The position numbers and the translations under genes are program-made. From Ruminococcus sp. (GTDB lineage Bacteria > Bacillota > Clostridia > Oscillospirales > Ruminococcaceae): a stretch of DNA of 47,751 nt. The notes beneath the pieces are model-generated. The model was not told the DNA's origin. It did no database searches and was given only the letters and a program-made list of their open reading frames with translations. Shown here in pieces: positions 1-47,751 of this stretch (within the stretch, counting starts at the first letter, position 1; the number at the start of each line of letters is the position of its first letter). The stretch is from assembly GCA_017934425.1 (NCBI GenBank), contig JAGBJO010000014.1, positions 1-47,751 on the forward strand, given 5' to 3'.

Positions 1-1
1 G

Positions 2-131
2 AAAAGGGGGAGGGACTAATTAAACCCGACAAAAATCGGCATTTCCTCCCCCTTTTCCCCCTTAGGTTTTCCCCTCTGGACTCCCCTTTCCTGAACCCCC
101 TTTTTCCCCTCCTTTGCCGATTTTTCCCGGC
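2..131. repeat. Inverted G/C-run repeat, polypyrimidine tract and small hairpin
   Basis: Bases 2-13 (AAAAGGGGGAGG) are the exact reverse complement of 45-56 and enclose a short hairpin (CCGA at 26-29 with TCGG at 36-39). Bases 44-113 are almost entirely C and T on the plus strand, with several runs of four or five C. A hairpin with TGCCG/CGGCA arms closes the tract at 114-131, and a nearly identical hairpin in the opposite orientation lies at the far end of the window (47734-47751). No reading frame with a ribosome site is seen. The rest of 1-577 holds repeat copy 1 of the palindromic element and the promoter of the downstream kinase. Confidence 0.55.
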
Positions 132-169
132 ACTGTCTTCCTAAAATTCATAGGTCGAAATAGCACGCC

Positions 170-396
170 GTTCTCTCACCGGCTCGTTAGTCCGTCGTCC
201 ACATTTCTACGGCAGCCGCTCGGTTAGATCAATAAAGCATCAGTTTACCGAAATATTTTAGTAGAACTATGTCCCAAGCAAAACAAGGTTGAGCGACAGC
301 AAAAGCATCACTTCTACACAGTAAGCGAGTTTACGAGCGACAACGTGATAAGCGCCGCCGCTCGCTAAGCGGCAGCGGTCAAGCTGGCTCAGCTTG
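170..396. repeat. Palindromic intergenic element, copy 1 (left arm decayed)
   Basis: The right half carries the blocks shared with copies near 20.3 kb and 23.9 kb: GGTTGAGCGACAGCAAAAG, then GTAAGCGAG, then AGCGACAACGTG at 336-347, followed by a GC-rich outer hairpin (AAGCGCCGCCGCTCGCTAAG) and a small CAAGCTGG...CAGCTTG stem. The left half still pairs weakly with it but has diverged. The element has no reading frame and behaves like a non-coding, MITE-like or RNA-hairpin repeat. Confidence 0.6.
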
Positions 397-472
397 TTGT
401 CCGTCAGTGGTGTACAGGCGTATTCGACGAAAAAACAAAGGGAGATTTTATGAAATTTGGCTTTTATATCAA

Positions 473-501
473 TTGATTTTGGGGCGGATTTGGTTTATAA
501 T
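473..501 (+). promoter_or_regulatory. Sigma-A promoter of aspartate kinase
   Basis: TTGATT at 473-478 and TATAAT at 496-501 are separated by 17 bp. Transcription would begin near 508, giving a leader of about 70 nt. That leader is too short for a lysine riboswitch and shows only a small CGGCTAAGCCG hairpin. Confidence 0.75.
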
Positions 502-577
502 GTATATTGCACGGAAATCGTGACTTTGTTACAAAATTATCATTCGGCTAAGCCGTATCATAGAAAGCAGGTTTATT

Positions 578-1924
578 ATGGCAGTTAAAGTTGTTAAATT
601 CGGCGGCAGCTCCCTCGCTGACGCTAACCAGTTCCGCAAGGTCGCTTCTATCATCAAGAGCGACGACAAGCGTAAGTTCGTAGTTCCCTCCGCTCCCGGA
701 AAGCGCTTCAAGGACGATGTTAAGGTTACTGATATGCTCTATCAGTGCTGCGAAAAAGCTGGCAGCGGTGAGGATTTCTCCGAGGATCTGGCTCGCATCA
801 AAGACCGTTACAACGGCATCATCTCCGACCTGGGCATGAACATCTCCCTGGACGAGGAGTTCGCTGTTATCGAAAAGGAACTGAAAGCACGCCCTGCCAA
901 GGACTACGCTGCAAGCCGTGGCGAGTTCCTCAATGGTAAGGTTCTGGCTGCTTACCTTGGCTTCAACTTCATCGACGCTGCTGACGTTATCATCTTCGAT
1001 ACCAAGGGCAATCTGCTGCTGGACGAGACTGTAAGCGCTGTCCGTGAGCGCATCAAGGGTCTGGACAACGCTGTTATTCCCGGATTCTACGGCATAACTA
1101 CTGAGGGCGTTGTAAGAACTTTCTCAAGAGGCGGTTCTGACGTTACCGGTTCTATCATCGCTAACGCTGTAAGAGCAGAGATCTATGAGAACTGGACTGA
1201 CGTTTCCGGCTTCCTGGTAGCTGACCCCAGAATCGTCGATAACCCCGACGTTATCTCAACTATCACTTACCGTGAACTGAGAGAACTTGCTTACATGGGC
1301 GCTTCTGTACTCCATGAGGACGCTATTTTCCCTGTACGTTCCGCAGGTATCCCCATAAATATCCGCAATACAAATGCTCCTGAGGACGCTGGTACTATGA
1401 TCGTTCCCAACGACTACGACTTCAGCAAGGAGAGCATGAGCCACACTATTACTGGTATTGCCGGCAAGAAGGGCTTCAGCACTATCAACATCGAAAAGGC
1501 AATGATGAACAACGAGATCGGTTTCGCAATGAAGGTCATGAAGGTTCTTTACGACAACGGTCTTTCTTTCGAGCATATGCCTTCCGGTATCGACACAATG
1601 AGCATCACTCTGGACAGCGAGAAGCTTGCACCTGTCCGTGAGAAGGTACTGTCCGAGATACGCAGAGAGGTCGCACCTGACCATATCGAGATCGAGGACG
1701 GCATTGCTATCCTGGCAGTAGTTGGCAGACGCATGAAGAATACCCGTGGTACAGTTGCGAGAGTATTCGCATCAATGGCACACGCAAGAATCAACGTTAA
1801 GCTTATCGACCAGGGTTCAAGCGAGCTGAACGTTATTATCGGCGTAAGCGAGAGCGATCTGCCTGAGGCGATCCGCCGCATCTACGATATGTTCATCAAC
1901 TCAGAACCCGTCATCAATGCGTAA
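578..1924 (+). CDS. Aspartate kinase
   Basis: Phosphorylates L-aspartate to aspartyl-4-phosphate, the first step of lysine, threonine, methionine and diaminopimelate synthesis in the cytosol. The 448-residue protein opens with the amino-acid kinase signature KFGGSS (residues 7-12) and has the SRGGSD motif near residue 185. Its C-terminal third has two ACT-like segments expected to bind the feedback inhibitor; one reads VVGRRMKNTRGTVARVF. A ribosome site (AAAGCAGG) precedes the ATG. Length and layout fit monofunctional, single-chain aspartokinases. The gene is monocistronic: it has its own promoter upstream and a bidirectional terminator in the repeat element downstream. Which end product inhibits it cannot be told from sequence alone. 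Confidence 0.95.
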   Translation: MAVKVVKFGGSSLADANQFRKVASIIKSDDKRKFVVPSAPGKRFKDDVKVTDMLYQCCEKAGSGEDFSEDLARIKDRYNGIISDLGMNISLDEEFAVIEKELKARPAKDYAASRGEFLNGKVLAAYLGFNFIDAADVIIFDTKGNLLLDETVSAVRERIKGLDNAVIPGFYGITTEGVVRTFSRGGSDVTGSIIANAVRAEIYENWTDVSGFLVADPRIVDNPDVISTITYRELRELAYMGASVLHEDAIFPVRSAGIPINIRNTNAPEDAGTMIVPNDYDFSKESMSHTITGIAGKKGFSTINIEKAMMNNEIGFAMKVMKVLYDNGLSFEHMPSGIDTMSITLDSEKLAPVREKVLSEIRREVAPDHIEIEDGIAILAVVGRRMKNTRGTVARVFASMAHARINVKLIDQGSSELNVIIGVSESDLPEAIRRIYDMFINSEPVINA

Positions 1925-2116
1925 TGCGTAATCAATGCGTAATTCGTAATGCGTAATGCGTAATTATGGTGTCGCCCTGCGGCGACGAATTTAAAAAGAT
2001 ACCGTCCGGTTCATCAAGTGAGCCGGACGGTTTTTGTTTTGTATGAACTGCGGCGGTAAACTACCGCTACAGAATTAGCAGAGCGCAATTACGCATTACG
2101 CATTACGAATTACGCA
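1922..2116. repeat. Terminator-bearing repeat bracketed by AATGCGTAATTCG arrays, full copy 1
   Basis: About 195 bp between two convergent genes. The left edge is a degenerate array of TAATGCGTAATTCG units and the right edge is the same array inverted (AATTACGCATTACG). Inside are a GTCGCC/GGCGAC hairpin (1971-1986), a strong terminator and a conserved GCGGCGGTAAAC block. A second full copy with the same order lies at 28057-28254, also between convergent genes. Partial copies occur near 10042, 37193, 39862 and 42399. Confidence 0.75.
2001..2040. terminator. Bidirectional intrinsic terminator
   Basis: ACCGTCCGGTTCA (2001-2013) pairs with TGAGCCGGACGGT (2019-2031) around a five-base loop, followed by TTTTGTTTT. 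It ends aspartate kinase transcription. On the other strand the stem could also serve the convergent lipoprotein gene. Confidence 0.85.
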
Positions 2117-2959
2117 TTAATAGGGCAGCAGGAATTCTCCTGCCTTCCACACGCCGTCCTCAATAACCACTGAGAACTGTGCATCATTTGTAAAGGGTTC
2201 TTCGCCGTTTATATCGGTGGGGTCGTAGTAATTCGTAACAGTGAAGAAGATCTCATCGGGAGTTATCTTGTCCACGCTCACTACCTGAGAGTAGCTGTAG
2301 AAAATGTTAGCTCCACGCTGTCCGTCAAGGCAGTACACCTTTCCATCATCTTCCATGAATACTTCCTCAATTGCCGAATTATAGCGGCTGCTGAATATCT
2401 TGTCATAGTCAGCCGCAACGTCCGCCATACTGTTTATTCCCTCATCTGTGACAAGGTAAAACTGCCAGCCCATATCATTCTCGATATAGGTTTCGTGGTC
2501 GAGTGTGTAGGGTGAACCTACTGTGAAACGGTACTGCTGCTGGCAGGCTGCGTCGTACACCGCCTGGGCTGCTGCAATGAGTGTGTCCTGGTTCTGGTCG
2601 GCAGGATCTCCGGAGAACTCAACTGCGCCGTCGGAATTGTACTGGAATTCAGCCTTTTCGCTGTTTCCGGCTGTAGTAGTCGCAGTGGTAGTCTCAGTTC
2701 CGGCTGCACCGCTTGTGGAAGATGCGGCAGTCTGTGAAGATGATACCGCTGTAGTGGTCTGGGCAGAACCAGCAGTTGTGGAACTGGCTTCCTCCTCAGC
2801 TGCGGTGGTCTGCTCAGTAACGTCCTCGCCGGAAGAAGTGGTCTGGGCTGCGCCTGTAGCCGTCTGTGAGCTGTCCCCGGAGGAACTGTTTCCCGACGAA
2901 CAGCCAGCTGAAGCGGATACAAGTACGCAGGCTGCTAATAAAGCTAAATATTTTTTCAT
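2117..2959 (-). CDS. Lipoprotein with Ser/Thr-rich linker
   Basis: No named family is recognised in this 280-residue protein. The N-terminus is a lipoprotein signal peptide with a lipobox-like SAGC ending at Cys20, so the mature protein should be lipid-anchored on the outer face of the membrane. Residues about 20-105 form a Ser/Thr/Ala-rich low-complexity linker typical of Ruminococcus surface proteins. A compact C-terminal domain of about 170 residues follows, rich in aromatic and acidic residues. The start lies 17 bp downstream of rnr on the same strand, so the two are probably co-transcribed. The function is unknown. Confidence 0.8.
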   Translation of the reverse strand: MKKYLALLAACVLVSASAGCSSGNSSSGDSSQTATGAAQTTSSGEDVTEQTTAAEEEASSTTAGSAQTTTAVSSSQTAASSTSGAAGTETTTATTTAGNSEKAEFQYNSDGAVEFSGDPADQNQDTLIAAAQAVYDAACQQQYRFTVGSPYTLDHETYIENDMGWQFYLVTDEGINSMADVAADYDKIFSSRYNSAIEEVFMEDDGKVYCLDGQRGANIFYSYSQVVSVDKITPDEIFFTVTNYYDPTDINGEEPFTNDAQFSVVIEDGVWKAGEFLLPY

Positions 2960-2976
2960 AGCTGTGTCCCCCTTAC

Positions 2977-5133
2977 TTACTCATCATCATCAAGCACGAA
3001 ATCTATGATACCCTCGCTTACGTTCACCGCAGCGCAGAGTACCTGCACCTGATCGCCAAGCCTGTAGGATACGCCGCTGAACTTCTCCGTCAGCGCCACC
3101 GGCTCGGTATAGTCATATTCTCCCTCAGGCAGAGTGCGGATATGCACAAGTCCTTCAACAGTGTTCGGCAGTTCAGCGTAGAAGCCGTACTCAGTAACAC
3201 CGGAAATTTTCGCCGTGAAACTCTCACCGATGTGCTGCTTCATGTACTCCGCCTTGTAGCAGTCCTCGCTCTCACGCTCAATAGCTACTGCCCTTATCTC
3301 GGCATTTGTGGAAGTCTCGGAGGACTTCACAACGAATCCTCTGTAGCGGCTTTCAAGCCATTTTGTATCGTATCCGGCAAGAATGTCGGTGATTATGCGG
3401 TGAATGGAAAGGTCGGGATATCGGCGTATAGGCGAGGTGAAGTGGGCATAGTCCTCCAGCACAAGACCGAAGTGACCCAGCGGTTCTTCCGAATACTTAG
3501 CCTTAGCCATAGACCGGAGAACCATCATATTCACTGCCTGATACTTCTCAGTACCTCTTGCGTTTTCAAGTATCTGTGCAGCATGGGCTGGCTTGAATTC
3601 CTCAAAATGTGGGTACTCAACGCCGGACTTCCTCAGCATCTCACAAAGGTTGGCTACCTTCTCCTCCGGGGGCGCTTCGTGGATACGGTAAACGAACGGG
3701 GACTGCTTCTCACGGGCAAGCTTTGCAGCAGCTTCGTTTGCGGTAAGCATGAAGTCCTCGATTATACGCTCTGCCCTGCCACGTTCACGGGGCTGAACGT
3801 CCACGCAGACACCCTCCTCGTTAAGGATCAGCTTGCTTTCCACTGTCTCTATCTCAGGGGCATGGCGCTGCTTCTTCTTTTTCAGCAGAATGTCAGCCAG
3901 TTCCCGGATAAGTGGTATCTCAGCGGAAACGGCGGCGTACTTTTCCTGTATTTCGTCGCTTGCCGAGCCGTCCAGCAAAGTATTCACCTCGGAATAAACT
4001 CCCTTGACACGGCTTCGGATAACGCTCTTGCAGAACCGGTAGGACAGCATTTCGCCCTCCGGGGAAATTTCGGTGAATGCGGTCATGGTAAGCCTGTCCT
4101 CGCCGGGATTCAGGGAACAGATGCCGTTGGAAAGTTCCTTCGGCAGCATGGGTATTACCTTATCCGCATAGTAAATACTTGTACCACGGCGCATAGCCTC
4201 CTTGTCCAGAGCGCTGTTAGCCCGGACATAGTGGGAAACGTCGGCAATATGCACTCCCAGCATATATCCACGGTCGGTGCGCTCAACGGATATAGCATCG
4301 TCAAGGTCTTTTGACTCTGCGCTGTCAATGGTAAAAATCGGCTTGTCACGGAGGTCTTCACGGTTATTGAAGCTGTACTCCTGAACGCCGCCCTCGCTTA
4401 TCTTCCGGGCTTCCTGGAGTGCATCTTCGGGGAACTCCTCAACCACGCCGTGGACTGCGATAATTGACTTGGCGCAGGAAGAAGCAAGCTCCGAGCTTCC
4501 AAAAACGGAAACTATCTTGACCTTATGTTCAGCGTGGCGCTGACCACGGCTGACTATCTCTGCCAGCACCTTGTCTCCCTCGCTGTAGGGGACGCTCATG
4601 CTGTCAACGATAATAACGTGGTTTCTTGGGGCGATATCCGGCACAAGGTACAGTCCGCCGTCGGTATACTCGATGCGTCCGGTCATGGTATTGCTGCCGA
4701 AAGAGAGTATATCCACCACTTCGCCCTCCGGTTCGCCGGAGCGTGAGGGGATATCGGCAATAAGCACCCTGTCGTGAGGCATAGCGCCAAGCATACACTT
4801 TCCGGGGATAAAGTACTCCACGCCCTCGTCAGTCATTGCGAAGCCGAAAGTGCGGCTAAGGCGGGTGATCTCGCCGGTCTTGAAGCCCATTCGTGAGCAG
4901 AGAGCCACTTTCATGCCCTTGCGGACGGTGATAACGCCCTCGTCACGAAGCTGTGCAAAAGCGGCAGTGAACTCCTCCCTGCCGGATTTTTTAGTGCGGC
5001 ACTTTGTCTCCAGTTCGCTCAGAGGCATAAGTTTCTTGCCGTAAGTATTAAGGAAAGTAACGATCTTGTTCTTGTAATTTTCAGCCGTAACTATCTTTTT
5101 GGCGGCTGTTTTTTTCTTTGTCTTTTCGGGCAT
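2977..5133 (-). CDS. rnr: Ribonuclease R
   Basis: Processive 3'-to-5' exoribonuclease of the RNB (RNase II) superfamily, which degrades structured RNA and acts with SmpB/tmRNA in quality control. The 718-residue protein has a basic Lys-rich N-terminus, an OB/cold-shock region, the RNB catalytic core with the acidic metal-binding motif DSAESKDLDDAI near residue 270, and a C-terminal S1 domain (about 635-712, with GVTEYGFYAEL). The length matches the family. It lies just downstream of secG, as in many Firmicutes; smpB is not adjacent here. A hairpin in the secG-rnr gap may attenuate read-through from the secG promoter. Confidence 0.95.
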   Translation of the reverse strand: MPEKTKKKTAAKKIVTAENYKNKIVTFLNTYGKKLMPLSELETKCRTKKSGREEFTAAFAQLRDEGVITVRKGMKVALCSRMGFKTGEITRLSRTFGFAMTDEGVEYFIPGKCMLGAMPHDRVLIADIPSRSGEPEGEVVDILSFGSNTMTGRIEYTDGGLYLVPDIAPRNHVIIVDSMSVPYSEGDKVLAEIVSRGQRHAEHKVKIVSVFGSSELASSCAKSIIAVHGVVEEFPEDALQEARKISEGGVQEYSFNNREDLRDKPIFTIDSAESKDLDDAISVERTDRGYMLGVHIADVSHYVRANSALDKEAMRRGTSIYYADKVIPMLPKELSNGICSLNPGEDRLTMTAFTEISPEGEMLSYRFCKSVIRSRVKGVYSEVNTLLDGSASDEIQEKYAAVSAEIPLIRELADILLKKKKQRHAPEIETVESKLILNEEGVCVDVQPRERGRAERIIEDFMLTANEAAAKLAREKQSPFVYRIHEAPPEEKVANLCEMLRKSGVEYPHFEEFKPAHAAQILENARGTEKYQAVNMMVLRSMAKAKYSEEPLGHFGLVLEDYAHFTSPIRRYPDLSIHRIITDILAGYDTKWLESRYRGFVVKSSETSTNAEIRAVAIERESEDCYKAEYMKQHIGESFTAKISGVTEYGFYAELPNTVEGLVHIRTLPEGEYDYTEPVALTEKFSGVSYRLGDQVQVLCAAVNVSEGIIDFVLDDDE

Positions 5134-5154
5134 TTTGCGCTCCTTTCTGAAAAT

Positions 5155-5184
5155 GGAAAAGCCCCATGACTTGTGTCACAGGGC
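5155..5184 (-). terminator. Weak hairpin terminator or attenuator between secG and rnr
   Basis: Read on the minus strand, a ten-pair stem that includes two G-U pairs (5175-5184 with 5161-5170) is followed by a short TTTTCC tract. It could reduce transcription of rnr relative to secG. The T tract is short, so termination is probably partial. Confidence 0.5.
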
Positions 5185-5192
5185 GCATAGGA

Positions 5193-5453
5193 TCACTTGT
5201 TAGTGAAGATCGGAATGATATTGACAGCAAGAGTGATAACGAACAACGCAATACCCAGCGCTCTTGTTATCTTGTTGAGGATAGCCTCTTTAGTTCTGCC
5301 CTCGTTCTTTCCGTAGAACGAATCTGAGCTTGAACCGGTAAGTGCTGCTGTCATACTGTCCTGGGATTTCTGATCCTGAGCGAGACACAGGCAAATGATG
5401 AGTATACAGGCGACAAGCAGTATAGCGCCGCCGATTATTTCGAGAACTGACAT
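5193..5453 (-). CDS. secG: Preprotein translocase subunit SecG
   Basis: Small membrane subunit of the SecYEG channel that helps SecA-driven export. The 86-residue protein has two hydrophobic segments (about residues 2-25 and 62-82) joined by a polar loop, the usual SecG plan. The start at 5453 (MSVLEIIGG) is chosen over an upstream in-frame ATG because GGAGGT sits eight bases before it. The upstream start would add 13 polar residues and has no ribosome site. A near-consensus promoter lies at 5520-5548 on the same strand. Confidence 0.9.
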   Translation of the reverse strand: MSVLEIIGGAILLVACILIICLCLAQDQKSQDSMTAALTGSSSDSFYGKNEGRTKEAILNKITRALGIALFVITLAVNIIPIFTNK

Positions 5454-5519
5454 AAAACTGACCTCCGCAAATTTTGTAGTAAACGGACACAACGTCCGGA
5501 TATTTCAGATAGCTTATTA

Positions 5520-5548
5520 ATTATAGCATATTCGCAAAGTATTTTCAA
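5520..5548 (-). promoter_or_regulatory. Sigma-A promoter of secG-rnr
   Basis: On the minus strand, TTGAAA, a 17-bp spacer ending in TGC (extended -10) and TATAAT. The predicted start of transcription is near 5513. Confidence 0.8.
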
Positions 5549-5689
5549 GTACAGTATCCTTAAAATCCGAGAGAATTTTTCCCCACAATTTTAGCCACTT
5601 TAAACAAGAAACCTCCGAAAAAGTCCCTATCCGCATTTTTGAACCCACCAGCAAATATAATACAGAAGGAAGATCAAAGGAGGGTCACT

Positions 5690-5968
5690 ATGCAGGAAAA
5701 AATAACCGATAAGACACACAGCATAATCATCGAAAACCGCAGAAGCCTTACTATTTCGGGAATAACCGATGTTGACAGCTTCGACGAAAAAGCTATCTGC
5801 CTTTACACTCAGCTGGGTGAACTCACTATTCAGGGCAGGGAGTTACATATCGACGCTATGAGCGTGGAAACCGGCGATATGACCGTTACCGGCGATATAT
5901 GGGCGGTCGTCTACGGCGACAAGGACAGAAAAAGCCCTCTTACCGCCCTGGGGAGGCTTTTCCGATGA
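5690..5968 (+). CDS. yabP: Sporulation protein YabP
   Basis: Member of the YabP/YqfC family of small beta-rich proteins needed for spore coat or cortex assembly in Bacillus. The 92-residue protein contains the family-like core IIENRRSLTISGITDVDSFD and the repetitive beta pattern TQLGELTIQGREL. The start at 5690 follows AAAGGAGGG; the longer in-frame ATG at 5639 has no ribosome site. It overlaps yabQ by four bases (ATGA). The order yabP-yabQ-divIC-yabR matches the Bacillus subtilis cluster, which supports the call. A TATAAT-like box lies at 5656-5661, but no good -35 is seen. A sporulation sigma factor is possible. Confidence 0.88.
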   Translation: MQEKITDKTHSIIIENRRSLTISGITDVDSFDEKAICLYTQLGELTIQGRELHIDAMSVETGDMTVTGDIWAVVYGDKDRKSPLTALGRLFR

Positions 5969-6489
5969 ATGTGCCGGAAACTTTCTTCAGCGTTCCCGAA
6001 GAACTGCGCCTGCTCATTCTCTCCGTGGCTGCCGGAGTTCCACTGGGTATGTGCCGGGACGCTGTCAGAGCGATCCGGCTCATACTCCCACACAACCGCT
6101 TTCTTACTGCCGCCGAGGATATCCTGCTGCTGGCTGGATATGCCCTGTTTCTCATGTTCTTCGCCTCCTGTGCTGCACGGGGGCATCTGCGGCTATATTA
6201 CGTCATCGGCAACGCTATCGGCTTCACCATATACTCCCTGACTCTGGGCAGAGCTGTGATGTCCGCCTTGAAAGCTGTACTGCGCTTGGTGATAAAGCCA
6301 TTTAGTCTCGCTTTTGTGCTATTGAACAAAAAAATTATACCGTTTTTTGTTTATTCCAACAATCTTTTTGTTATATATATTAAAAAAACGTTTTTCCTAT
6401 TGCGTAAGTATGCTAAAGTGGTGTATAATAAAACAGAAAATATTAAGAGAAGGAACGTGAAAAGAGTTGGCGAAAAAAATAAAGCATAA
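5965..6489 (+). CDS. yabQ: Sporulation membrane protein YabQ
   Basis: YabQ is an integral membrane protein required for spore cortex formation in Bacillus. The 174-residue product has three or four hydrophobic segments in the first 115 residues, then a hydrophobic, basic tail. The start overlaps the yabP stop as ATGA, indicating translational coupling. The 3' end runs 23 bp into divIC in another frame. Sequence similarity is weak, as is usual for YabQ, so the identification rests on topology and the conserved gene order. Confidence 0.8.
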   Translation: MNVPETFFSVPEELRLLILSVAAGVPLGMCRDAVRAIRLILPHNRFLTAAEDILLLAGYALFLMFFASCAARGHLRLYYVIGNAIGFTIYSLTLGRAVMSALKAVLRLVIKPFSLAFVLLNKKIIPFFVYSNNLFVIYIKKTFFLLRKYAKVVYNKTENIKRRNVKRVGEKNKA

Positions 6490-6778
6490 GAAAGAGAAGA
6501 ACGGTCTTTTCAGCTCGCCTCTCGTCGCTTTGGTTGCCTTTGCTACTATCATCGGCTGCTCTGCTATGCTCATCTATGTTGAAAAGGATTGCAGCAAGAA
6601 AAGGCAGGAACTGAGTACTATCAACGCTCGTATCGACGAACTGAAGGAAACTAATGAGAAACTTCAGAGAGATCTGGACAGCGAGGATATCTCGGATTAT
6701 ATGGAAAGCGTCGCTATGGAAGAACGTGGTTACGCTTATCCCGATGAGATCCGCTTCTACGATGCTTCACGAGACTGA
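6467..6778 (+). CDS. divIC: Septum formation initiator DivIC/FtsB-like protein
   Basis: Small bitopic divisome protein that pairs with FtsL and DivIB at the septum. The 103 residues comprise a short Lys-rich cytoplasmic tail, one transmembrane helix (about 18-37), a coiled coil (about 40-72, ARIDELKETNEKLQRDL) and a C-terminal segment ending in the family-like RGYAYPDEIRFYD. The start codon is TTG at 6467, preceded by AGAAGGA. Its position directly after yabQ and before an S1-domain gene is the classic Firmicute order. Confidence 0.88.
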   Translation: MAKKIKHKKEKNGLFSSPLVALVAFATIIGCSAMLIYVEKDCSKKRQELSTINARIDELKETNEKLQRDLDSEDISDYMESVAMEERGYAYPDEIRFYDASRD

Positions 6779-6865
6779 TGATTGCACTCTCAGAGCCTTT
6801 TGACTGCACAAGACTTATTTTTCGGCATCCCCTACGTCTTTTCTGTAAAGGAGTTAATATCACAT

Positions 6866-7375
6866 ATGCAGCTTGAAATCGGTAAGATCTATACTGGCAA
6901 GGTCAAGGGTATCGCTCAGTACGGCGCTTTCGTCGATATCGACGGCGGCGGCTCTGGTATGGTACATATTTCCGAGATCTCCAGATCCTATGTAAACGAT
7001 ATACACGAACACCTCCAGGAGGGTCAGGAGGTGACTGTAAAGGTTATCGGCATCAATGAAGCCGGTAAAGTAAGCCTCTCTATCAAGAAGGCTGTCGAGG
7101 ACGACGGCAGCGATCAGCGTCCGCCCCGCAGAAACGGCGGCAGACCCGGCGGCGATCGCAGAAATAACGACGGTCAGCGCTTCCAGGGCGGCGAGGAAGG
7201 TCAGCCCAGAAGACAGTCAAGACCTAAGCCGGTAGTATGGGAGCCTAAGAAGACTGTTCCCCAGTCTGAGATGTCATTCGAGGATATGATGAGCCACTTC
7301 AAACAGTCCAGCGAAGAACGCATCGGCGATCTCAAGCGCTCCACCGACAGAAAAAATAAGACACGCCGCAAGTAA
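6866..7375 (+). CDS. yabR: S1-domain RNA-binding protein YabR
   Basis: The 169-residue protein has an S1 OB-fold at residues 1-72 (GKIYTGKVKGIAQYGAFVDI, then GMVHISEIS). An Arg/Gly/Gln-rich disordered middle and a short C-terminal segment (MSFEDMMSHFKQSSEERIGDL) complete it; the last is also seen in other YabR-like proteins. The S1 fold predicts RNA or ribosome binding. The start at 6866 is set by AAAGGAG at 6848-6854; upstream in-frame codons lack a ribosome site. It ends the yabPQ-divIC cluster before a strong terminator. Confidence 0.88.
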   Translation: MQLEIGKIYTGKVKGIAQYGAFVDIDGGGSGMVHISEISRSYVNDIHEHLQEGQEVTVKVIGINEAGKVSLSIKKAVEDDGSDQRPPRRNGGRPGGDRRNNDGQRFQGGEEGQPRRQSRPKPVVWEPKKTVPQSEMSFEDMMSHFKQSSEERIGDLKRSTDRKNKTRRK

Positions 7376-7393
7376 TAGTATATAACTATATAA

Positions 7394-7424
7394 CGCCGTA
7401 CATTCCGATGTACGGCGCTTTTTT
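7394..7424 (+). terminator. Intrinsic terminator of the yabP-yabR cluster
   Basis: CGCCGTACAT and ATGTACGGCG form a perfect ten-pair stem with loop TCCG, followed by a CTTTTTTG tract. Confidence 0.92.
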
Positions 7425-7489
7425 GTTTCTTGTGCAAGTTGTACAAAAACTAAGGTGAAAATAGTACACCGCAATTTTTGATTTGTCTA

Positions 7490-7518
7490 TTGTAATAAAT
7501 ATGAAAATATGTTATAAT
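7490..7518 (+). promoter_or_regulatory. Promoter of the cellobiose phosphorylase gene
   Basis: TTGTAA at 7490-7495 and TATAAT at 7513-7518 lie 17 bp apart, with TGT just before the -10. A palindrome TTGTACAA at 7439-7446 lies upstream and is a possible but unproven operator. The leader holds a weak GCGG...CCGC hairpin followed by TTTTT. Confidence 0.7.
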
Positions 7519-7581
7519 AGGATAAATTGCGGTAATCGTTTTCTGCCGCTTTTTGGACTATCAATATAAAGGAGTACGATC

Positions 7582-10038
7582 ATGAAGTTCGGATTTTTTG
7601 ACGACGCTAATAAGGAATACGTTATCAATTCCCCTAAGACTCCCTATCCGTGGATAAACTACCTCGGCAACCAGGGTTTCTTCTCACTCATTTCTAATAC
7701 AGCAGGCGGCTACTGCTTCTACAAGGACGCACGTCTCCGCAGAATCACACGTTACCGCTATAATAACGTGCCTATCGACATGGGCGGCCGTTATTTCTAC
7801 ATCAACGAAAATGGTACTATCTGGAACCCCGGCTGGTCTCCTGTCAAGACTACCCTGGATTTCTATGAGTGCCGTCATGGTATGGGCTACACCATCATCA
7901 CTGGTAAGAAGAACGGTCTGAAGGCTGAAGTTACTTTCTTCGTTCCTCAGAACTACGACGGTGAAGTTCAGCAGGTAGTTCTCACAAACGAGAGCGACTC
8001 CGCTAAGTCTTTCAAGTTCTTCTCATTCGCTGAGTGGTGCCTGTGGGACGCTCAGGACGACTGCACTAACTTCCAGAGAAACTTCTCTACTGGTCGTGTA
8101 GAAGTTGAAGGCTCTGCTATCTACCACAAGACTGAGTACAGAGACAGAAGAAACCACTTCGCTTTCTATACAGTTAATGATACTATCGACGGCTATGATA
8201 CTGACCGTGATTCATTTATTGGTCTGTACAACGGCTTTGGTGATCCCCAGGCTGTAGTTGACGGCAAGGCTACTAACTCCTTCGCTGACGGCTGGTCACC
8301 TATCGCTTCCCACTACAAGGAGATCACTCTCGCTCCCGGCGAGTCAAAGACTCTGGTATTCATTCTCGGCTATGTTGAGAACGATGAGGATAAAAAGTTC
8401 CTTGCTGACGGCGAGACTATCAACAAGGAAAAGGCTTACGCTATGATCGAAAAGTACAACACTCCTGAAAAGGTTGCTGCTGGTCTTGCTGAGCTGAAGG
8501 CTGCCTGGGATAGCCTCCTTGGTATCCTCAATGTTAATACTCCTGACGATAAGGTTAACCGCATGGTCAATATCTGGAACCAGTATCAGTGTATGGTTAC
8601 TTTCAACCTCTCACGTTCTGCTTCCTACTTCGAGAGCGGTATCGGTCGTGGTATGGGCTTCCGTGACTCTAACCAGGATATCCTCGGTTTCGTTCACCAG
8701 ATCCCCGATCGTGCAAGAGAGCGTCTTATCGACCTGGCTTCTACTCAGCTTCCTGACGGCGGCTGCTACCACCAGTATCAGCCCCTTACAAAGAAGGGTA
8801 ACTCCGATATCGGCGGCGACTTCTCAGATGATCCGCTGTGGATGATCCTCTCCGTTAGCGCTTACATCAAGGAGACCGGCGACTGGTCTATCCTGGACGA
8901 AATGGTTCCTTACGATAACGACGAGTCCAAGGCTCAGACTATGCTCGATCACCTGACCGTTTCCTTCTACCACATCGTTAATAACCTCGGTCCTCATGGT
9001 CTGCCTCTGGCTATGCGTGCTGACTGGAACGACTGTATCAACCTCTCCTGCTTCTCCGATAAGCCCGGTGAGAGCTTCCAGACTTATACTAACCCCAAGT
9101 TCGCTGCTGAGGGCGGCTACTCAAAGATCGCTGAGTCTGTAATGGTTGCTACACTGTTCACATATGTTGGTCCTTCTTACGTTGGTATCCTCAAGCACCT
9201 GGGCAAGGACGACGAGGCTGCTAAGGCTCAGGCTGAGATCGACAAGATGAAGAAGAACGTTATGGAATCCGCTTTCGACGGCGACTGGTTCATCAGAGCT
9301 TATGACGCTAACGGCGAGAAGATGGGTTCAAAGGAGTGCGAGGAAGGTAAGATCTTCATCGAACCCCAGGGCTTCGCTGTTATGTCTGAGATCGGTAAGA
9401 AGGAGGGCGCTGACATCAAGACCCTTAACTCTATCGACAAGTACCTGAATACTAAGTACGGTCTGGTGCTGAATAACCCTGCTTTCACAAAGTACTATAT
9501 CCAGTACGGTGAAATTTCCACATATCCCGGCGGCTACAAGGAGAACGCTGGTATCTTCACTCACAACAATGCTTGGATCATCTGCGCTGAGGCTTATGCC
9601 GGCAGAGGCGACAAGGCATTCGAGTACTACAGCAAGATCGCTCCCGCTTTCAACGAGGACATCTCCGACCTGCACAAGACCGAGCCTTACGTTTACGGTC
9701 AGATGATCGCTGGTAAGGACGCAAGCAGATTCGGTGAGGGCAAGAACTCCTGGCTGACTGGTACTGCTGCTTGGAACATGGTAGCTATTTCTCAGTACAT
9801 CATCGGTGTACAGCCTGCATTTGACGGTCTCCAGGTTGACCCGTCTATCCCTCATGAGTGGGACGGCTTCACAGCTACAAGAAAGTTCCGTGGTGCAACA
9901 TTCAACATCACTGTTAAGAACCCCAACCACGTTTGCAAGGGCGTTAAGTCCCTGACTGTTGACGGCAAGGCTATCGAGGGAACTATCGTTCCTGCTTTCG
10001 CTGACGGCACTCACGAAGTTGAGGTCGTAATGGGCTAA
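7582..10038 (+). CDS. Cellobiose phosphorylase (GH94)
   Basis: Cytosolic enzyme that splits cellobiose with phosphate into alpha-glucose-1-phosphate and glucose, saving one ATP per disaccharide. The 818-residue length matches GH94 cellobiose phosphorylases (about 810-820). The N-terminus [15 protein letters not shown] is characteristic, followed by a beta-sandwich domain and an (alpha/alpha)6 barrel. The motif [10 protein letters not shown] places the expected general-acid aspartate at about residue 484. Strong ribosome site AAAGGAG, ATG at 7582. The codon use is highly biased and uniform, suggesting high expression. Cellodextrin phosphorylase is a less likely alternative because those enzymes are much longer. 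Confidence 0.95.
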
Positions 10039-10041
10039 ATT

Positions 10042-10114
10042 TAATGCGTAATGCGTAATTCGTAGTGCGTAATTATGGAGCGTCCGCCGGTTTCCGGTCG
10101 GGCGCTCTGCTTTT
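10042..10114 (+). terminator. Partial AATGCG repeat with GC-rich hairpin between two genes
   Basis: A TAATGCGTAATTCG-type array (10042-10075) runs into the hairpin 10078-10107 (GAGCGTCCG pairing with CGGGCGCTC, inner CCGG/CCGG), followed by TGCTTTT. The T run abuts the AGGAGG ribosome site of the next gene. It probably terminates most cellobiose phosphorylase transcripts and may leave partial read-through. Confidence 0.65.
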
Positions 10115-10124
10115 AGGAGGACTT

Positions 10125-10718
10125 ATGGACGCAGATGTGATTTTCTTCCTGTGTGTACCCTTCGGCGCTGCGGCGATATGGGTATTTATATGGTATCTCT
10201 CATGCACCTCCAGAAAAAAATCCGCCGAGCGCAATGGTGAAAAACCGCCCGTTCTTTCAAATGTGCATACATTTTACGCTTTCACCGGAATAGTCGGACA
10301 ATTTATGTACTGGCTGCTGATGCTAATGGTAGCCGACCATGTCGCACATAGTCTGGTATACGCCGCTAACGCAAATGCTCAAACCATTCTGAGGAGCGCC
10401 ATAAGCTACAGTCAGGAAGCCCCGGACGCTTTCACCGATACGGTGATCGGTGAAATTACAGCCGACCCGGAAAAGGGAAGTTTCGAGGAATACATTCAGC
10501 AGTACGTTTCCGGCATGAATAAGGGCTGGTACGCAATTATTCCAGGCGAAAACGGCAAGCCGGAATGTGCTTTCTTCTCGCTCTCACCCTTAGACAGCGA
10601 ACGCATCGCCCAGAAGCCAGAGTTTGATGAACAGGTAAAAATTTCCATGAATCCCTTTGTGAAAAATGATAAATTGCTGGGGTATTATAGTGAAAAAGCT
10701 AAGGCGGACTTGAGGTAA
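10125..10718 (+). CDS. Hypothetical two-helix membrane protein
   Basis: I do not recognise the family. The 197-residue protein begins MDADVIFFLCVPFG after AGGAGG at 10115-10120. It has hydrophobic segments at about residues 4-26 and 50-72 separated by a basic loop, then an extracytoplasmic-looking soluble region of about 120 residues. This topology resembles small sensor or sortase-independent surface proteins, but no motif decides. The last residues (EKAKADLR) and the stop codon are encoded inside a 36-bp sequence repeated at 11629-11664. The stop itself lies in the loop of a terminator hairpin, so the original C-terminus may have been replaced by the repeat. Confidence 0.7.
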   Translation: MDADVIFFLCVPFGAAAIWVFIWYLSCTSRKKSAERNGEKPPVLSNVHTFYAFTGIVGQFMYWLLMLMVADHVAHSLVYAANANAQTILRSAISYSQEAPDAFTDTVIGEITADPEKGSFEEYIQQYVSGMNKGWYAIIPGENGKPECAFFSLSPLDSERIAQKPEFDEQVKISMNPFVKNDKLLGYYSEKAKADLR

Positions 10719-10726
10719 AGTCCGCC
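10691..10726. repeat. 36-bp direct repeat, left copy
   Basis: Matches 11629-11664 at 35 of 36 positions in direct orientation. It contains a perfect inverted repeat (AAGGCGGACTT/AAGTCCGCCTT) and the end of the upstream reading frame. The two copies bracket an AT-rich two-gene cassette, as expected for an insertion or duplication boundary. Confidence 0.85.
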
Positions 10727-10731
10727 TTTTT
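10701..10731 (+). terminator. Terminator with embedded stop codon
   Basis: AAGGCGGACTT (10701-10711) pairs with AAGTCCGCCTT (10718-10728), followed by a T run. The TAA stop at 10716-10718 sits in the loop, so the hairpin overlaps the coding end. Confidence 0.8.
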
Positions 10732-10736
10732 ACTAT

Positions 10737-11282
10737 TTAGTTGCATGAGAATAAAAGGAAAAGAAAGGCTACAATAATGAGAATAGTCTTAATTGCTCCA
10801 GCATGAGGGTGAATCTCTTTAAATTGTTTTTTTCGCTGTTCTTTATACACTTTGGCTGCTTCCATTTTTTCAAATTCATTCTCAAGATTATTTACGAGGC
10901 TTTCATGAGTCACAGCCGCTCTTTGAGGTGTATTGGAATGTGTATTTTGAGTTATTGGCTTTTTTAGCCAAGATATATAAATATGTATTTGAATGTAATC
11001 ATCTTCCAGTACAGAATCATGCTTCTTAATTTTAAAATTCGTAAAACCATATTCAGGCTTTTTTAATTCTTTTTTCAAGAACTCATAATAGAAATCTCGA
11101 GAATCAGCAGTTTTAAAATAAAAGTAACCTTCATATTTACTTTTACCACCTAATGCAGCATATTCACATTTTTTTAAAACATCTTGAAGCATTTTTTGCG
11201 AATCATACTTTGAATGACCATTACATTCTCTACACGTCTTATTTTCATTCGCAATACTATTCAATTCATCTGAAAAACTCAT
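10737..11282 (-). CDS. Hypothetical tail-anchored protein in AT-rich cassette
   Basis: No family recognised. The 181-residue product has a small CxxC motif (TCRECNG, about residues 17-23), a Lys/Tyr-rich alpha-beta region (about 30-105), a charged coiled coil (about 128-152) and one C-terminal hydrophobic helix (TILIIVAFLFLLFS). This suggests a tail-anchored membrane protein facing the cytosol. The start at 11282 follows AAAGAGGTG. Base composition is much richer in A and T than in neighbouring genes, a sign of transfer. It diverges from an XRE-type regulator and has a consensus promoter, so it may be a small defence, toxin or stress gene controlled by its neighbour. Confidence 0.72.
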   Translation of the reverse strand: MSFSDELNSIANENKTCRECNGHSKYDSQKMLQDVLKKCEYAALGGKSKYEGYFYFKTADSRDFYYEFLKKELKKPEYGFTNFKIKKHDSVLEDDYIQIHIYISWLKKPITQNTHSNTPQRAAVTHESLVNNLENEFEKMEAAKVYKEQRKKQFKEIHPHAGAIKTILIIVAFLFLLFSCN

Positions 11283-11313
11283 AACTGACACCTCTTTTCG
11301 ATCTATTACAAAG

Positions 11314-11349
11314 ATTATAACACATATGTATTCAAATGTCAACATATGT
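11314..11349 (-). promoter_or_regulatory. Consensus promoter with two ACATATGT sites
   Basis: On the minus strand, TTGACA and TATAAT match the sigma-A consensus exactly with a 17-bp spacer. Two identical palindromes ACATATGT lie at 11322-11329 and 11342-11349, 20 bp apart (two helical turns), one next to the -10 and one at the -35. They are candidate operators for the divergent XRE regulator. The copy next to the -10 could also be part of an extended -10 element. Confidence 0.7.
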
Positions 11350-11398
11350 AGTCAGAGAAATTCTTAAACTGGTATATCATATTATCTGAGGTGATAAT

Positions 11399-11656
11399 AT
11401 GTTTGTACCAACCCTTGACCCAAAATTAGTGGGAGAGGTAATTGCTGAACTGCGAAAGAAAAAAGGCATCTCGCAAGAAGTCCTCAGCGGTCTTGCTGAC
11501 ATTGGCAGGACGCACCTGAGCGCCATAGAACGTGGCGAGCGCAAACCTACACTTGAAACCCTGTACCGTATCGCCTGCGCCCTCGACATGAAAATGAGCG
11601 ATGTTATGATAGTACTCGAAAACAGACTTGAAAAAGCTAAGGCGGACTTGAAGTAA
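11399..11656 (+). CDS. XRE-family helix-turn-helix regulator
   Basis: The 85-residue protein is essentially one Cro/C1-type HTH domain. LRKKKGISQEVLSGLADIGR supplies the turn, and THLSAIERGERKPTLETLYRIA is the recognition and following helices typical of phage-like repressors. The start at 11399 follows GAGGTGAT. It is divergent from the tail-anchored protein gene and probably represses that promoter. The C-terminal residues EKAKADLK lie in the 36-bp direct repeat, so the end of this protein nearly duplicates the end of the gene at 10125-10718. Loss of that tail would leave the HTH fold intact. Confidence 0.9.
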   Translation: MFVPTLDPKLVGEVIAELRKKKGISQEVLSGLADIGRTHLSAIERGERKPTLETLYRIACALDMKMSDVMIVLENRLEKAKADLK

Positions 11657-11664
11657 AGTCCGCC
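11629..11664. repeat. 36-bp direct repeat, right copy
   Basis: Right partner of 10691-10726 with one difference (A for G). The hairpin is preserved but is followed by AATTCC rather than a T run, so this copy should not terminate well. Confidence 0.85.
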
Positions 11665-11733
11665 AATTCCGCATAACACCGCCAATTTCCAACAATACTC
11701 CAAAAACTGTTCCAAGTTCGCAGAAAATTTTAT

Positions 11734-11762
11734 ATGACATTTTCGGAAATATATGCTATACT
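11734..11762 (+). promoter_or_regulatory. Promoter of an orphan structured RNA
   Basis: ATGACA (11734-11739), a 17-bp spacer ending in TGC (extended -10) and TATACT (11757-11762). The predicted start is near 11769. No reading frame with a ribosome site follows. Confidence 0.7.
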
Positions 11763-11768
11763 CTAATC

Positions 11769-11956
11769 ATGGAAGTGATACAGCAGTAATGAGCCGGAAT
11801 TATATGCTATCAGCTTATGTTGTATCGAAAGGTGCATTCAGCAAAAATTATTTGGTATGAAAAAATTTTTATTATATTCCTCGCACCTTGTTCCGCTTCT
11901 AAAAGCCCAAACAGCAAACGCCGTTTTCTGAAAAAAACAGGGCTTTGTTTTATTCA
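11769..11956 (+). ncRNA. Candidate orphan structured RNA, about 185 nt
   Basis: The segment begins at the predicted promoter start and ends at a terminator (AAAGCCC 11902-11908 with GGGCTTT 11940-11946, then GTTTTATT). A closing stem (11772-11777 with 11894-11899) would hold two arms. Arm one is ATACA/TGTAT continued by ATGAGC/GCTTAT (11789-11794 with 11813-11818). Arm two is AAGGTGC/GCACCTT (11829-11835 with 11883-11889). The length resembles 6S RNA, but a single-rod 6S fold was not evident. It could instead belong to the Ro60 system just downstream. Confidence 0.55.
11902..11954 (+). terminator. Terminator of the orphan RNA
   Basis: Seven-pair stem AAAGCCC/GGGCTTT around a long A-rich loop, followed by GTTTTATT. 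The large loop makes it weaker than the best terminators in the window. Confidence 0.55.
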
Positions 11957-11958
11957 TC

Positions 11959-12270
11959 ACTGAGCCGCAGTTCAATCTGCATCAGCTCAGTACCACCCCC
12001 GGAGAACTGTCTATCTATCAGTTTCTTCACCCCTGCCCGGGAATCAGGGCAAAAAAATATGTAATAATGCTCTGCCTGAGTGTGTTAGTAGGATTCGGAA
12101 ACGGTTTTTGCCGTGAAAGCCTATACAGCAATCAACTTTACGGAGATATGAATTTGGGCTTTGTAACGTTCTCCAAACGCCGCTCACCAAAGGCGGGGCA
12201 TTGAAAAACACGTCCGACAGATTCGGACTTCCACTATCCGGGACTGTTCCATATACGGAGCAGTTTCCGG
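11959..12270 (+). other. Hairpin-rich non-coding stretch upstream of the tRNA-like RNA
   Basis: No gene is seen. Consecutive potential hairpins occur at 11959-11991 (ACTGAGC/GCTCAGT with inner GCAG/CTGC), 12089-12123 (TAGG/CCTA with inner ACGG/CCGT), 12142-12174 (GGAGA/TCTCC), 12178-12195 (CGCC/GGCG), 12212-12228 (GTCCGA/TCGGAC) and 12238-12270. The last is about 13 pairs with one bulge. The density suggests a structured leader or further RNA modules rather than spacer DNA. No clear promoter was found inside it. Confidence 0.4.
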
Positions 12271-12281
12271 GAATATAATAT

Positions 12282-12399
12282 GCGCCGTTAGCTCAGTTGG
12301 TAGAGCATGGAAAATCCCGCCTTGAAAAAAGCGGTAACTGCAACTACTTTCGTCTTTCTAACGCCAGTGTCACCTGTTCGATTCAGGTACGGCGCACCA
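12282..12399 (+). ncRNA. tRNA-like RNA with replaced anticodon region (Y RNA tRNA-mimic module)
   Basis: Perfect seven-pair acceptor stem (GCGCCGT 12282-12288 with ACGGCGC 12389-12395), discriminator A and encoded CCA (12397-12399). D arm GCTC/GAGC with GG-containing loop (12291-12306). T arm ACCTG/CAGGT with loop TTCGATT (12372-12388). Between the D and T arms lie 65 nt instead of about 23, and no normal five-pair anticodon arm with a seven-base loop forms there. The body resembles a clostridial tRNA-Lys. Bacterial Y RNAs of the YrlA type are known to carry a tRNA-mimicking domain and to be encoded next to Ro60 genes, which matches this position. Alternatives are a tRNA with an unusual insertion or a decayed tRNA. 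Confidence 0.72.
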
Positions 12400-12408
12400 T
12401 CATCAACT

Positions 12409-12479
12409 ATGCGTGATCCGTATGTACAGTACCTCCTTTTAGGCGACAGTTTTTCGCCTGTGTACTGCGGATCACGCAT
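12409..12479 (+). ncRNA. Bulged stem-loop, candidate Ro60-binding Y RNA stem
   Basis: Twelve perfect pairs (ATGCGTGATCCG 12409-12420 with CGGATCACGCAT 12468-12479), a one-sided bulge TATGTA (12421-12426), six more pairs (CAGTAC/GTACTG), an internal loop and an AGGCGA/TCGCCT tip. A long base stem with a bulge on the 5' strand and a second helix above it is the known plan of Ro-binding Y RNA stems. The stem starts nine bases after the CCA of the tRNA-like RNA and ends 34 bases before the Ro60 start codon. No T run follows, so it is not a terminator. It could also regulate Ro60 translation. Confidence 0.6.
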
Positions 12480-12513
12480 ATTCATCACCTCCCCCGAAGA
12501 AAGGAGCATATCT

Positions 12514-13974
12514 ATGCTGGAACTTTTAAGAAACGAAGCCGAAAAGACTCTTACCCTCAACGGCGAAACTACTTACACTACCTCCGGTCAGTACTGCCTC
12601 GACCTTTTCTTCGGATGCGGTGCTATGCGAAACCGTAAAACTAAGGACATCGTTAACGCAGTTAACCGTGCCTTTATAGAAGACCCTGTGGCTGCTCTGC
12701 GTATTATATTCTACGCAAGAGATATCCGTGGCGGTCTGGGCGAGAGAAACTTCTTCCGCACAGCCATTCGCACTATTGCCAAGTCAAATCCTGATGCTGT
12801 TATCCGCAATATCAAGTATATCCCCGAATACGGCAGATACGACGACCTGCTCATACTTTTCGGCACTCCTTGTGAAAAGGCTGCTATGGAATTTATCAAG
12901 GAGCAGTTTAATGCTGACATGGCTGCACTCAGCGACCCCGAAAAGCCCGTTTCTCTCCTGGGCAAGTGGCTTCCCTCTGTGAACGCCTCCTCTGATGCTA
13001 CCAAGCAGCTTGCCCACAGGATAATTAATTATATGGGCTTAAAGAGTTCCGAGTACCGCAAGGCGCTCTCTGCACTGAGACAGCGTATAGCTATCGTCGA
13101 GAATAACCTGCGTACTATGGACTACTCCTTTGAGTACTCCGCTGTTCCGTCAAACGCTATGATGAAGTACAGACGTGCATTCATCCGCAACGACGGCAGC
13201 CGCTACCGCAGCTACATCGAAGATGTAGCATCAGGCAAGGAGAAGCTTAACGCTTCCGTCCTCTACCCTTACGATATCGTCCGCAACTGCCTCACCAACT
13301 CCCAGGACGAGATAAGCTACCTGGACGCTGCCTGGAATAATCTGCCTGTTTACGGCGATAATAACGAAAATGCCATTGCCGTTGTGGACGGTTCAGGCTC
13401 AATGTACTGCCGTGAATCCAGTGTTCGCCCCATTGACGTGGCTATTTCCCTGGGTATTTACTTCGCTGAGCATAACAAGGGTCAGTTCGCCGGCAACTTC
13501 ATCACATTCTCAGAATCACCTCAGCTTATCAAGATAACCGGCACAAATATCAGCGAAAAGGTGAAGTTCGTAAGCACCTTTAACGAGGTAGCAAACACCA
13601 ACCTGGAAGCTGTTTTTGACCTGCTGCTGACTACAGCCATAAAGAATAACGTTCCCCAGAAGGATATGCCTGAGAAACTGTATATCATTTCCGATATGGA
13701 GTTTGATTCCTGTTGCTACGGTGCAGAAGATAAGACTCTTTTCCAGAAAATGGAACAGCTCTACGCACAGTACGGCTACAAACTGCCCAATATCATCTTC
13801 TGGAACGTAAATAGCTGGCAGAACAATGTCCCTGTAAGGTTCGACCAGACCGGTACTGCCCTTATCTCCGGCGCAAGTCCTGCTCTGTTCTCTATGACTC
13901 TCTCTGACGACCTCAGTCCCTTAAAGATGATGCACAACATCATCGATTCCCCACGCTACGCCTGCATCAACTGA
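12514..13974 (+). CDS. Ro60 (TROVE/vWA domain) RNA-binding protein
   Basis: Orthologue of the ring-shaped Ro60/Rsr proteins that bind Y RNAs and misfolded RNAs and, in Deinococcus, work with PNPase in RNA decay after stress. The 486-residue protein has an N-terminal HEAT-like TROVE domain and a C-terminal von Willebrand A domain with an intact MIDAS motif VVDGSGSM (Asp about residue 292). ATG at 12514 is chosen because AAAGGAG lies just upstream; the longer frame back to 12307 would translate the tRNA-like RNA and Y-like stem. The gene sits directly after those RNAs, which supports a ribonucleoprotein locus. Two terminators follow. Confidence 0.9.
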   Translation: MLELLRNEAEKTLTLNGETTYTTSGQYCLDLFFGCGAMRNRKTKDIVNAVNRAFIEDPVAALRIIFYARDIRGGLGERNFFRTAIRTIAKSNPDAVIRNIKYIPEYGRYDDLLILFGTPCEKAAMEFIKEQFNADMAALSDPEKPVSLLGKWLPSVNASSDATKQLAHRIINYMGLKSSEYRKALSALRQRIAIVENNLRTMDYSFEYSAVPSNAMMKYRRAFIRNDGSRYRSYIEDVASGKEKLNASVLYPYDIVRNCLTNSQDEISYLDAAWNNLPVYGDNNENAIAVVDGSGSMYCRESSVRPIDVAISLGIYFAEHNKGQFAGNFITFSESPQLIKITGTNISEKVKFVSTFNEVANTNLEAVFDLLLTTAIKNNVPQKDMPEKLYIISDMEFDSCCYGAEDKTLFQKMEQLYAQYGYKLPNIIFWNVNSWQNNVPVRFDQTGTALISGASPALFSMTLSDDLSPLKMMHNIIDSPRYACIN

Positions 13975-14008
13975 TCGTCAGGAAGCGGTGGATTTACCAT
14001 AACTTTTC

Positions 14009-14055
14009 CTGGGAGGGAACCTTTCTGAAGGAGGTTTTCTCCCAGATCCTTTTTA
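14009..14055 (+). terminator. Terminator of the Ro60 gene
   Basis: CTGGGAG/CTCCCAG continued by two G-T pairs and AACCT/AGGTT gives about 14 stacked pairs (14009-14045), followed by ATCCTTTTT. Confidence 0.8.
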
Positions 14056-14070
14056 AAAGACTTGTAGCCG

Positions 14071-14110
14071 AAAAATCCCCCTGGTATATTACATATCAGG
14101 GGGATTTTTT
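14071..14110. terminator. Bidirectional terminator between convergent genes
   Basis: AAAAATCCCCCTG (14071-14083) pairs with CAGGGGGATTTTT (14097-14109), with a T run on both strands. A further hairpin AGGCGGCTT/AAGCCGCCT at 14123-14146 serves the minus-strand gene. Confidence 0.85.
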
Positions 14111-14156
14111 GACGCAAAAGAAAGGCGGCTTGATAAGAAGCCGCCTCAATTCTGAA

Positions 14157-15392
14157 TCAGAGTTTATTCTTTTCGTTCTCGATCATAGCGATAAGATCAT
14201 CAACTGACATAGCAGAGGAAGCGCTGCGCTTTTTCTCTGTGTCGGTCTTTTTGAGGATATCGGAGATATCGGGTGTGCTGCTCTTTTTGGGAGCGGGGGC
14301 AGGTGCAGGCTTAGCAGGCTGAGGAGCAGCAGCTCTTGCGGGTGCTTCCTCTCTGGACATCTGCTCGACCTGTGCCTTTGAGATAACGCCTGTGATATCC
14401 GATGCGTACTCGCCTGTAGACTGGGGAGCGATCGCATTTGTGGTCTTTATGGTGAATGTACCAGTTCGCTCAGCTTCGGAGGTCTTGCGGAGCATTTCCT
14501 CTCTGAGAGCGTCAGCAGTAGGAGCGGTAGAGGACTGGCTTGCCATATTTCTTGCGGCGAAGTCTGCCTCAGCGGAATTGGTCTGTACAGGGGGAGCGTA
14601 CTGACCGATAGTGCCTGTATTATTCGGGTCAAGCTGCTGAGCCTTGAACTGCATAGTACGTTCCTTTTCCTTCTGGTAAGGCGACTCAGGGTTGACCTTT
14701 TTCTGGCTGAAATTATCAGCAATAGACTGCTTCTTGCGCTCTAAGTCGTCGCTGAAATGGGTATCAGCATTGGGGTCGAACAGCGGGCCGGTAGCAGTTT
14801 TCTTCTCGGCAGATGGGTCTTCATCATACTCATAGAAGTCGAACTCGCTCTCGTCAATGTCTTTGCCAGCGGCGAACTTGACGATAAGCATAATAACGAG
14901 AAGCACACAGGGAACAAGAAGCATAGCGATTATGCCCTTCATGCTCATAGCGAAAGTGACCAGAGCGCCAAGCTCAGGGCTTTCGGGATATCCGGTACAT
15001 ACAGCAGCTATCTTATCCTTTGCGATAGACTCAGAGTTGTCCTCATGGAGGGAGTCTCTTGTGAAGTACATCTCGCTTCCGTCCTCAGCATTAACGATAG
15101 CGTTGATACTTCTGAGGCTGAGCGTATCGGGAGCATCTGCCGGGTAGCAGAGAACGATATCGCCGGTGGTGATCGATATATTATCAGCAGACTTAGCCAT
15201 GAGAGCCGAGCCGGTATCCACATAGTCGGGCATCGGGTTAGGCTCATGGACGATGAAGATGTAATTATCGCCGAACTTGGGAACTTTGTTTTTAGCGAAG
15301 AAAACATTGGCAGCCACAGCAACCAGTATAGCCACTATGCAGATTATGACTATCAGAGCTTTGAAAAGCGAGAAGCCTTTCTTTTTTTCCAT
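14157..15392 (-). CDS. SipW-like signal-peptidase homologue lacking key residues, with long cytoplasmic tail
   Basis: The 411-residue protein has a transmembrane helix (about 11-32), an extracytoplasmic domain (about 40-145), a second helix (about 150-172) and a long disordered cytoplasmic tail rich in Ser, Pro, Ala and Gln. The outer domain follows the SipW/ER-type signal peptidase pattern: TGSALM (Ser62), TGDIVLCYP, LRSINAIV, then PELGALVTF. In active enzymes the first motif is SGSM and a His-Arg pair stands where LRSI is found here. The catalytic His is therefore missing and proteolysis is doubtful. It may be a scaffold or sensor derived from a signal peptidase. It has a sigma-A promoter at 15456-15484. 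Confidence 0.6.
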   Translation of the reverse strand: MEKKKGFSLFKALIVIICIVAILVAVAANVFFAKNKVPKFGDNYIFIVHEPNPMPDYVDTGSALMAKSADNISITTGDIVLCYPADAPDTLSLRSINAIVNAEDGSEMYFTRDSLHEDNSESIAKDKIAAVCTGYPESPELGALVTFAMSMKGIIAMLLVPCVLLVIMLIVKFAAGKDIDESEFDFYEYDEDPSAEKKTATGPLFDPNADTHFSDDLERKKQSIADNFSQKKVNPESPYQKEKERTMQFKAQQLDPNNTGTIGQYAPPVQTNSAEADFAARNMASQSSTAPTADALREEMLRKTSEAERTGTFTIKTTNAIAPQSTGEYASDITGVISKAQVEQMSREEAPARAAAPQPAKPAPAPAPKKSSTPDISDILKKTDTEKKRSASSAMSVDDLIAMIENEKNKL

Positions 15393-15455
15393 TTCAGATC
15401 ATTCCTTTTTTACATTATTCTACACATTTTCCGACGAACTCTCGTCTATAGAGTT

Positions 15456-15484
15456 ATTATAACACATATGTTATTAAATTTCAA
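15456..15484 (-). promoter_or_regulatory. Promoter of the SipW-like gene
   Basis: Minus strand TTGAAA, 17-bp spacer and TATAAT. The spacer carries ACATATGT at 15464-15471, in exactly the same register as in the promoter at 11314-11342. Confidence 0.7.
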
Positions 15485-15788
15485 ATGTTTTGGAGCATTT
15501 TGTAGAAATTAAATTCTTTTAACTAAATCTGGGCATTATTTGCTATGGTAGTACCCATATTACTATTCTTATTTAATATACCGGTATTACCAAAGCGGTA
15601 ATTATTAGGTTCTTTTCAATGGTGAGTCGGGAGAAAATTGTAAGAAGTCACAAAAATAATCTATAATTTATCACAATATTGTTTTAATGCACAAGGTTTC
15701 GGCAGTTTATCTGTAGAACGTGAACAACTTTTAATCAATACCCAGATATGTGTAAAATAGATCAATAAATATTTGTGTAAATATACAA
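15485..15788. other. AT-rich intergenic DNA upstream of glgP
   Basis: No gene is seen. A small hairpin ATTACC/GGTAAT and the palindrome TACCGGTA occur near 15580-15605. The rest is AT-rich promoter-proximal DNA. Confidence 0.5.
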
Positions 15789-15817
15789 TTGACATTAGTC
15801 GTGAATTTTGATAAAAT
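15789..15817 (+). promoter_or_regulatory. Promoter of glgP
   Basis: TTGACA (15789-15794), 17-bp spacer with TGA before the -10 and TAAAAT (15812-15817). It implies a leader of about 100 nt. Confidence 0.78.
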
Positions 15818-15924
15818 AATGATATATACTGATTGTAAAGCGACTCACTGGGTTTTTTCTGTAATATTTTGTCAAATCAACGTAAAAATATACAATTGGT
15901 AATCAAGCGATAAGGAGAATCTAT

Positions 15925-18333
15925 ATGGCATCAAACAAGACTAACCCCCTGATGGATATGATCAAGGAGGAATTCCCGAAAAAGTTACAGGCACTTTATA
16001 ACGCTACTCCCGAGGAGGCATCGGATAAGCAGGTATATCAGGTGCTTTCATCTATCGTGGTGGATATCCTCGCAGCAAAGAGACAGAGTTTCATCAACCA
16101 CACCCACTCTGTAGGCGGCAAGCAGGTCTACTACCTCTCTATGGAGTTCCTCATGGGCAGATCCCTCAAGACAAGCCTGTATAACCTTGGCATCGCTGAG
16201 GACGTTAAGGCTATGCTCAAGAGCCACACTATCAACCTGGATAAGGTATTTGAGTATGAGCCTGATGCTGGTCTTGGTAACGGCGGTCTTGGAAGACTTG
16301 CTGCCTGCTATCTGGACGGTCTGGCTACTACCGGCTTTCCTGCTATGGGTTACTCTATCTGCTATGAGTACGGTATCTTCCAGCAGAAGCTTGAGGACGG
16401 CTGGCAGACTGAGCTTCCTGATAACTGGCTCCCCGGCGGAAGCGTTTGGCTCGTTCCTAAGCCTGAGCTGGCTATAGATATCCACTTCGAGGGCGATCTC
16501 CAGGAGTATTGGGATCATCAGTACCACTATATCTCCCATGTGAACTACAATACCGTTGTAGCTACACCTTATGATATGTACGTTTCCGGTTACGGCGGCG
16601 AGGGCGTTTCCGTACTGCGTCTGTGGGCTGCTAAAGCACCCAGCTTCGATATGAATATGTTCAACAAGGGCGACTACGCTAATGCTCTTGCTCAGAACTC
16701 TATCGCAAACGCTATCTCCAAGATACTCTATCCTAACGATAACCACCTTGAGGGCAAGAGCCTGCGTCTGAGACAGCAGTACTTCCTCTGCGCTGCATCT
16801 GTTGGCGATATCGTTAATAACCATATGGCTGTATACGGCACTCTGGATAACTTAGCTGAGAAGGTAGCTATCCACATCAACGATACTCACCCCACTCTTG
16901 CTATCCCTGAGCTTATGCGTATACTCCTGGACGACTGCGGATATTCATGGGATAAATCCTGGGATATCGTTACAAAGACCTTCGCTTATACTAACCACAC
17001 CGTTATGGCTGAGGCTCTGGAGAAGTGGGACGTTAACCTTGTAAAGCACGTTATCCCCAGAATCTTCTCTATCATCGTTGAGATCAACAACCGTTACTGC
17101 AAGGGACTCATGGAGTCTAACGGCTACGACAGCGCAAAGACTACACGTATGTCCATCATCAAGGACAACATGATCCACATGGCTACCCTCTGCGTAGTTG
17201 CTTCACACAGCGTAAACGGTGTATCCAAGCTTCACTCCGAGATCATCAAGGAGTCTGTATTCCACGACGAGTACGAGAATACTCCCCAGAAGTTCAAGAA
17301 CGTTACCAATGGTATCGCATACAGACGTTGGCTGTATCAGTCAAACCCTGGACTCACCAAGCTTCTTGAGGAGACTATCGGTCCTAAGTTCATTAAGGAC
17401 GGCGCTGAGCTGGAAGCATTCAGACAGTATCAGGACGATAAGGCTATCCTGGAGAAGCTGCTGGCTGTTAAGAAAGAGGCTAAGGAAGCATTTGCTAAGT
17501 ACGTTAAGAAGCAGTCCGGCGCTATCCTCAATACCGACAGCATCTTCGATGTACAGGTAAAGCGTCTGCACGAATACAAGAGACAGCACCTTAATGTAAT
17601 GAATATCCTTGCTGACTACGCATTCCTGCTGAATAACCCCGACGCTGACTTTACTCCCAAGACCTATATCTTCGCTGCAAAGGCTGCACCTGGCTACTAC
17701 CTGGCAAAGCAGATCATCAAGCTTATCTGGGCTATCTCCGAGGAGATCAGAAAGAACCCCAGGATCAGCCAGAAGCTCCAGGTAATATTCCTTGAGAACT
17801 ACTGCGTAACACTTTCCGAGAGACTTATGCCTGCTGCTGATATCTCCGAGCAGATCTCACTGGCTGGTACTGAGGCTTCCGGTACAGGTAATATGAAGCT
17901 GATGCTCAACGGCGCTATCACTCTGGGTACTCTCGACGGCGCTAATATCGAGATCAAGGAAGCTGCCGGCGATGACAATATCGTTATCTTCGGTATGACA
18001 ACTCCTGAGGTAAACGAGCTGAGAGCAAGAGGCTACCACCCCGGCGACTTCTACGGCAGCGACGGACGTATCCACGAGGCTATCGACCGTATGTACCACG
18101 GTATCAACGGCTGCACATTCAACGATGTAGCAAATTCACTGAAGGACAGAGATCCCTATATGGTACTTGCCGACTTCGACAGCTACAGACGTGCCCAGGC
18201 TTATATTACTGAGTGCTACAACGACAAGATGAAGTGGGCTAAGATGTCTCTGAACAATATCGCAGGCGCAGGAATCTTCTCTGCTGACCGTGCAGTAACA
18301 GAGTACGCTGACAACATCTGGCATTTAAGATAA
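15925..18333 (+). CDS. glgP: Glycogen/maltodextrin phosphorylase (GT35)
   Basis: Cytosolic PLP-dependent enzyme releasing glucose-1-phosphate from the non-reducing ends of glycogen or maltodextrins. The 802-residue length is normal for bacterial GT35. Family landmarks include EPDAGLGNGGLGRLAACYLDG (about residues 112-132) and the PLP site EASGTGNMKLMLNG with the Schiff-base lysine at about residue 658. The ATG follows AAGGAG. A perfect terminator follows, so the gene is probably transcribed alone. It neighbours a GH13 amylase, fitting glycogen turnover. Sequence cannot separate glycogen from maltodextrin preference. Confidence 0.95.
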   Translation: MASNKTNPLMDMIKEEFPKKLQALYNATPEEASDKQVYQVLSSIVVDILAAKRQSFINHTHSVGGKQVYYLSMEFLMGRSLKTSLYNLGIAEDVKAMLKSHTINLDKVFEYEPDAGLGNGGLGRLAACYLDGLATTGFPAMGYSICYEYGIFQQKLEDGWQTELPDNWLPGGSVWLVPKPELAIDIHFEGDLQEYWDHQYHYISHVNYNTVVATPYDMYVSGYGGEGVSVLRLWAAKAPSFDMNMFNKGDYANALAQNSIANAISKILYPNDNHLEGKSLRLRQQYFLCAASVGDIVNNHMAVYGTLDNLAEKVAIHINDTHPTLAIPELMRILLDDCGYSWDKSWDIVTKTFAYTNHTVMAEALEKWDVNLVKHVIPRIFSIIVEINNRYCKGLMESNGYDSAKTTRMSIIKDNMIHMATLCVVASHSVNGVSKLHSEIIKESVFHDEYENTPQKFKNVTNGIAYRRWLYQSNPGLTKLLEETIGPKFIKDGAELEAFRQYQDDKAILEKLLAVKKEAKEAFAKYVKKQSGAILNTDSIFDVQVKRLHEYKRQHLNVMNILADYAFLLNNPDADFTPKTYIFAAKAAPGYYLAKQIIKLIWAISEEIRKNPRISQKLQVIFLENYCVTLSERLMPAADISEQISLAGTEASGTGNMKLMLNGAITLGTLDGANIEIKEAAGDDNIVIFGMTTPEVNELRARGYHPGDFYGSDGRIHEAIDRMYHGINGCTFNDVANSLKDRDPYMVLADFDSYRRAQAYITECYNDKMKWAKMSLNNIAGAGIFSADRAVTEYADNIWHLR

Positions 18334-18355
18334 GACGCAAATAAACCATGTTACC

Positions 18356-18391
18356 AAAAAGGAGACGCACTTATGTTACGTCTCCTTTTTT
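18356..18391 (+). terminator. Terminator of glgP
   Basis: AAAAAGGAGACG (18356-18367) pairs with CGTCTCCTTTTT (18379-18390), ending in a T run. Confidence 0.92.
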
Positions 18392-18439
18392 AGAATCTGT
18401 TATAGCTGATTTTATCAATGAGAATAGGAGGCAGAATTT

Positions 18440-20326
18440 ATGAAACCCGTTTACGATACCTGGCATCTTGGCTACAAATCCATTTTCGGCGCTGTGAAAC
18501 AGTTCGAGGTCTGTCGGTTCTCGATCCGGCTCGCTAAGGACATTATCCCCGATTTTCCACCGGTCATGGTGCTTTTCCGCACCGGCTTCAAGGAGAGGTT
18601 TTTGCCTATGAACGTATCCGGCGAGGAGGAGGACTGCTTCGTCTATTCCTGCGAGTATAACGCCCGCTACTCCGACGTGCATTACTACTACTTCTCCTAT
18701 ACCTCCGGCGGTATCCGCCACTTCATCAAGCGTGTGAACTGTCACATCGGCGCAGAAGCCGAAGGCGGACTGTTCCAGCTTACTGTATACGACCGTGAGT
18801 TTACTACCCCGGACTGGCTAAAGGGCGGTATAATGTACCAGATATTCCCAGACCGTTTCTGCAAGAGCGGTAAAGTCCATGAGAATATCCCCGCCGGCAG
18901 AGTTTTACGGGAGGACTGGGGCGGTACTCCATACTATAAGCCCGACCATAATGGTCATGTGTGGAATAACGACTACTTCGGCGGCGATTTTGCCGGTATA
19001 CAGTCGAAACTGCCATACCTCAAGGAACTGGGCGTGACCTGTATATACCTGAACCCCATTTTCGAGTCCCATGAAAACCATAGGTATAATACCGCCGATT
19101 ATATGAAAGCTGACCCTCTGCTTGGTACTAACGAGGAGTTCGCAGAACTGTGTGCAGAAGCAAAGAAACTGGGCATTTCCATTATCCTTGACGGCGTATT
19201 CTCTCACACCGGTTCAGACAGCGTCTACTTCAACAAAAACGGCAGATACCCCGAACCCGGCGCTTATCAGTCAAAGGACAGCCGGTATTACGATTGGTAC
19301 AGCTTTATCAACTACCCTAATGTATACGAAGCCTGGTGGGGCATCGACACCCTACCCAATGTCAACGAGAACGACGAGGACTATACCGAGTTTATCTGCG
19401 GCGAGGAAGGCGTTCTGCAATACTGGCTTTCCCAGGGCGCTGCCGGATACCGTCTTGACGTGGCGGACGAACTGCCTGACCAGTTCCTCAATAACCTACG
19501 CAAAAGCGTGAAGGGATTCAGCAAGGACAAGATAGTTATAGGCGAGGTCTGGGAGGACGCTTCCCACAAGGAAAGCTACGGCGTAAAGCGGCGCTATCTT
19601 CTGGGCGACCAGCTTGACAGCGTTATGAATTACCCGTTCCGTGAGGCGATACTCAACTTCATGAAGGGTGCGCCAGTACACCAGTTTGTTGACTCCATTA
19701 TGGATATTATCGAGAATTACCCCAAAGCCGCCGTTGATGTGCTGATGAACTTTGTATCGACCCACGACATCGAGCGTGCAATAAACCGTCTTGGCGGCGA
19801 ACCCTGCGACGACAAGAGCAAGGACTGGATGGCGGAGCGTATGCTTACTCCTGAGCAGTACGAACACGGCAAGAACCTGCTCAAAGCGGCTATGGCGCTG
19901 CTGTACTTCCTGCCGGGCGTGCCGTGTATATACTACGGCGACGAGGTAGGCTTACAGGGCTATAAAGACCCATTCAACCGCCGTTGTTTCCCCTGGGGAC
20001 ATGAGGATCAGGATCTTCTTGCGTATGTGAAGCGCCTGGGCAAGGTGAGACATTCCATTCCGAACGTGAAGTCTGGCAGAACCTATTTTGTATTCAACGA
20101 CGAGGAAGTATATGATGACCGTATAGTTGGATTCACCCGACAGGGCGATGATCTGGACTATATCATTTTCGTGAACCGAAGCGGCGACGAAGTGACGGTG
20201 AATGAGCTGTCGAAGAAGCTGAGCCGATTCACTGATCTGCGGGGATTCTACGGTGATTTTGGTGAGGACACTCTCCACGTTGCCCCCTACGGCTACACCA
20301 TAATCCGAGCCGTCTTCGTAAAATAG
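18440..20326 (+). CDS. GH13 alpha-amylase family enzyme (neopullulanase/maltodextrinase type)
   Basis: Hydrolyses alpha-1,4 (possibly also alpha-1,6) bonds of maltodextrins. No signal peptide is seen, so it is probably cytosolic. The 628 residues start with a beta-sandwich of about 120 residues, then the catalytic barrel with the four GH13 regions: LDGVFSHTG, GYRLDVADEL (nucleophile Asp), VIGEVWED (acid/base Glu) and NFVSTHDIER (transition-state Asp). The N-terminal domain and the Glu-Val-Trp region III resemble neopullulanase/cyclomaltodextrinase-type enzymes. The ATG follows AGGAGG. It probably trims branched limit dextrins left by GlgP. Confidence 0.92.
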   Translation: MKPVYDTWHLGYKSIFGAVKQFEVCRFSIRLAKDIIPDFPPVMVLFRTGFKERFLPMNVSGEEEDCFVYSCEYNARYSDVHYYYFSYTSGGIRHFIKRVNCHIGAEAEGGLFQLTVYDREFTTPDWLKGGIMYQIFPDRFCKSGKVHENIPAGRVLREDWGGTPYYKPDHNGHVWNNDYFGGDFAGIQSKLPYLKELGVTCIYLNPIFESHENHRYNTADYMKADPLLGTNEEFAELCAEAKKLGISIILDGVFSHTGSDSVYFNKNGRYPEPGAYQSKDSRYYDWYSFINYPNVYEAWWGIDTLPNVNENDEDYTEFICGEEGVLQYWLSQGAAGYRLDVADELPDQFLNNLRKSVKGFSKDKIVIGEVWEDASHKESYGVKRRYLLGDQLDSVMNYPFREAILNFMKGAPVHQFVDSIMDIIENYPKAAVDVLMNFVSTHDIERAINRLGGEPCDDKSKDWMAERMLTPEQYEHGKNLLKAAMALLYFLPGVPCIYYGDEVGLQGYKDPFNRRCFPWGHEDQDLLAYVKRLGKVRHSIPNVKSGRTYFVFNDEEVYDDRIVGFTRQGDDLDYIIFVNRSGDEVTVNELSKKLSRFTDLRGFYGDFGEDTLHVAPYGYTIIRAVFVK

Positions 20327-20603
20327 CCGCTTGCCGCTTAGCGAACGGCGGCGCTTCTCACGTTGTCGCTTGCTTACGCTCGCTTACTGTGTAGAATAGC
20401 GAATTTTGCCGTCGCTCAACTTGGTTTGCAATGGTACTAAGTTCTCCGGTAGAACTGTAAATTATCAACTTTACAGAACTTCTCGAATAGAACTCTGTAC
20501 CAAGGAAAACACGGTTGAGCGACGTAAAAAGTACTGTTTCTAAAAAAGTAAGCGAGTTAACGAGCGACACCGTGAAAAGTGATCGAACTGACTCCAGTTC
20601 GTT
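20327..20603. repeat. Palindromic intergenic element, copy 2
   Basis: Left arm CACGTTGTCGCT (20359-20370) and right arm AGCGACACCGTG (20563-20574) enclose GTCGCTCAAC...GTTGAGCGAC. An outer GC-rich hairpin on the left (CTTAGCGAACGGCGGCGCTT) matches, inverted, the outer hairpin on the right of copy 1. The centre keeps TAGAAC boxes. There is no reading frame. Confidence 0.75.
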
Positions 20604-20816
20604 TAAGGTTATTTTAAGGAAAGGGGGTTATACTATAAGAGGATTAAGTAATCCCCCAATTCCCCTTCTATATTTATTTCATTTTCCTTACCTTAGCTGC
20701 GACATGGTCGGAGGTTCAGAGCTAATACACTGTCTTAGTTCCGAACTTCCCACCAACGCAGCTTTTCTATTGATAGTGCAAAATATCACGTTCATCTCAG
20801 CCAGTAAAATATATAT
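20604..20816. other. Intergenic DNA after repeat copy 2
   Basis: No gene is seen. GGGGGTT and AATCCCCC form an inverted repeat near 20625-20660, followed by a CT-rich run, much like the start of the window beside repeat copy 1. Confidence 0.4.
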
Positions 20817-20846
20817 GCCCCTGAGCCATTTAAAACGCTCAGGGGC
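20817..20846 (-). terminator. Terminator of the AEC-family transporter gene
   Basis: GCCCCTGAGC and GCTCAGGGGC form a ten-pair stem. On the minus strand an AT-rich, T-containing tract follows. Confidence 0.75.
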
Positions 20847-20864
20847 ACGATTTCTATATTGGTA

Positions 20865-21818
20865 TCAGATATAACCCTTTGTTTTGAGGATAAAGAGCCA
20901 GAGGGTAAGGGTGAAAGCACTGAGCATGGTAGTCAGCATAACCGCAAGTGCCGTTATCATGCCCTTGTGTCCCATATTCTTTGACATGACAAAGCAGCTT
21001 CCGGTGGTGGCGCTGCCAAGCATTACCAGTATTGCTACCAGCTTCTCGTCACGGAATCCCATATGTACTGCTATCGGCAGGAATATCGCCGCAAACAGCG
21101 TAAGCTTTATTACCGTGATGCCAAGCGTCACTTTCAGCCGCCCCTTTACGTCCTCCGTCCGGAATGACGCTCCCAGAGCGATAAGCGACAGGGGAGTTGC
21201 CATATTTCCAAGGTACGACACCGACTTCTCCAATATCACAGGCTGAGGTATACGCAGAAGCGACCAGCCCATGCCCACGATAATTCCCAGTATTATGGGA
21301 TTTGTAACTATTCCTTTCAGCGTACTCAGGGCAAGTTCCCTGCCGCTTTTTTTGTCCTGCTTAGGGGAAGTGAGCGAGAGTATGGTCACGGCGGCAATAT
21401 TATACAGCGGAACTGTTCCCACGATCATCAGTGCCGCCATTATCGCCTCACCGTAAATATTTTTTACGAACGCAATTCCCAGTACTGCCGCACTCGAACG
21501 GTACGCTGCCTGGATTATCTCGCCACGCTCTGCCTTGTCCTTGTGCAGTAGCGAATAGCAGAAAGCAAGGCTTATGCTTATGACCGTGGCAACGATACAG
21601 AAAACCACGAACTTTCCGTCCCAGACCGCCCGGAAATCCGCTTTCGACAAGTCCATGAACAAAAGCGCCGGAAGAAGCGTCCGGAATGTGAACTTATTCA
21701 GCACCGCCGTGGTATGGTCGTCAAGAAGTCCTATTCTTCGACATATCCAGCCGAATATCATCATCAGGAACACCGGGACTGTGGCGTTCAGGCTGAATAT
21801 CAGATCATTTACAAACAA
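20865..21818 (-). CDS. AEC-family transporter
   Basis: Integral membrane carrier of the auxin efflux carrier family, which in bacteria moves small organic acids or amino acids. The 317-residue protein has about ten hydrophobic helices in two halves, with typical starts such as VPVFLMMIFGWICRRIGLLDD and LNKFTFRTLLPALLFMDLSK. TTG at 21818 is chosen because GAGGTG lies just before it. The longer frame to 21842 would start inside the -10 box of the promoter. The substrate cannot be told. It is transcribed alone. Confidence 0.88.
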   Translation of the reverse strand: MFVNDLIFSLNATVPVFLMMIFGWICRRIGLLDDHTTAVLNKFTFRTLLPALLFMDLSKADFRAVWDGKFVVFCIVATVISISLAFCYSLLHKDKAERGEIIQAAYRSSAAVLGIAFVKNIYGEAIMAALMIVGTVPLYNIAAVTILSLTSPKQDKKSGRELALSTLKGIVTNPIILGIIVGMGWSLLRIPQPVILEKSVSYLGNMATPLSLIALGASFRTEDVKGRLKVTLGITVIKLTLFAAIFLPIAVHMGFRDEKLVAILVMLGSATTGSCFVMSKNMGHKGMITALAVMLTTMLSAFTLTLWLFILKTKGYI

Positions 21819-21841
21819 AGTAAAACACCTCACATTCCCCA

Positions 21842-21870
21842 ATTATACCACAATCTCCGGAACTTTTCAA
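21842..21870 (-). promoter_or_regulatory. Promoter of the AEC-family transporter
   Basis: Minus strand TTGAAA, 17-bp spacer and TATAAT. It lies between the end of the YkgJ-like gene and the transporter start and fixes that start at 21818. Confidence 0.8.
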
Positions 21871-21877
21871 GAGTATG

Positions 21878-22363
21878 CTATGACCTGTTTTTCTCAAACA
21901 GGAGAACCGGGTAGCCCTCGTAGTAGTGCTTGACTATCTCAGGGTGCTGATCGGCGTAGGCGAAGATCTGAACCGCAAGCCCCTCCTTGAGGAAGCCCAC
22001 AAGCTGGGAAAGTGGACGGGAGTACATCTCCTGGCAGATGGAAGCCATAGTTATCGCCCGTCTGCCGCCGATATCCATGATACGATAGGGCCATATACGG
22101 CAGTCGAAAGGCTTGTTATCGCCAAGCATACAGCCGGTTTCGGTAAGCGCCGGACAGCGGAAAAGCTGATCCTCGTCGAAGTGAGTTACCCGGAGAATAA
22201 AGCCGCCGTCCTTTGGGACGAACTCGGTATCCGGGCGTTCTGCCAGGATAAGGTCACGCTGGAACTCATTGAAAACCGGAGTTTCCCAAACGTCATACCT
22301 GTCAAAAATGCAGCAAAGCCGGCACTTGGCGCAGCTTTCCGGCGATAGTATCTTTTTCAGCAT
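21878..22363 (-). CDS. YkgJ-type cysteine-cluster protein
   Basis: A 161-residue member of the widespread YkgJ/UPF0153 family, thought to bind zinc or an Fe-S cluster. The N-terminal cluster is CxxCxxCC (Cys11, 14, 17, 18), and a second set includes CPAL, TGCML and FDCRIWPYR. The biochemical role of the family is unclear. It is transcribed toward the AEC transporter gene, which has its own promoter in the 36-bp gap. Confidence 0.85.
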   Translation of the reverse strand: MLKKILSPESCAKCRLCCIFDRYDVWETPVFNEFQRDLILAERPDTEFVPKDGGFILRVTHFDEDQLFRCPALTETGCMLGDNKPFDCRIWPYRIMDIGGRRAITMASICQEMYSRPLSQLVGFLKEGLAVQIFAYADQHPEIVKHYYEGYPVLLFEKNRS

Positions 22364-22435
22364 ATCAAATCTCCCCTTAGTTATTTGCTACACTCATTAT
22401 ACCACCCTGCCACGAAAGTGTCAAACTTTATAATG

Positions 22436-22500
22436 CATAATTAAGGCAACACCGCACAAAGCCGTCAGGCGGTCTTTGTGCGGTGTTGCCTTATGCATTT
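22436..22500. terminator. Long perfect palindrome, terminator or repeat
   Basis: AAGGCAACACCGCACAAAG and its exact reverse complement (19 pairs) enclose a small CCG/CGG tip, and the stem is flanked by TGCATAA-type inverted ends. It follows the zinc-ribbon gene on the minus strand and can terminate it, although the T run is weak. The TAAGGCAACA start recurs near 47592. Confidence 0.75.
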
Positions 22501-23876
22501 TAAAGCGAATTGGCTTCAAGTGCCTTTTCTACGGCTTTCAGGCGCTTATCCTTGTTGCGGATAGCTTTCCTTATCTTGCGGAATATTACGCCCAGCACCA
22601 TTTCAAATGCGCCTGTGCATACCGCAAAAAGCGCAAACGGAAGAAGTACAGATGATGCCGCAAAGCAGATAACGTTTCCTGTAATAACGTGGGCTACGGC
22701 TGTTCCGGCGCTGGCACATATACCGATAAGAAGCATGATACCACCACTCCAACAGAAGATATTTCCGTAGAAACTCATGATATGCTTGCCCTTTTTGTCA
22801 ACGATAACTGCTATCCATATGAGGAGTACTATCACCAGCGCAAGGATTATTCCCAGGGCGATCATGCTGAACAGATAGTGTACCATAGGCAGGCGGAAGT
22901 GAAGCAGTTCGCTCCAGTTGTTTATGGAAAGCGCCTTCTCGATACCAGTATCCCCCATACGGCTGCGGAGGTAGTTGTAATCAGCGGTCTTCATTGTATA
23001 ACCAAAAGCCTCTGTTGATGCATCAGAGTTCTCCTGGAGGAAGTCAACTATCTCGTTCACGGACACTGACGGGTCTTTCTTGCCCTTGCCTGCGATGATA
23101 TAATCGGCATAGTCAGCGGCTTTATCAGCGATGAAGTCGTTCAGGTCGATATTTCCCAGGAACACACGGAAAGCATGGCGGTCAACGTGGTTATTTGTTG
23201 CTTCGTCGAAGCGGATATTGTTATAAATATTATCTGAAACGGTATGGTCGTCAAAAGAACCGTCCAGAATGGTACTCATGCTTATATCCTCGATGCGTCT
23301 GCGGAGAATATCGCCGGAAGCGCCAAGTTTCAGGCAGAAAAGCAGGCTGAGTGCTATCAGGAAAAGTGCAGCGAATACTGATACTATAAACGCACCAGTC
23401 AGTCGGAGCGCTCCGACTTTTATGGGCTTTTTTTCCTGTTCCGGCTCAGCAGGCTGCTCCGGTTCAGGTTCGCTATAGGGTGACTGCTGAGGATATACCG
23501 GCGGAGGCGGTGCATACTGGCTCTGTACCGGGGGCGGTGCTATGTATGGAGTAGGTGCAGGTATATTATCCTGGACAGGTTCATTCACTATCTCCTGTGC
23601 AGGCTCAAGAACCGATTCCGGCTCAGTTTCAGGAATGACCGGCTCAGGTTCATCATTTCCGGCGTTGATAGCGTCGTTCAGGTCGCTGAGCAGACTGGCG
23701 GTCTCCTCCGGGATATCGGAAGTTTCAGTTTCGTCCTCAGGCATTTCAGTAGATTCGCCTTCCATAAGCTGTGCCTGTAGGGACTCGATAACGTCCATAG
23801 GGTCAACTTCCGTACCGCAGTCGGGGCAGAAGCGTGCTTTATCGTCAAGTGTCTTGCCGCAGTTTTTGCAGATCAT
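22500..23876 (-). CDS. Zinc-ribbon multi-pass membrane protein
   Basis: The 458-residue protein starts with a zinc ribbon (MICKNCGKTLDDKARFCPDCG, two CxxC pairs), then an acidic, Pro-rich disordered region with tandem PPPV/YAPP elements (about 35-155), then a transmembrane helix, a soluble extracytoplasmic domain and three more helices near the C-terminus. Proteins of this plan are common in Ruminococcaceae and have no assigned function; a membrane sensor is plausible. The start at 23876 follows TTAGGAGG, with a consensus promoter just upstream. Confidence 0.8.
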   Translation of the reverse strand: MICKNCGKTLDDKARFCPDCGTEVDPMDVIESLQAQLMEGESTEMPEDETETSDIPEETASLLSDLNDAINAGNDEPEPVIPETEPESVLEPAQEIVNEPVQDNIPAPTPYIAPPPVQSQYAPPPPVYPQQSPYSEPEPEQPAEPEQEKKPIKVGALRLTGAFIVSVFAALFLIALSLLFCLKLGASGDILRRRIEDISMSTILDGSFDDHTVSDNIYNNIRFDEATNNHVDRHAFRVFLGNIDLNDFIADKAADYADYIIAGKGKKDPSVSVNEIVDFLQENSDASTEAFGYTMKTADYNYLRSRMGDTGIEKALSINNWSELLHFRLPMVHYLFSMIALGIILALVIVLLIWIAVIVDKKGKHIMSFYGNIFCWSGGIMLLIGICASAGTAVAHVITGNVICFAASSVLLPFALFAVCTGAFEMVLGVIFRKIRKAIRNKDKRLKAVEKALEANSL

Positions 23877-23907
23877 ATAATAACCTCCTAACAAATCATT
23901 ACTTACT

Positions 23908-23936
23908 ATTATACCCTCCTGCCCAAGATTTGTCAA
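23908..23936 (-). promoter_or_regulatory. Promoter of the zinc-ribbon membrane protein gene
   Basis: Minus strand TTGACA, 17-bp spacer and TATAAT, a full consensus match. Confidence 0.85.
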
Positions 23937-23939
23937 CAA

Positions 23940-24210
23940 GCAAGCTGGAGCCAGCTTGACCGCCCCCACGTTGTCGCTCGCCTGGCTCGCTTACATTGTA
24001 GAAACGGTGCTTTTTCCGTCGCTCAACCGTGTTCTGCTTGGTACAGAGTTTGCCGGTAGAACGATAAAAAAGCAAATTTACAGAAATACTTCAATAGAAC
24101 TTAGTAACATTGAAAATTCGGTTGAGCGACGGCAAAAGTTTCGCTTCTGCCAAAGTAAGCGAGCGTAAGCAAGCGACAACGTGATATGTGGTCGAGCTGG
24201 CTTCAGCTCG
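23940..24210. repeat. Palindromic intergenic element, copy 3 (best preserved)
   Basis: Termini CACGTTGTCGCT (23967-23978) and AGCGACAACGTG (24172-24183). Inside, CCGTCGCTCAACCG on the left mirrors CGGTTGAGCGACGG on the right, so arms of about 65 bp pair with few mismatches. Outer CAAGCTGGAGCCAGCTTG and CGAGCTGGCTTCAGCTCG hairpins cap both ends. The centre of about 90 bp keeps GGTAGAAC and AATAGAAC boxes. It lies between mscL and the zinc-ribbon gene and contains no open frame with a ribosome site. Confidence 0.8.
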
Positions 24211-24240
24211 AAAAAAAGACCTGCATTTTTATGCAGGTCT
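24210..24240 (-). terminator. Terminator of mscL
   Basis: AGACCTGCAT and ATGCAGGTCT form a perfect ten-pair stem. On the minus strand a run of T follows. Confidence 0.93.
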
Positions 24241-24262
24241 GTAACAAATCATACAAATAAAA

Positions 24263-24691
24263 TTACTTCTTCTCATTCTGTGCCTTGAGCAGATCTCTGA
24301 TCTCGGTCAGAAGTACCTCTTCCTTAGGAGGTTCAGCAGGCTTTTCCTCTTCTTCCTTCTTCTTTCTGCCAAGTTCCATAGCCTTGTTTACAGCCTTGAT
24401 AAGACAGAAAAGAATAAGAGCAATAATAAGGAAATTAACTACTGCGGAAATAAATGCACCATAGCCGAACTCTACGCCATTTATCTTAAATGAACCGCCG
24501 ACTACCTGCATAACGCCGTTCTCGTCCTTCTTAGCACCGCCTGTTATAACAGCGATGAGGGGATTGATGAAGTTATCAGTAAGTGATGTTACGATATTTC
24601 CGAATGCTGCACCGATAATAACACCGATAGCCATATCCATTACGTTACCTTTAAGGGCAAACGCTTTGAATTCCTCTAAAAACTTTTTCAA
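24263..24691 (-). CDS. mscL: Large-conductance mechanosensitive channel
   Basis: Homopentameric pore that opens under membrane tension to release solutes on hypo-osmotic shock. The 142 residues contain the family-defining N-terminal helix and TM1 (KKFLEEFKAFALKGNVMDMA, then GVIIGAAFGNIVTSLTDNFI), a periplasmic loop, TM2 (about 80-102) and a charged C-terminal helix bundle. TTG at 24691 is chosen because AAAGGAGAGG precedes it and the protein then begins as in other MscL. It is 52 bp downstream of a zinc-ribbon gene and may be co-transcribed with it. Confidence 0.94.
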   Translation of the reverse strand: MKKFLEEFKAFALKGNVMDMAIGVIIGAAFGNIVTSLTDNFINPLIAVITGGAKKDENGVMQVVGGSFKINGVEFGYGAFISAVVNFLIIALILFCLIKAVNKAMELGRKKKEEEEKPAEPPKEEVLLTEIRDLLKAQNEKK

Positions 24692-24743
24692 ATTTATACC
24701 TCTCCTTTCTTTAGTATTCACCGCCGGGCAGCGGAGTTTCTAT

Positions 24744-26474
24744 TCAAACCTTCGGGAGTGACGGTATTTCTATATTGTCTTCCCTTGCGGTTTTCTTAGC
24801 TTTCATATATTCCGGAAGCTCGATAAGATCAAGCTCGGACTGATAGGGATTCTTCTTCTTAGGCAGCGCTTCTACTGCATGGTCAGCTTCACCCATAATA
24901 GACGTTCTATGCTCCGGCACATAAGCCTGGAGATCACTTGCATCTACTGAGTCTGTACCGCCCATTGAGATACGGGATTTCATATGTATGTTCTGTGACA
25001 GCCTGCTTACGTCCACCTGTGATGTTATACCCATTTTATCCTGAGAATGGGCAGTGCTGTGAGCCTCAAGGTCATCAGCGTTCACCTGTTCGGTCGCTTT
25101 CATATACAGTCTGTTGAATTTAGCAGCCTCATTCGGATTAAGGTCGGCAGCATCAACAAGAGGAGTATCGCCCATATAATCACGCTTTTTCTTCTCTGCA
25201 CGTCTGAGTTTGGAGAAGTCAAGACCGTCAGTGGACAAATCGCCCATACCGTCGCTGCTATGACTGGATTTACCGAAGAAGTCATCAGCGGCAGGCTTCT
25301 CGTGACGGGGATCCTTTTTGCCGTCGTCGAAGAAATCCCAGAAATCTGCTTTTTCTTCCTTCTTAGGCTTTTCAGGCTCAACCGGGCTGAGAGAAGGCAG
25401 ACCATTGCTCTGCTGCTGCATGGGTGAACTCATCATACCCTGATGCATCATACCGCTGTTCTTTTCGGTAGGTGAAGCCATTGGCGGCTGACCATAGATA
25501 GGCGAGCCGTTCTGCTCATAGCCTATGATCTGGGGCTGCATAAATACAGGCTGACCATAGATAGGCTGACCCTTCTGATCGTAACCTATGATCTGAGGCT
25601 GAGCATACATCATCTGCTGACCGGGCTGACCATAGACAGGCTGACCGCTCTGGTCGTAGCCGATTATCTGAGGCTGACCGTACATCATCTGCTGACCGGG
25701 CTGACCGTAGATAGGCGCACCGCTCTGCTCATAGCCTATGATCTGGGGCTGACCATACATCATATTCTGTGGCTGATTGCCATACCCCTGCGGAGGCATA
25801 GATGTGCCGAACTGCTGGGGCTGGTTCTGGCGGTTCTGCTGGGGGTACTGGGGCGCTCCTGCTCCAAACCCGCCAGACTGCTGACCGTAGCCCTGATTCA
25901 TGCGCTGAGGCATCTGCTGCTGACCGAAAGCACCTGGGTAAGGCTGCTGGGGCTGCATCTGCTGGTGCATCTGTCCGAAGCCTTGCTGCATGGGGGGCTG
26001 CTGTCTTTGCATAGCATTATTATTATTTACAGGCTGCTGGAAGGGATTCTGTCTTGGTGCAGGCGCTCTGCTGGTGAACTGTTCACCAGGAGCAATGTCA
26101 TCATCGTCCTCGTCAGCCAGTGAATTATCGATAGTTTTCGGCGGAGGCAGCGGCGCTGAACCGAGCGTGCCGAAACCCGATGTATCGGGTTCATCAAACA
26201 TACTGAAATCAAACTCCTCTTCAGTGTCATTAAGTTCGTCAGAGGTGTAAACTTCGGAGGTGCTGTCTGATGCAGGTCTGTCGCTTATGCAGAACACACC
26301 TGAACCCATAGTGAAACCAGAGTGATGCCCCTGTGCAAATTCTTCCTCCGTATGATATCCGCCCATATCAACGGACTCATATGTTACCTCAGAGGGATCA
26401 TCAAGATTACTGCCGCACTTCACACAAAATCTGAAGCCGTCTTCATTCATTTTACCACAAGCCGGGCAGATCAT
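24744..26474 (-). CDS. Zinc-ribbon protein with Gln/Pro/Gly-rich tandem repeats
   Basis: The 576-residue protein has an N-terminal zinc ribbon (CPACGK...FCVKCGS), an acidic region, a Gln/Pro/Gly/Met-rich low-complexity stretch (about 140-350) and a charged C-terminal region. Within the low-complexity part, a unit of about 20-24 residues based on YGQPQIIGY-[DE]Q is repeated four times in tandem, with very similar codons. No membrane helix is seen. The C-terminal part has recurring phosphorylation-like blocks (MGDTPLVDAADL, MGGTDSVDASDL). The composition suggests a phase-separating or adaptor protein; the function is unknown. Confidence 0.75.
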   Translation of the reverse strand: MICPACGKMNEDGFRFCVKCGSNLDDPSEVTYESVDMGGYHTEEEFAQGHHSGFTMGSGVFCISDRPASDSTSEVYTSDELNDTEEEFDFSMFDEPDTSGFGTLGSAPLPPPKTIDNSLADEDDDDIAPGEQFTSRAPAPRQNPFQQPVNNNNAMQRQQPPMQQGFGQMHQQMQPQQPYPGAFGQQQMPQRMNQGYGQQSGGFGAGAPQYPQQNRQNQPQQFGTSMPPQGYGNQPQNMMYGQPQIIGYEQSGAPIYGQPGQQMMYGQPQIIGYDQSGQPVYGQPGQQMMYAQPQIIGYDQKGQPIYGQPVFMQPQIIGYEQNGSPIYGQPPMASPTEKNSGMMHQGMMSSPMQQQSNGLPSLSPVEPEKPKKEEKADFWDFFDDGKKDPRHEKPAADDFFGKSSHSSDGMGDLSTDGLDFSKLRRAEKKKRDYMGDTPLVDAADLNPNEAAKFNRLYMKATEQVNADDLEAHSTAHSQDKMGITSQVDVSRLSQNIHMKSRISMGGTDSVDASDLQAYVPEHRTSIMGEADHAVEALPKKKNPYQSELDLIELPEYMKAKKTAREDNIEIPSLPKV

Positions 26475-26884
26475 AAATAATCACGCTCCTTTCCTCTCTG
26501 TACAGGCATAAAACAGCTTCCAGACCTCTCCGTGCCTAAGGGAGAATGTATGTGATCTGAGCTGTGAGGGTACGCCCGATATGATACACTATCATATATA
26601 TTTATTATAGCATTTGCCGCTGTTATTTGCAATAGTTTTCAAAAAGATTGTGCATATCAGTGCTAAACTTCCCCCAGTATTTGTACACATTTGACCCTGT
26701 TGACAATCGGACAGCCGTTCGTTTGTGTATTTTGCACAATTGTTTTCAAAATTGTCGATATATATATTATATACAGTATAGGCTGACATTTCATCGTATT
26801 TTTCGGTGTATATGCACAATTTATGGCTAAATTTCGACATAATTCAGCAAACTGTGTCTATTTTTTGAAAATTCCTTGCTGCAC
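26475..26884. other. Divergent intergenic region
   Basis: No gene is supported. It carries the promoter of the minus-strand zinc-ribbon gene (26604-26632) with a leader of about 120 nt, and AT-rich DNA up to the vanY promoter. Open frames here lack ribosome sites. Confidence 0.5.
26604..26632 (-). promoter_or_regulatory. Promoter of the repeat-containing zinc-ribbon gene
   Basis: Minus strand TTGCAA, 17-bp spacer ending TGC and TATAAT. Confidence 0.75.
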
Positions 26885-26913
26885 TTGCTATTTCGGCAGA
26901 TTTATGGTATAAT
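26885..26913 (+). promoter_or_regulatory. Promoter of the VanY-type carboxypeptidase gene
   Basis: TTGCTA (26885-26890), 17-bp spacer ending TGG and TATAAT (26908-26913). Confidence 0.8.
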
Positions 26914-26967
26914 ATGAAGGTGTAGAATATAATGCCGGTTTTTGACCCGGCAGAATGGAGTTGTGCA

Positions 26968-28059
26968 ATGCCAAAAAATAAGGTTAGTAAAGAAAAAAGC
27001 CTGCGCCGTACAAAGCGTTTGGCTGATATAGCTGTGAGCCTGTGTCTGGTGGGCGCACTGGGTCTTATCATCAAGGGAGCTGTTGACCGCTCCTCCACTT
27101 TGGGCTCATATGAGCGTGTGCAGAGCGATAATATCGCTGAAAGCACCACTCCTACCGAAGCTGCCCCCGACCCTAACAAGACTATGTATTCCCAGATATC
27201 TGTTGATACCAAGGACAAATTCTACGGCGACCTGATACTGGTAAATAACCAGCACCAGTACTTCTCTACCGGCGAGGAAGATCTTGTAAGCATACTTGAA
27301 ATGAACGACGAGACCGGCAGGGATTTCTTCAGCGCTGTTGACTATAGCTATACTATCATGCGCCAGGCTTATGAACCTATGGCTAAAATGGTGGAGGATT
27401 TTTACAACCTCTACTTCAATGATACGCTGATAATCTACGGTTCATTCCGCTCACATGAGTTCCAGCAGCAGCTTTATGATGCTGACCTGGCTGAAACAGG
27501 AAGCGATACCTCCACAAGAGTCGCAAAGCCCGGATTCAGCGAGCATGAGACAGGCTACGCTTTCGACTTCAGCGAGACTGTCAACAACGACTACCAGGGC
27601 ACTGGCGATTTTGCGTGGATAAACGAGAACTGCTACAAGTACGGCTTTATCGTAAGATACACCGAGGAGAAAGAGGACATCACAGAGATACGCAATGAGC
27701 CCTGGCATTTCCGCTATGTAGGTATTCCCCACGCTTACTATATGACCAAGAATAACCTGTGTCTGGAGGAGTACACCGACCTGGTAAGACAGCACCCCTA
27801 TGACGGCGAGCATCTGGAGTTCACTGATGATACAGGTGCGGCATATGAGGTATACTTCTATGCTTCGGACGACGGTTCTGACACTACCCTGCTGCCTGTG
27901 CCTTCTGATTATAAGTATGAGGTTTCGGGAAATAATGTAGACGGCTTTGTAGTAACAGTATACAAAGACGAAAAGTCCAGCCAGGGTACTACTCAGGCAG
28001 ACCTTGCCGAACCAGAAACCACACCCACCACCGAAGCTTCCGAAGAAACCGCTGAATAA
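26968..28059 (+). CDS. D,D-carboxypeptidase, VanY/M15B family
   Basis: Zinc peptidase that trims the terminal D-Ala from peptidoglycan stem peptides outside the membrane. The 363-residue protein has a basic start, one membrane anchor (about 17-37), a linker and the M15B core. The zinc site is SEHETGYAFD (His193, Asp200) and EPWHFRYVG (Glu244, His247). A C-terminal beta region and a Thr/Glu-rich tail follow. ATG at 26968 follows GGAG; the upstream in-frame ATG at 26932 is too near the promoter. There is no vancomycin-resistance cluster nearby, so a housekeeping cell-wall role is likely. Confidence 0.92.
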   Translation: MPKNKVSKEKSLRRTKRLADIAVSLCLVGALGLIIKGAVDRSSTLGSYERVQSDNIAESTTPTEAAPDPNKTMYSQISVDTKDKFYGDLILVNNQHQYFSTGEEDLVSILEMNDETGRDFFSAVDYSYTIMRQAYEPMAKMVEDFYNLYFNDTLIIYGSFRSHEFQQQLYDADLAETGSDTSTRVAKPGFSEHETGYAFDFSETVNNDYQGTGDFAWINENCYKYGFIVRYTEEKEDITEIRNEPWHFRYVGIPHAYYMTKNNLCLEEYTDLVRQHPYDGEHLEFTDDTGAAYEVYFYASDDGSDTTLLPVPSDYKYEVSGNNVDGFVVTVYKDEKSSQGTTQADLAEPETTPTTEASEETAE

Positions 28060-28254
28060 TGCGCAATTTGTAATGCGTAATTCGTAATGCGTAATGCGTA
28101 ATTAATGGTGTCGCCTTGCGGCGACGAATTTAAAAATGTACCGTCCGGTTATCGTACAAATGTACTTAACCGGACGGTTTTTGTTTTGTATGAATGGCGG
28201 CGGTAAACTTCCACTACAGAAATAGCCAAGCGCAATTACGCATTACGAATTAGT
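28057..28254. repeat. Terminator-bearing AATGCG repeat, full copy 2
   Basis: Same order of parts as 1922-2116: AATGCGTAATTCG array, GTCGCC/GGCGAC hairpin, ACCGTCCGGTT terminator, GGCGGCGGTAAAC block and inverted array. It too lies between convergent genes. The terminator stem is conserved but its loop differs. Confidence 0.75.
28140..28187. terminator. Bidirectional terminator after the VanY-type gene
   Basis: ACCGTCCGGTT (28140-28150) pairs with AACCGGACGGT (28168-28178), with a GTAC/GTAC inner stem and a following T run. Confidence 0.85.
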
Positions 28255-28933
28255 TTATTGTCAGCGTTCCGCCCTGCCAGTTTTCAAAGGCAAGCGCCTG
28301 ATATGCGGTATTCATGCTGTCGTCCATGAACAGGTCGCTTTCCTGGTAGTAGAAATCCAGCGGATACACGTCGCCGCTTTTGGCGTTCAAAGGCACTTCA
28401 AAGAAAAACCTTGCTATCTCGCCGTCTGTACCGCCATTGCCGTTGAACATCTCTGTGAAGAAGATGCAGCCAAGCTTGTTATCCATAAGATAATCCGTCT
28501 TGTTGTCACGCCACTCCATGCATATGCTTGAAGTTCTGTACTCTGAAGCATCGCCGACCTTATGCTTTACGGTAGTCTCTGCCTCGTCGAGTATCACCGG
28601 TTTCAGTTCCTCCGGATAGGTTATGTGCAGTCCGCATAATGCCCAGCCTTCGCCTGTTCCAGTAACGCTAAGGGGTATCTCCACTGTCTCGCCGGGAGAA
28701 GCTGTAACGTCGCCAAGCTTTAATATTGCGCCTGCCGGGGCTTCAGTGGTATCACTTTCGCCGCCAAGCGCCGCATCTCCTCCTCCGGAAGGGTTACTGA
28801 CCGCCGACTGCTTTTGTCCGCTGTCTGAGGATACTCCGGACAGGGTACTGCTGCTGTTATCTCCGCAGCTGCAAAGTGCTGAGAATGTCAGCACCAGTGC
28901 GGCTGTAAGGGAGACTGCTTTTGAAAAACTCAT
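28250..28933 (-). CDS. Lipoprotein with a cohesin-like domain
   Basis: The 227-residue protein has a lipoprotein signal peptide ending LCSC (Cys23), a Ser/Gly-rich linker to about residue 65 and one beta-rich domain to the end. That domain follows the cohesin pattern: LKLGDVTASPGETVEIPLSV at its start, GLHITYPEEL, then GCIFFTEMF, EIARFFFEVPLNAKSGDVY and a final GGTLTIN. Cohesins bind dockerins on cellulases; a single membrane-anchored cohesin would tether enzymes to the cell. The start overlaps the stop of the Clp ATPase gene as ATGA, so translation is coupled. Dockerin-binding residues cannot be verified here, and a solitary adhesin-like use of the fold is possible. Confidence 0.65.
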   Translation of the reverse strand: MSFSKAVSLTAALVLTFSALCSCGDNSSSTLSGVSSDSGQKQSAVSNPSGGGDAALGGESDTTEAPAGAILKLGDVTASPGETVEIPLSVTGTGEGWALCGLHITYPEELKPVILDEAETTVKHKVGDASEYRTSSICMEWRDNKTDYLMDNKLGCIFFTEMFNGNGGTDGEIARFFFEVPLNAKSGDVYPLDFYYQESDLFMDDSMNTAYQALAFENWQGGTLTIN

Positions 28934-31287
28934 TCCTCTGCCTGCTCCTTATTGTCTGTTACGATGATAGTGTCACCCTCGGCGGAAACGTGAATATTCT
29001 CTATCTCCGATGCACGGTCAAGTATCATCTGCGCTACCTTATCCTCTACCTCCTGGCGGATAACTCTGCGGATATCTCTTGCACCGTAGGGCTTTCCGTA
29101 GGACTTCTCAGCGATAAGGGCAAGTGCCTTGTCGTCATAGCTAAGGGTGATATTCTTCTCGCCCAAAGGTTCTTTCATCTCGTCCAGCATCATTGCTGCG
29201 ATGCTGCCGAAGTCTTCCTTGGTAAGCTGCTTGAATACAACTACCTCGTCAATACGGCTTATGAACTCAGGACGCAGGAAGTCCCTCAGTCCCTTCATAG
29301 CCTTGTCACGGGAGATCTCGTTCTCTGTGCGGTTGAAGCCAACGCCTACGCTCTTATCAGTTGAGCCTGCATTGGAGGTCATGCAGATTATGGTGTTCTC
29401 GAAGTTGACAGTTCTGCCGTGAGCATCGTCTATCTTGCCCTCGTCGAGTATCTGCATAAGTATATTCATAACGTCCGGGTGAGCCTTCTCTATCTCGTCA
29501 AAGAGTATAACTGAATACGGCTTGCGGCGGACTTTTTCTGTAAGCTGACCAGCTTCGTCGTATCCCACATATCCCGGAGGCGAACCGATCATACGGGCTA
29601 CGGAGTGCTTCTCCATATACTCGGTCATATCAAGCCTGATAAGGGGCTCAGTGGAATCGAAAAGCTCCTCGGACAGTGCCTTTACAAGCTCAGTCTTTCC
29701 CACACCTGTAGGGCCTACGAAGATGAATGATGCAGGACGGCGGCGCTTGTTAAGCTGAACTCTTGTGCGCTTTATTGCCTTTGTCAGCACCTCAACTGCC
29801 TCGTCCTGTCCACGTACACGGGCTTTGAGAGCGTCCTCAAGCTTCGCTATCTTCAGGAACTCAGTCTCGGCGATCTTGCTTGCGGGGATACCAGTCCAGA
29901 GTTCAACGACCTTTGTAACGTCCTCCTCGCATACCTGTACATTCTCGGCAATGGGACGGAGTTTTTCCGCATCATCACGCAGATGTATCAGCTTGCCCTT
30001 TACCTCGGCAAGTGCCTGATAATCCGGCTCAGTCTGCTCTGAAATGGTCTTTTCAACGCCTTCCAGTGACTCTATCTCCTTTTTCAGCTTGTTGTAATCA
30101 GCGATCTCTGTGGAACGTATGCAGGCGTGGGCGCAGCTTTCGTCAAGCAGGTCGATAGCCTTATCCGGCAGGAAGCGGTCGGTGATATAGCGTTCAGAAA
30201 GTACGGCGCAAAGTCTGATAAGGTAGTCGGAGATATGTACTTTATGGAAACTCTCATAGTAGTCCTTGATACCAAGCAGAACGCTTACTGTATCCTCGAT
30301 AGTAGGCTCGGTAACTGTTACCGGCTGGAAACGGCGCTCTAAAGCGGCATCTTTCTCGATATACTTGCGGTACTCACCGAATGTGGTAGCACCGATGACC
30401 TGTACCTCGCCTCTGGAAAGTGCAGGTTTCAGGAGGTTAGCGGCATTCATAGAGCCTTCACTGTCACCAGCGCCTACAAGGTTATGTACCTCGTCGATAA
30501 AGAGGATAATATTACCCTCCTTCTTGACTTCGTCCACAAGTCCCTTCATACGACTCTCAAACTGTCCACGGAACTGTGTACCTGCTACAAGTGCAGTAAG
30601 GTCAAGGAGGTAAACTTTCTTGTCAGCCAGATTAAAGGGTACATTTCCCTCAGCAATACGCTGTGCGATACCCTCAGCGATAGCGGTCTTACCGACACCG
30701 GGTTCACCGATAAGGCAGGGGTTATTCTTGGTACGGCGTGAGAGTATCTGGACTACTCTTGCGATCTCGCTGTCTCTGCCAATGATGCGGTCGATCTCGC
30801 CGTTAGCAGCCTTTTCTGACAGGTTTGTGCAGTAGCTTCCCAGGAATTTCAGCTCACGCTTCTTATCCTTGTCGCTCTTTGTTCTGCCGAAGAAACCGCT
30901 TCCACGCTTGCCGGACTTTTCCTCGCCCTCGTCGCTGCTTCCGGATGAGGAGCGGCGTGGTGACTTATCAAGAGCCTTTTCCTCGGTTTTTTCTGGTTCA
31001 GCAGTATCATTTGCGCCCATATTGAACATATTGGAGATGAAGTCAGGAAGTACTCCCGAACCGCCCATCTCAAAAGCGTCGCCGTCCAGCATATTCATCA
31101 TATGATCTGAGATCTGGTCGATTTCCTCATCGGTGATGCCCAGCTTATCCATATACTCCGCAACCTGGGGTATTTTCCTCTCTCTTGCACATGAAAGGCA
31201 AAGCCCTTCGTTTTTCTTCTCATTGCCCTGAACGGAGGTGATAAATACCACCGCCGGTCTTTTCTTGCAATTACTGCACATTATCAT
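28930..31287 (-). CDS. ClpC-like AAA+ unfoldase with N-terminal zinc finger
   Basis: Hsp100 unfoldase expected to feed ClpP or remodel proteins. The 785 residues contain two AAA+ modules (Walker [14 protein letters not shown] near 195 and [11 protein letters not shown] near 525) and a coiled-coil/UVR-like middle. Instead of the usual double Clp-N domain, the protein begins with a McsA-like zinc finger (Cys4, Cys7, Cys30, Cys33; [12 protein letters not shown]). In Bacillus that finger is on McsA, the partner of McsB and ClpC, so this is a natural fusion of adaptor-type finger and unfoldase. Start ATG at 31287 follows AAAGGAGGATG. The next gene overlaps its stop. Confidence 0.88.
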
Positions 31288-31309
31288 GTTGTTTTCATCC
31301 TCCTTTGGT

Positions 31310-32203
31310 TCACATTTTCTGTACTATATTAAAGATATACTTGAATGCATAGGTTTTGTCGATTGCTTCTGTGTTGAAGAACATCATGTGGTCAGTGCCC
31401 ATAATAACGTAAAGTCTTACCATAGCTGTAACCATGAAGATCACCACAAGTCCCATAAGTATACCTACCAGCGCCCCCACCAGATTTGAGACTGTACTTG
31501 TTGCACTGTTGGCACTTGTAAACGACTTGATGATGAATTCTGCGAAAATTGCGATCACTACTGTCAGTATGATGAAGCCCATGAGTCGGATTATGATCCT
31601 GTATGCGGGGGCTGTGTAGTTATCAGCGATCATACTGCTTGCAGGCTTGGTATTTTCCTTATCTCTCATAAGCGGGATAATTTCAGCCATTTTACTGGGA
31701 TCAGCCTTTACTTCATTTTTTGCATACTCAACGATATAGTCGCTGAAATCCTTGCTGAGAAGATCACCGATGACCTTTGTATAGCCTTCGATAACAACAT
31801 CATGGAGTTCCTCATCGCTGGCGACTCTTTTGCCGTTGATGTTATTGATATATTTTATCATTTCATCAATGCTTACATCGCCCCTGTCGATCATATTGTT
31901 TATCTTCTTGGAGTCTGCACGGAGTCCATAAGGCAGGGAGTCTATGTACTCTGCCATTTTAACAGCGAAAAACTCACTGTCCATTGATTTATCGACCTTT
32001 TTGATATTGCTTCCTCTTATGCTTGTGGTGTATATGGAAGCTGCAATACTTCCGCTAATTGAAAAAGCAATAACTGCTGCCAGTGCCCAGCTGACGGTGG
32101 AAAGAATACTTTTGACGATACCACGTTTTCCGCAGATGAACATGAAGATCATAACTACTGCAAGGACGATAACGTCATAAAACCACCAGAATTGTGTATC
32201 CAT
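31310..32203 (-). CDS. CvpA-like membrane protein
   Basis: The 297-residue protein has four hydrophobic helices: two at the start (DVIVLAVVMIFMFICGKRG, then a Ser/Ala-rich second helix) and two near the end, with a soluble region of about 120 residues between. The first helices with GKRGIVKSIL are typical of CvpA-family proteins linked to colicin V production in E. coli and of uncertain function elsewhere. ATG at 32203 is preferred to the in-frame start at 32302, because translation from there would read through the terminal part of the preceding gene. Its ribosome site AGGAGG is 34 bases away but is brought close by a seven-pair hairpin. Confidence 0.75.
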   Translation of the reverse strand: MDTQFWWFYDVIVLAVVMIFMFICGKRGIVKSILSTVSWALAAVIAFSISGSIAASIYTTSIRGSNIKKVDKSMDSEFFAVKMAEYIDSLPYGLRADSKKINNMIDRGDVSIDEMIKYINNINGKRVASDEELHDVVIEGYTKVIGDLLSKDFSDYIVEYAKNEVKADPSKMAEIIPLMRDKENTKPASSMIADNYTAPAYRIIIRLMGFIILTVVIAIFAEFIIKSFTSANSATSTVSNLVGALVGILMGLVVIFMVTAMVRLYVIMGTDHMMFFNTEAIDKTYAFKYIFNIVQKM

Positions 32204-32213
32204 AATTTTTTCA

Positions 32214-32243
32214 GTGCAGGCAGAGAGAACCTGCACTCCTCCT
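32214..32243 (-). promoter_or_regulatory. Hairpin between ribosome site and start codon
   Basis: On the minus strand AGGAGG (32238-32243) is followed by GTGCAGG/CCTGCAC (32230-32236 with 32214-32220). Folding shortens the distance from ribosome site to ATG from about 34 to about 11 bases. Confidence 0.55.
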
Positions 32244-32285
32244 CTCAATATATACAAATTTACTACTATCTTTTTCAAGCCGCTG

Positions 32286-33455
32286 TCAGCTTGTATAATC
32301 AATACGGTCTATTTTATTGAAGCTTTTCAGGTAGATATGCTTCTGGCTGCGCTCGAAGCCGGTGTAGGAATCGTTGACCTGTGCGGTGGAACGCAGAGTG
32401 CCGGTAAAATCGTAAGCGAATATCGCATCGCTTGTCATAACGTATGCAAGCTCATCTGCCACATGGACATCAATAAGCGGTGATGCAAGACCGATCATTA
32501 TAGGCTCACGTCCTCCGCCGTCGAAAAGCACCAGGGTATACTGGCGCTGTGCCTCGTTATTGAGTATCACAGCCGACTGACCGCCGCTGCTTGAACCGCC
32601 CTGATAATCGCCGTCATACCTGTAGAACGATGTGATATTCCCGGCATTGTCCACATATCCGCAAGCGTCCATTCCAAGGACAAAAGCGCCGCCGGTATAG
32701 CTGTATACCTCAAGACCGAATGTATCAAGTCCAGGGCTGCTCCAGAGGCTGCCGTTCTCGCTGAAATCAACGCTGAGGACAGAAGTCACCAGGCTGCCGT
32801 TTTCGGCGTTTATGTAGCTGATGACACAGCCCTCGCTGCCTTCACGGAAGCTTATGTCGTCAACACGCTCTACGCATTGTCGCTCATATATACTTGTGCC
32901 TTTGCGGTCGTACACGATGATCTCGCAGCAGTACTTTTCCGAGGTCGTGACCACAGCAGTATATCCTTCCTCGCTCAGTCTGGCGAACATTATTTTCCTG
33001 TCAGTGTAGTGCTGCTCATAGAGCGTACCATTTCCGTCCTCCAGGCAGAATTCATCGCCGCCGTGTTCATACAGAAGCGCTCTGCCGTTAGCAGAGATCA
33101 TCACAGGATTAGTATATGCGTGCTGAGTATGTTTGATAAGTCCGCCCTCATCGGAATAAAAATAAACCGTGGAATCACTGAGGACAGTCAGATAATTGCC
33201 TGAGTAGTCTATCTGGTAATCAGCACCGCTGTTTATTGTGATAGGGAAGTTGCCCTCTGCGAGAGCGCCGTCATTGATAATAGTCTGGTACTGCCTGTTG
33301 ATATTTCTTATCTTTGGCAGCCAGATCTCCTGAGTAAGATACGCAGCCACTGCGCCTGTAAGCAGGAGCAGTATCAGAACAACCCTGATAAGCCTTCGTT
33401 TCCGCTTTTGTTTCTTTTTGAAATCAAGCATATCAGTGGTGTCATACATTGGCAA
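32286..33455 (-). CDS. DUF5711-type membrane-anchored beta-propeller-like protein
   Basis: The 389-residue protein has a very basic N-terminus (KKKQKRKRRLIR), one membrane helix (about 24-40) and a large extracytoplasmic region of repeated short beta strands (for example VYFYSDEGG, AYDFTGTL), as in a six- or seven-bladed propeller. It resembles the DUF5711 family of Clostridia; no function is assigned. TTG at 33455 follows GGAGGAGATCGGC. Its 3' end runs 18 bp past the upstream in-frame limit of the CvpA-like frame, and the two are probably co-transcribed. Confidence 0.75.
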   Translation of the reverse strand: MPMYDTTDMLDFKKKQKRKRRLIRVVLILLLLTGAVAAYLTQEIWLPKIRNINRQYQTIINDGALAEGNFPITINSGADYQIDYSGNYLTVLSDSTVYFYSDEGGLIKHTQHAYTNPVMISANGRALLYEHGGDEFCLEDGNGTLYEQHYTDRKIMFARLSEEGYTAVVTTSEKYCCEIIVYDRKGTSIYERQCVERVDDISFREGSEGCVISYINAENGSLVTSVLSVDFSENGSLWSSPGLDTFGLEVYSYTGGAFVLGMDACGYVDNAGNITSFYRYDGDYQGGSSSGGQSAVILNNEAQRQYTLVLFDGGGREPIMIGLASPLIDVHVADELAYVMTSDAIFAYDFTGTLRSTAQVNDSYTGFERSQKHIYLKSFNKIDRIDYTS

Positions 33456-33537
33456 GCCGATCTCCTCCTTTCGTTGTTTGTTATCCCCATTTTAATGCAT
33501 TATTATTTAGTTTAGAGTTTCAACTCACCTTAGCCAT

Positions 33538-34299
33538 TCACATTTCACCTTCAGAGTAAAAGACCCGGTTCAGATAAAGCCCGTGTGCCATAGCCGTTCT
33601 GCCGGCTTTAAGGCGGTCTTTTGCCGCAAGGATATCAGGCATATCCGAGGGAGATATCCTTCCCTCGCTTACGTCCATAAGCGTGCCTGCAATTATCCTA
33701 ATCATATTATACAGAAAACCATTGCCTTTTACAAGCATTATCACAGAATCACCATTATTTTCTATATCAAGGGAATAGATAGTCCGGATTGTTGTTGAAA
33801 CATTTGTACAGTCAGCACAAAAGCTGGCAAAGTCATGCTCGCCAACAAGGTAAGCTGCCGCTTCTCTGGCGGCTTCTATGTTGAATTTCCGCCGGTAATG
33901 ATAGGCAAGATCAGTGGTGAACGGATCTTTCGATTCGCTGCAATGCATCTTATAGATGTACTCCTTGCCCTTGCAGTCGTAACGGGCGTGAAAGTCCAGC
34001 GGAACGTCCTCACAGGAGAGTATGGATATATCGTCCGGCAGTTCACCGTTCACTCCACGGACAAAGCCGATATTGCGTATCTGGCTGTGGGTCTTGACAT
34101 TGAAGCAGAAGTTATTTGCGTGTACACCCGTATCCGTCCTTGAACAGCCTGTAATGGTTACCTGCTCATTCAGCACCTTAGATACGCATTTCTCCAGCAC
34201 CTCCTGCACAGTCAGTGCATTGCTCTGGCGCTGAAAGCCGTGGTACTTAGTACCTCGGTACGCTATCATTACTTTCAGGTTCCTTAAATTATCTTCCAT
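33538..34299 (-). CDS. truA: tRNA pseudouridine(38-40) synthase
   Basis: Converts uridines 38-40 of the anticodon arm to pseudouridine. The 253 residues include the catalytic motif GCSRTDTGVHA (Asp56), AYRGTKYHGFQRQ at the start and RYDCKGKEYIY, all typical of TruA. It starts seven bases after the YfhO-like gene and lies in the same minus-strand series as the ecf genes, matching the common order ecfA1-ecfA2-ecfT-truA with one gene inserted. Confidence 0.95.
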   Translation of the reverse strand: MEDNLRNLKVMIAYRGTKYHGFQRQSNALTVQEVLEKCVSKVLNEQVTITGCSRTDTGVHANNFCFNVKTHSQIRNIGFVRGVNGELPDDISILSCEDVPLDFHARYDCKGKEYIYKMHCSESKDPFTTDLAYHYRRKFNIEAAREAAAYLVGEHDFASFCADCTNVSTTIRTIYSLDIENNGDSVIMLVKGNGFLYNMIRIIAGTLMDVSEGRISPSDMPDILAAKDRLKAGRTAMAHGLYLNRVFYSEGEM

Positions 34300-34305
34300 A
34301 GTATA

Positions 34306-37167
34306 TTAATCAACCACCTTGCCATTTTCCGGCGATATTTCAGCAGTCTCCTGCTCCGCTCCGGCGGCAGTTCCCTGCTCCTCAGATGTATCATTCTCAG
34401 TATCAGTCACATTCACCTGCTCCGGTACTTCGGCAGTCTCCTCTGGGCTGTTTTCCGGCTGGAGTTCCTGTCCCTCCGCCTCAGATGCGGGAGCACTTGC
34501 CTTCTTTTTGCGGCGGATAAGCATTTCCGCCAGTGACATGAGCAGGAACATTACTGCTGATGCTCCTGAAGCCAGCAGTCCGGCGGTGAATCCCTCCGGC
34601 TTGTACTTCATGGTTATCTCGTGATGACCGGAGGGCAGCTTTACTCCCAGCATTGCATTTGCCACCGGGAATGTCTCTATCTCCTGACCGTCGGAGTATA
34701 CGCTCCAGCCCTTTTCGTAAGGCATTGACAGGAACATAACGCCGTCGTTCTTAACGTCGATACTGCCCTTTATCACTGTGTCGCTGAATTCCTTGATGTC
34801 AAGCTGCTCGTCCGCAAGGCTTTCATACGCCTGACGGAAGCGCTCCTCGTCCAGGGCATAGGCTACAACGTCATAATCGCCCTTATTTCTGGATTTCTCA
34901 ATATTCAGGACTATCTCTGATTTTTCGCCATACTGTGCATCACCCAGCGGGAAAGTTATGGAATAGTCGCCTATTGATACATTGCTGTCGATAGTAGTTC
35001 CGCAGCTTCGCAGGTTGATGTTTTCAACGCCTGAGCCTTTTACATAGCCGTAGAGGTAGCCGCCGTCAATACCGTCGAATGTGTAGGTAACTGCCGGGTT
35101 TCCGCCGTCCTCAGTGGTGTAGCTGTACTTGCCGTAGGACTCCTTCTCCACGCTAACGTTCTCATACTTTACAAGTGCGACCGGCTGGGGAGTATACAGT
35201 TTTTCGTCCATTGAGCAGGCAAGGCTCATAAGCTTGTTCTGGTACTCGAATGGGTTAACGTCTGCGCTGTCCTCCATGTGGAGTATATCGCTGCTTACCA
35301 TGAATCCCAGAGACAGCGGATAGCGGTTCTCATAGAGATATACGGTATCCTTGTCAACGCTGGATTCTGCCTTGTAGTCCAGTGACATTGCCACCGAGCG
35401 AACCTGTCCTGTACGTGAGATAAGGTACTTTATGCCCAGGAGAGAATTGACAACAGGCGTGGACTGGCGGTAGTAGTAGCGGTTTCCGGCTTCTGAGGCG
35501 TAAAGTCCCATGCGCTTGAGAAATGTAGTAACAGAAACGTTCGCTGCTGATGAGAACTGCGATACACCGATATATCCATAAAGGGCGCTGTCGTTAAGTG
35601 TGTAGGTGGAAGTCATTTCTGTACGGTAGAACAGGGGGTTATCGTAAGTCTCACGAAGACGGAGAAGTTCCTCAGCCTGCTCATACTTTGTAGGATAGGA
35701 TATGTAGCTTGAACTGCCTACAGTACGTGCGCCTATCAAGGCGTTGGTGGTAAGTTCGGCAACTACTGCTGCGATAAGGCATACGCTTACACCGCTTTTC
35801 CATATTCTGCGGTCTTTCGCACTCCAGAGTTTTGCCGCAATGAATACAAGGATATAAGCGGCGGTTATTATAGCGGAACTCCTGATAGCTCCGGAGAACT
35901 CGAAGTTTTCACGGTCTTTCAGGTAATTAAGGGCAAACACCGCACCGGGCGCTGGCAGAAGCAGTACCAGCTGATACCACTTTATGCCCTTTTCAGTCAT
36001 AACGTCATATGCACGGTATGCAGCAGCAATAAGCAGGAAACTGAACAGGAAAGCAAAACGATAGGGTATCTGGTTTGTGGCGTGGAAACCGTGCCAGATG
36101 AAGTTCAGCCTGTTCAGGTTGCAGCTTACTGCAATGAAAGCCAGCATGAGGGTATAGGTTATCTTCTCACGGATCTTGATACCGCCGGAAAACAGGAACA
36201 CGCCGAAAAGCACTATCGCAAGCATACCGCAGGCGAAGTTGGGCAGTCCCTCTTTCATAGCCGGTTCGCTGTAGGAGATGAGGTTTGCGAAGATATCAGT
36301 CCACTTCTCATAGGTTGACCAGGCAGCCGGGAAGGTATTGTTCACGCTGTAGGTCATCTGCAAGCCGAAGTAAGCCGGCAGAAGCATGAATCCGCCCAGA
36401 CAGCCGCCAACCAGCGAGCTTATGGTCATGAGTCCCAGACGGCTGAAAAACTTCTTGAATCCAACGCCTTCATTAATGGTGAATACCAGGAACATGAATG
36501 CGGAGAAGATGCATATAAAATAGCCGATGTAGTAGTTTGAAACCAGTGCAAGGCAGAGGGAGATAACGTAAAGCTTCCACTTTCCCTCACGGCAAAGCGC
36601 AGCAAGACCTGTCATAACAAGGGGCAGCAGCGCAATAGTATCGAACCACATAACATTCCAGTAGTAGCCAAGCATATAGCTGCTAAGGGCGAACATTGCA
36701 GAGAATGCCGCCATTGCAAGTTCGCTGCGGCGGTAGATATACCGCAGGAACAAGCTGAAAAATCCTCCGCTGAAGCCTATCTTTGCAACAAGCAGGAATG
36801 TGAACACGTCCCTGGTTCGTTCTTCACTGAAAAAGGCGGATATCCAGTTCAGCGGGCTGGCAGCGTAGTAGGACATGAGGGAGAGAAAATTCGTACCCAT
36901 GCCATTGCGCCAGGAATAGAGAAACGAGCCGCCGGTCCTGAGTTTTTCCCATACTATCCGGAAAAACGGGTAGTACTGATGCCAGCAGTCCACCACAAGT
37001 ATCTGGTTATTGCCAAAGGGGTGGATAAGCTCCTTGCTGAAAGCGTAGAGCATTATCACCGCCGGTATCATAAATGACAGCAGGAATATGAGTACTCCGC
37101 TGCCTTTGCGGTCGCTCTCTGAGAAAATTGTCCTTTTTTGTTTTTTCTCTGTTTTGTTGTCTTTCAT
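34306..37167 (-). CDS. YfhO-family membrane protein
   Basis: The 953-residue protein has about a dozen N-terminal membrane helices with GT-C-type glycosyltransferase features. Examples are ILVVDCWHQYYPFF in the first outer loop and WRNGMGTNFLSL. A large soluble extracytoplasmic region, a final helix and a Glu/Ser-rich cytoplasmic tail follow. YfhO in Bacillus helps glycosylate lipoteichoic acid, so transfer of a lipid-linked sugar to a cell-surface polymer is likely. The start at 37167 (MKDNKTEKK) is preceded by GGGGAGAA; the longer frame starts within that site. The gene is inserted between ecfT and truA. Confidence 0.85.
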   Translation of the reverse strand: MKDNKTEKKQKRTIFSESDRKGSGVLIFLLSFMIPAVIMLYAFSKELIHPFGNNQILVVDCWHQYYPFFRIVWEKLRTGGSFLYSWRNGMGTNFLSLMSYYAASPLNWISAFFSEERTRDVFTFLLVAKIGFSGGFFSLFLRYIYRRSELAMAAFSAMFALSSYMLGYYWNVMWFDTIALLPLVMTGLAALCREGKWKLYVISLCLALVSNYYIGYFICIFSAFMFLVFTINEGVGFKKFFSRLGLMTISSLVGGCLGGFMLLPAYFGLQMTYSVNNTFPAAWSTYEKWTDIFANLISYSEPAMKEGLPNFACGMLAIVLFGVFLFSGGIKIREKITYTLMLAFIAVSCNLNRLNFIWHGFHATNQIPYRFAFLFSFLLIAAAYRAYDVMTEKGIKWYQLVLLLPAPGAVFALNYLKDRENFEFSGAIRSSAIITAAYILVFIAAKLWSAKDRRIWKSGVSVCLIAAVVAELTTNALIGARTVGSSSYISYPTKYEQAEELLRLRETYDNPLFYRTEMTSTYTLNDSALYGYIGVSQFSSAANVSVTTFLKRMGLYASEAGNRYYYRQSTPVVNSLLGIKYLISRTGQVRSVAMSLDYKAESSVDKDTVYLYENRYPLSLGFMVSSDILHMEDSADVNPFEYQNKLMSLACSMDEKLYTPQPVALVKYENVSVEKESYGKYSYTTEDGGNPAVTYTFDGIDGGYLYGYVKGSGVENINLRSCGTTIDSNVSIGDYSITFPLGDAQYGEKSEIVLNIEKSRNKGDYDVVAYALDEERFRQAYESLADEQLDIKEFSDTVIKGSIDVKNDGVMFLSMPYEKGWSVYSDGQEIETFPVANAMLGVKLPSGHHEITMKYKPEGFTAGLLASGASAVMFLLMSLAEMLIRRKKKASAPASEAEGQELQPENSPEETAEVPEQVNVTDTENDTSEEQGTAAGAEQETAEISPENGKVVD

Positions 37168-37189
37168 CTCATTTCTCCCCAAATCAATT

Positions 37190-37247
37190 ATTTAATGCGT
37201 AACTAATGTCATCGCCTTATGGTGAAAGCGAACACATTCATTATGCA
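37190..37247. repeat. Partial AATGCG repeat between ecfT and the YfhO-like gene
   Basis: Contains TAATGCGTAACTAATG and GCGAACACATTCATTATGCA, matching the ends of the repeat at 42399-42527. The terminator core is missing. Confidence 0.6.
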
Positions 37248-38054
37248 TTATACAGTGATTTTTGCAACGACTATCGCCGCAATATAAAATACTATCGTTA
37301 CCCCAAGGGCAATATAGTCCATGCCGGACGAACGGAGCTGACGCAGCCTTGTTCTGCCCTCGCCGCCATTGTAGCAGCGGCACTCCATTGCTGTCGCCAG
37401 TTCATCAGCACGGCGGAATGCGGATACGAACAGCGGTATCATTATCGCCGCCATATTCCTTGCCCTGGTCATAAAGCTGCCGGTGTCTATTTCTGCGCCT
37501 CTGGCTTTCTGGGCTGACATTATCTTGTCAGTCTCCTCGATAAGCGTTGGTATGAACCTGAGCGCTATGGACATCATCATCGCCAGCTCATGCACTGGGA
37601 ATTTCAGCTTTTTAAGCGGCGACAGAAGCCGCTCTACTGCGTCCGTCAGCGTTATTGGCGAGGTTGTATATGTAAGCACCGAACTGCCCATGATGAGCAG
37701 AACTATCCTTATCATCATGAATACGCTTATATCTATGCCGCCCTCGGTTATCTTTATGAACTTCCATTTCAGGAGCGTATCTCCGGAATCCACCAGGAAA
37801 AGGTTCAGGACAGCTGTTATAAGCAGAAACGGCAAAAGCGGCTTCACGCTTTTCCAGTACATCTTGAAAGGCACGCCGGAAAGTGTTATCGCCAGCAGGG
37901 TATACACTCCGCCGACTATCAGACATATCACATTGCTCCCGGTGAACAGCATCATGATGAAGATTATGGTTATAACTATCTTGAAACGTGGGTCAAGGCG
38001 GTGTACCAGACTGTCACCAGGGAAAAACTGACCTATGGTAATATCTTTCAGCAA
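37248..38054 (-). CDS. ecfT: ECF transporter transmembrane subunit EcfT
   Basis: Membrane scaffold that links the two ATPases to exchangeable vitamin-binding S subunits. The 268-residue protein has about five or six helices and the coupling motifs AQKARGAEID and AMECRCYN (a variant of the second Ala-Arg-Gly motif) that contact the ATPases. TTG at 38054 overlaps the ecfA2 stop, so translation is coupled. No S-subunit gene is present, so this is a shared (group II) module. Confidence 0.92.
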   Translation of the reverse strand: MLKDITIGQFFPGDSLVHRLDPRFKIVITIIFIMMLFTGSNVICLIVGGVYTLLAITLSGVPFKMYWKSVKPLLPFLLITAVLNLFLVDSGDTLLKWKFIKITEGGIDISVFMMIRIVLLIMGSSVLTYTTSPITLTDAVERLLSPLKKLKFPVHELAMMMSIALRFIPTLIEETDKIMSAQKARGAEIDTGSFMTRARNMAAIMIPLFVSAFRRADELATAMECRCYNGGEGRTRLRQLRSSGMDYIALGVTIVFYIAAIVVAKITV

Positions 38055-38920
38055 TCGGCTGCGCCTCCTTTTTCCGCAAGCTTACGCAGCAGAAGGTCAC
38101 GGGCATACCCCACTGTATAGACCTCCTTGCCAAAGTCAAGCCCTTTATCTTTCAGTTCCATGAATACTTTCGTCACCTGTGGGACATCAAGCCCTATCTG
38201 CGCTATTTCCTGCGCTCTGGCGAAAACCTTCTCCGTATCGTCATAGCAGAATAGCTTTGCCTTGTTCATGACAAGTATCTTGTCCGCAAACCCGGCAATG
38301 TCCTCCATGCTGTGCGATACGATGAGTATGGTATTCTTCGTGCGCTGGTGATACTGCTTGATATGGCTGATTATCTTGTCACGTCCGGCAGGATCAAGCC
38401 CGGCAGTAGGCTCGTCCAGGATAAGTACTTTCGGCTCCATAGCCATTACCCCGGCTATGGCGACTCGGCGCTTCTGACCGCCGGAAAGTTCAAAGGGCGA
38501 GCGTTCCAGCAGTTCCTCTTTAAGACCTAAATCTGCGGCAGTCTCCATTACCCTTCGCTTTATCTCAGCTTCATCAAGCCCCATATTGCGTGGTCCGTAG
38601 GCAATATCCTTATATACTGTCTCCTCAAATATCTGGTACTCCGGATACTGGAAAACAAGTCCCACCTGAAATCTTACGTCACGTATCTTCGACTTATCAG
38701 CCCATATATCCACCCCGTCAATGAGGACTTTTCCGGAGGTAGGCTGCAAAAGCCCGTTGAAATGCTGTATCAGCGTGGATTTGCCTGAGCCTGTGTGACC
38801 CATTACGCCCACTATTATGCCCTCGTCAATTTTCAGGTTAACATGGTCAACAGCGGTCTTTTCAAAGGGCGAACCCTGGCTGTAGGTGTATGTAAGCTCC
38901 TGAGTTTCGATTATCGCCAA
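38048..38920 (-). CDS. ecfA2: ECF transporter ATPase EcfA2
   Basis: ABC-type ATPase of the energy-coupling factor. The 290 residues contain Walker A GHTGSGKSTL, signature LSGGQKRRVAIAG and Walker B VLILDEPTAGLD. TTG at 38920 follows AGGAGG; the longer frame to 38965 would overlap ecfA1. It forms a heterodimer with EcfA1 and overlaps ecfT by seven bases. Confidence 0.93.
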   Translation of the reverse strand: MAIIETQELTYTYSQGSPFEKTAVDHVNLKIDEGIIVGVMGHTGSGKSTLIQHFNGLLQPTSGKVLIDGVDIWADKSKIRDVRFQVGLVFQYPEYQIFEETVYKDIAYGPRNMGLDEAEIKRRVMETAADLGLKEELLERSPFELSGGQKRRVAIAGVMAMEPKVLILDEPTAGLDPAGRDKIISHIKQYHQRTKNTILIVSHSMEDIAGFADKILVMNKAKLFCYDDTEKVFARAQEIAQIGLDVPQVTKVFMELKDKGLDFGKEVYTVGYARDLLLRKLAEKGGAADC

Positions 38921-38931
38921 AAGTATTCCTC

Positions 38932-39777
38932 CTATGCAAACAGCTTCATGATAGCCTGAGCGCACTCCTGCTCGGTAAGTATATCCTCCGGCATATCATA
39001 ACCGGCTTTGCGAAGTTCCCAGGCAAGTTCAGCCGCCTGTGGAACGTCCAGACCTATCGCCTTTACCTTTTCCACCTGTGAGAACACCTTAGCCGGGGTA
39101 TCGTCCAGAACGACGCTTCCCTTGTCCATTACTACGACTCTGTCGCACTGTGCGGCTTCGTCCATATAATGAGTGATAAGGACGATAGTTATGCCCTTTT
39201 CACGGTTCATGCGGTGGATAGTTGCCATTACCTCACGCCGTCCCTGGGGGTCGAGCATGGCGGTAGGCTCATCGAGAATGATGCAGTCCGGCTGCATGGC
39301 GATGATGCCGGCAATAGCGATACGCTGTTTCTGACCGCCGGAAAGCTGGCTGGGGGAGTGCAGACGGTAATCATACATATTTACAGCCTTCAGCGACTCG
39401 TCCACACGCCGGCGCATTTCCTCATAGGGAACGCCAAGGTTTTCGAGAGCGAAGGCAACGTCCTCCTCCACAATGGAGGAAACTATCTGGTTATCGGGGT
39501 TCTGGAACACCATACCCGCCCTCTGGCGCAGGTCGAAAAGTTTTGACTCGTCGGAAGTGTCGATACCGTCAACGATGACTTTTCCGCTGGTGGGGGTAAG
39601 TATAGCGTTCAGATGCTTGGCAAGGGTAGACTTACCTGAGCCGTTGTGACCGAGAACCGCAAGAAACTCGCCCCGGCGCACGGTAAGGCTTACCCCTTTC
39701 AGCACTTCAGCGCCGGGGTTTCCATTTTCGTCCCGGTAGCTGAAATGCAGGTCATTTATTTCGATGATGTTGTCCAT
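38932..39777 (-). CDS. ecfA1: ECF transporter ATPase EcfA1
   Basis: First ATPase of the module, 281 residues. Walker [17 protein letters not shown], signature [13 protein letters not shown] and Walker [13 protein letters not shown] are intact. ATG at 39777 follows AAGGAAGAAG; the longer frame to 39807 lacks a better site. It is 11 bp upstream of ecfA2. Repeat DNA precedes it and no strong promoter was found close by. Confidence 0.93.
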
Positions 39778-39861
39778 TCTTCTTCCTTCTTTTAATTCAT
39801 ACTGCATTTGAAATGTTCGGGATTTGCAATACTTACCGCAGCAGAAAGTCCCGCAATATCC

Positions 39862-39905
39862 GACAATTACGCATTACGAATTACGCATTGCAAATTACGC
39901 ATTAT
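39862..39905. repeat. Partial AATTACGCATTACG array upstream of ecfA1
   Basis: Degenerate tandem units AATTACGCATTACG, the inverted arm of the terminator-bearing repeat, without its core. Confidence 0.65.
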
Positions 39906-39910
39906 ATGAA

Positions 39911-40111
39911 TTAGTTCTCTTTGAGCCACTTTATCTCCTCGGCAGAGGACACGATCGGCTTGCCGTCCTTATTCAGAAGCGGTGTCAGTCCGCCTGCATA
40001 GCCGTCCTCGTGGAACAGGTAGTTCACGCCGGTGATGCAGTCTACCCATATCTCGCTTACTGTCATTTTGCCCTGTGAATAAGTTTTAATGAATCTCTCG
40101 TCCTTTGCCAT
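39911..40111 (-). CDS. Small DUF6440-type protein
   Basis: The 66-residue protein reads as one small domain with the motif VDCITGVNYLF and GGLTPLLNKDGKPIV, typical of DUF6440 proteins of Clostridia. It is soluble, with no signal peptide. The function is unknown. A good ribosome site (TTAGGAGG) precedes the ATG. It lies downstream of the methyltransferase gene on the same strand. Confidence 0.85.
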   Translation of the reverse strand: MAKDERFIKTYSQGKMTVSEIWVDCITGVNYLFHEDGYAGGLTPLLNKDGKPIVSSAEEIKWLKEN

Positions 40112-40150
40112 AATAAAAACCTCCTAATTAATGCATTATAAATTGTGTGT

Positions 40151-41014
40151 TCACTTTTCCCAGATTGCCGTTGAGCCGCATGGGAGCGTCATTCCGGTGG
40201 ATTTCACCGGCAGTCCTATCTCGTCAAAGCTTACCCTGCCGCCACACTTGCCTTTCAGCACGCTGCCAAGAATATAGCCCATTACCGACGGCGAAAGTCC
40301 GGTAGTGTAGCTGTTTATCAGGAAGAAAAGCGGATCGTCGGAAAGTACTCCGGCGCAAAGCTTCACCAGGTCGTAAACGCAGTCTTCCAGCTTCCAGACC
40401 TCTCCGCCAGGACCTCTGCCGTAGCTGGGAGGATCCATGATAACCGCATCATAACGGTGTCCACGGCGTATCTCACGGGCGATGAACTTCTCACAGTCGT
40501 CCACTATCCAGCGAACCGGTTTGTCCGCAAGTCCGGAAGCTGCGGCATTTTCCCTCGCCCACTGAACCATACCCTTTGAGGCATCAACGTGGCATACCGA
40601 TGCACCTGCCTCGGCGCAGGCAAGCGTTGCGCCGCCTGTGTACGCAAACAGGTTAAGTACACTGATAGGTCGTCCGGCTGTGCGTATCTTCTCGGACATG
40701 AAGTCCCAGTTTACCGCCTGTTCCGGGAAAAGTCCGGTGTGCTTGAATCCGGTGGGACGGATATTGAAAGTAAGTGCGCCATAGCTTATCTGCCACGAAC
40801 CCGGCAGCTTTCTGCGGAACTGCCACTGTCCGCCGCCCTGGTTCGAGCGGTGGTAATGACCGTCAGCCCCGTTCCAGAGAGGTGAGGTCTTGTCAGTTTT
40901 CCAGATTATCTGGGGGTCGGGGCGCACAAGGGTGATATTTCCCCATTTTTCCAGCTTTTCGCCGTCTGATGTATCTATAATGGAATAATCCTTCCAGTTA
41001 ACTGCTGTTCTCAA
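40151..41014 (-). CDS. Class I SAM-dependent methyltransferase (RlmI-like)
   Basis: The 287-residue protein has the Rossmann SAM-binding motif VLNLFAYTGGATLACAEAGA and the catalytic-type motif MDPPSYGRGPGGEVWKLE, as in RlmI/RlmK-related rRNA cytosine or guanine methyltransferases. The N-terminal PUA domain of RlmI is absent; instead about 90 residues of beta structure precede the core. The substrate is probably RNA but is not certain. TTG at 41014 follows AAGGAG. Confidence 0.85.
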   Translation of the reverse strand: MRTAVNWKDYSIIDTSDGEKLEKWGNITLVRPDPQIIWKTDKTSPLWNGADGHYHRSNQGGGQWQFRRKLPGSWQISYGALTFNIRPTGFKHTGLFPEQAVNWDFMSEKIRTAGRPISVLNLFAYTGGATLACAEAGASVCHVDASKGMVQWARENAAASGLADKPVRWIVDDCEKFIAREIRRGHRYDAVIMDPPSYGRGPGGEVWKLEDCVYDLVKLCAGVLSDDPLFFLINSYTTGLSPSVMGYILGSVLKGKCGGRVSFDEIGLPVKSTGMTLPCGSTAIWEK

Positions 41015-41031
41015 ATCATTGCTCCTTAAAA

Positions 41032-42375
41032 TTAGTTTTCTTCCGGGACTTCAAGCCCAAGCTGTTCCCGGATAGTCTCGGCTATTTTATCCGCCATCTG
41101 GGTTATGGTATTGTAGTCGTCGCCTTCCACAATTATCCTTATAACGGTATCCTTGCCAAATTCACGGACGATTACTCTGCCGTCGATGCCGAGTATTTCC
41201 TCGAATTCCTGGATAACTCCCGTAATAGCCCGGTCATTCTTCCAGACCTCACGGTTGTGGCTTCCTACGAGTACGTTCACCACCACTCTGGGAACTTTCT
41301 GAACGTCCGAAGCAAGGTCGCTGAGCGTGCGCCCGGAATCTGCCAGAGCCTCCAGCAGTTTCAGGGCAGTAAGCTGACCGTCCGCAGAGGGCGAAATATC
41401 AGGGAATAGTAACATTCCCGACGGCGCACCGCCAAGACTCAGACCCTCCTCGGTCATGCGTCTTATCATGCTGCGCTCGCCCATTGATGCCTGTGAAAGA
41501 CCGATGCCGTTATCCGCCGCAAACCGCCGCAGACCCAGGTTATTCGCCTGTGTGACCACGATAGTCTCATTCCGGAGAAGTCCCTTTTCCAGCATATCAC
41601 GGGCGCAAAGTCCGGTGATAACATCGCCGTCAACGATATTTCCGCACTCGTCCACAGCCACGCACCGCTCACCTCCGCCGTCAAAGGAGATACCACAGGC
41701 GCAGCCATTTTCCGTGACGAAGCTGCACATCTGCTCCATGTGGGTGCAGCCGCTTGCGTTCACAGCGCCGTCCTGACCACTTCCGGTGACTACCAGTTCT
41801 GCACCGAATTTCCGGAATATCCGCAGGGCAGTCAGGGCAGCAGCGCCGTTAGCCATATCCACGGCGATACGCATACCCGACAGGTCAAGGGACGTGCTGG
41901 AGATCATGCGGTTTATGTAGTCCTCGCAGGCGCAGTCGTAGCGGAAGATGCTGCCGTATTTTCGCCGGACAGATGGCACAGCGCCGGGCATGATCTGCTC
42001 GATGTGGTCTTCCTCCTCGTCGGTGATGCGTCTGCCGTCGCTGCCGTAGACCCGGATACCGTTCACTTCCGCAGCGGAGGCGGAGGCGGCTATCATGATA
42101 CCGCAGACAGCGCCGTGGCGGGGGATAAGCCCGGTGAGGGCAGGAGTTGGCACAGCGCCGATCAGCTGGGCATCAGCGCCCATCGAGGTTATACCGGCGC
42201 AGACCGCCGCTTCCAGGACGGTGGAAGAACTGCGGGTGTCACGTCCAACCAGTATTTTACCGCCGTTTCCGGCAAAGAAAGCGGCGACGGCACGTCCCAC
42301 CTGCAAAGCCACCTCGCAGGTAAGCTCCGTAATGGCAACCGCCTTTATACCGTCTTTTCCGAATATTCCGCCCAA
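41032..42375 (-). CDS. Phosphoglucosamine-mutase-like protein with degenerate catalytic motifs
   Basis: The 447-residue protein has the full four-domain length and order of GlmM, but its signature motifs are altered. FGTDGIRG is FGKDGIKA (5-12). The phosphoserine loop ISASHNP is IAASASA (95-101), keeping only Ser98. The metal loop DGDGDR is DGGGER (232-237), losing one metal Asp and changing another to Glu. The sugar loop GEQSGH is GAPSGM (316-321). The C-terminal phosphate loop RPSGTEP is REFGKDT. The frame is intact and well translated (GGGAGGTG before TTG), so it is a maintained pseudoenzyme or has new chemistry rather than a decaying gene. Confidence 0.85.
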   Translation of the reverse strand: MGGIFGKDGIKAVAITELTCEVALQVGRAVAAFFAGNGGKILVGRDTRSSSTVLEAAVCAGITSMGADAQLIGAVPTPALTGLIPRHGAVCGIMIAASASAAEVNGIRVYGSDGRRITDEEEDHIEQIMPGAVPSVRRKYGSIFRYDCACEDYINRMISSTSLDLSGMRIAVDMANGAAALTALRIFRKFGAELVVTGSGQDGAVNASGCTHMEQMCSFVTENGCACGISFDGGGERCVAVDECGNIVDGDVITGLCARDMLEKGLLRNETIVVTQANNLGLRRFAADNGIGLSQASMGERSMIRRMTEEGLSLGGAPSGMLLFPDISPSADGQLTALKLLEALADSGRTLSDLASDVQKVPRVVVNVLVGSHNREVWKNDRAITGVIQEFEEILGIDGRVIVREFGKDTVIRIIVEGDDYNTITQMADKIAETIREQLGLEVPEEN

Positions 42376-42398
42376 TTCAGCACCTCCCTTTCGTTTTT

Positions 42399-42527
42399 AA
42401 TGCGTAATTCGTAATGCGTAATGCGTAATTAATGGTATCGCCTGACGGCGATGTATTTTAAAGATTCTGGGTACAAGCAAATTTAAAATCGTAAGCGTAA
42501 GCGAACACATTCATTACGCATTAATAC
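42399..42527. repeat. Partial AATGCG repeat with variant core
   Basis: Array TAATGCGTAATTCG at the left, a TCGCCTGACGGCGA hairpin, then GCGAACACATTCATTACGCATTAA at the right. The ACCGTCCGG terminator of the full copies is absent. Confidence 0.65.
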
Positions 42528-43032
42528 AGAATGCCGATATGGGCTTGCGCTTGCCGATAAGTGTGGCTATGTCCGGCAAATGCTGGACTGTCTCGCTGTT
42601 GTTATACCGGTTGTACACCGCTATCCCTCTTGCCGTTTTCCGGCAGAAGACCGTGTGTATCATGGATAAGAACGGTCTGCCTGTCCAGTAGGACACTATG
42701 AACGCTTCCGCCCCGCTTACGTCCCTGGTGAACCGGCTCTCTACCCCGAAATGCCGCAAAGCTCTGCCCACGCAGTACACATTACACCCGAAAAACCCCA
42801 TGAGAAGCCGGTAGCGCTCCATGAACGCCGCCACTTCCGGCAATGGCTTCGGTTTCCCCTTGTACTGCAATGTATTGTACACCGATATCACCTCACAGCC
42901 ATTGAATGACATATGGCAGATGCCGTATCTCAGCCGGGAAACGTCCCCACGCCCCTGACCGTTTATCATTCCCTTTTCCGGCAGGCGAACTGCACAGCGG
43001 CAGTTCTCACGATAGTTATATCTTTTAAGCAT
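42514..43032 (-). CDS. Hypothetical protein with papain/C39-like Cys-His-Asn pattern
   Basis: The 172-residue protein is not a named family to me. It has a candidate nucleophile in SFNGCEVISVYNTL (Cys46), a second Cys-rich helix (GFFGCNVYCVGRALRHFG), and the segment FLSMIHTVFC...GIAVYNRYNN (His126, Asn141). This order matches C39-like and papain-fold peptidases. No signal peptide is seen. It starts two bases after the ruvB stop, so it is co-transcribed with the ruv genes. Whether it is a peptidase is an inference from residue order only. Confidence 0.65.
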   Translation of the reverse strand: MLKRYNYRENCRCAVRLPEKGMINGQGRGDVSRLRYGICHMSFNGCEVISVYNTLQYKGKPKPLPEVAAFMERYRLLMGFFGCNVYCVGRALRHFGVESRFTRDVSGAEAFIVSYWTGRPFLSMIHTVFCRKTARGIAVYNRYNNSETVQHLPDIATLIGKRKPISAFCINA

Positions 43033-43034
43033 AG

Positions 43035-44090
43035 TTAAAACGTAAGCTGTCCGTCATTTCCGCCGCTGTTTTCCGGTGCTTTGAAGCCAAGATGCTCATA
43101 GGCAAGGGCTGTTGCCACTCGTCCACGGGGAGTGCGCCCCAGGAATCCAAGCTGCATAAGGAACGGCTCGCAAACGTCCTCCAGCGTCACCGACTCCTCA
43201 CCGATAGCCGCCGCAAGGGTGTCAAGTCCCACCGGACCGCCTGCGTAGCCCTTGATTATCATGGTGAGCATACGCCTGTCAAGGCTGTCAAGTCCCAGTT
43301 CGTCAATTTCAAGGCGGCTGAGGGCTATTGACGCTATCTGCTGAGTTATCTGACCATTGCCCATAACGTCGGCAAAGTCACGGACACGCTTCAACAGGCG
43401 GTTTGCGATACGGGGCGTACCTCTTGCACGTCCGGCTATCTCCATAGCGCCGTCAGTCTCGCAGGGTATGCCGAGTATCATGGCGCTTCGGCGGATAATA
43501 TCGCAAAGCTGTTCCTTTGTGTACAGTTCAAGGCGCTGTATTACGCCGAATCTGTCACGCAGAGGGCTTGAAAGCTGTCCGGCACGGGTAGTAGCACCGA
43601 TAAGGGTGAAGGGCTTCAGGTCCATGCGTATGGAACGGGCTGACGGGCCTTTTCCGATAATTATATCAATTACTCTGTCCTCCAACGCCGGGTAGAGTAT
43701 CTCCTCCACCGCACGGGAAAGCCGGTGTATCTCGTCGATGAACAGCACGTCATTGTCCGAGAGACTGGTCAGCAGCGCCACAAGGTCACCGGGCTTCTCG
43801 ATAGCCGGTCCGGTGGTGACACGCAGGTTTACGCCAAGTTCATGGGCGATAATGCCGGAGAGAGTGGTCTTTCCCAGTCCGGGAGGACCATAGAGGAGTA
43901 CATGGTCGAGGGGTTCGCCACGGCGCTTTGCGGCTTCTATGTAGATAGCCAGATTCTCCTTGACTTTCTCCTGACCCACATAATCATGAAGTGTCTGGGG
44001 ACGCAGAGTAAGTTCAATATCGCCGTCGTCCATAGTTTCCTCCGGAGAAAGCACTCTGGGGGAAAACTCAAATTCTTCTGTTTCGATCAT
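43035..44090 (-). CDS. ruvB: Holliday junction branch-migration ATPase RuvB
   Basis: Hexameric motor that drives branch migration with RuvA. The 351 residues contain Walker [13 protein letters not shown], Walker [11 protein letters not shown], sensor GATTRAG and the C-terminal winged helix ([12 protein letters not shown]). AAAGGAG precedes the ATG. It lies downstream of ruvC, ruvA and an SseB-like gene. Confidence 0.96.
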
Positions 44091-44113
44091 ATGATCTGCG
44101 TCTCCTTTATAGA

Positions 44114-44845
44114 TTATTTCTCAAAATAGCGTTTTTTCCGAACATAGAACGGGTCTATGTCCTTGACTGCCTTTTTACCGAGTTCCTGTTCGTAGCTGAT
44201 GAAGCATAGTTCCTCGTAGTGCTTTGAGGACTTGCCGATATACTTCGACAGCGGAACGAAAAGCTTTCTTGTACTTCCTATCATATCAATTACCATGAGA
44301 AGCTGTGGTTTTTCGCAGCCCTTTATCATTTCCAGAATGAACGCCCTGTCAACGTTTTCCTGCTTTGCCAGGAATTTTGAAGCCGGGCGGGTGATATGTG
44401 TCATAGAACGCTCGCAGCGACGGTAGGTGATAGTCTCCTCCTCGTTAAAAGATATAGCCTTTATTTTCAGGTTTCTGGCTATCATGAGGATACTCTTTAT
44501 CTCCTGAGAGGAAAATTCCTTGCCGTAGGAATTAGGATTGAGGACGGCATTTGCTGACTGTATCAGGTCGAAAAGGCGCAGGCAGTTGATCTTGTAGCTT
44601 TCCACATACCTTTTTGCAAACTGCTGGAGCGCCCTGTAGCTGGTGAAAAACGGGATAAATACCACGCCGTCAGGGTCTTGTATGGTGATGAGTTCGATCT
44701 GGATACCGCCGTCCATAGCGCCTCTGTCCTGGCGGACGGGCTTGTTACAGATAACGTAAACATCGCTCTTTATAAGGGTCTGCAAGAACTGTGACCGCTT
44801 TGAGGGGTCGGTGATTGCTGCTTTGAGCAATTCATCAAGATTCAT
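44114..44845 (-). CDS. SseB-family protein
   Basis: The 243-residue protein has the SseB N-terminal domain (about 1-115; [10 protein letters not shown]...[19 protein letters not shown]) and the SseB C-terminal domain (about 130-240; PLLMVID-like segment). In E. coli SseB affects serine sensitivity; the role in Firmicutes is unclear. It is inserted between ruvA and ruvB with short gaps and has its own ribosome site (AGAAGG). Confidence 0.85.
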
Positions 44846-44925
44846 GGTGAAACCTTCTTTCTGTATAGGTCTGTCAATGCTCCAATTTCATCATCATAGT
44901 TGTAGTATATGTTGGTAAGACTTGC

Positions 44926-45534
44926 CTATTTTCCGCTGTTCATCAGTCTGAGCGCACCGGCTATAAGTTCCTGGGTGCTGAGTGACTGATCCTGCTTGCG
45001 TATGTAGGGAGCGGCTTCTGTCTGGGAGTAGCCAAGCGCCATAAGTGCCGCAAGAGCGTCGGCGGCGTTGGAGGCTTCTCCGGGGATCGGGATATCGTCT
45101 ATGGCTGAACCTGCACCTGCACTGGCGGCTTCTGAGGATATCTTGTCTTTCAGTTCCAGGACAAGTCTCTGGGCAGTCTTAGCGCCGATGCCTTTGGTCT
45201 TTGTAAATGCCTTGCTGTCGCCGGATACCACAAGGTAGGCGAACTTTTCCGGTGTCATATCTGAGAGAATGGAAGTAGCGGCTTTCGGACCTATGCCGGA
45301 AACGGATATGATAAGCCGGAAGCAGCTAAGTTCCTGGCTTGTTGCAAAGCCGAAAAGTTCTACTGCGTCCTCCCTGACAGCCAGGTGAGTATAGAGCGTA
45401 ACTTCGCTTCCCACACTTCCCAGTGCGGCGACTGTATTGTATGAGGTGCGGCAGCCATAGCCCACACCTGCACATTCCACAACTACAAAGCCCATTTCCT
45501 TGACGATGAGCTTTCCGTGGAGACTGTATATCAT
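44926..45534 (-). CDS. ruvA: Holliday junction DNA-binding subunit RuvA
   Basis: Tetrameric junction-binding protein that loads RuvB. The 202 residues begin MIYSLHGKL, have the OB domain, two helix-hairpin-helix motifs (ISGIGPKAATSIL, TKGIGAKTAQRLVLEL) and a C-terminal UBA-like domain that contacts RuvB (ADALAALMALGYSQTEA). ATG at 45534 gives the usual N-terminus; the GTG two codons earlier is less likely. It starts 15 bases after ruvC. Confidence 0.95.
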   Translation of the reverse strand: MIYSLHGKLIVKEMGFVVVECAGVGYGCRTSYNTVAALGSVGSEVTLYTHLAVREDAVELFGFATSQELSCFRLIISVSGIGPKAATSILSDMTPEKFAYLVVSGDSKAFTKTKGIGAKTAQRLVLELKDKISSEAASAGAGSAIDDIPIPGEASNAADALAALMALGYSQTEAAPYIRKQDQSLSTQELIAGALRLMNSGK

Positions 45535-45549
45535 AAACACACGTCCTTC

Positions 45550-46041
45550 TTAATTACTTTCCCAGCGCACACAGTGACCGTGGCAGACGGCAACTGCCAG
45601 TGCATCGGCAGCGTCGTCGGGTTTGGGGATACGGCTTAGTCCGAGTATCTGCCGGGTCATTTCCATTACCTGCATTTTCTCAGCTTTGCCGTAGCCAGTG
45701 ACGGCTGACTTCACCTGCAAGGGGGTGTACTCGAAAATAGGCGTACCTCTCATAGCCGGGGTAAGGAGAGTAACACCTCTTGCCTGAGCCACATTGATAC
45801 CGGTTTTCTGGTTATTTGTGAAGTAGAGTTTTTCCATAGCCACGCAGTCTGGCTGGAATTTTGTAAAAAGCTGTTCCATATCCAGGTGGATCATTTTGAG
45901 GCGCTGGGGGAATGGGGTATCAGCTTCGGTAGTGATAGCGCCGTAGGAGAGTGGGCAGAAGTTCACGCCGTCGTAGTCAAGCACACCGAAGCCGACTATC
46001 GCATAGCCCGGATCTATGCCGAGAATTCGTATTTTTTTCAC
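45550..46041 (-). CDS. ruvC: Crossover junction endonuclease RuvC
   Basis: Dimeric nuclease that resolves Holliday junctions. The 163 residues carry the RNase H-like acidic residues in ILGIDPGYAIVGFG (Asp11), AMEKLYF (Glu) and KPDDAADALAVAVCH (Asp pair). GTG at 46041 follows AAGGTCAGAGAT. A promoter lies at 46107-46136. Confidence 0.95.
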   Translation of the reverse strand: MKKIRILGIDPGYAIVGFGVLDYDGVNFCPLSYGAITTEADTPFPQRLKMIHLDMEQLFTKFQPDCVAMEKLYFTNNQKTGINVAQARGVTLLTPAMRGTPIFEYTPLQVKSAVTGYGKAEKMQVMEMTRQILGLSRIPKPDDAADALAVAVCHGHCVRWESN

Positions 46042-46106
46042 ATCTCTGACCTTACTTTTCCGGATTTCCGGACGCAGGAATACGCCGGATAGTTATATAC
46101 CTTATT

Positions 46107-46136
46107 ATTATACCACAAAACCCACACCAATTGCAA
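46107..46136 (-). promoter_or_regulatory. Promoter of the ruv operon
   Basis: Minus strand TTGCAA, 18-bp spacer ending TGG and TATAAT. Confidence 0.75.
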
Positions 46137-46192
46137 CACCCAGAAGGGGTTAATATTTTTAATTTAGTGTTTGCATTTGCTTAATGCACAAT

Positions 46193-47023
46193 TCAAAACA
46201 GTCCAATAACATCAGAGAGGGAAAGTGCTGGGTGGAGAGCGGAGTTCAGCCCATAAGCTATAAGCTGGGACGCTCGCTCAGTCAGCCGGTCTATGTCCTT
46301 CGGCGTGACCAGCATATTCGGCGTATCCTCCGGCAGTTCTCTGCCTGCAATGGTGTACATATCCACCACTGTCGGCACGCCCAAGGCTATAACCGGTATG
46401 CCAAACACCTCCCGGCTTATCTCCTGACGGCGGTTTGCTGCGCCGCTTCCGGGAGATATGCCTGTGTCTGTTATCTGGATAGTCGTCCCCAGCCGTGAAA
46501 TATCGCAGCAGGCAAGAGCATCTACCGCTATCAACGCCGCCGGGTGTATCTCATCGCATATTGCCTTTAGCAGCCGGGAAGTCTCTATTCCAGTCTGCCC
46601 CATTACTCCACCTGCAAACACGCTCACACGGCGCAGACTCCCCAGAAATTCCTCCTCCGGAAGTTCGGCGCTCAAGTGACGTGTGGCAAGCACCCGTTCC
46701 GCCACCCTCGGTCCGATCGCATCAGGGGTGATGTCCTTGTTGCCAAGCCCTGCCACAAGAACGTCCCCATCCGGCAGAAAGGGCGAAAGTTCCGCTGCAA
46801 GTTCCGCCACCATCGCCTCGTGTTCACGGGAAAAATGGCTCAGCGACCGGCTTTCCAGGGTGATGTACTGCCCTTTTCCCTTGCCGATAGTCTCCAGGCA
46901 AGCGTCGGTGTCAATGGTGATGTGAGTAATATCAAACACGCTCCCACGCCGCTCCACTCTTACCCCCTCCGGAAGTTCCTCCTCCGGAAGCATCTCCAGC
47001 GCCAGATCAGTCCTCTTATTCAT
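46193..47023 (-). CDS. gpr: Germination protease GPR
   Basis: Aspartic-type (HybD-fold) protease that degrades small acid-soluble spore proteins during germination. The 276 residues carry family motifs LVAGLGNKDITPDAIGPRV, GGVMGQTGIET, PAALIAVDALACCDISRLG and TDTGISPGSGAANRR. The length is shorter than Bacillus GPR (about 370), missing mostly N-terminal propeptide and C-terminal parts. It is divergent from rpsT, as in other Firmicutes, but spoIIP, which usually follows, is absent and ruvC stands there instead. AAAGGGGG precedes the ATG. It suggests sporulation ability or its recent loss. Confidence 0.92.
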   Translation of the reverse strand: MNKRTDLALEMLPEEELPEGVRVERRGSVFDITHITIDTDACLETIGKGKGQYITLESRSLSHFSREHEAMVAELAAELSPFLPDGDVLVAGLGNKDITPDAIGPRVAERVLATRHLSAELPEEEFLGSLRRVSVFAGGVMGQTGIETSRLLKAICDEIHPAALIAVDALACCDISRLGTTIQITDTGISPGSGAANRRQEISREVFGIPVIALGVPTVVDMYTIAGRELPEDTPNMLVTPKDIDRLTERASQLIAYGLNSALHPALSLSDVIGLF

Positions 47024-47094
47024 AACAGTCCCCCTTTGTGCAAAATGCTTTAAAATGCGGAAAACTTTCCTACAGCTTACTCTGTATTTGCCTA

Positions 47095-47123
47095 TTGCAA
47101 ATTCCGGATAAAAATGTTATAAT
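47095..47123 (+). promoter_or_regulatory. Promoter of rpsT
   Basis: TTGCAA (47095-47100), 17-bp spacer with TGT before the -10 and TATAAT (47118-47123). Confidence 0.8.
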
Positions 47124-47139
47124 CATAATGTCTCAGTAT

Positions 47140-47188
47140 GGTAGCTGTGCGTTGCAGCTGCCGGAGTGTATGAACCCGCATATACTCC
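47140..47188 (+). promoter_or_regulatory. Double-hairpin leader of rpsT
   Basis: Two abutting stems: GGTAGCTG/CAGCTGCC (47140-47147 with 47155-47162) and GGAGTGTATG/CATATACTCC (47163-47172 with 47179-47188, ten pairs). They could stack end to end. The leader is about 115 nt. It may be the site where S20 protein represses its own mRNA; this is an inference. Confidence 0.5.
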
Positions 47189-47244
47189 ATTATTCCACGA
47201 TCGCTGACATCTATTCAGCGTTTACACTAAGGAGGTGTAACGAA

Positions 47245-47505
47245 ATGCCGAACATTAAATCTGCTAAGAAGAGAGTTAAGGTAAATGCTACTAAGGCTGC
47301 TGCTAACAAGGCTACAAAGTCTGCACTCAAGACAGTTATCAAGAAGGCTGACGCTGCTTGCGCTGCTGGTGCTGATACAAAGGTAGAAGCAGTAAGAGTT
47401 GCTATCAAGAAGGTAGACCAGGCTTGCGCTAAGGGACTTATGCACAAGAACAAGGCTGCCAGAAAGAAGGCACAGCTCGCTAAGAAGCTGAACGCTGCTG
47501 GCTAA
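47245..47505 (+). CDS. rpsT: 30S ribosomal protein S20
   Basis: Primary 16S rRNA-binding protein of the small subunit. The 86-residue, very basic helical protein reads MPNIKSAKKRVKVNATKAA and ends MHKNKAARKKAQLAKKLNAAG, typical of bS20. ATG at 47245 follows AAGGAGGTG; the long upstream frame back to 47038 crosses the promoter and leader. It is monocistronic and divergent from gpr. Confidence 0.97.
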   Translation: MPNIKSAKKRVKVNATKAAANKATKSALKTVIKKADAACAAGADTKVEAVRVAIKKVDQACAKGLMHKNKAARKKAQLAKKLNAAG

Positions 47506-47529
47506 TTACCTGTACCCTGTACAATATAC

Positions 47530-47565
47530 ACTCCGCTGACAACTCACGGTCGGCGGAGTTTTTTA
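47530..47565 (+). terminator. Terminator of rpsT
   Basis: ACTCCGCTGAC (47530-47540) pairs with GTCGGCGGAGT (47549-47559, one G-T pair), followed by TTTTT. Confidence 0.92.
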
Positions 47566-47639
47566 TTTCTCCAGGAGAAAAAACGGTCAGTTAAGGCAAC
47601 AGCATTTACTTTTTGTGAAGCATTTTCTGATATACAATG

Positions 47640-47751
47640 GAAAACTACCGGTTTCCGTAGAAAGCCATGCGCCGGAATAATTTCCGGCGACAGGCTGGTA
47701 AGGATTTGTCCTTTCTTGGGCTACAGAAAGACTTGCCGGGAAAAATCGGCA
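47640..47751 (+). other. Structured intergenic segment cut by the window end
   Basis: No gene is seen. A compound stem AGCC [ATG] CGCCGGAA/TTCCGGCG [ACA] GGCT spans about 47663-47695. After it, AAGGA/TCCTT (47700-47713) and CTTTCT/AGAAAG (47711-47730) overlap and exclude each other. A TGCCG/CGGCA hairpin ends the window. The layout resembles a leader RNA, but no known riboswitch motif was recognised. Confidence 0.35.

Follow-up and report, generated by a model that had tools for sequence, protein, structure and literature searches.

The YrlA RNA is described in the accessible part of PMC8394870 as a stem formed by its 5' and 3' ends plus a tRNA-like domain. According to the accessible part of PMC7790460, this domain might inhibit an anticodon nuclease, and the RtcB RNA ligase occurs in Ro60 operons. 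The available portion of a study of Listeria phage CKA15 (PMC12282133) names Chen et al. 2014 as the source for Y RNAs in mycobacteriophages, and the linear phage hairpins discussed below may already be known from that 2014 work. The same portion states that the DUF2828 protein CKA15_055 was detected in virions, and that abundant CKA15 transcripts were thought by the authors possibly to be Y RNAs. A literature search, the reach of which stopped short of the primary YrlA papers, turned up no paper in which a Y RNA is connected with alaS or a T-box, and none in which DUF2828 is named together with a bacterial Y RNA.

The window, i.e. the whole stretch of 47,751 nucleotides analysed here, comes from a 1.44 Mb assembly that is 54% complete, and homologues of its DUF2828 gene are mainly from Ruminococcus records. 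A reading made from the sequence alone had proposed that the leader of a Ro60-type gene contains a tRNA mimic together with Y-type modules, which is borne out in general terms. The region contains the following features, L023 being the locus of the closest relative.

11734..11762, forward strand: promoter-like site ATGACA-17-TATACT, a pattern match only, 5' of hairpin 1
11828..11893, forward strand: Y-type hairpin 1, AAAGGTGC-AT-TCAGCA ... GCACCTT-G, by the Y consensus; kept in L023
11901..11950, forward strand: Y-type hairpin 2, AAAAGCCC-AA-ACAGCA ... GGGCTTT-G, by the Y consensus; kept in L023
12115..12166, forward strand: Y-type hairpin 3, AAAGCCT-AT-ACAGCA ... GGGCTTT-G, by the Y consensus
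12282..12399, forward strand: tRNA-Y chimera (acceptor, D arm, Y hairpin, weak anticodon-like hairpin, T arm, ACCA), by the tRNA model, model R1, identity with L023 and covariation in relatives
12317..12342, forward strand: circularly permuted Y hairpin and core, CCGCCTT-GAAA-AAAGCGG-TA-ACTGCA, with 6 of 7 pairs; same motif in relatives
12351..12363, forward strand: possible anticodon-arm remnant CGT-CTTTCTA-ACG, loop CTTTCTA, with 3 pairs here and 4 in L023
12408..12480, forward strand: long stem with bulges on the 5' strand, before the ribosome-binding site, by folding against shuffles
12514..13974, forward strand: DUF2828/DUF7788 gene for a putative divergent Ro60-type protein of 486 aa, by Pfam and by hhalign against TROVE proteins

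The counterpart of hairpin 3 in L023 reads AAAGCAC ... GTGCTTT, a C-G pair having become A-U by changes on both strands. The promoter-like site is identical in L023, and the region holds 2 matches to the pattern, where shuffled sequence has 1.8 on average. A small gene for an HTH_3 (Cro/C1-type) regulator lies 5' of the hairpin array (window positions 11399-11656). The string GTTCGCAGA-TTTTT-ATATGA, at about 11710-11735, is shared with the upstream regions of several homologues and lies 5' of the first hairpin in many loci; it is perhaps part of a promoter or operator. At two other loci, the divergent genes 5' of the arrays (L059 2-946 and L062 436-2791, both on the reverse strand) resemble transcription regulators, with one sub-threshold WCX match and one weak repressor match and nothing else.

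The perfect acceptor, D arm, T arm and encoded CCA reported earlier are indeed present at 12282-12399: a 7-bp acceptor pairs 12282-12288 with 12389-12395, and both arms and an encoded ACCA are there. With the Rfam tRNA model (cut-off 29), the element reaches 44.7 bits (E 1.3e-7) when the 3-kb stretch 11000-14000 is scanned permissively; scans with default filters, of the window as a whole and of its locus L103, do not report it. Rfam Y RNA families, which had likewise been proposed for searching, give no match at gathering score in the window or in the loci of 20 relatives. The element is identical to that of L023 at 116 of 118 bases, and model R1, of which it is a member, scores it at 113.1 bits. 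Its folding is modest (z -1.60), and the stretch between the D and T arms alone folds no better than shuffles (z +0.76, 148/200 equally good), so that the evidence for the interior must be comparative.

This interior had been regarded as 65 nt replacing the anticodon arm. A complete anticodon arm is indeed absent, there being at most a 3-bp remnant with the loop CTTTCTA, but the stretch is a conserved domain that holds a Y hairpin and a weak anticodon-like hairpin. The Y hairpin is imperfect in the window, with one of the seven pairs missing and the core ACTGCA instead of the usual ACAGCA. It sits inside the tRNA, on the anticodon side, and the earlier view that the two modules lie side by side and not nested is therefore incorrect. 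A different nesting, in which AAGGCGGG (about 12189-12196) pairs with CCCGCCTT (12316-12323) and places the 5' half of the tRNA inside a hairpin of normal order, was rejected because the 5' arm is not kept in L023.

The 486-aa product of the window matches Pfam DUF7788 and DUF2828. It had been taken for a TROVE/vWA protein with a DGSGS motif; the motif is there, but no TROVE match is listed. TROVE (PF05731) is listed in 0/20 homologues at E up to 10, with filters under which few matches above about 0.1 survive. Searches of PDB sequences with DUF2828 profiles found no Ro60. When a diverse DUF2828 alignment is compared by hhalign with seven TROVE proteins (alignment A8, which excludes L208), the probability is 94.8% (E 5.1e-8, 255 columns), and the aligned region spans the last helical repeats and the vWA domain; a shallower pair of alignments gives 50%. 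From these profile matches, the protein is called a divergent Ro60-type protein, and not a TROVE member. The RtcB motif SHGAGR is found 5' on the same strand in 35/77 genome DUF2828 loci, one such neighbour being confirmed (PF01139, 362.7 bits). DUF2828 relatives are also present in 681 of 50,697 phage records.

Homologues of the gene are preceded by tandem hairpins composed, in order, of a 6-7 bp stem, two free bases, ACAGCA, a loop, the partner strand, and G (consensus AAGNNNN-NN-ACAGCA...NNNNCTT-G). Among 80 genome loci (L023-L102, which overlap in part with the genomes of L002-L022), the upstream sequence (78.7 kb) holds 293 AC[A/T]GCA cores that have a perfect 6-nt partner, and its antisense strand 0; the counts are 12 for 115 kb of coding sequence, 12 for 210 kb of downstream sequence and 10 for 393 kb after base shuffling. 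At least one hairpin is present in 77 of the 78 loci with at least 900 nt upstream, and three or more in 62. Without selection on pairing, 278 of 351 ACAGCA cores (those less than 25 nt from the next core or end being dropped) have a perfect 6-nt partner, compared with a mean of 24.7 and a maximum of 39 in 200 stem permutations. The paired cores have 42 different stems, and a G stands two bases 3' of the partner in 275/278.

Similar hairpins adjoin distant Bacillota DUF2828 genes (L180, L181) and 55 of 80 viral ones (126 upstream, 1 antisense). In ten named phage loci, a scan with a looser core gave 34 sense and 11 antisense matches, of which 26 were accepted by eye as Y-type, in nine of the loci. 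Listeria phage CKA15 is an example, with three ACAGCA hairpins (OR088597.1 25,289-25,552) directly 5' of the DUF2828 gene CKA15_055. The abundant RNAs of this phage, as located in the available portion of PMC12282133, were considered as candidates for such hairpins and rejected, since 26,236-26,727 holds none.

When 125 genomes of the genus were searched at the DNA level, full-length relatives of the window element were found. Their interior reads CYGTCTT-G..-AAGACRG-TA-ACAGCA, which corresponds to the array hairpin with its base joined and its loop cut open; in general form, the chimera hairpin NNNNCTT-G..AAGNNNN-NN-ACAGCA is a circular permutation of the array hairpin. The first 19 elements extracted, from 11 loci, all have perfect acceptor pairing in several different sequences, and were used to build R1. 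Their alignment (A4) has 98.6% of cells paired against 89.0% in shuffles, and 49 two-sided changes against 13.5; further pair types number 16, below the shuffled mean of 18.8.

With strict filters, R1 finds 32 elements of at least 54 bits in 20/125 genomes, 11 of the 20 not being independent because R1 was built from those loci. The next matches (49 bits or less) resemble ordinary tRNAs of 75-76 nt. No further tRNA-Y was found in 245 genomes of the order; one extra match (G491) was rejected, as it reads as an ordinary tRNA. On the 80 genome DUF2828 loci, R1 gives one clear copy (L023) and one weak copy (L047). The element precedes DUF2828 in three genomes: that of the window, G135 (L023) and G104 (L162). 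In G104, two tRNA-Y pairs with four different acceptors (L162 1873-2117 and 4048-4304) lie near one DUF2828 gene, beside hairpins of ordinary order. The idea that a tRNA-like Y RNA accompanies every DUF2828 locus was discarded, a T-arm motif being present within 1 kb upstream in only 42/80 genome and 39/80 viral loci.

Viral loci provide a second group of elements. From 80 viral DUF2828 loci (IMG/VR contigs), 45 long candidates were extracted with R1 (at least 100 nt, duplicates removed, L244 1291-1396 left out), and 34 of them have 7/7 acceptor pairs. These 34 come from 20 of the 80 loci, three duplicates included; 32 are within 1.6 kb upstream of the gene and two just downstream (L263), and several loci have three in tandem. 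No tRNA-Y was found by R1 in the named phages searched.

Together with the 32 cellular elements, the 34 viral ones make a set of 66, in which the acceptor pairing is partly due to selection because only viral elements with 7/7 pairs were kept. An alignment of 49 of the 66, picked by eye for diversity and alignability (A6), has 98.0% of cells paired against 66.7% in shuffles. Two-sided changes number 327 against a shuffled mean of 80.9, and the covariation among relatives on which the sequence-only reading had staked its proposal is thus present. Changes on both sides are seen in 21/23 pairs, with the seven pairs of the acceptor and the seven of the Y stem all among them, and when the partners are slid by one to three columns the pairing falls to 37.5-48.2%. 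There are 34 acceptor and 30 Y-stem strands in the alignment, and the invariant positions of the core are C, G and C. Since the acceptor, D and T arms of the viral elements differ widely and so many acceptor and Y strands occur, it appears that different tRNAs have been converted. The comparison shows the chimera to consist, as a predicted RNA, of a tRNA body whose anticodon side carries a permuted, covarying Y stem with an ACAGCA core. The same predicted design is seen by comparison to recur in phage contigs, next to DUF2828, and in the genus, in alaS leaders.

The alaS leader is the site of tRNA-Y in 17 of the 20 positive genomes, with one to four copies each; alaS was called by the N-terminus of the protein, and in four genomes by TIGR00344 (980-999 bits). 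A T-box core motif lies upstream in 14 of these 17 leaders, and the Rfam T-box model is above cut-off in 5/17. DUF2828 is present in 14/17 of the alaS-type genomes against 48/105 of the others (Fisher p 0.0076). No T-box was found in the window. The alaS gene of the window genome has no T-box motif and no tRNA-Y in about 470 nt upstream (by eye), and the alaS leader of G104 has a T-box motif and no tRNA-Y; the window copy would seem to travel with its own protein gene, and not with alaS. As tRNA-Y stands between the T-box and the alaS start codon, its synthesis would be expected when the T-box is opened by uncharged tRNA-Ala.

The reading we favour, with a probability of roughly 0.7, is that the window element is a tRNA-bodied Y RNA that would load a putative DUF2828 ring, and that 11.7-14.0 kb of the window forms a Ro60-type unit of small RNA and mRNA. 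Enzymes of tRNA processing would excise tRNA-Y, and the tRNA-like part may plausibly be released by RNase P, as had been suggested. The Y arm would dock on the ring, and the tRNA body would be the working face, attracting or occupying tRNA-handling enzymes, in line with the proposal for YrlA. Because its anticodon arm is replaced or decayed, tRNA-Y is not expected to decode, and anticodon nucleases would attack it poorly; it would therefore suit the inhibition of such a nuclease that is proposed for YrlA in the accessible part of the source.

The unlikely possibility that best survives comparison with this reading is purely cis-acting regulation, in which the leader hairpins and the tRNA-like element are binding sites for protein or ribosome, or processing sites, and no free RNA acts. 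In the window, all the elements do lie in the leader, on the coding strand. Moreover, 12400-12486 folds at -38.9 kcal/mol (z -7.75, 0/200 shuffles equally good), and the bulge CTCCTTT (12433-12439) of the stem is exactly complementary to the ribosome-binding site AAAGGAG (12500-12506), which could allow translational control. The strong stem noted earlier 3' of the tRNA-like part is thus real, but as a Y RNA it was rejected: it is without the family consensus core, and its ACAGTA is paired in the fold. Regulation in cis does not account for the hairpins found 3' of the gene in Mycobacterium phage Winky, E. coli phage wV8 and Staphylococcus phage SEP9, for tRNA-Y before another gene, alaS, in 17 genomes, or for the retention of a whole tRNA body with a covarying acceptor.

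The frequency of the element in alaS leaders (17/20 positive genomes) raises the question of whether the tRNA mimic serves to regulate alaS or its T-box, the DUF2828 copies being secondary. G3:U70 is an identity element of tRNA-Ala, and this acceptor pair is present in two alaS-leader elements, L164 1743-1843 and L168 1498-1611; these copies could be intermediates between G-C and A-U, or carry a real AlaRS signal. It is absent, however, from the other 30 cellular elements, so that charging with alanine is not expected in general. Since the element also occurs at a quarter of the viral DUF2828 loci (20/80), and the ACAGCA hairpin is the motif of the DUF2828 arrays, alaS-specific control is quite improbable as the primary role.

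It is slightly less probable still that the Y hairpin is a removable insert in a tRNA gene, excised to leave an ordinary molecule resembling tRNA-Lys. The nearest ordinary tRNA is tRNA-Lys (7/8 of the ordinary-tRNA-like matches examined), and some elements have an anticodon-like loop, CTTTTAA or CTGTTAA, 3' of the hairpin, CTTTTAA being found at the remnant position in L106, L111 and other relatives. However, the anticodon side varies, an anticodon-type stem enclosing the hairpin in other elements; the arm is poorly formed or lacking in many, and the 83-nt form (L170 1941-2023, in the alaS leader of genome G032) has no room for one. No intron family is above the Rfam cut-off in the window and the relatives' loci, nor does the insert of the window element match any other Rfam family above cut-off, and the insert itself is conserved, not only the tRNA. 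Decay of a tRNA or an assembly artefact, which would agree with the lack of an ARAGORN call at the window element, has a negligible probability, because the near-identity of the two genomes (116/118) and the perfect, covarying acceptors of all 19 first elements contradict it.

Beyond the tRNA-bodied Y RNA as such, a broader and tentative proposal, which we hold to be somewhat more apt to be wrong than right, is that tRNA-Y is a distinct class of Ro60-type small RNA, in which whole tRNAs were repeatedly recruited and disarmed by a docking hairpin. In phages, such RNAs might be nuclease-proof tRNA decoys or RNA-repair adaptors, while in Ruminococcus the assembly of Ro particles might be coupled to alanine starvation through the alaS T-box, uncharged tRNA-Ala switching on a tRNA mimic. 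The T-box position predicts the timing of tRNA-Y synthesis, and the ACAGCA hairpins link the large and mostly unnamed DUF2828 family to Ro60-type particles. Y RNAs with open and with closed acceptors constitute a natural permutation experiment.

Several known systems share parts of this arrangement. With ordinary tRNAs (RF00005), the chimera shares the acceptor, D arm, T arm, a 5-nt variable loop and, in many cases, CCA, and the tRNA model is above cut-off for the window element (permissive scan) and for 12 chimeras (scanned by locus). It differs in its length, 113-134 nt as a rule, in the Y hairpin on the anticodon side, and in mostly having no usable anticodon arm. Most of the alaS-linked copies are downstream of a T-box leader, with tRNA-Y outside the Rfam T-box match. 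Simple ACAGCA hairpins beside the gene are common to the window and to phage Y RNAs with Ro-like genes, whereas the tRNA-Y form is from IMG/VR contigs and three genomes, not from named phages.

The YrlA and TROVE (Rsr) systems share with the window a Ro-type gene beside Y RNAs, with RtcB nearby in many loci, and YrlA also has, like tRNA-Y, a docking stem that takes the position of the anticodon arm and is joined to a tRNA-like module. Like YrlA, tRNA-Y has D and T arms and is found beside a Ro60-type gene (in the window, L023, G104 and the 20 viral loci). The stem signature (ACAGCA) and the protein family are different. In YrlA a Ro-type stem is formed by the RNA's own ends, as it is in the simple array hairpins, but the ends of tRNA-Y form a tRNA acceptor and its Y stem is internal. 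In two Bacillota TROVE loci (L176, L178), the order by eye is Ro stem, T arm, acceptor closed by a loop, D arm, and Ro stem. The Ro stem is open and the acceptor closed in these TROVE-type Y RNAs, whereas in tRNA-Y the acceptor has free ends, often with CCA, and a short loop closes the Y stem. Because the docking stem is at the same place and the circle is only cut elsewhere, tRNA-Y should work like a YrlA RNA, yet without its terminal Ro stem. On this comparison, the two RNAs appear to reach the same topology by opposite circular permutation, which suggests that tRNA mimicry itself has been selected.
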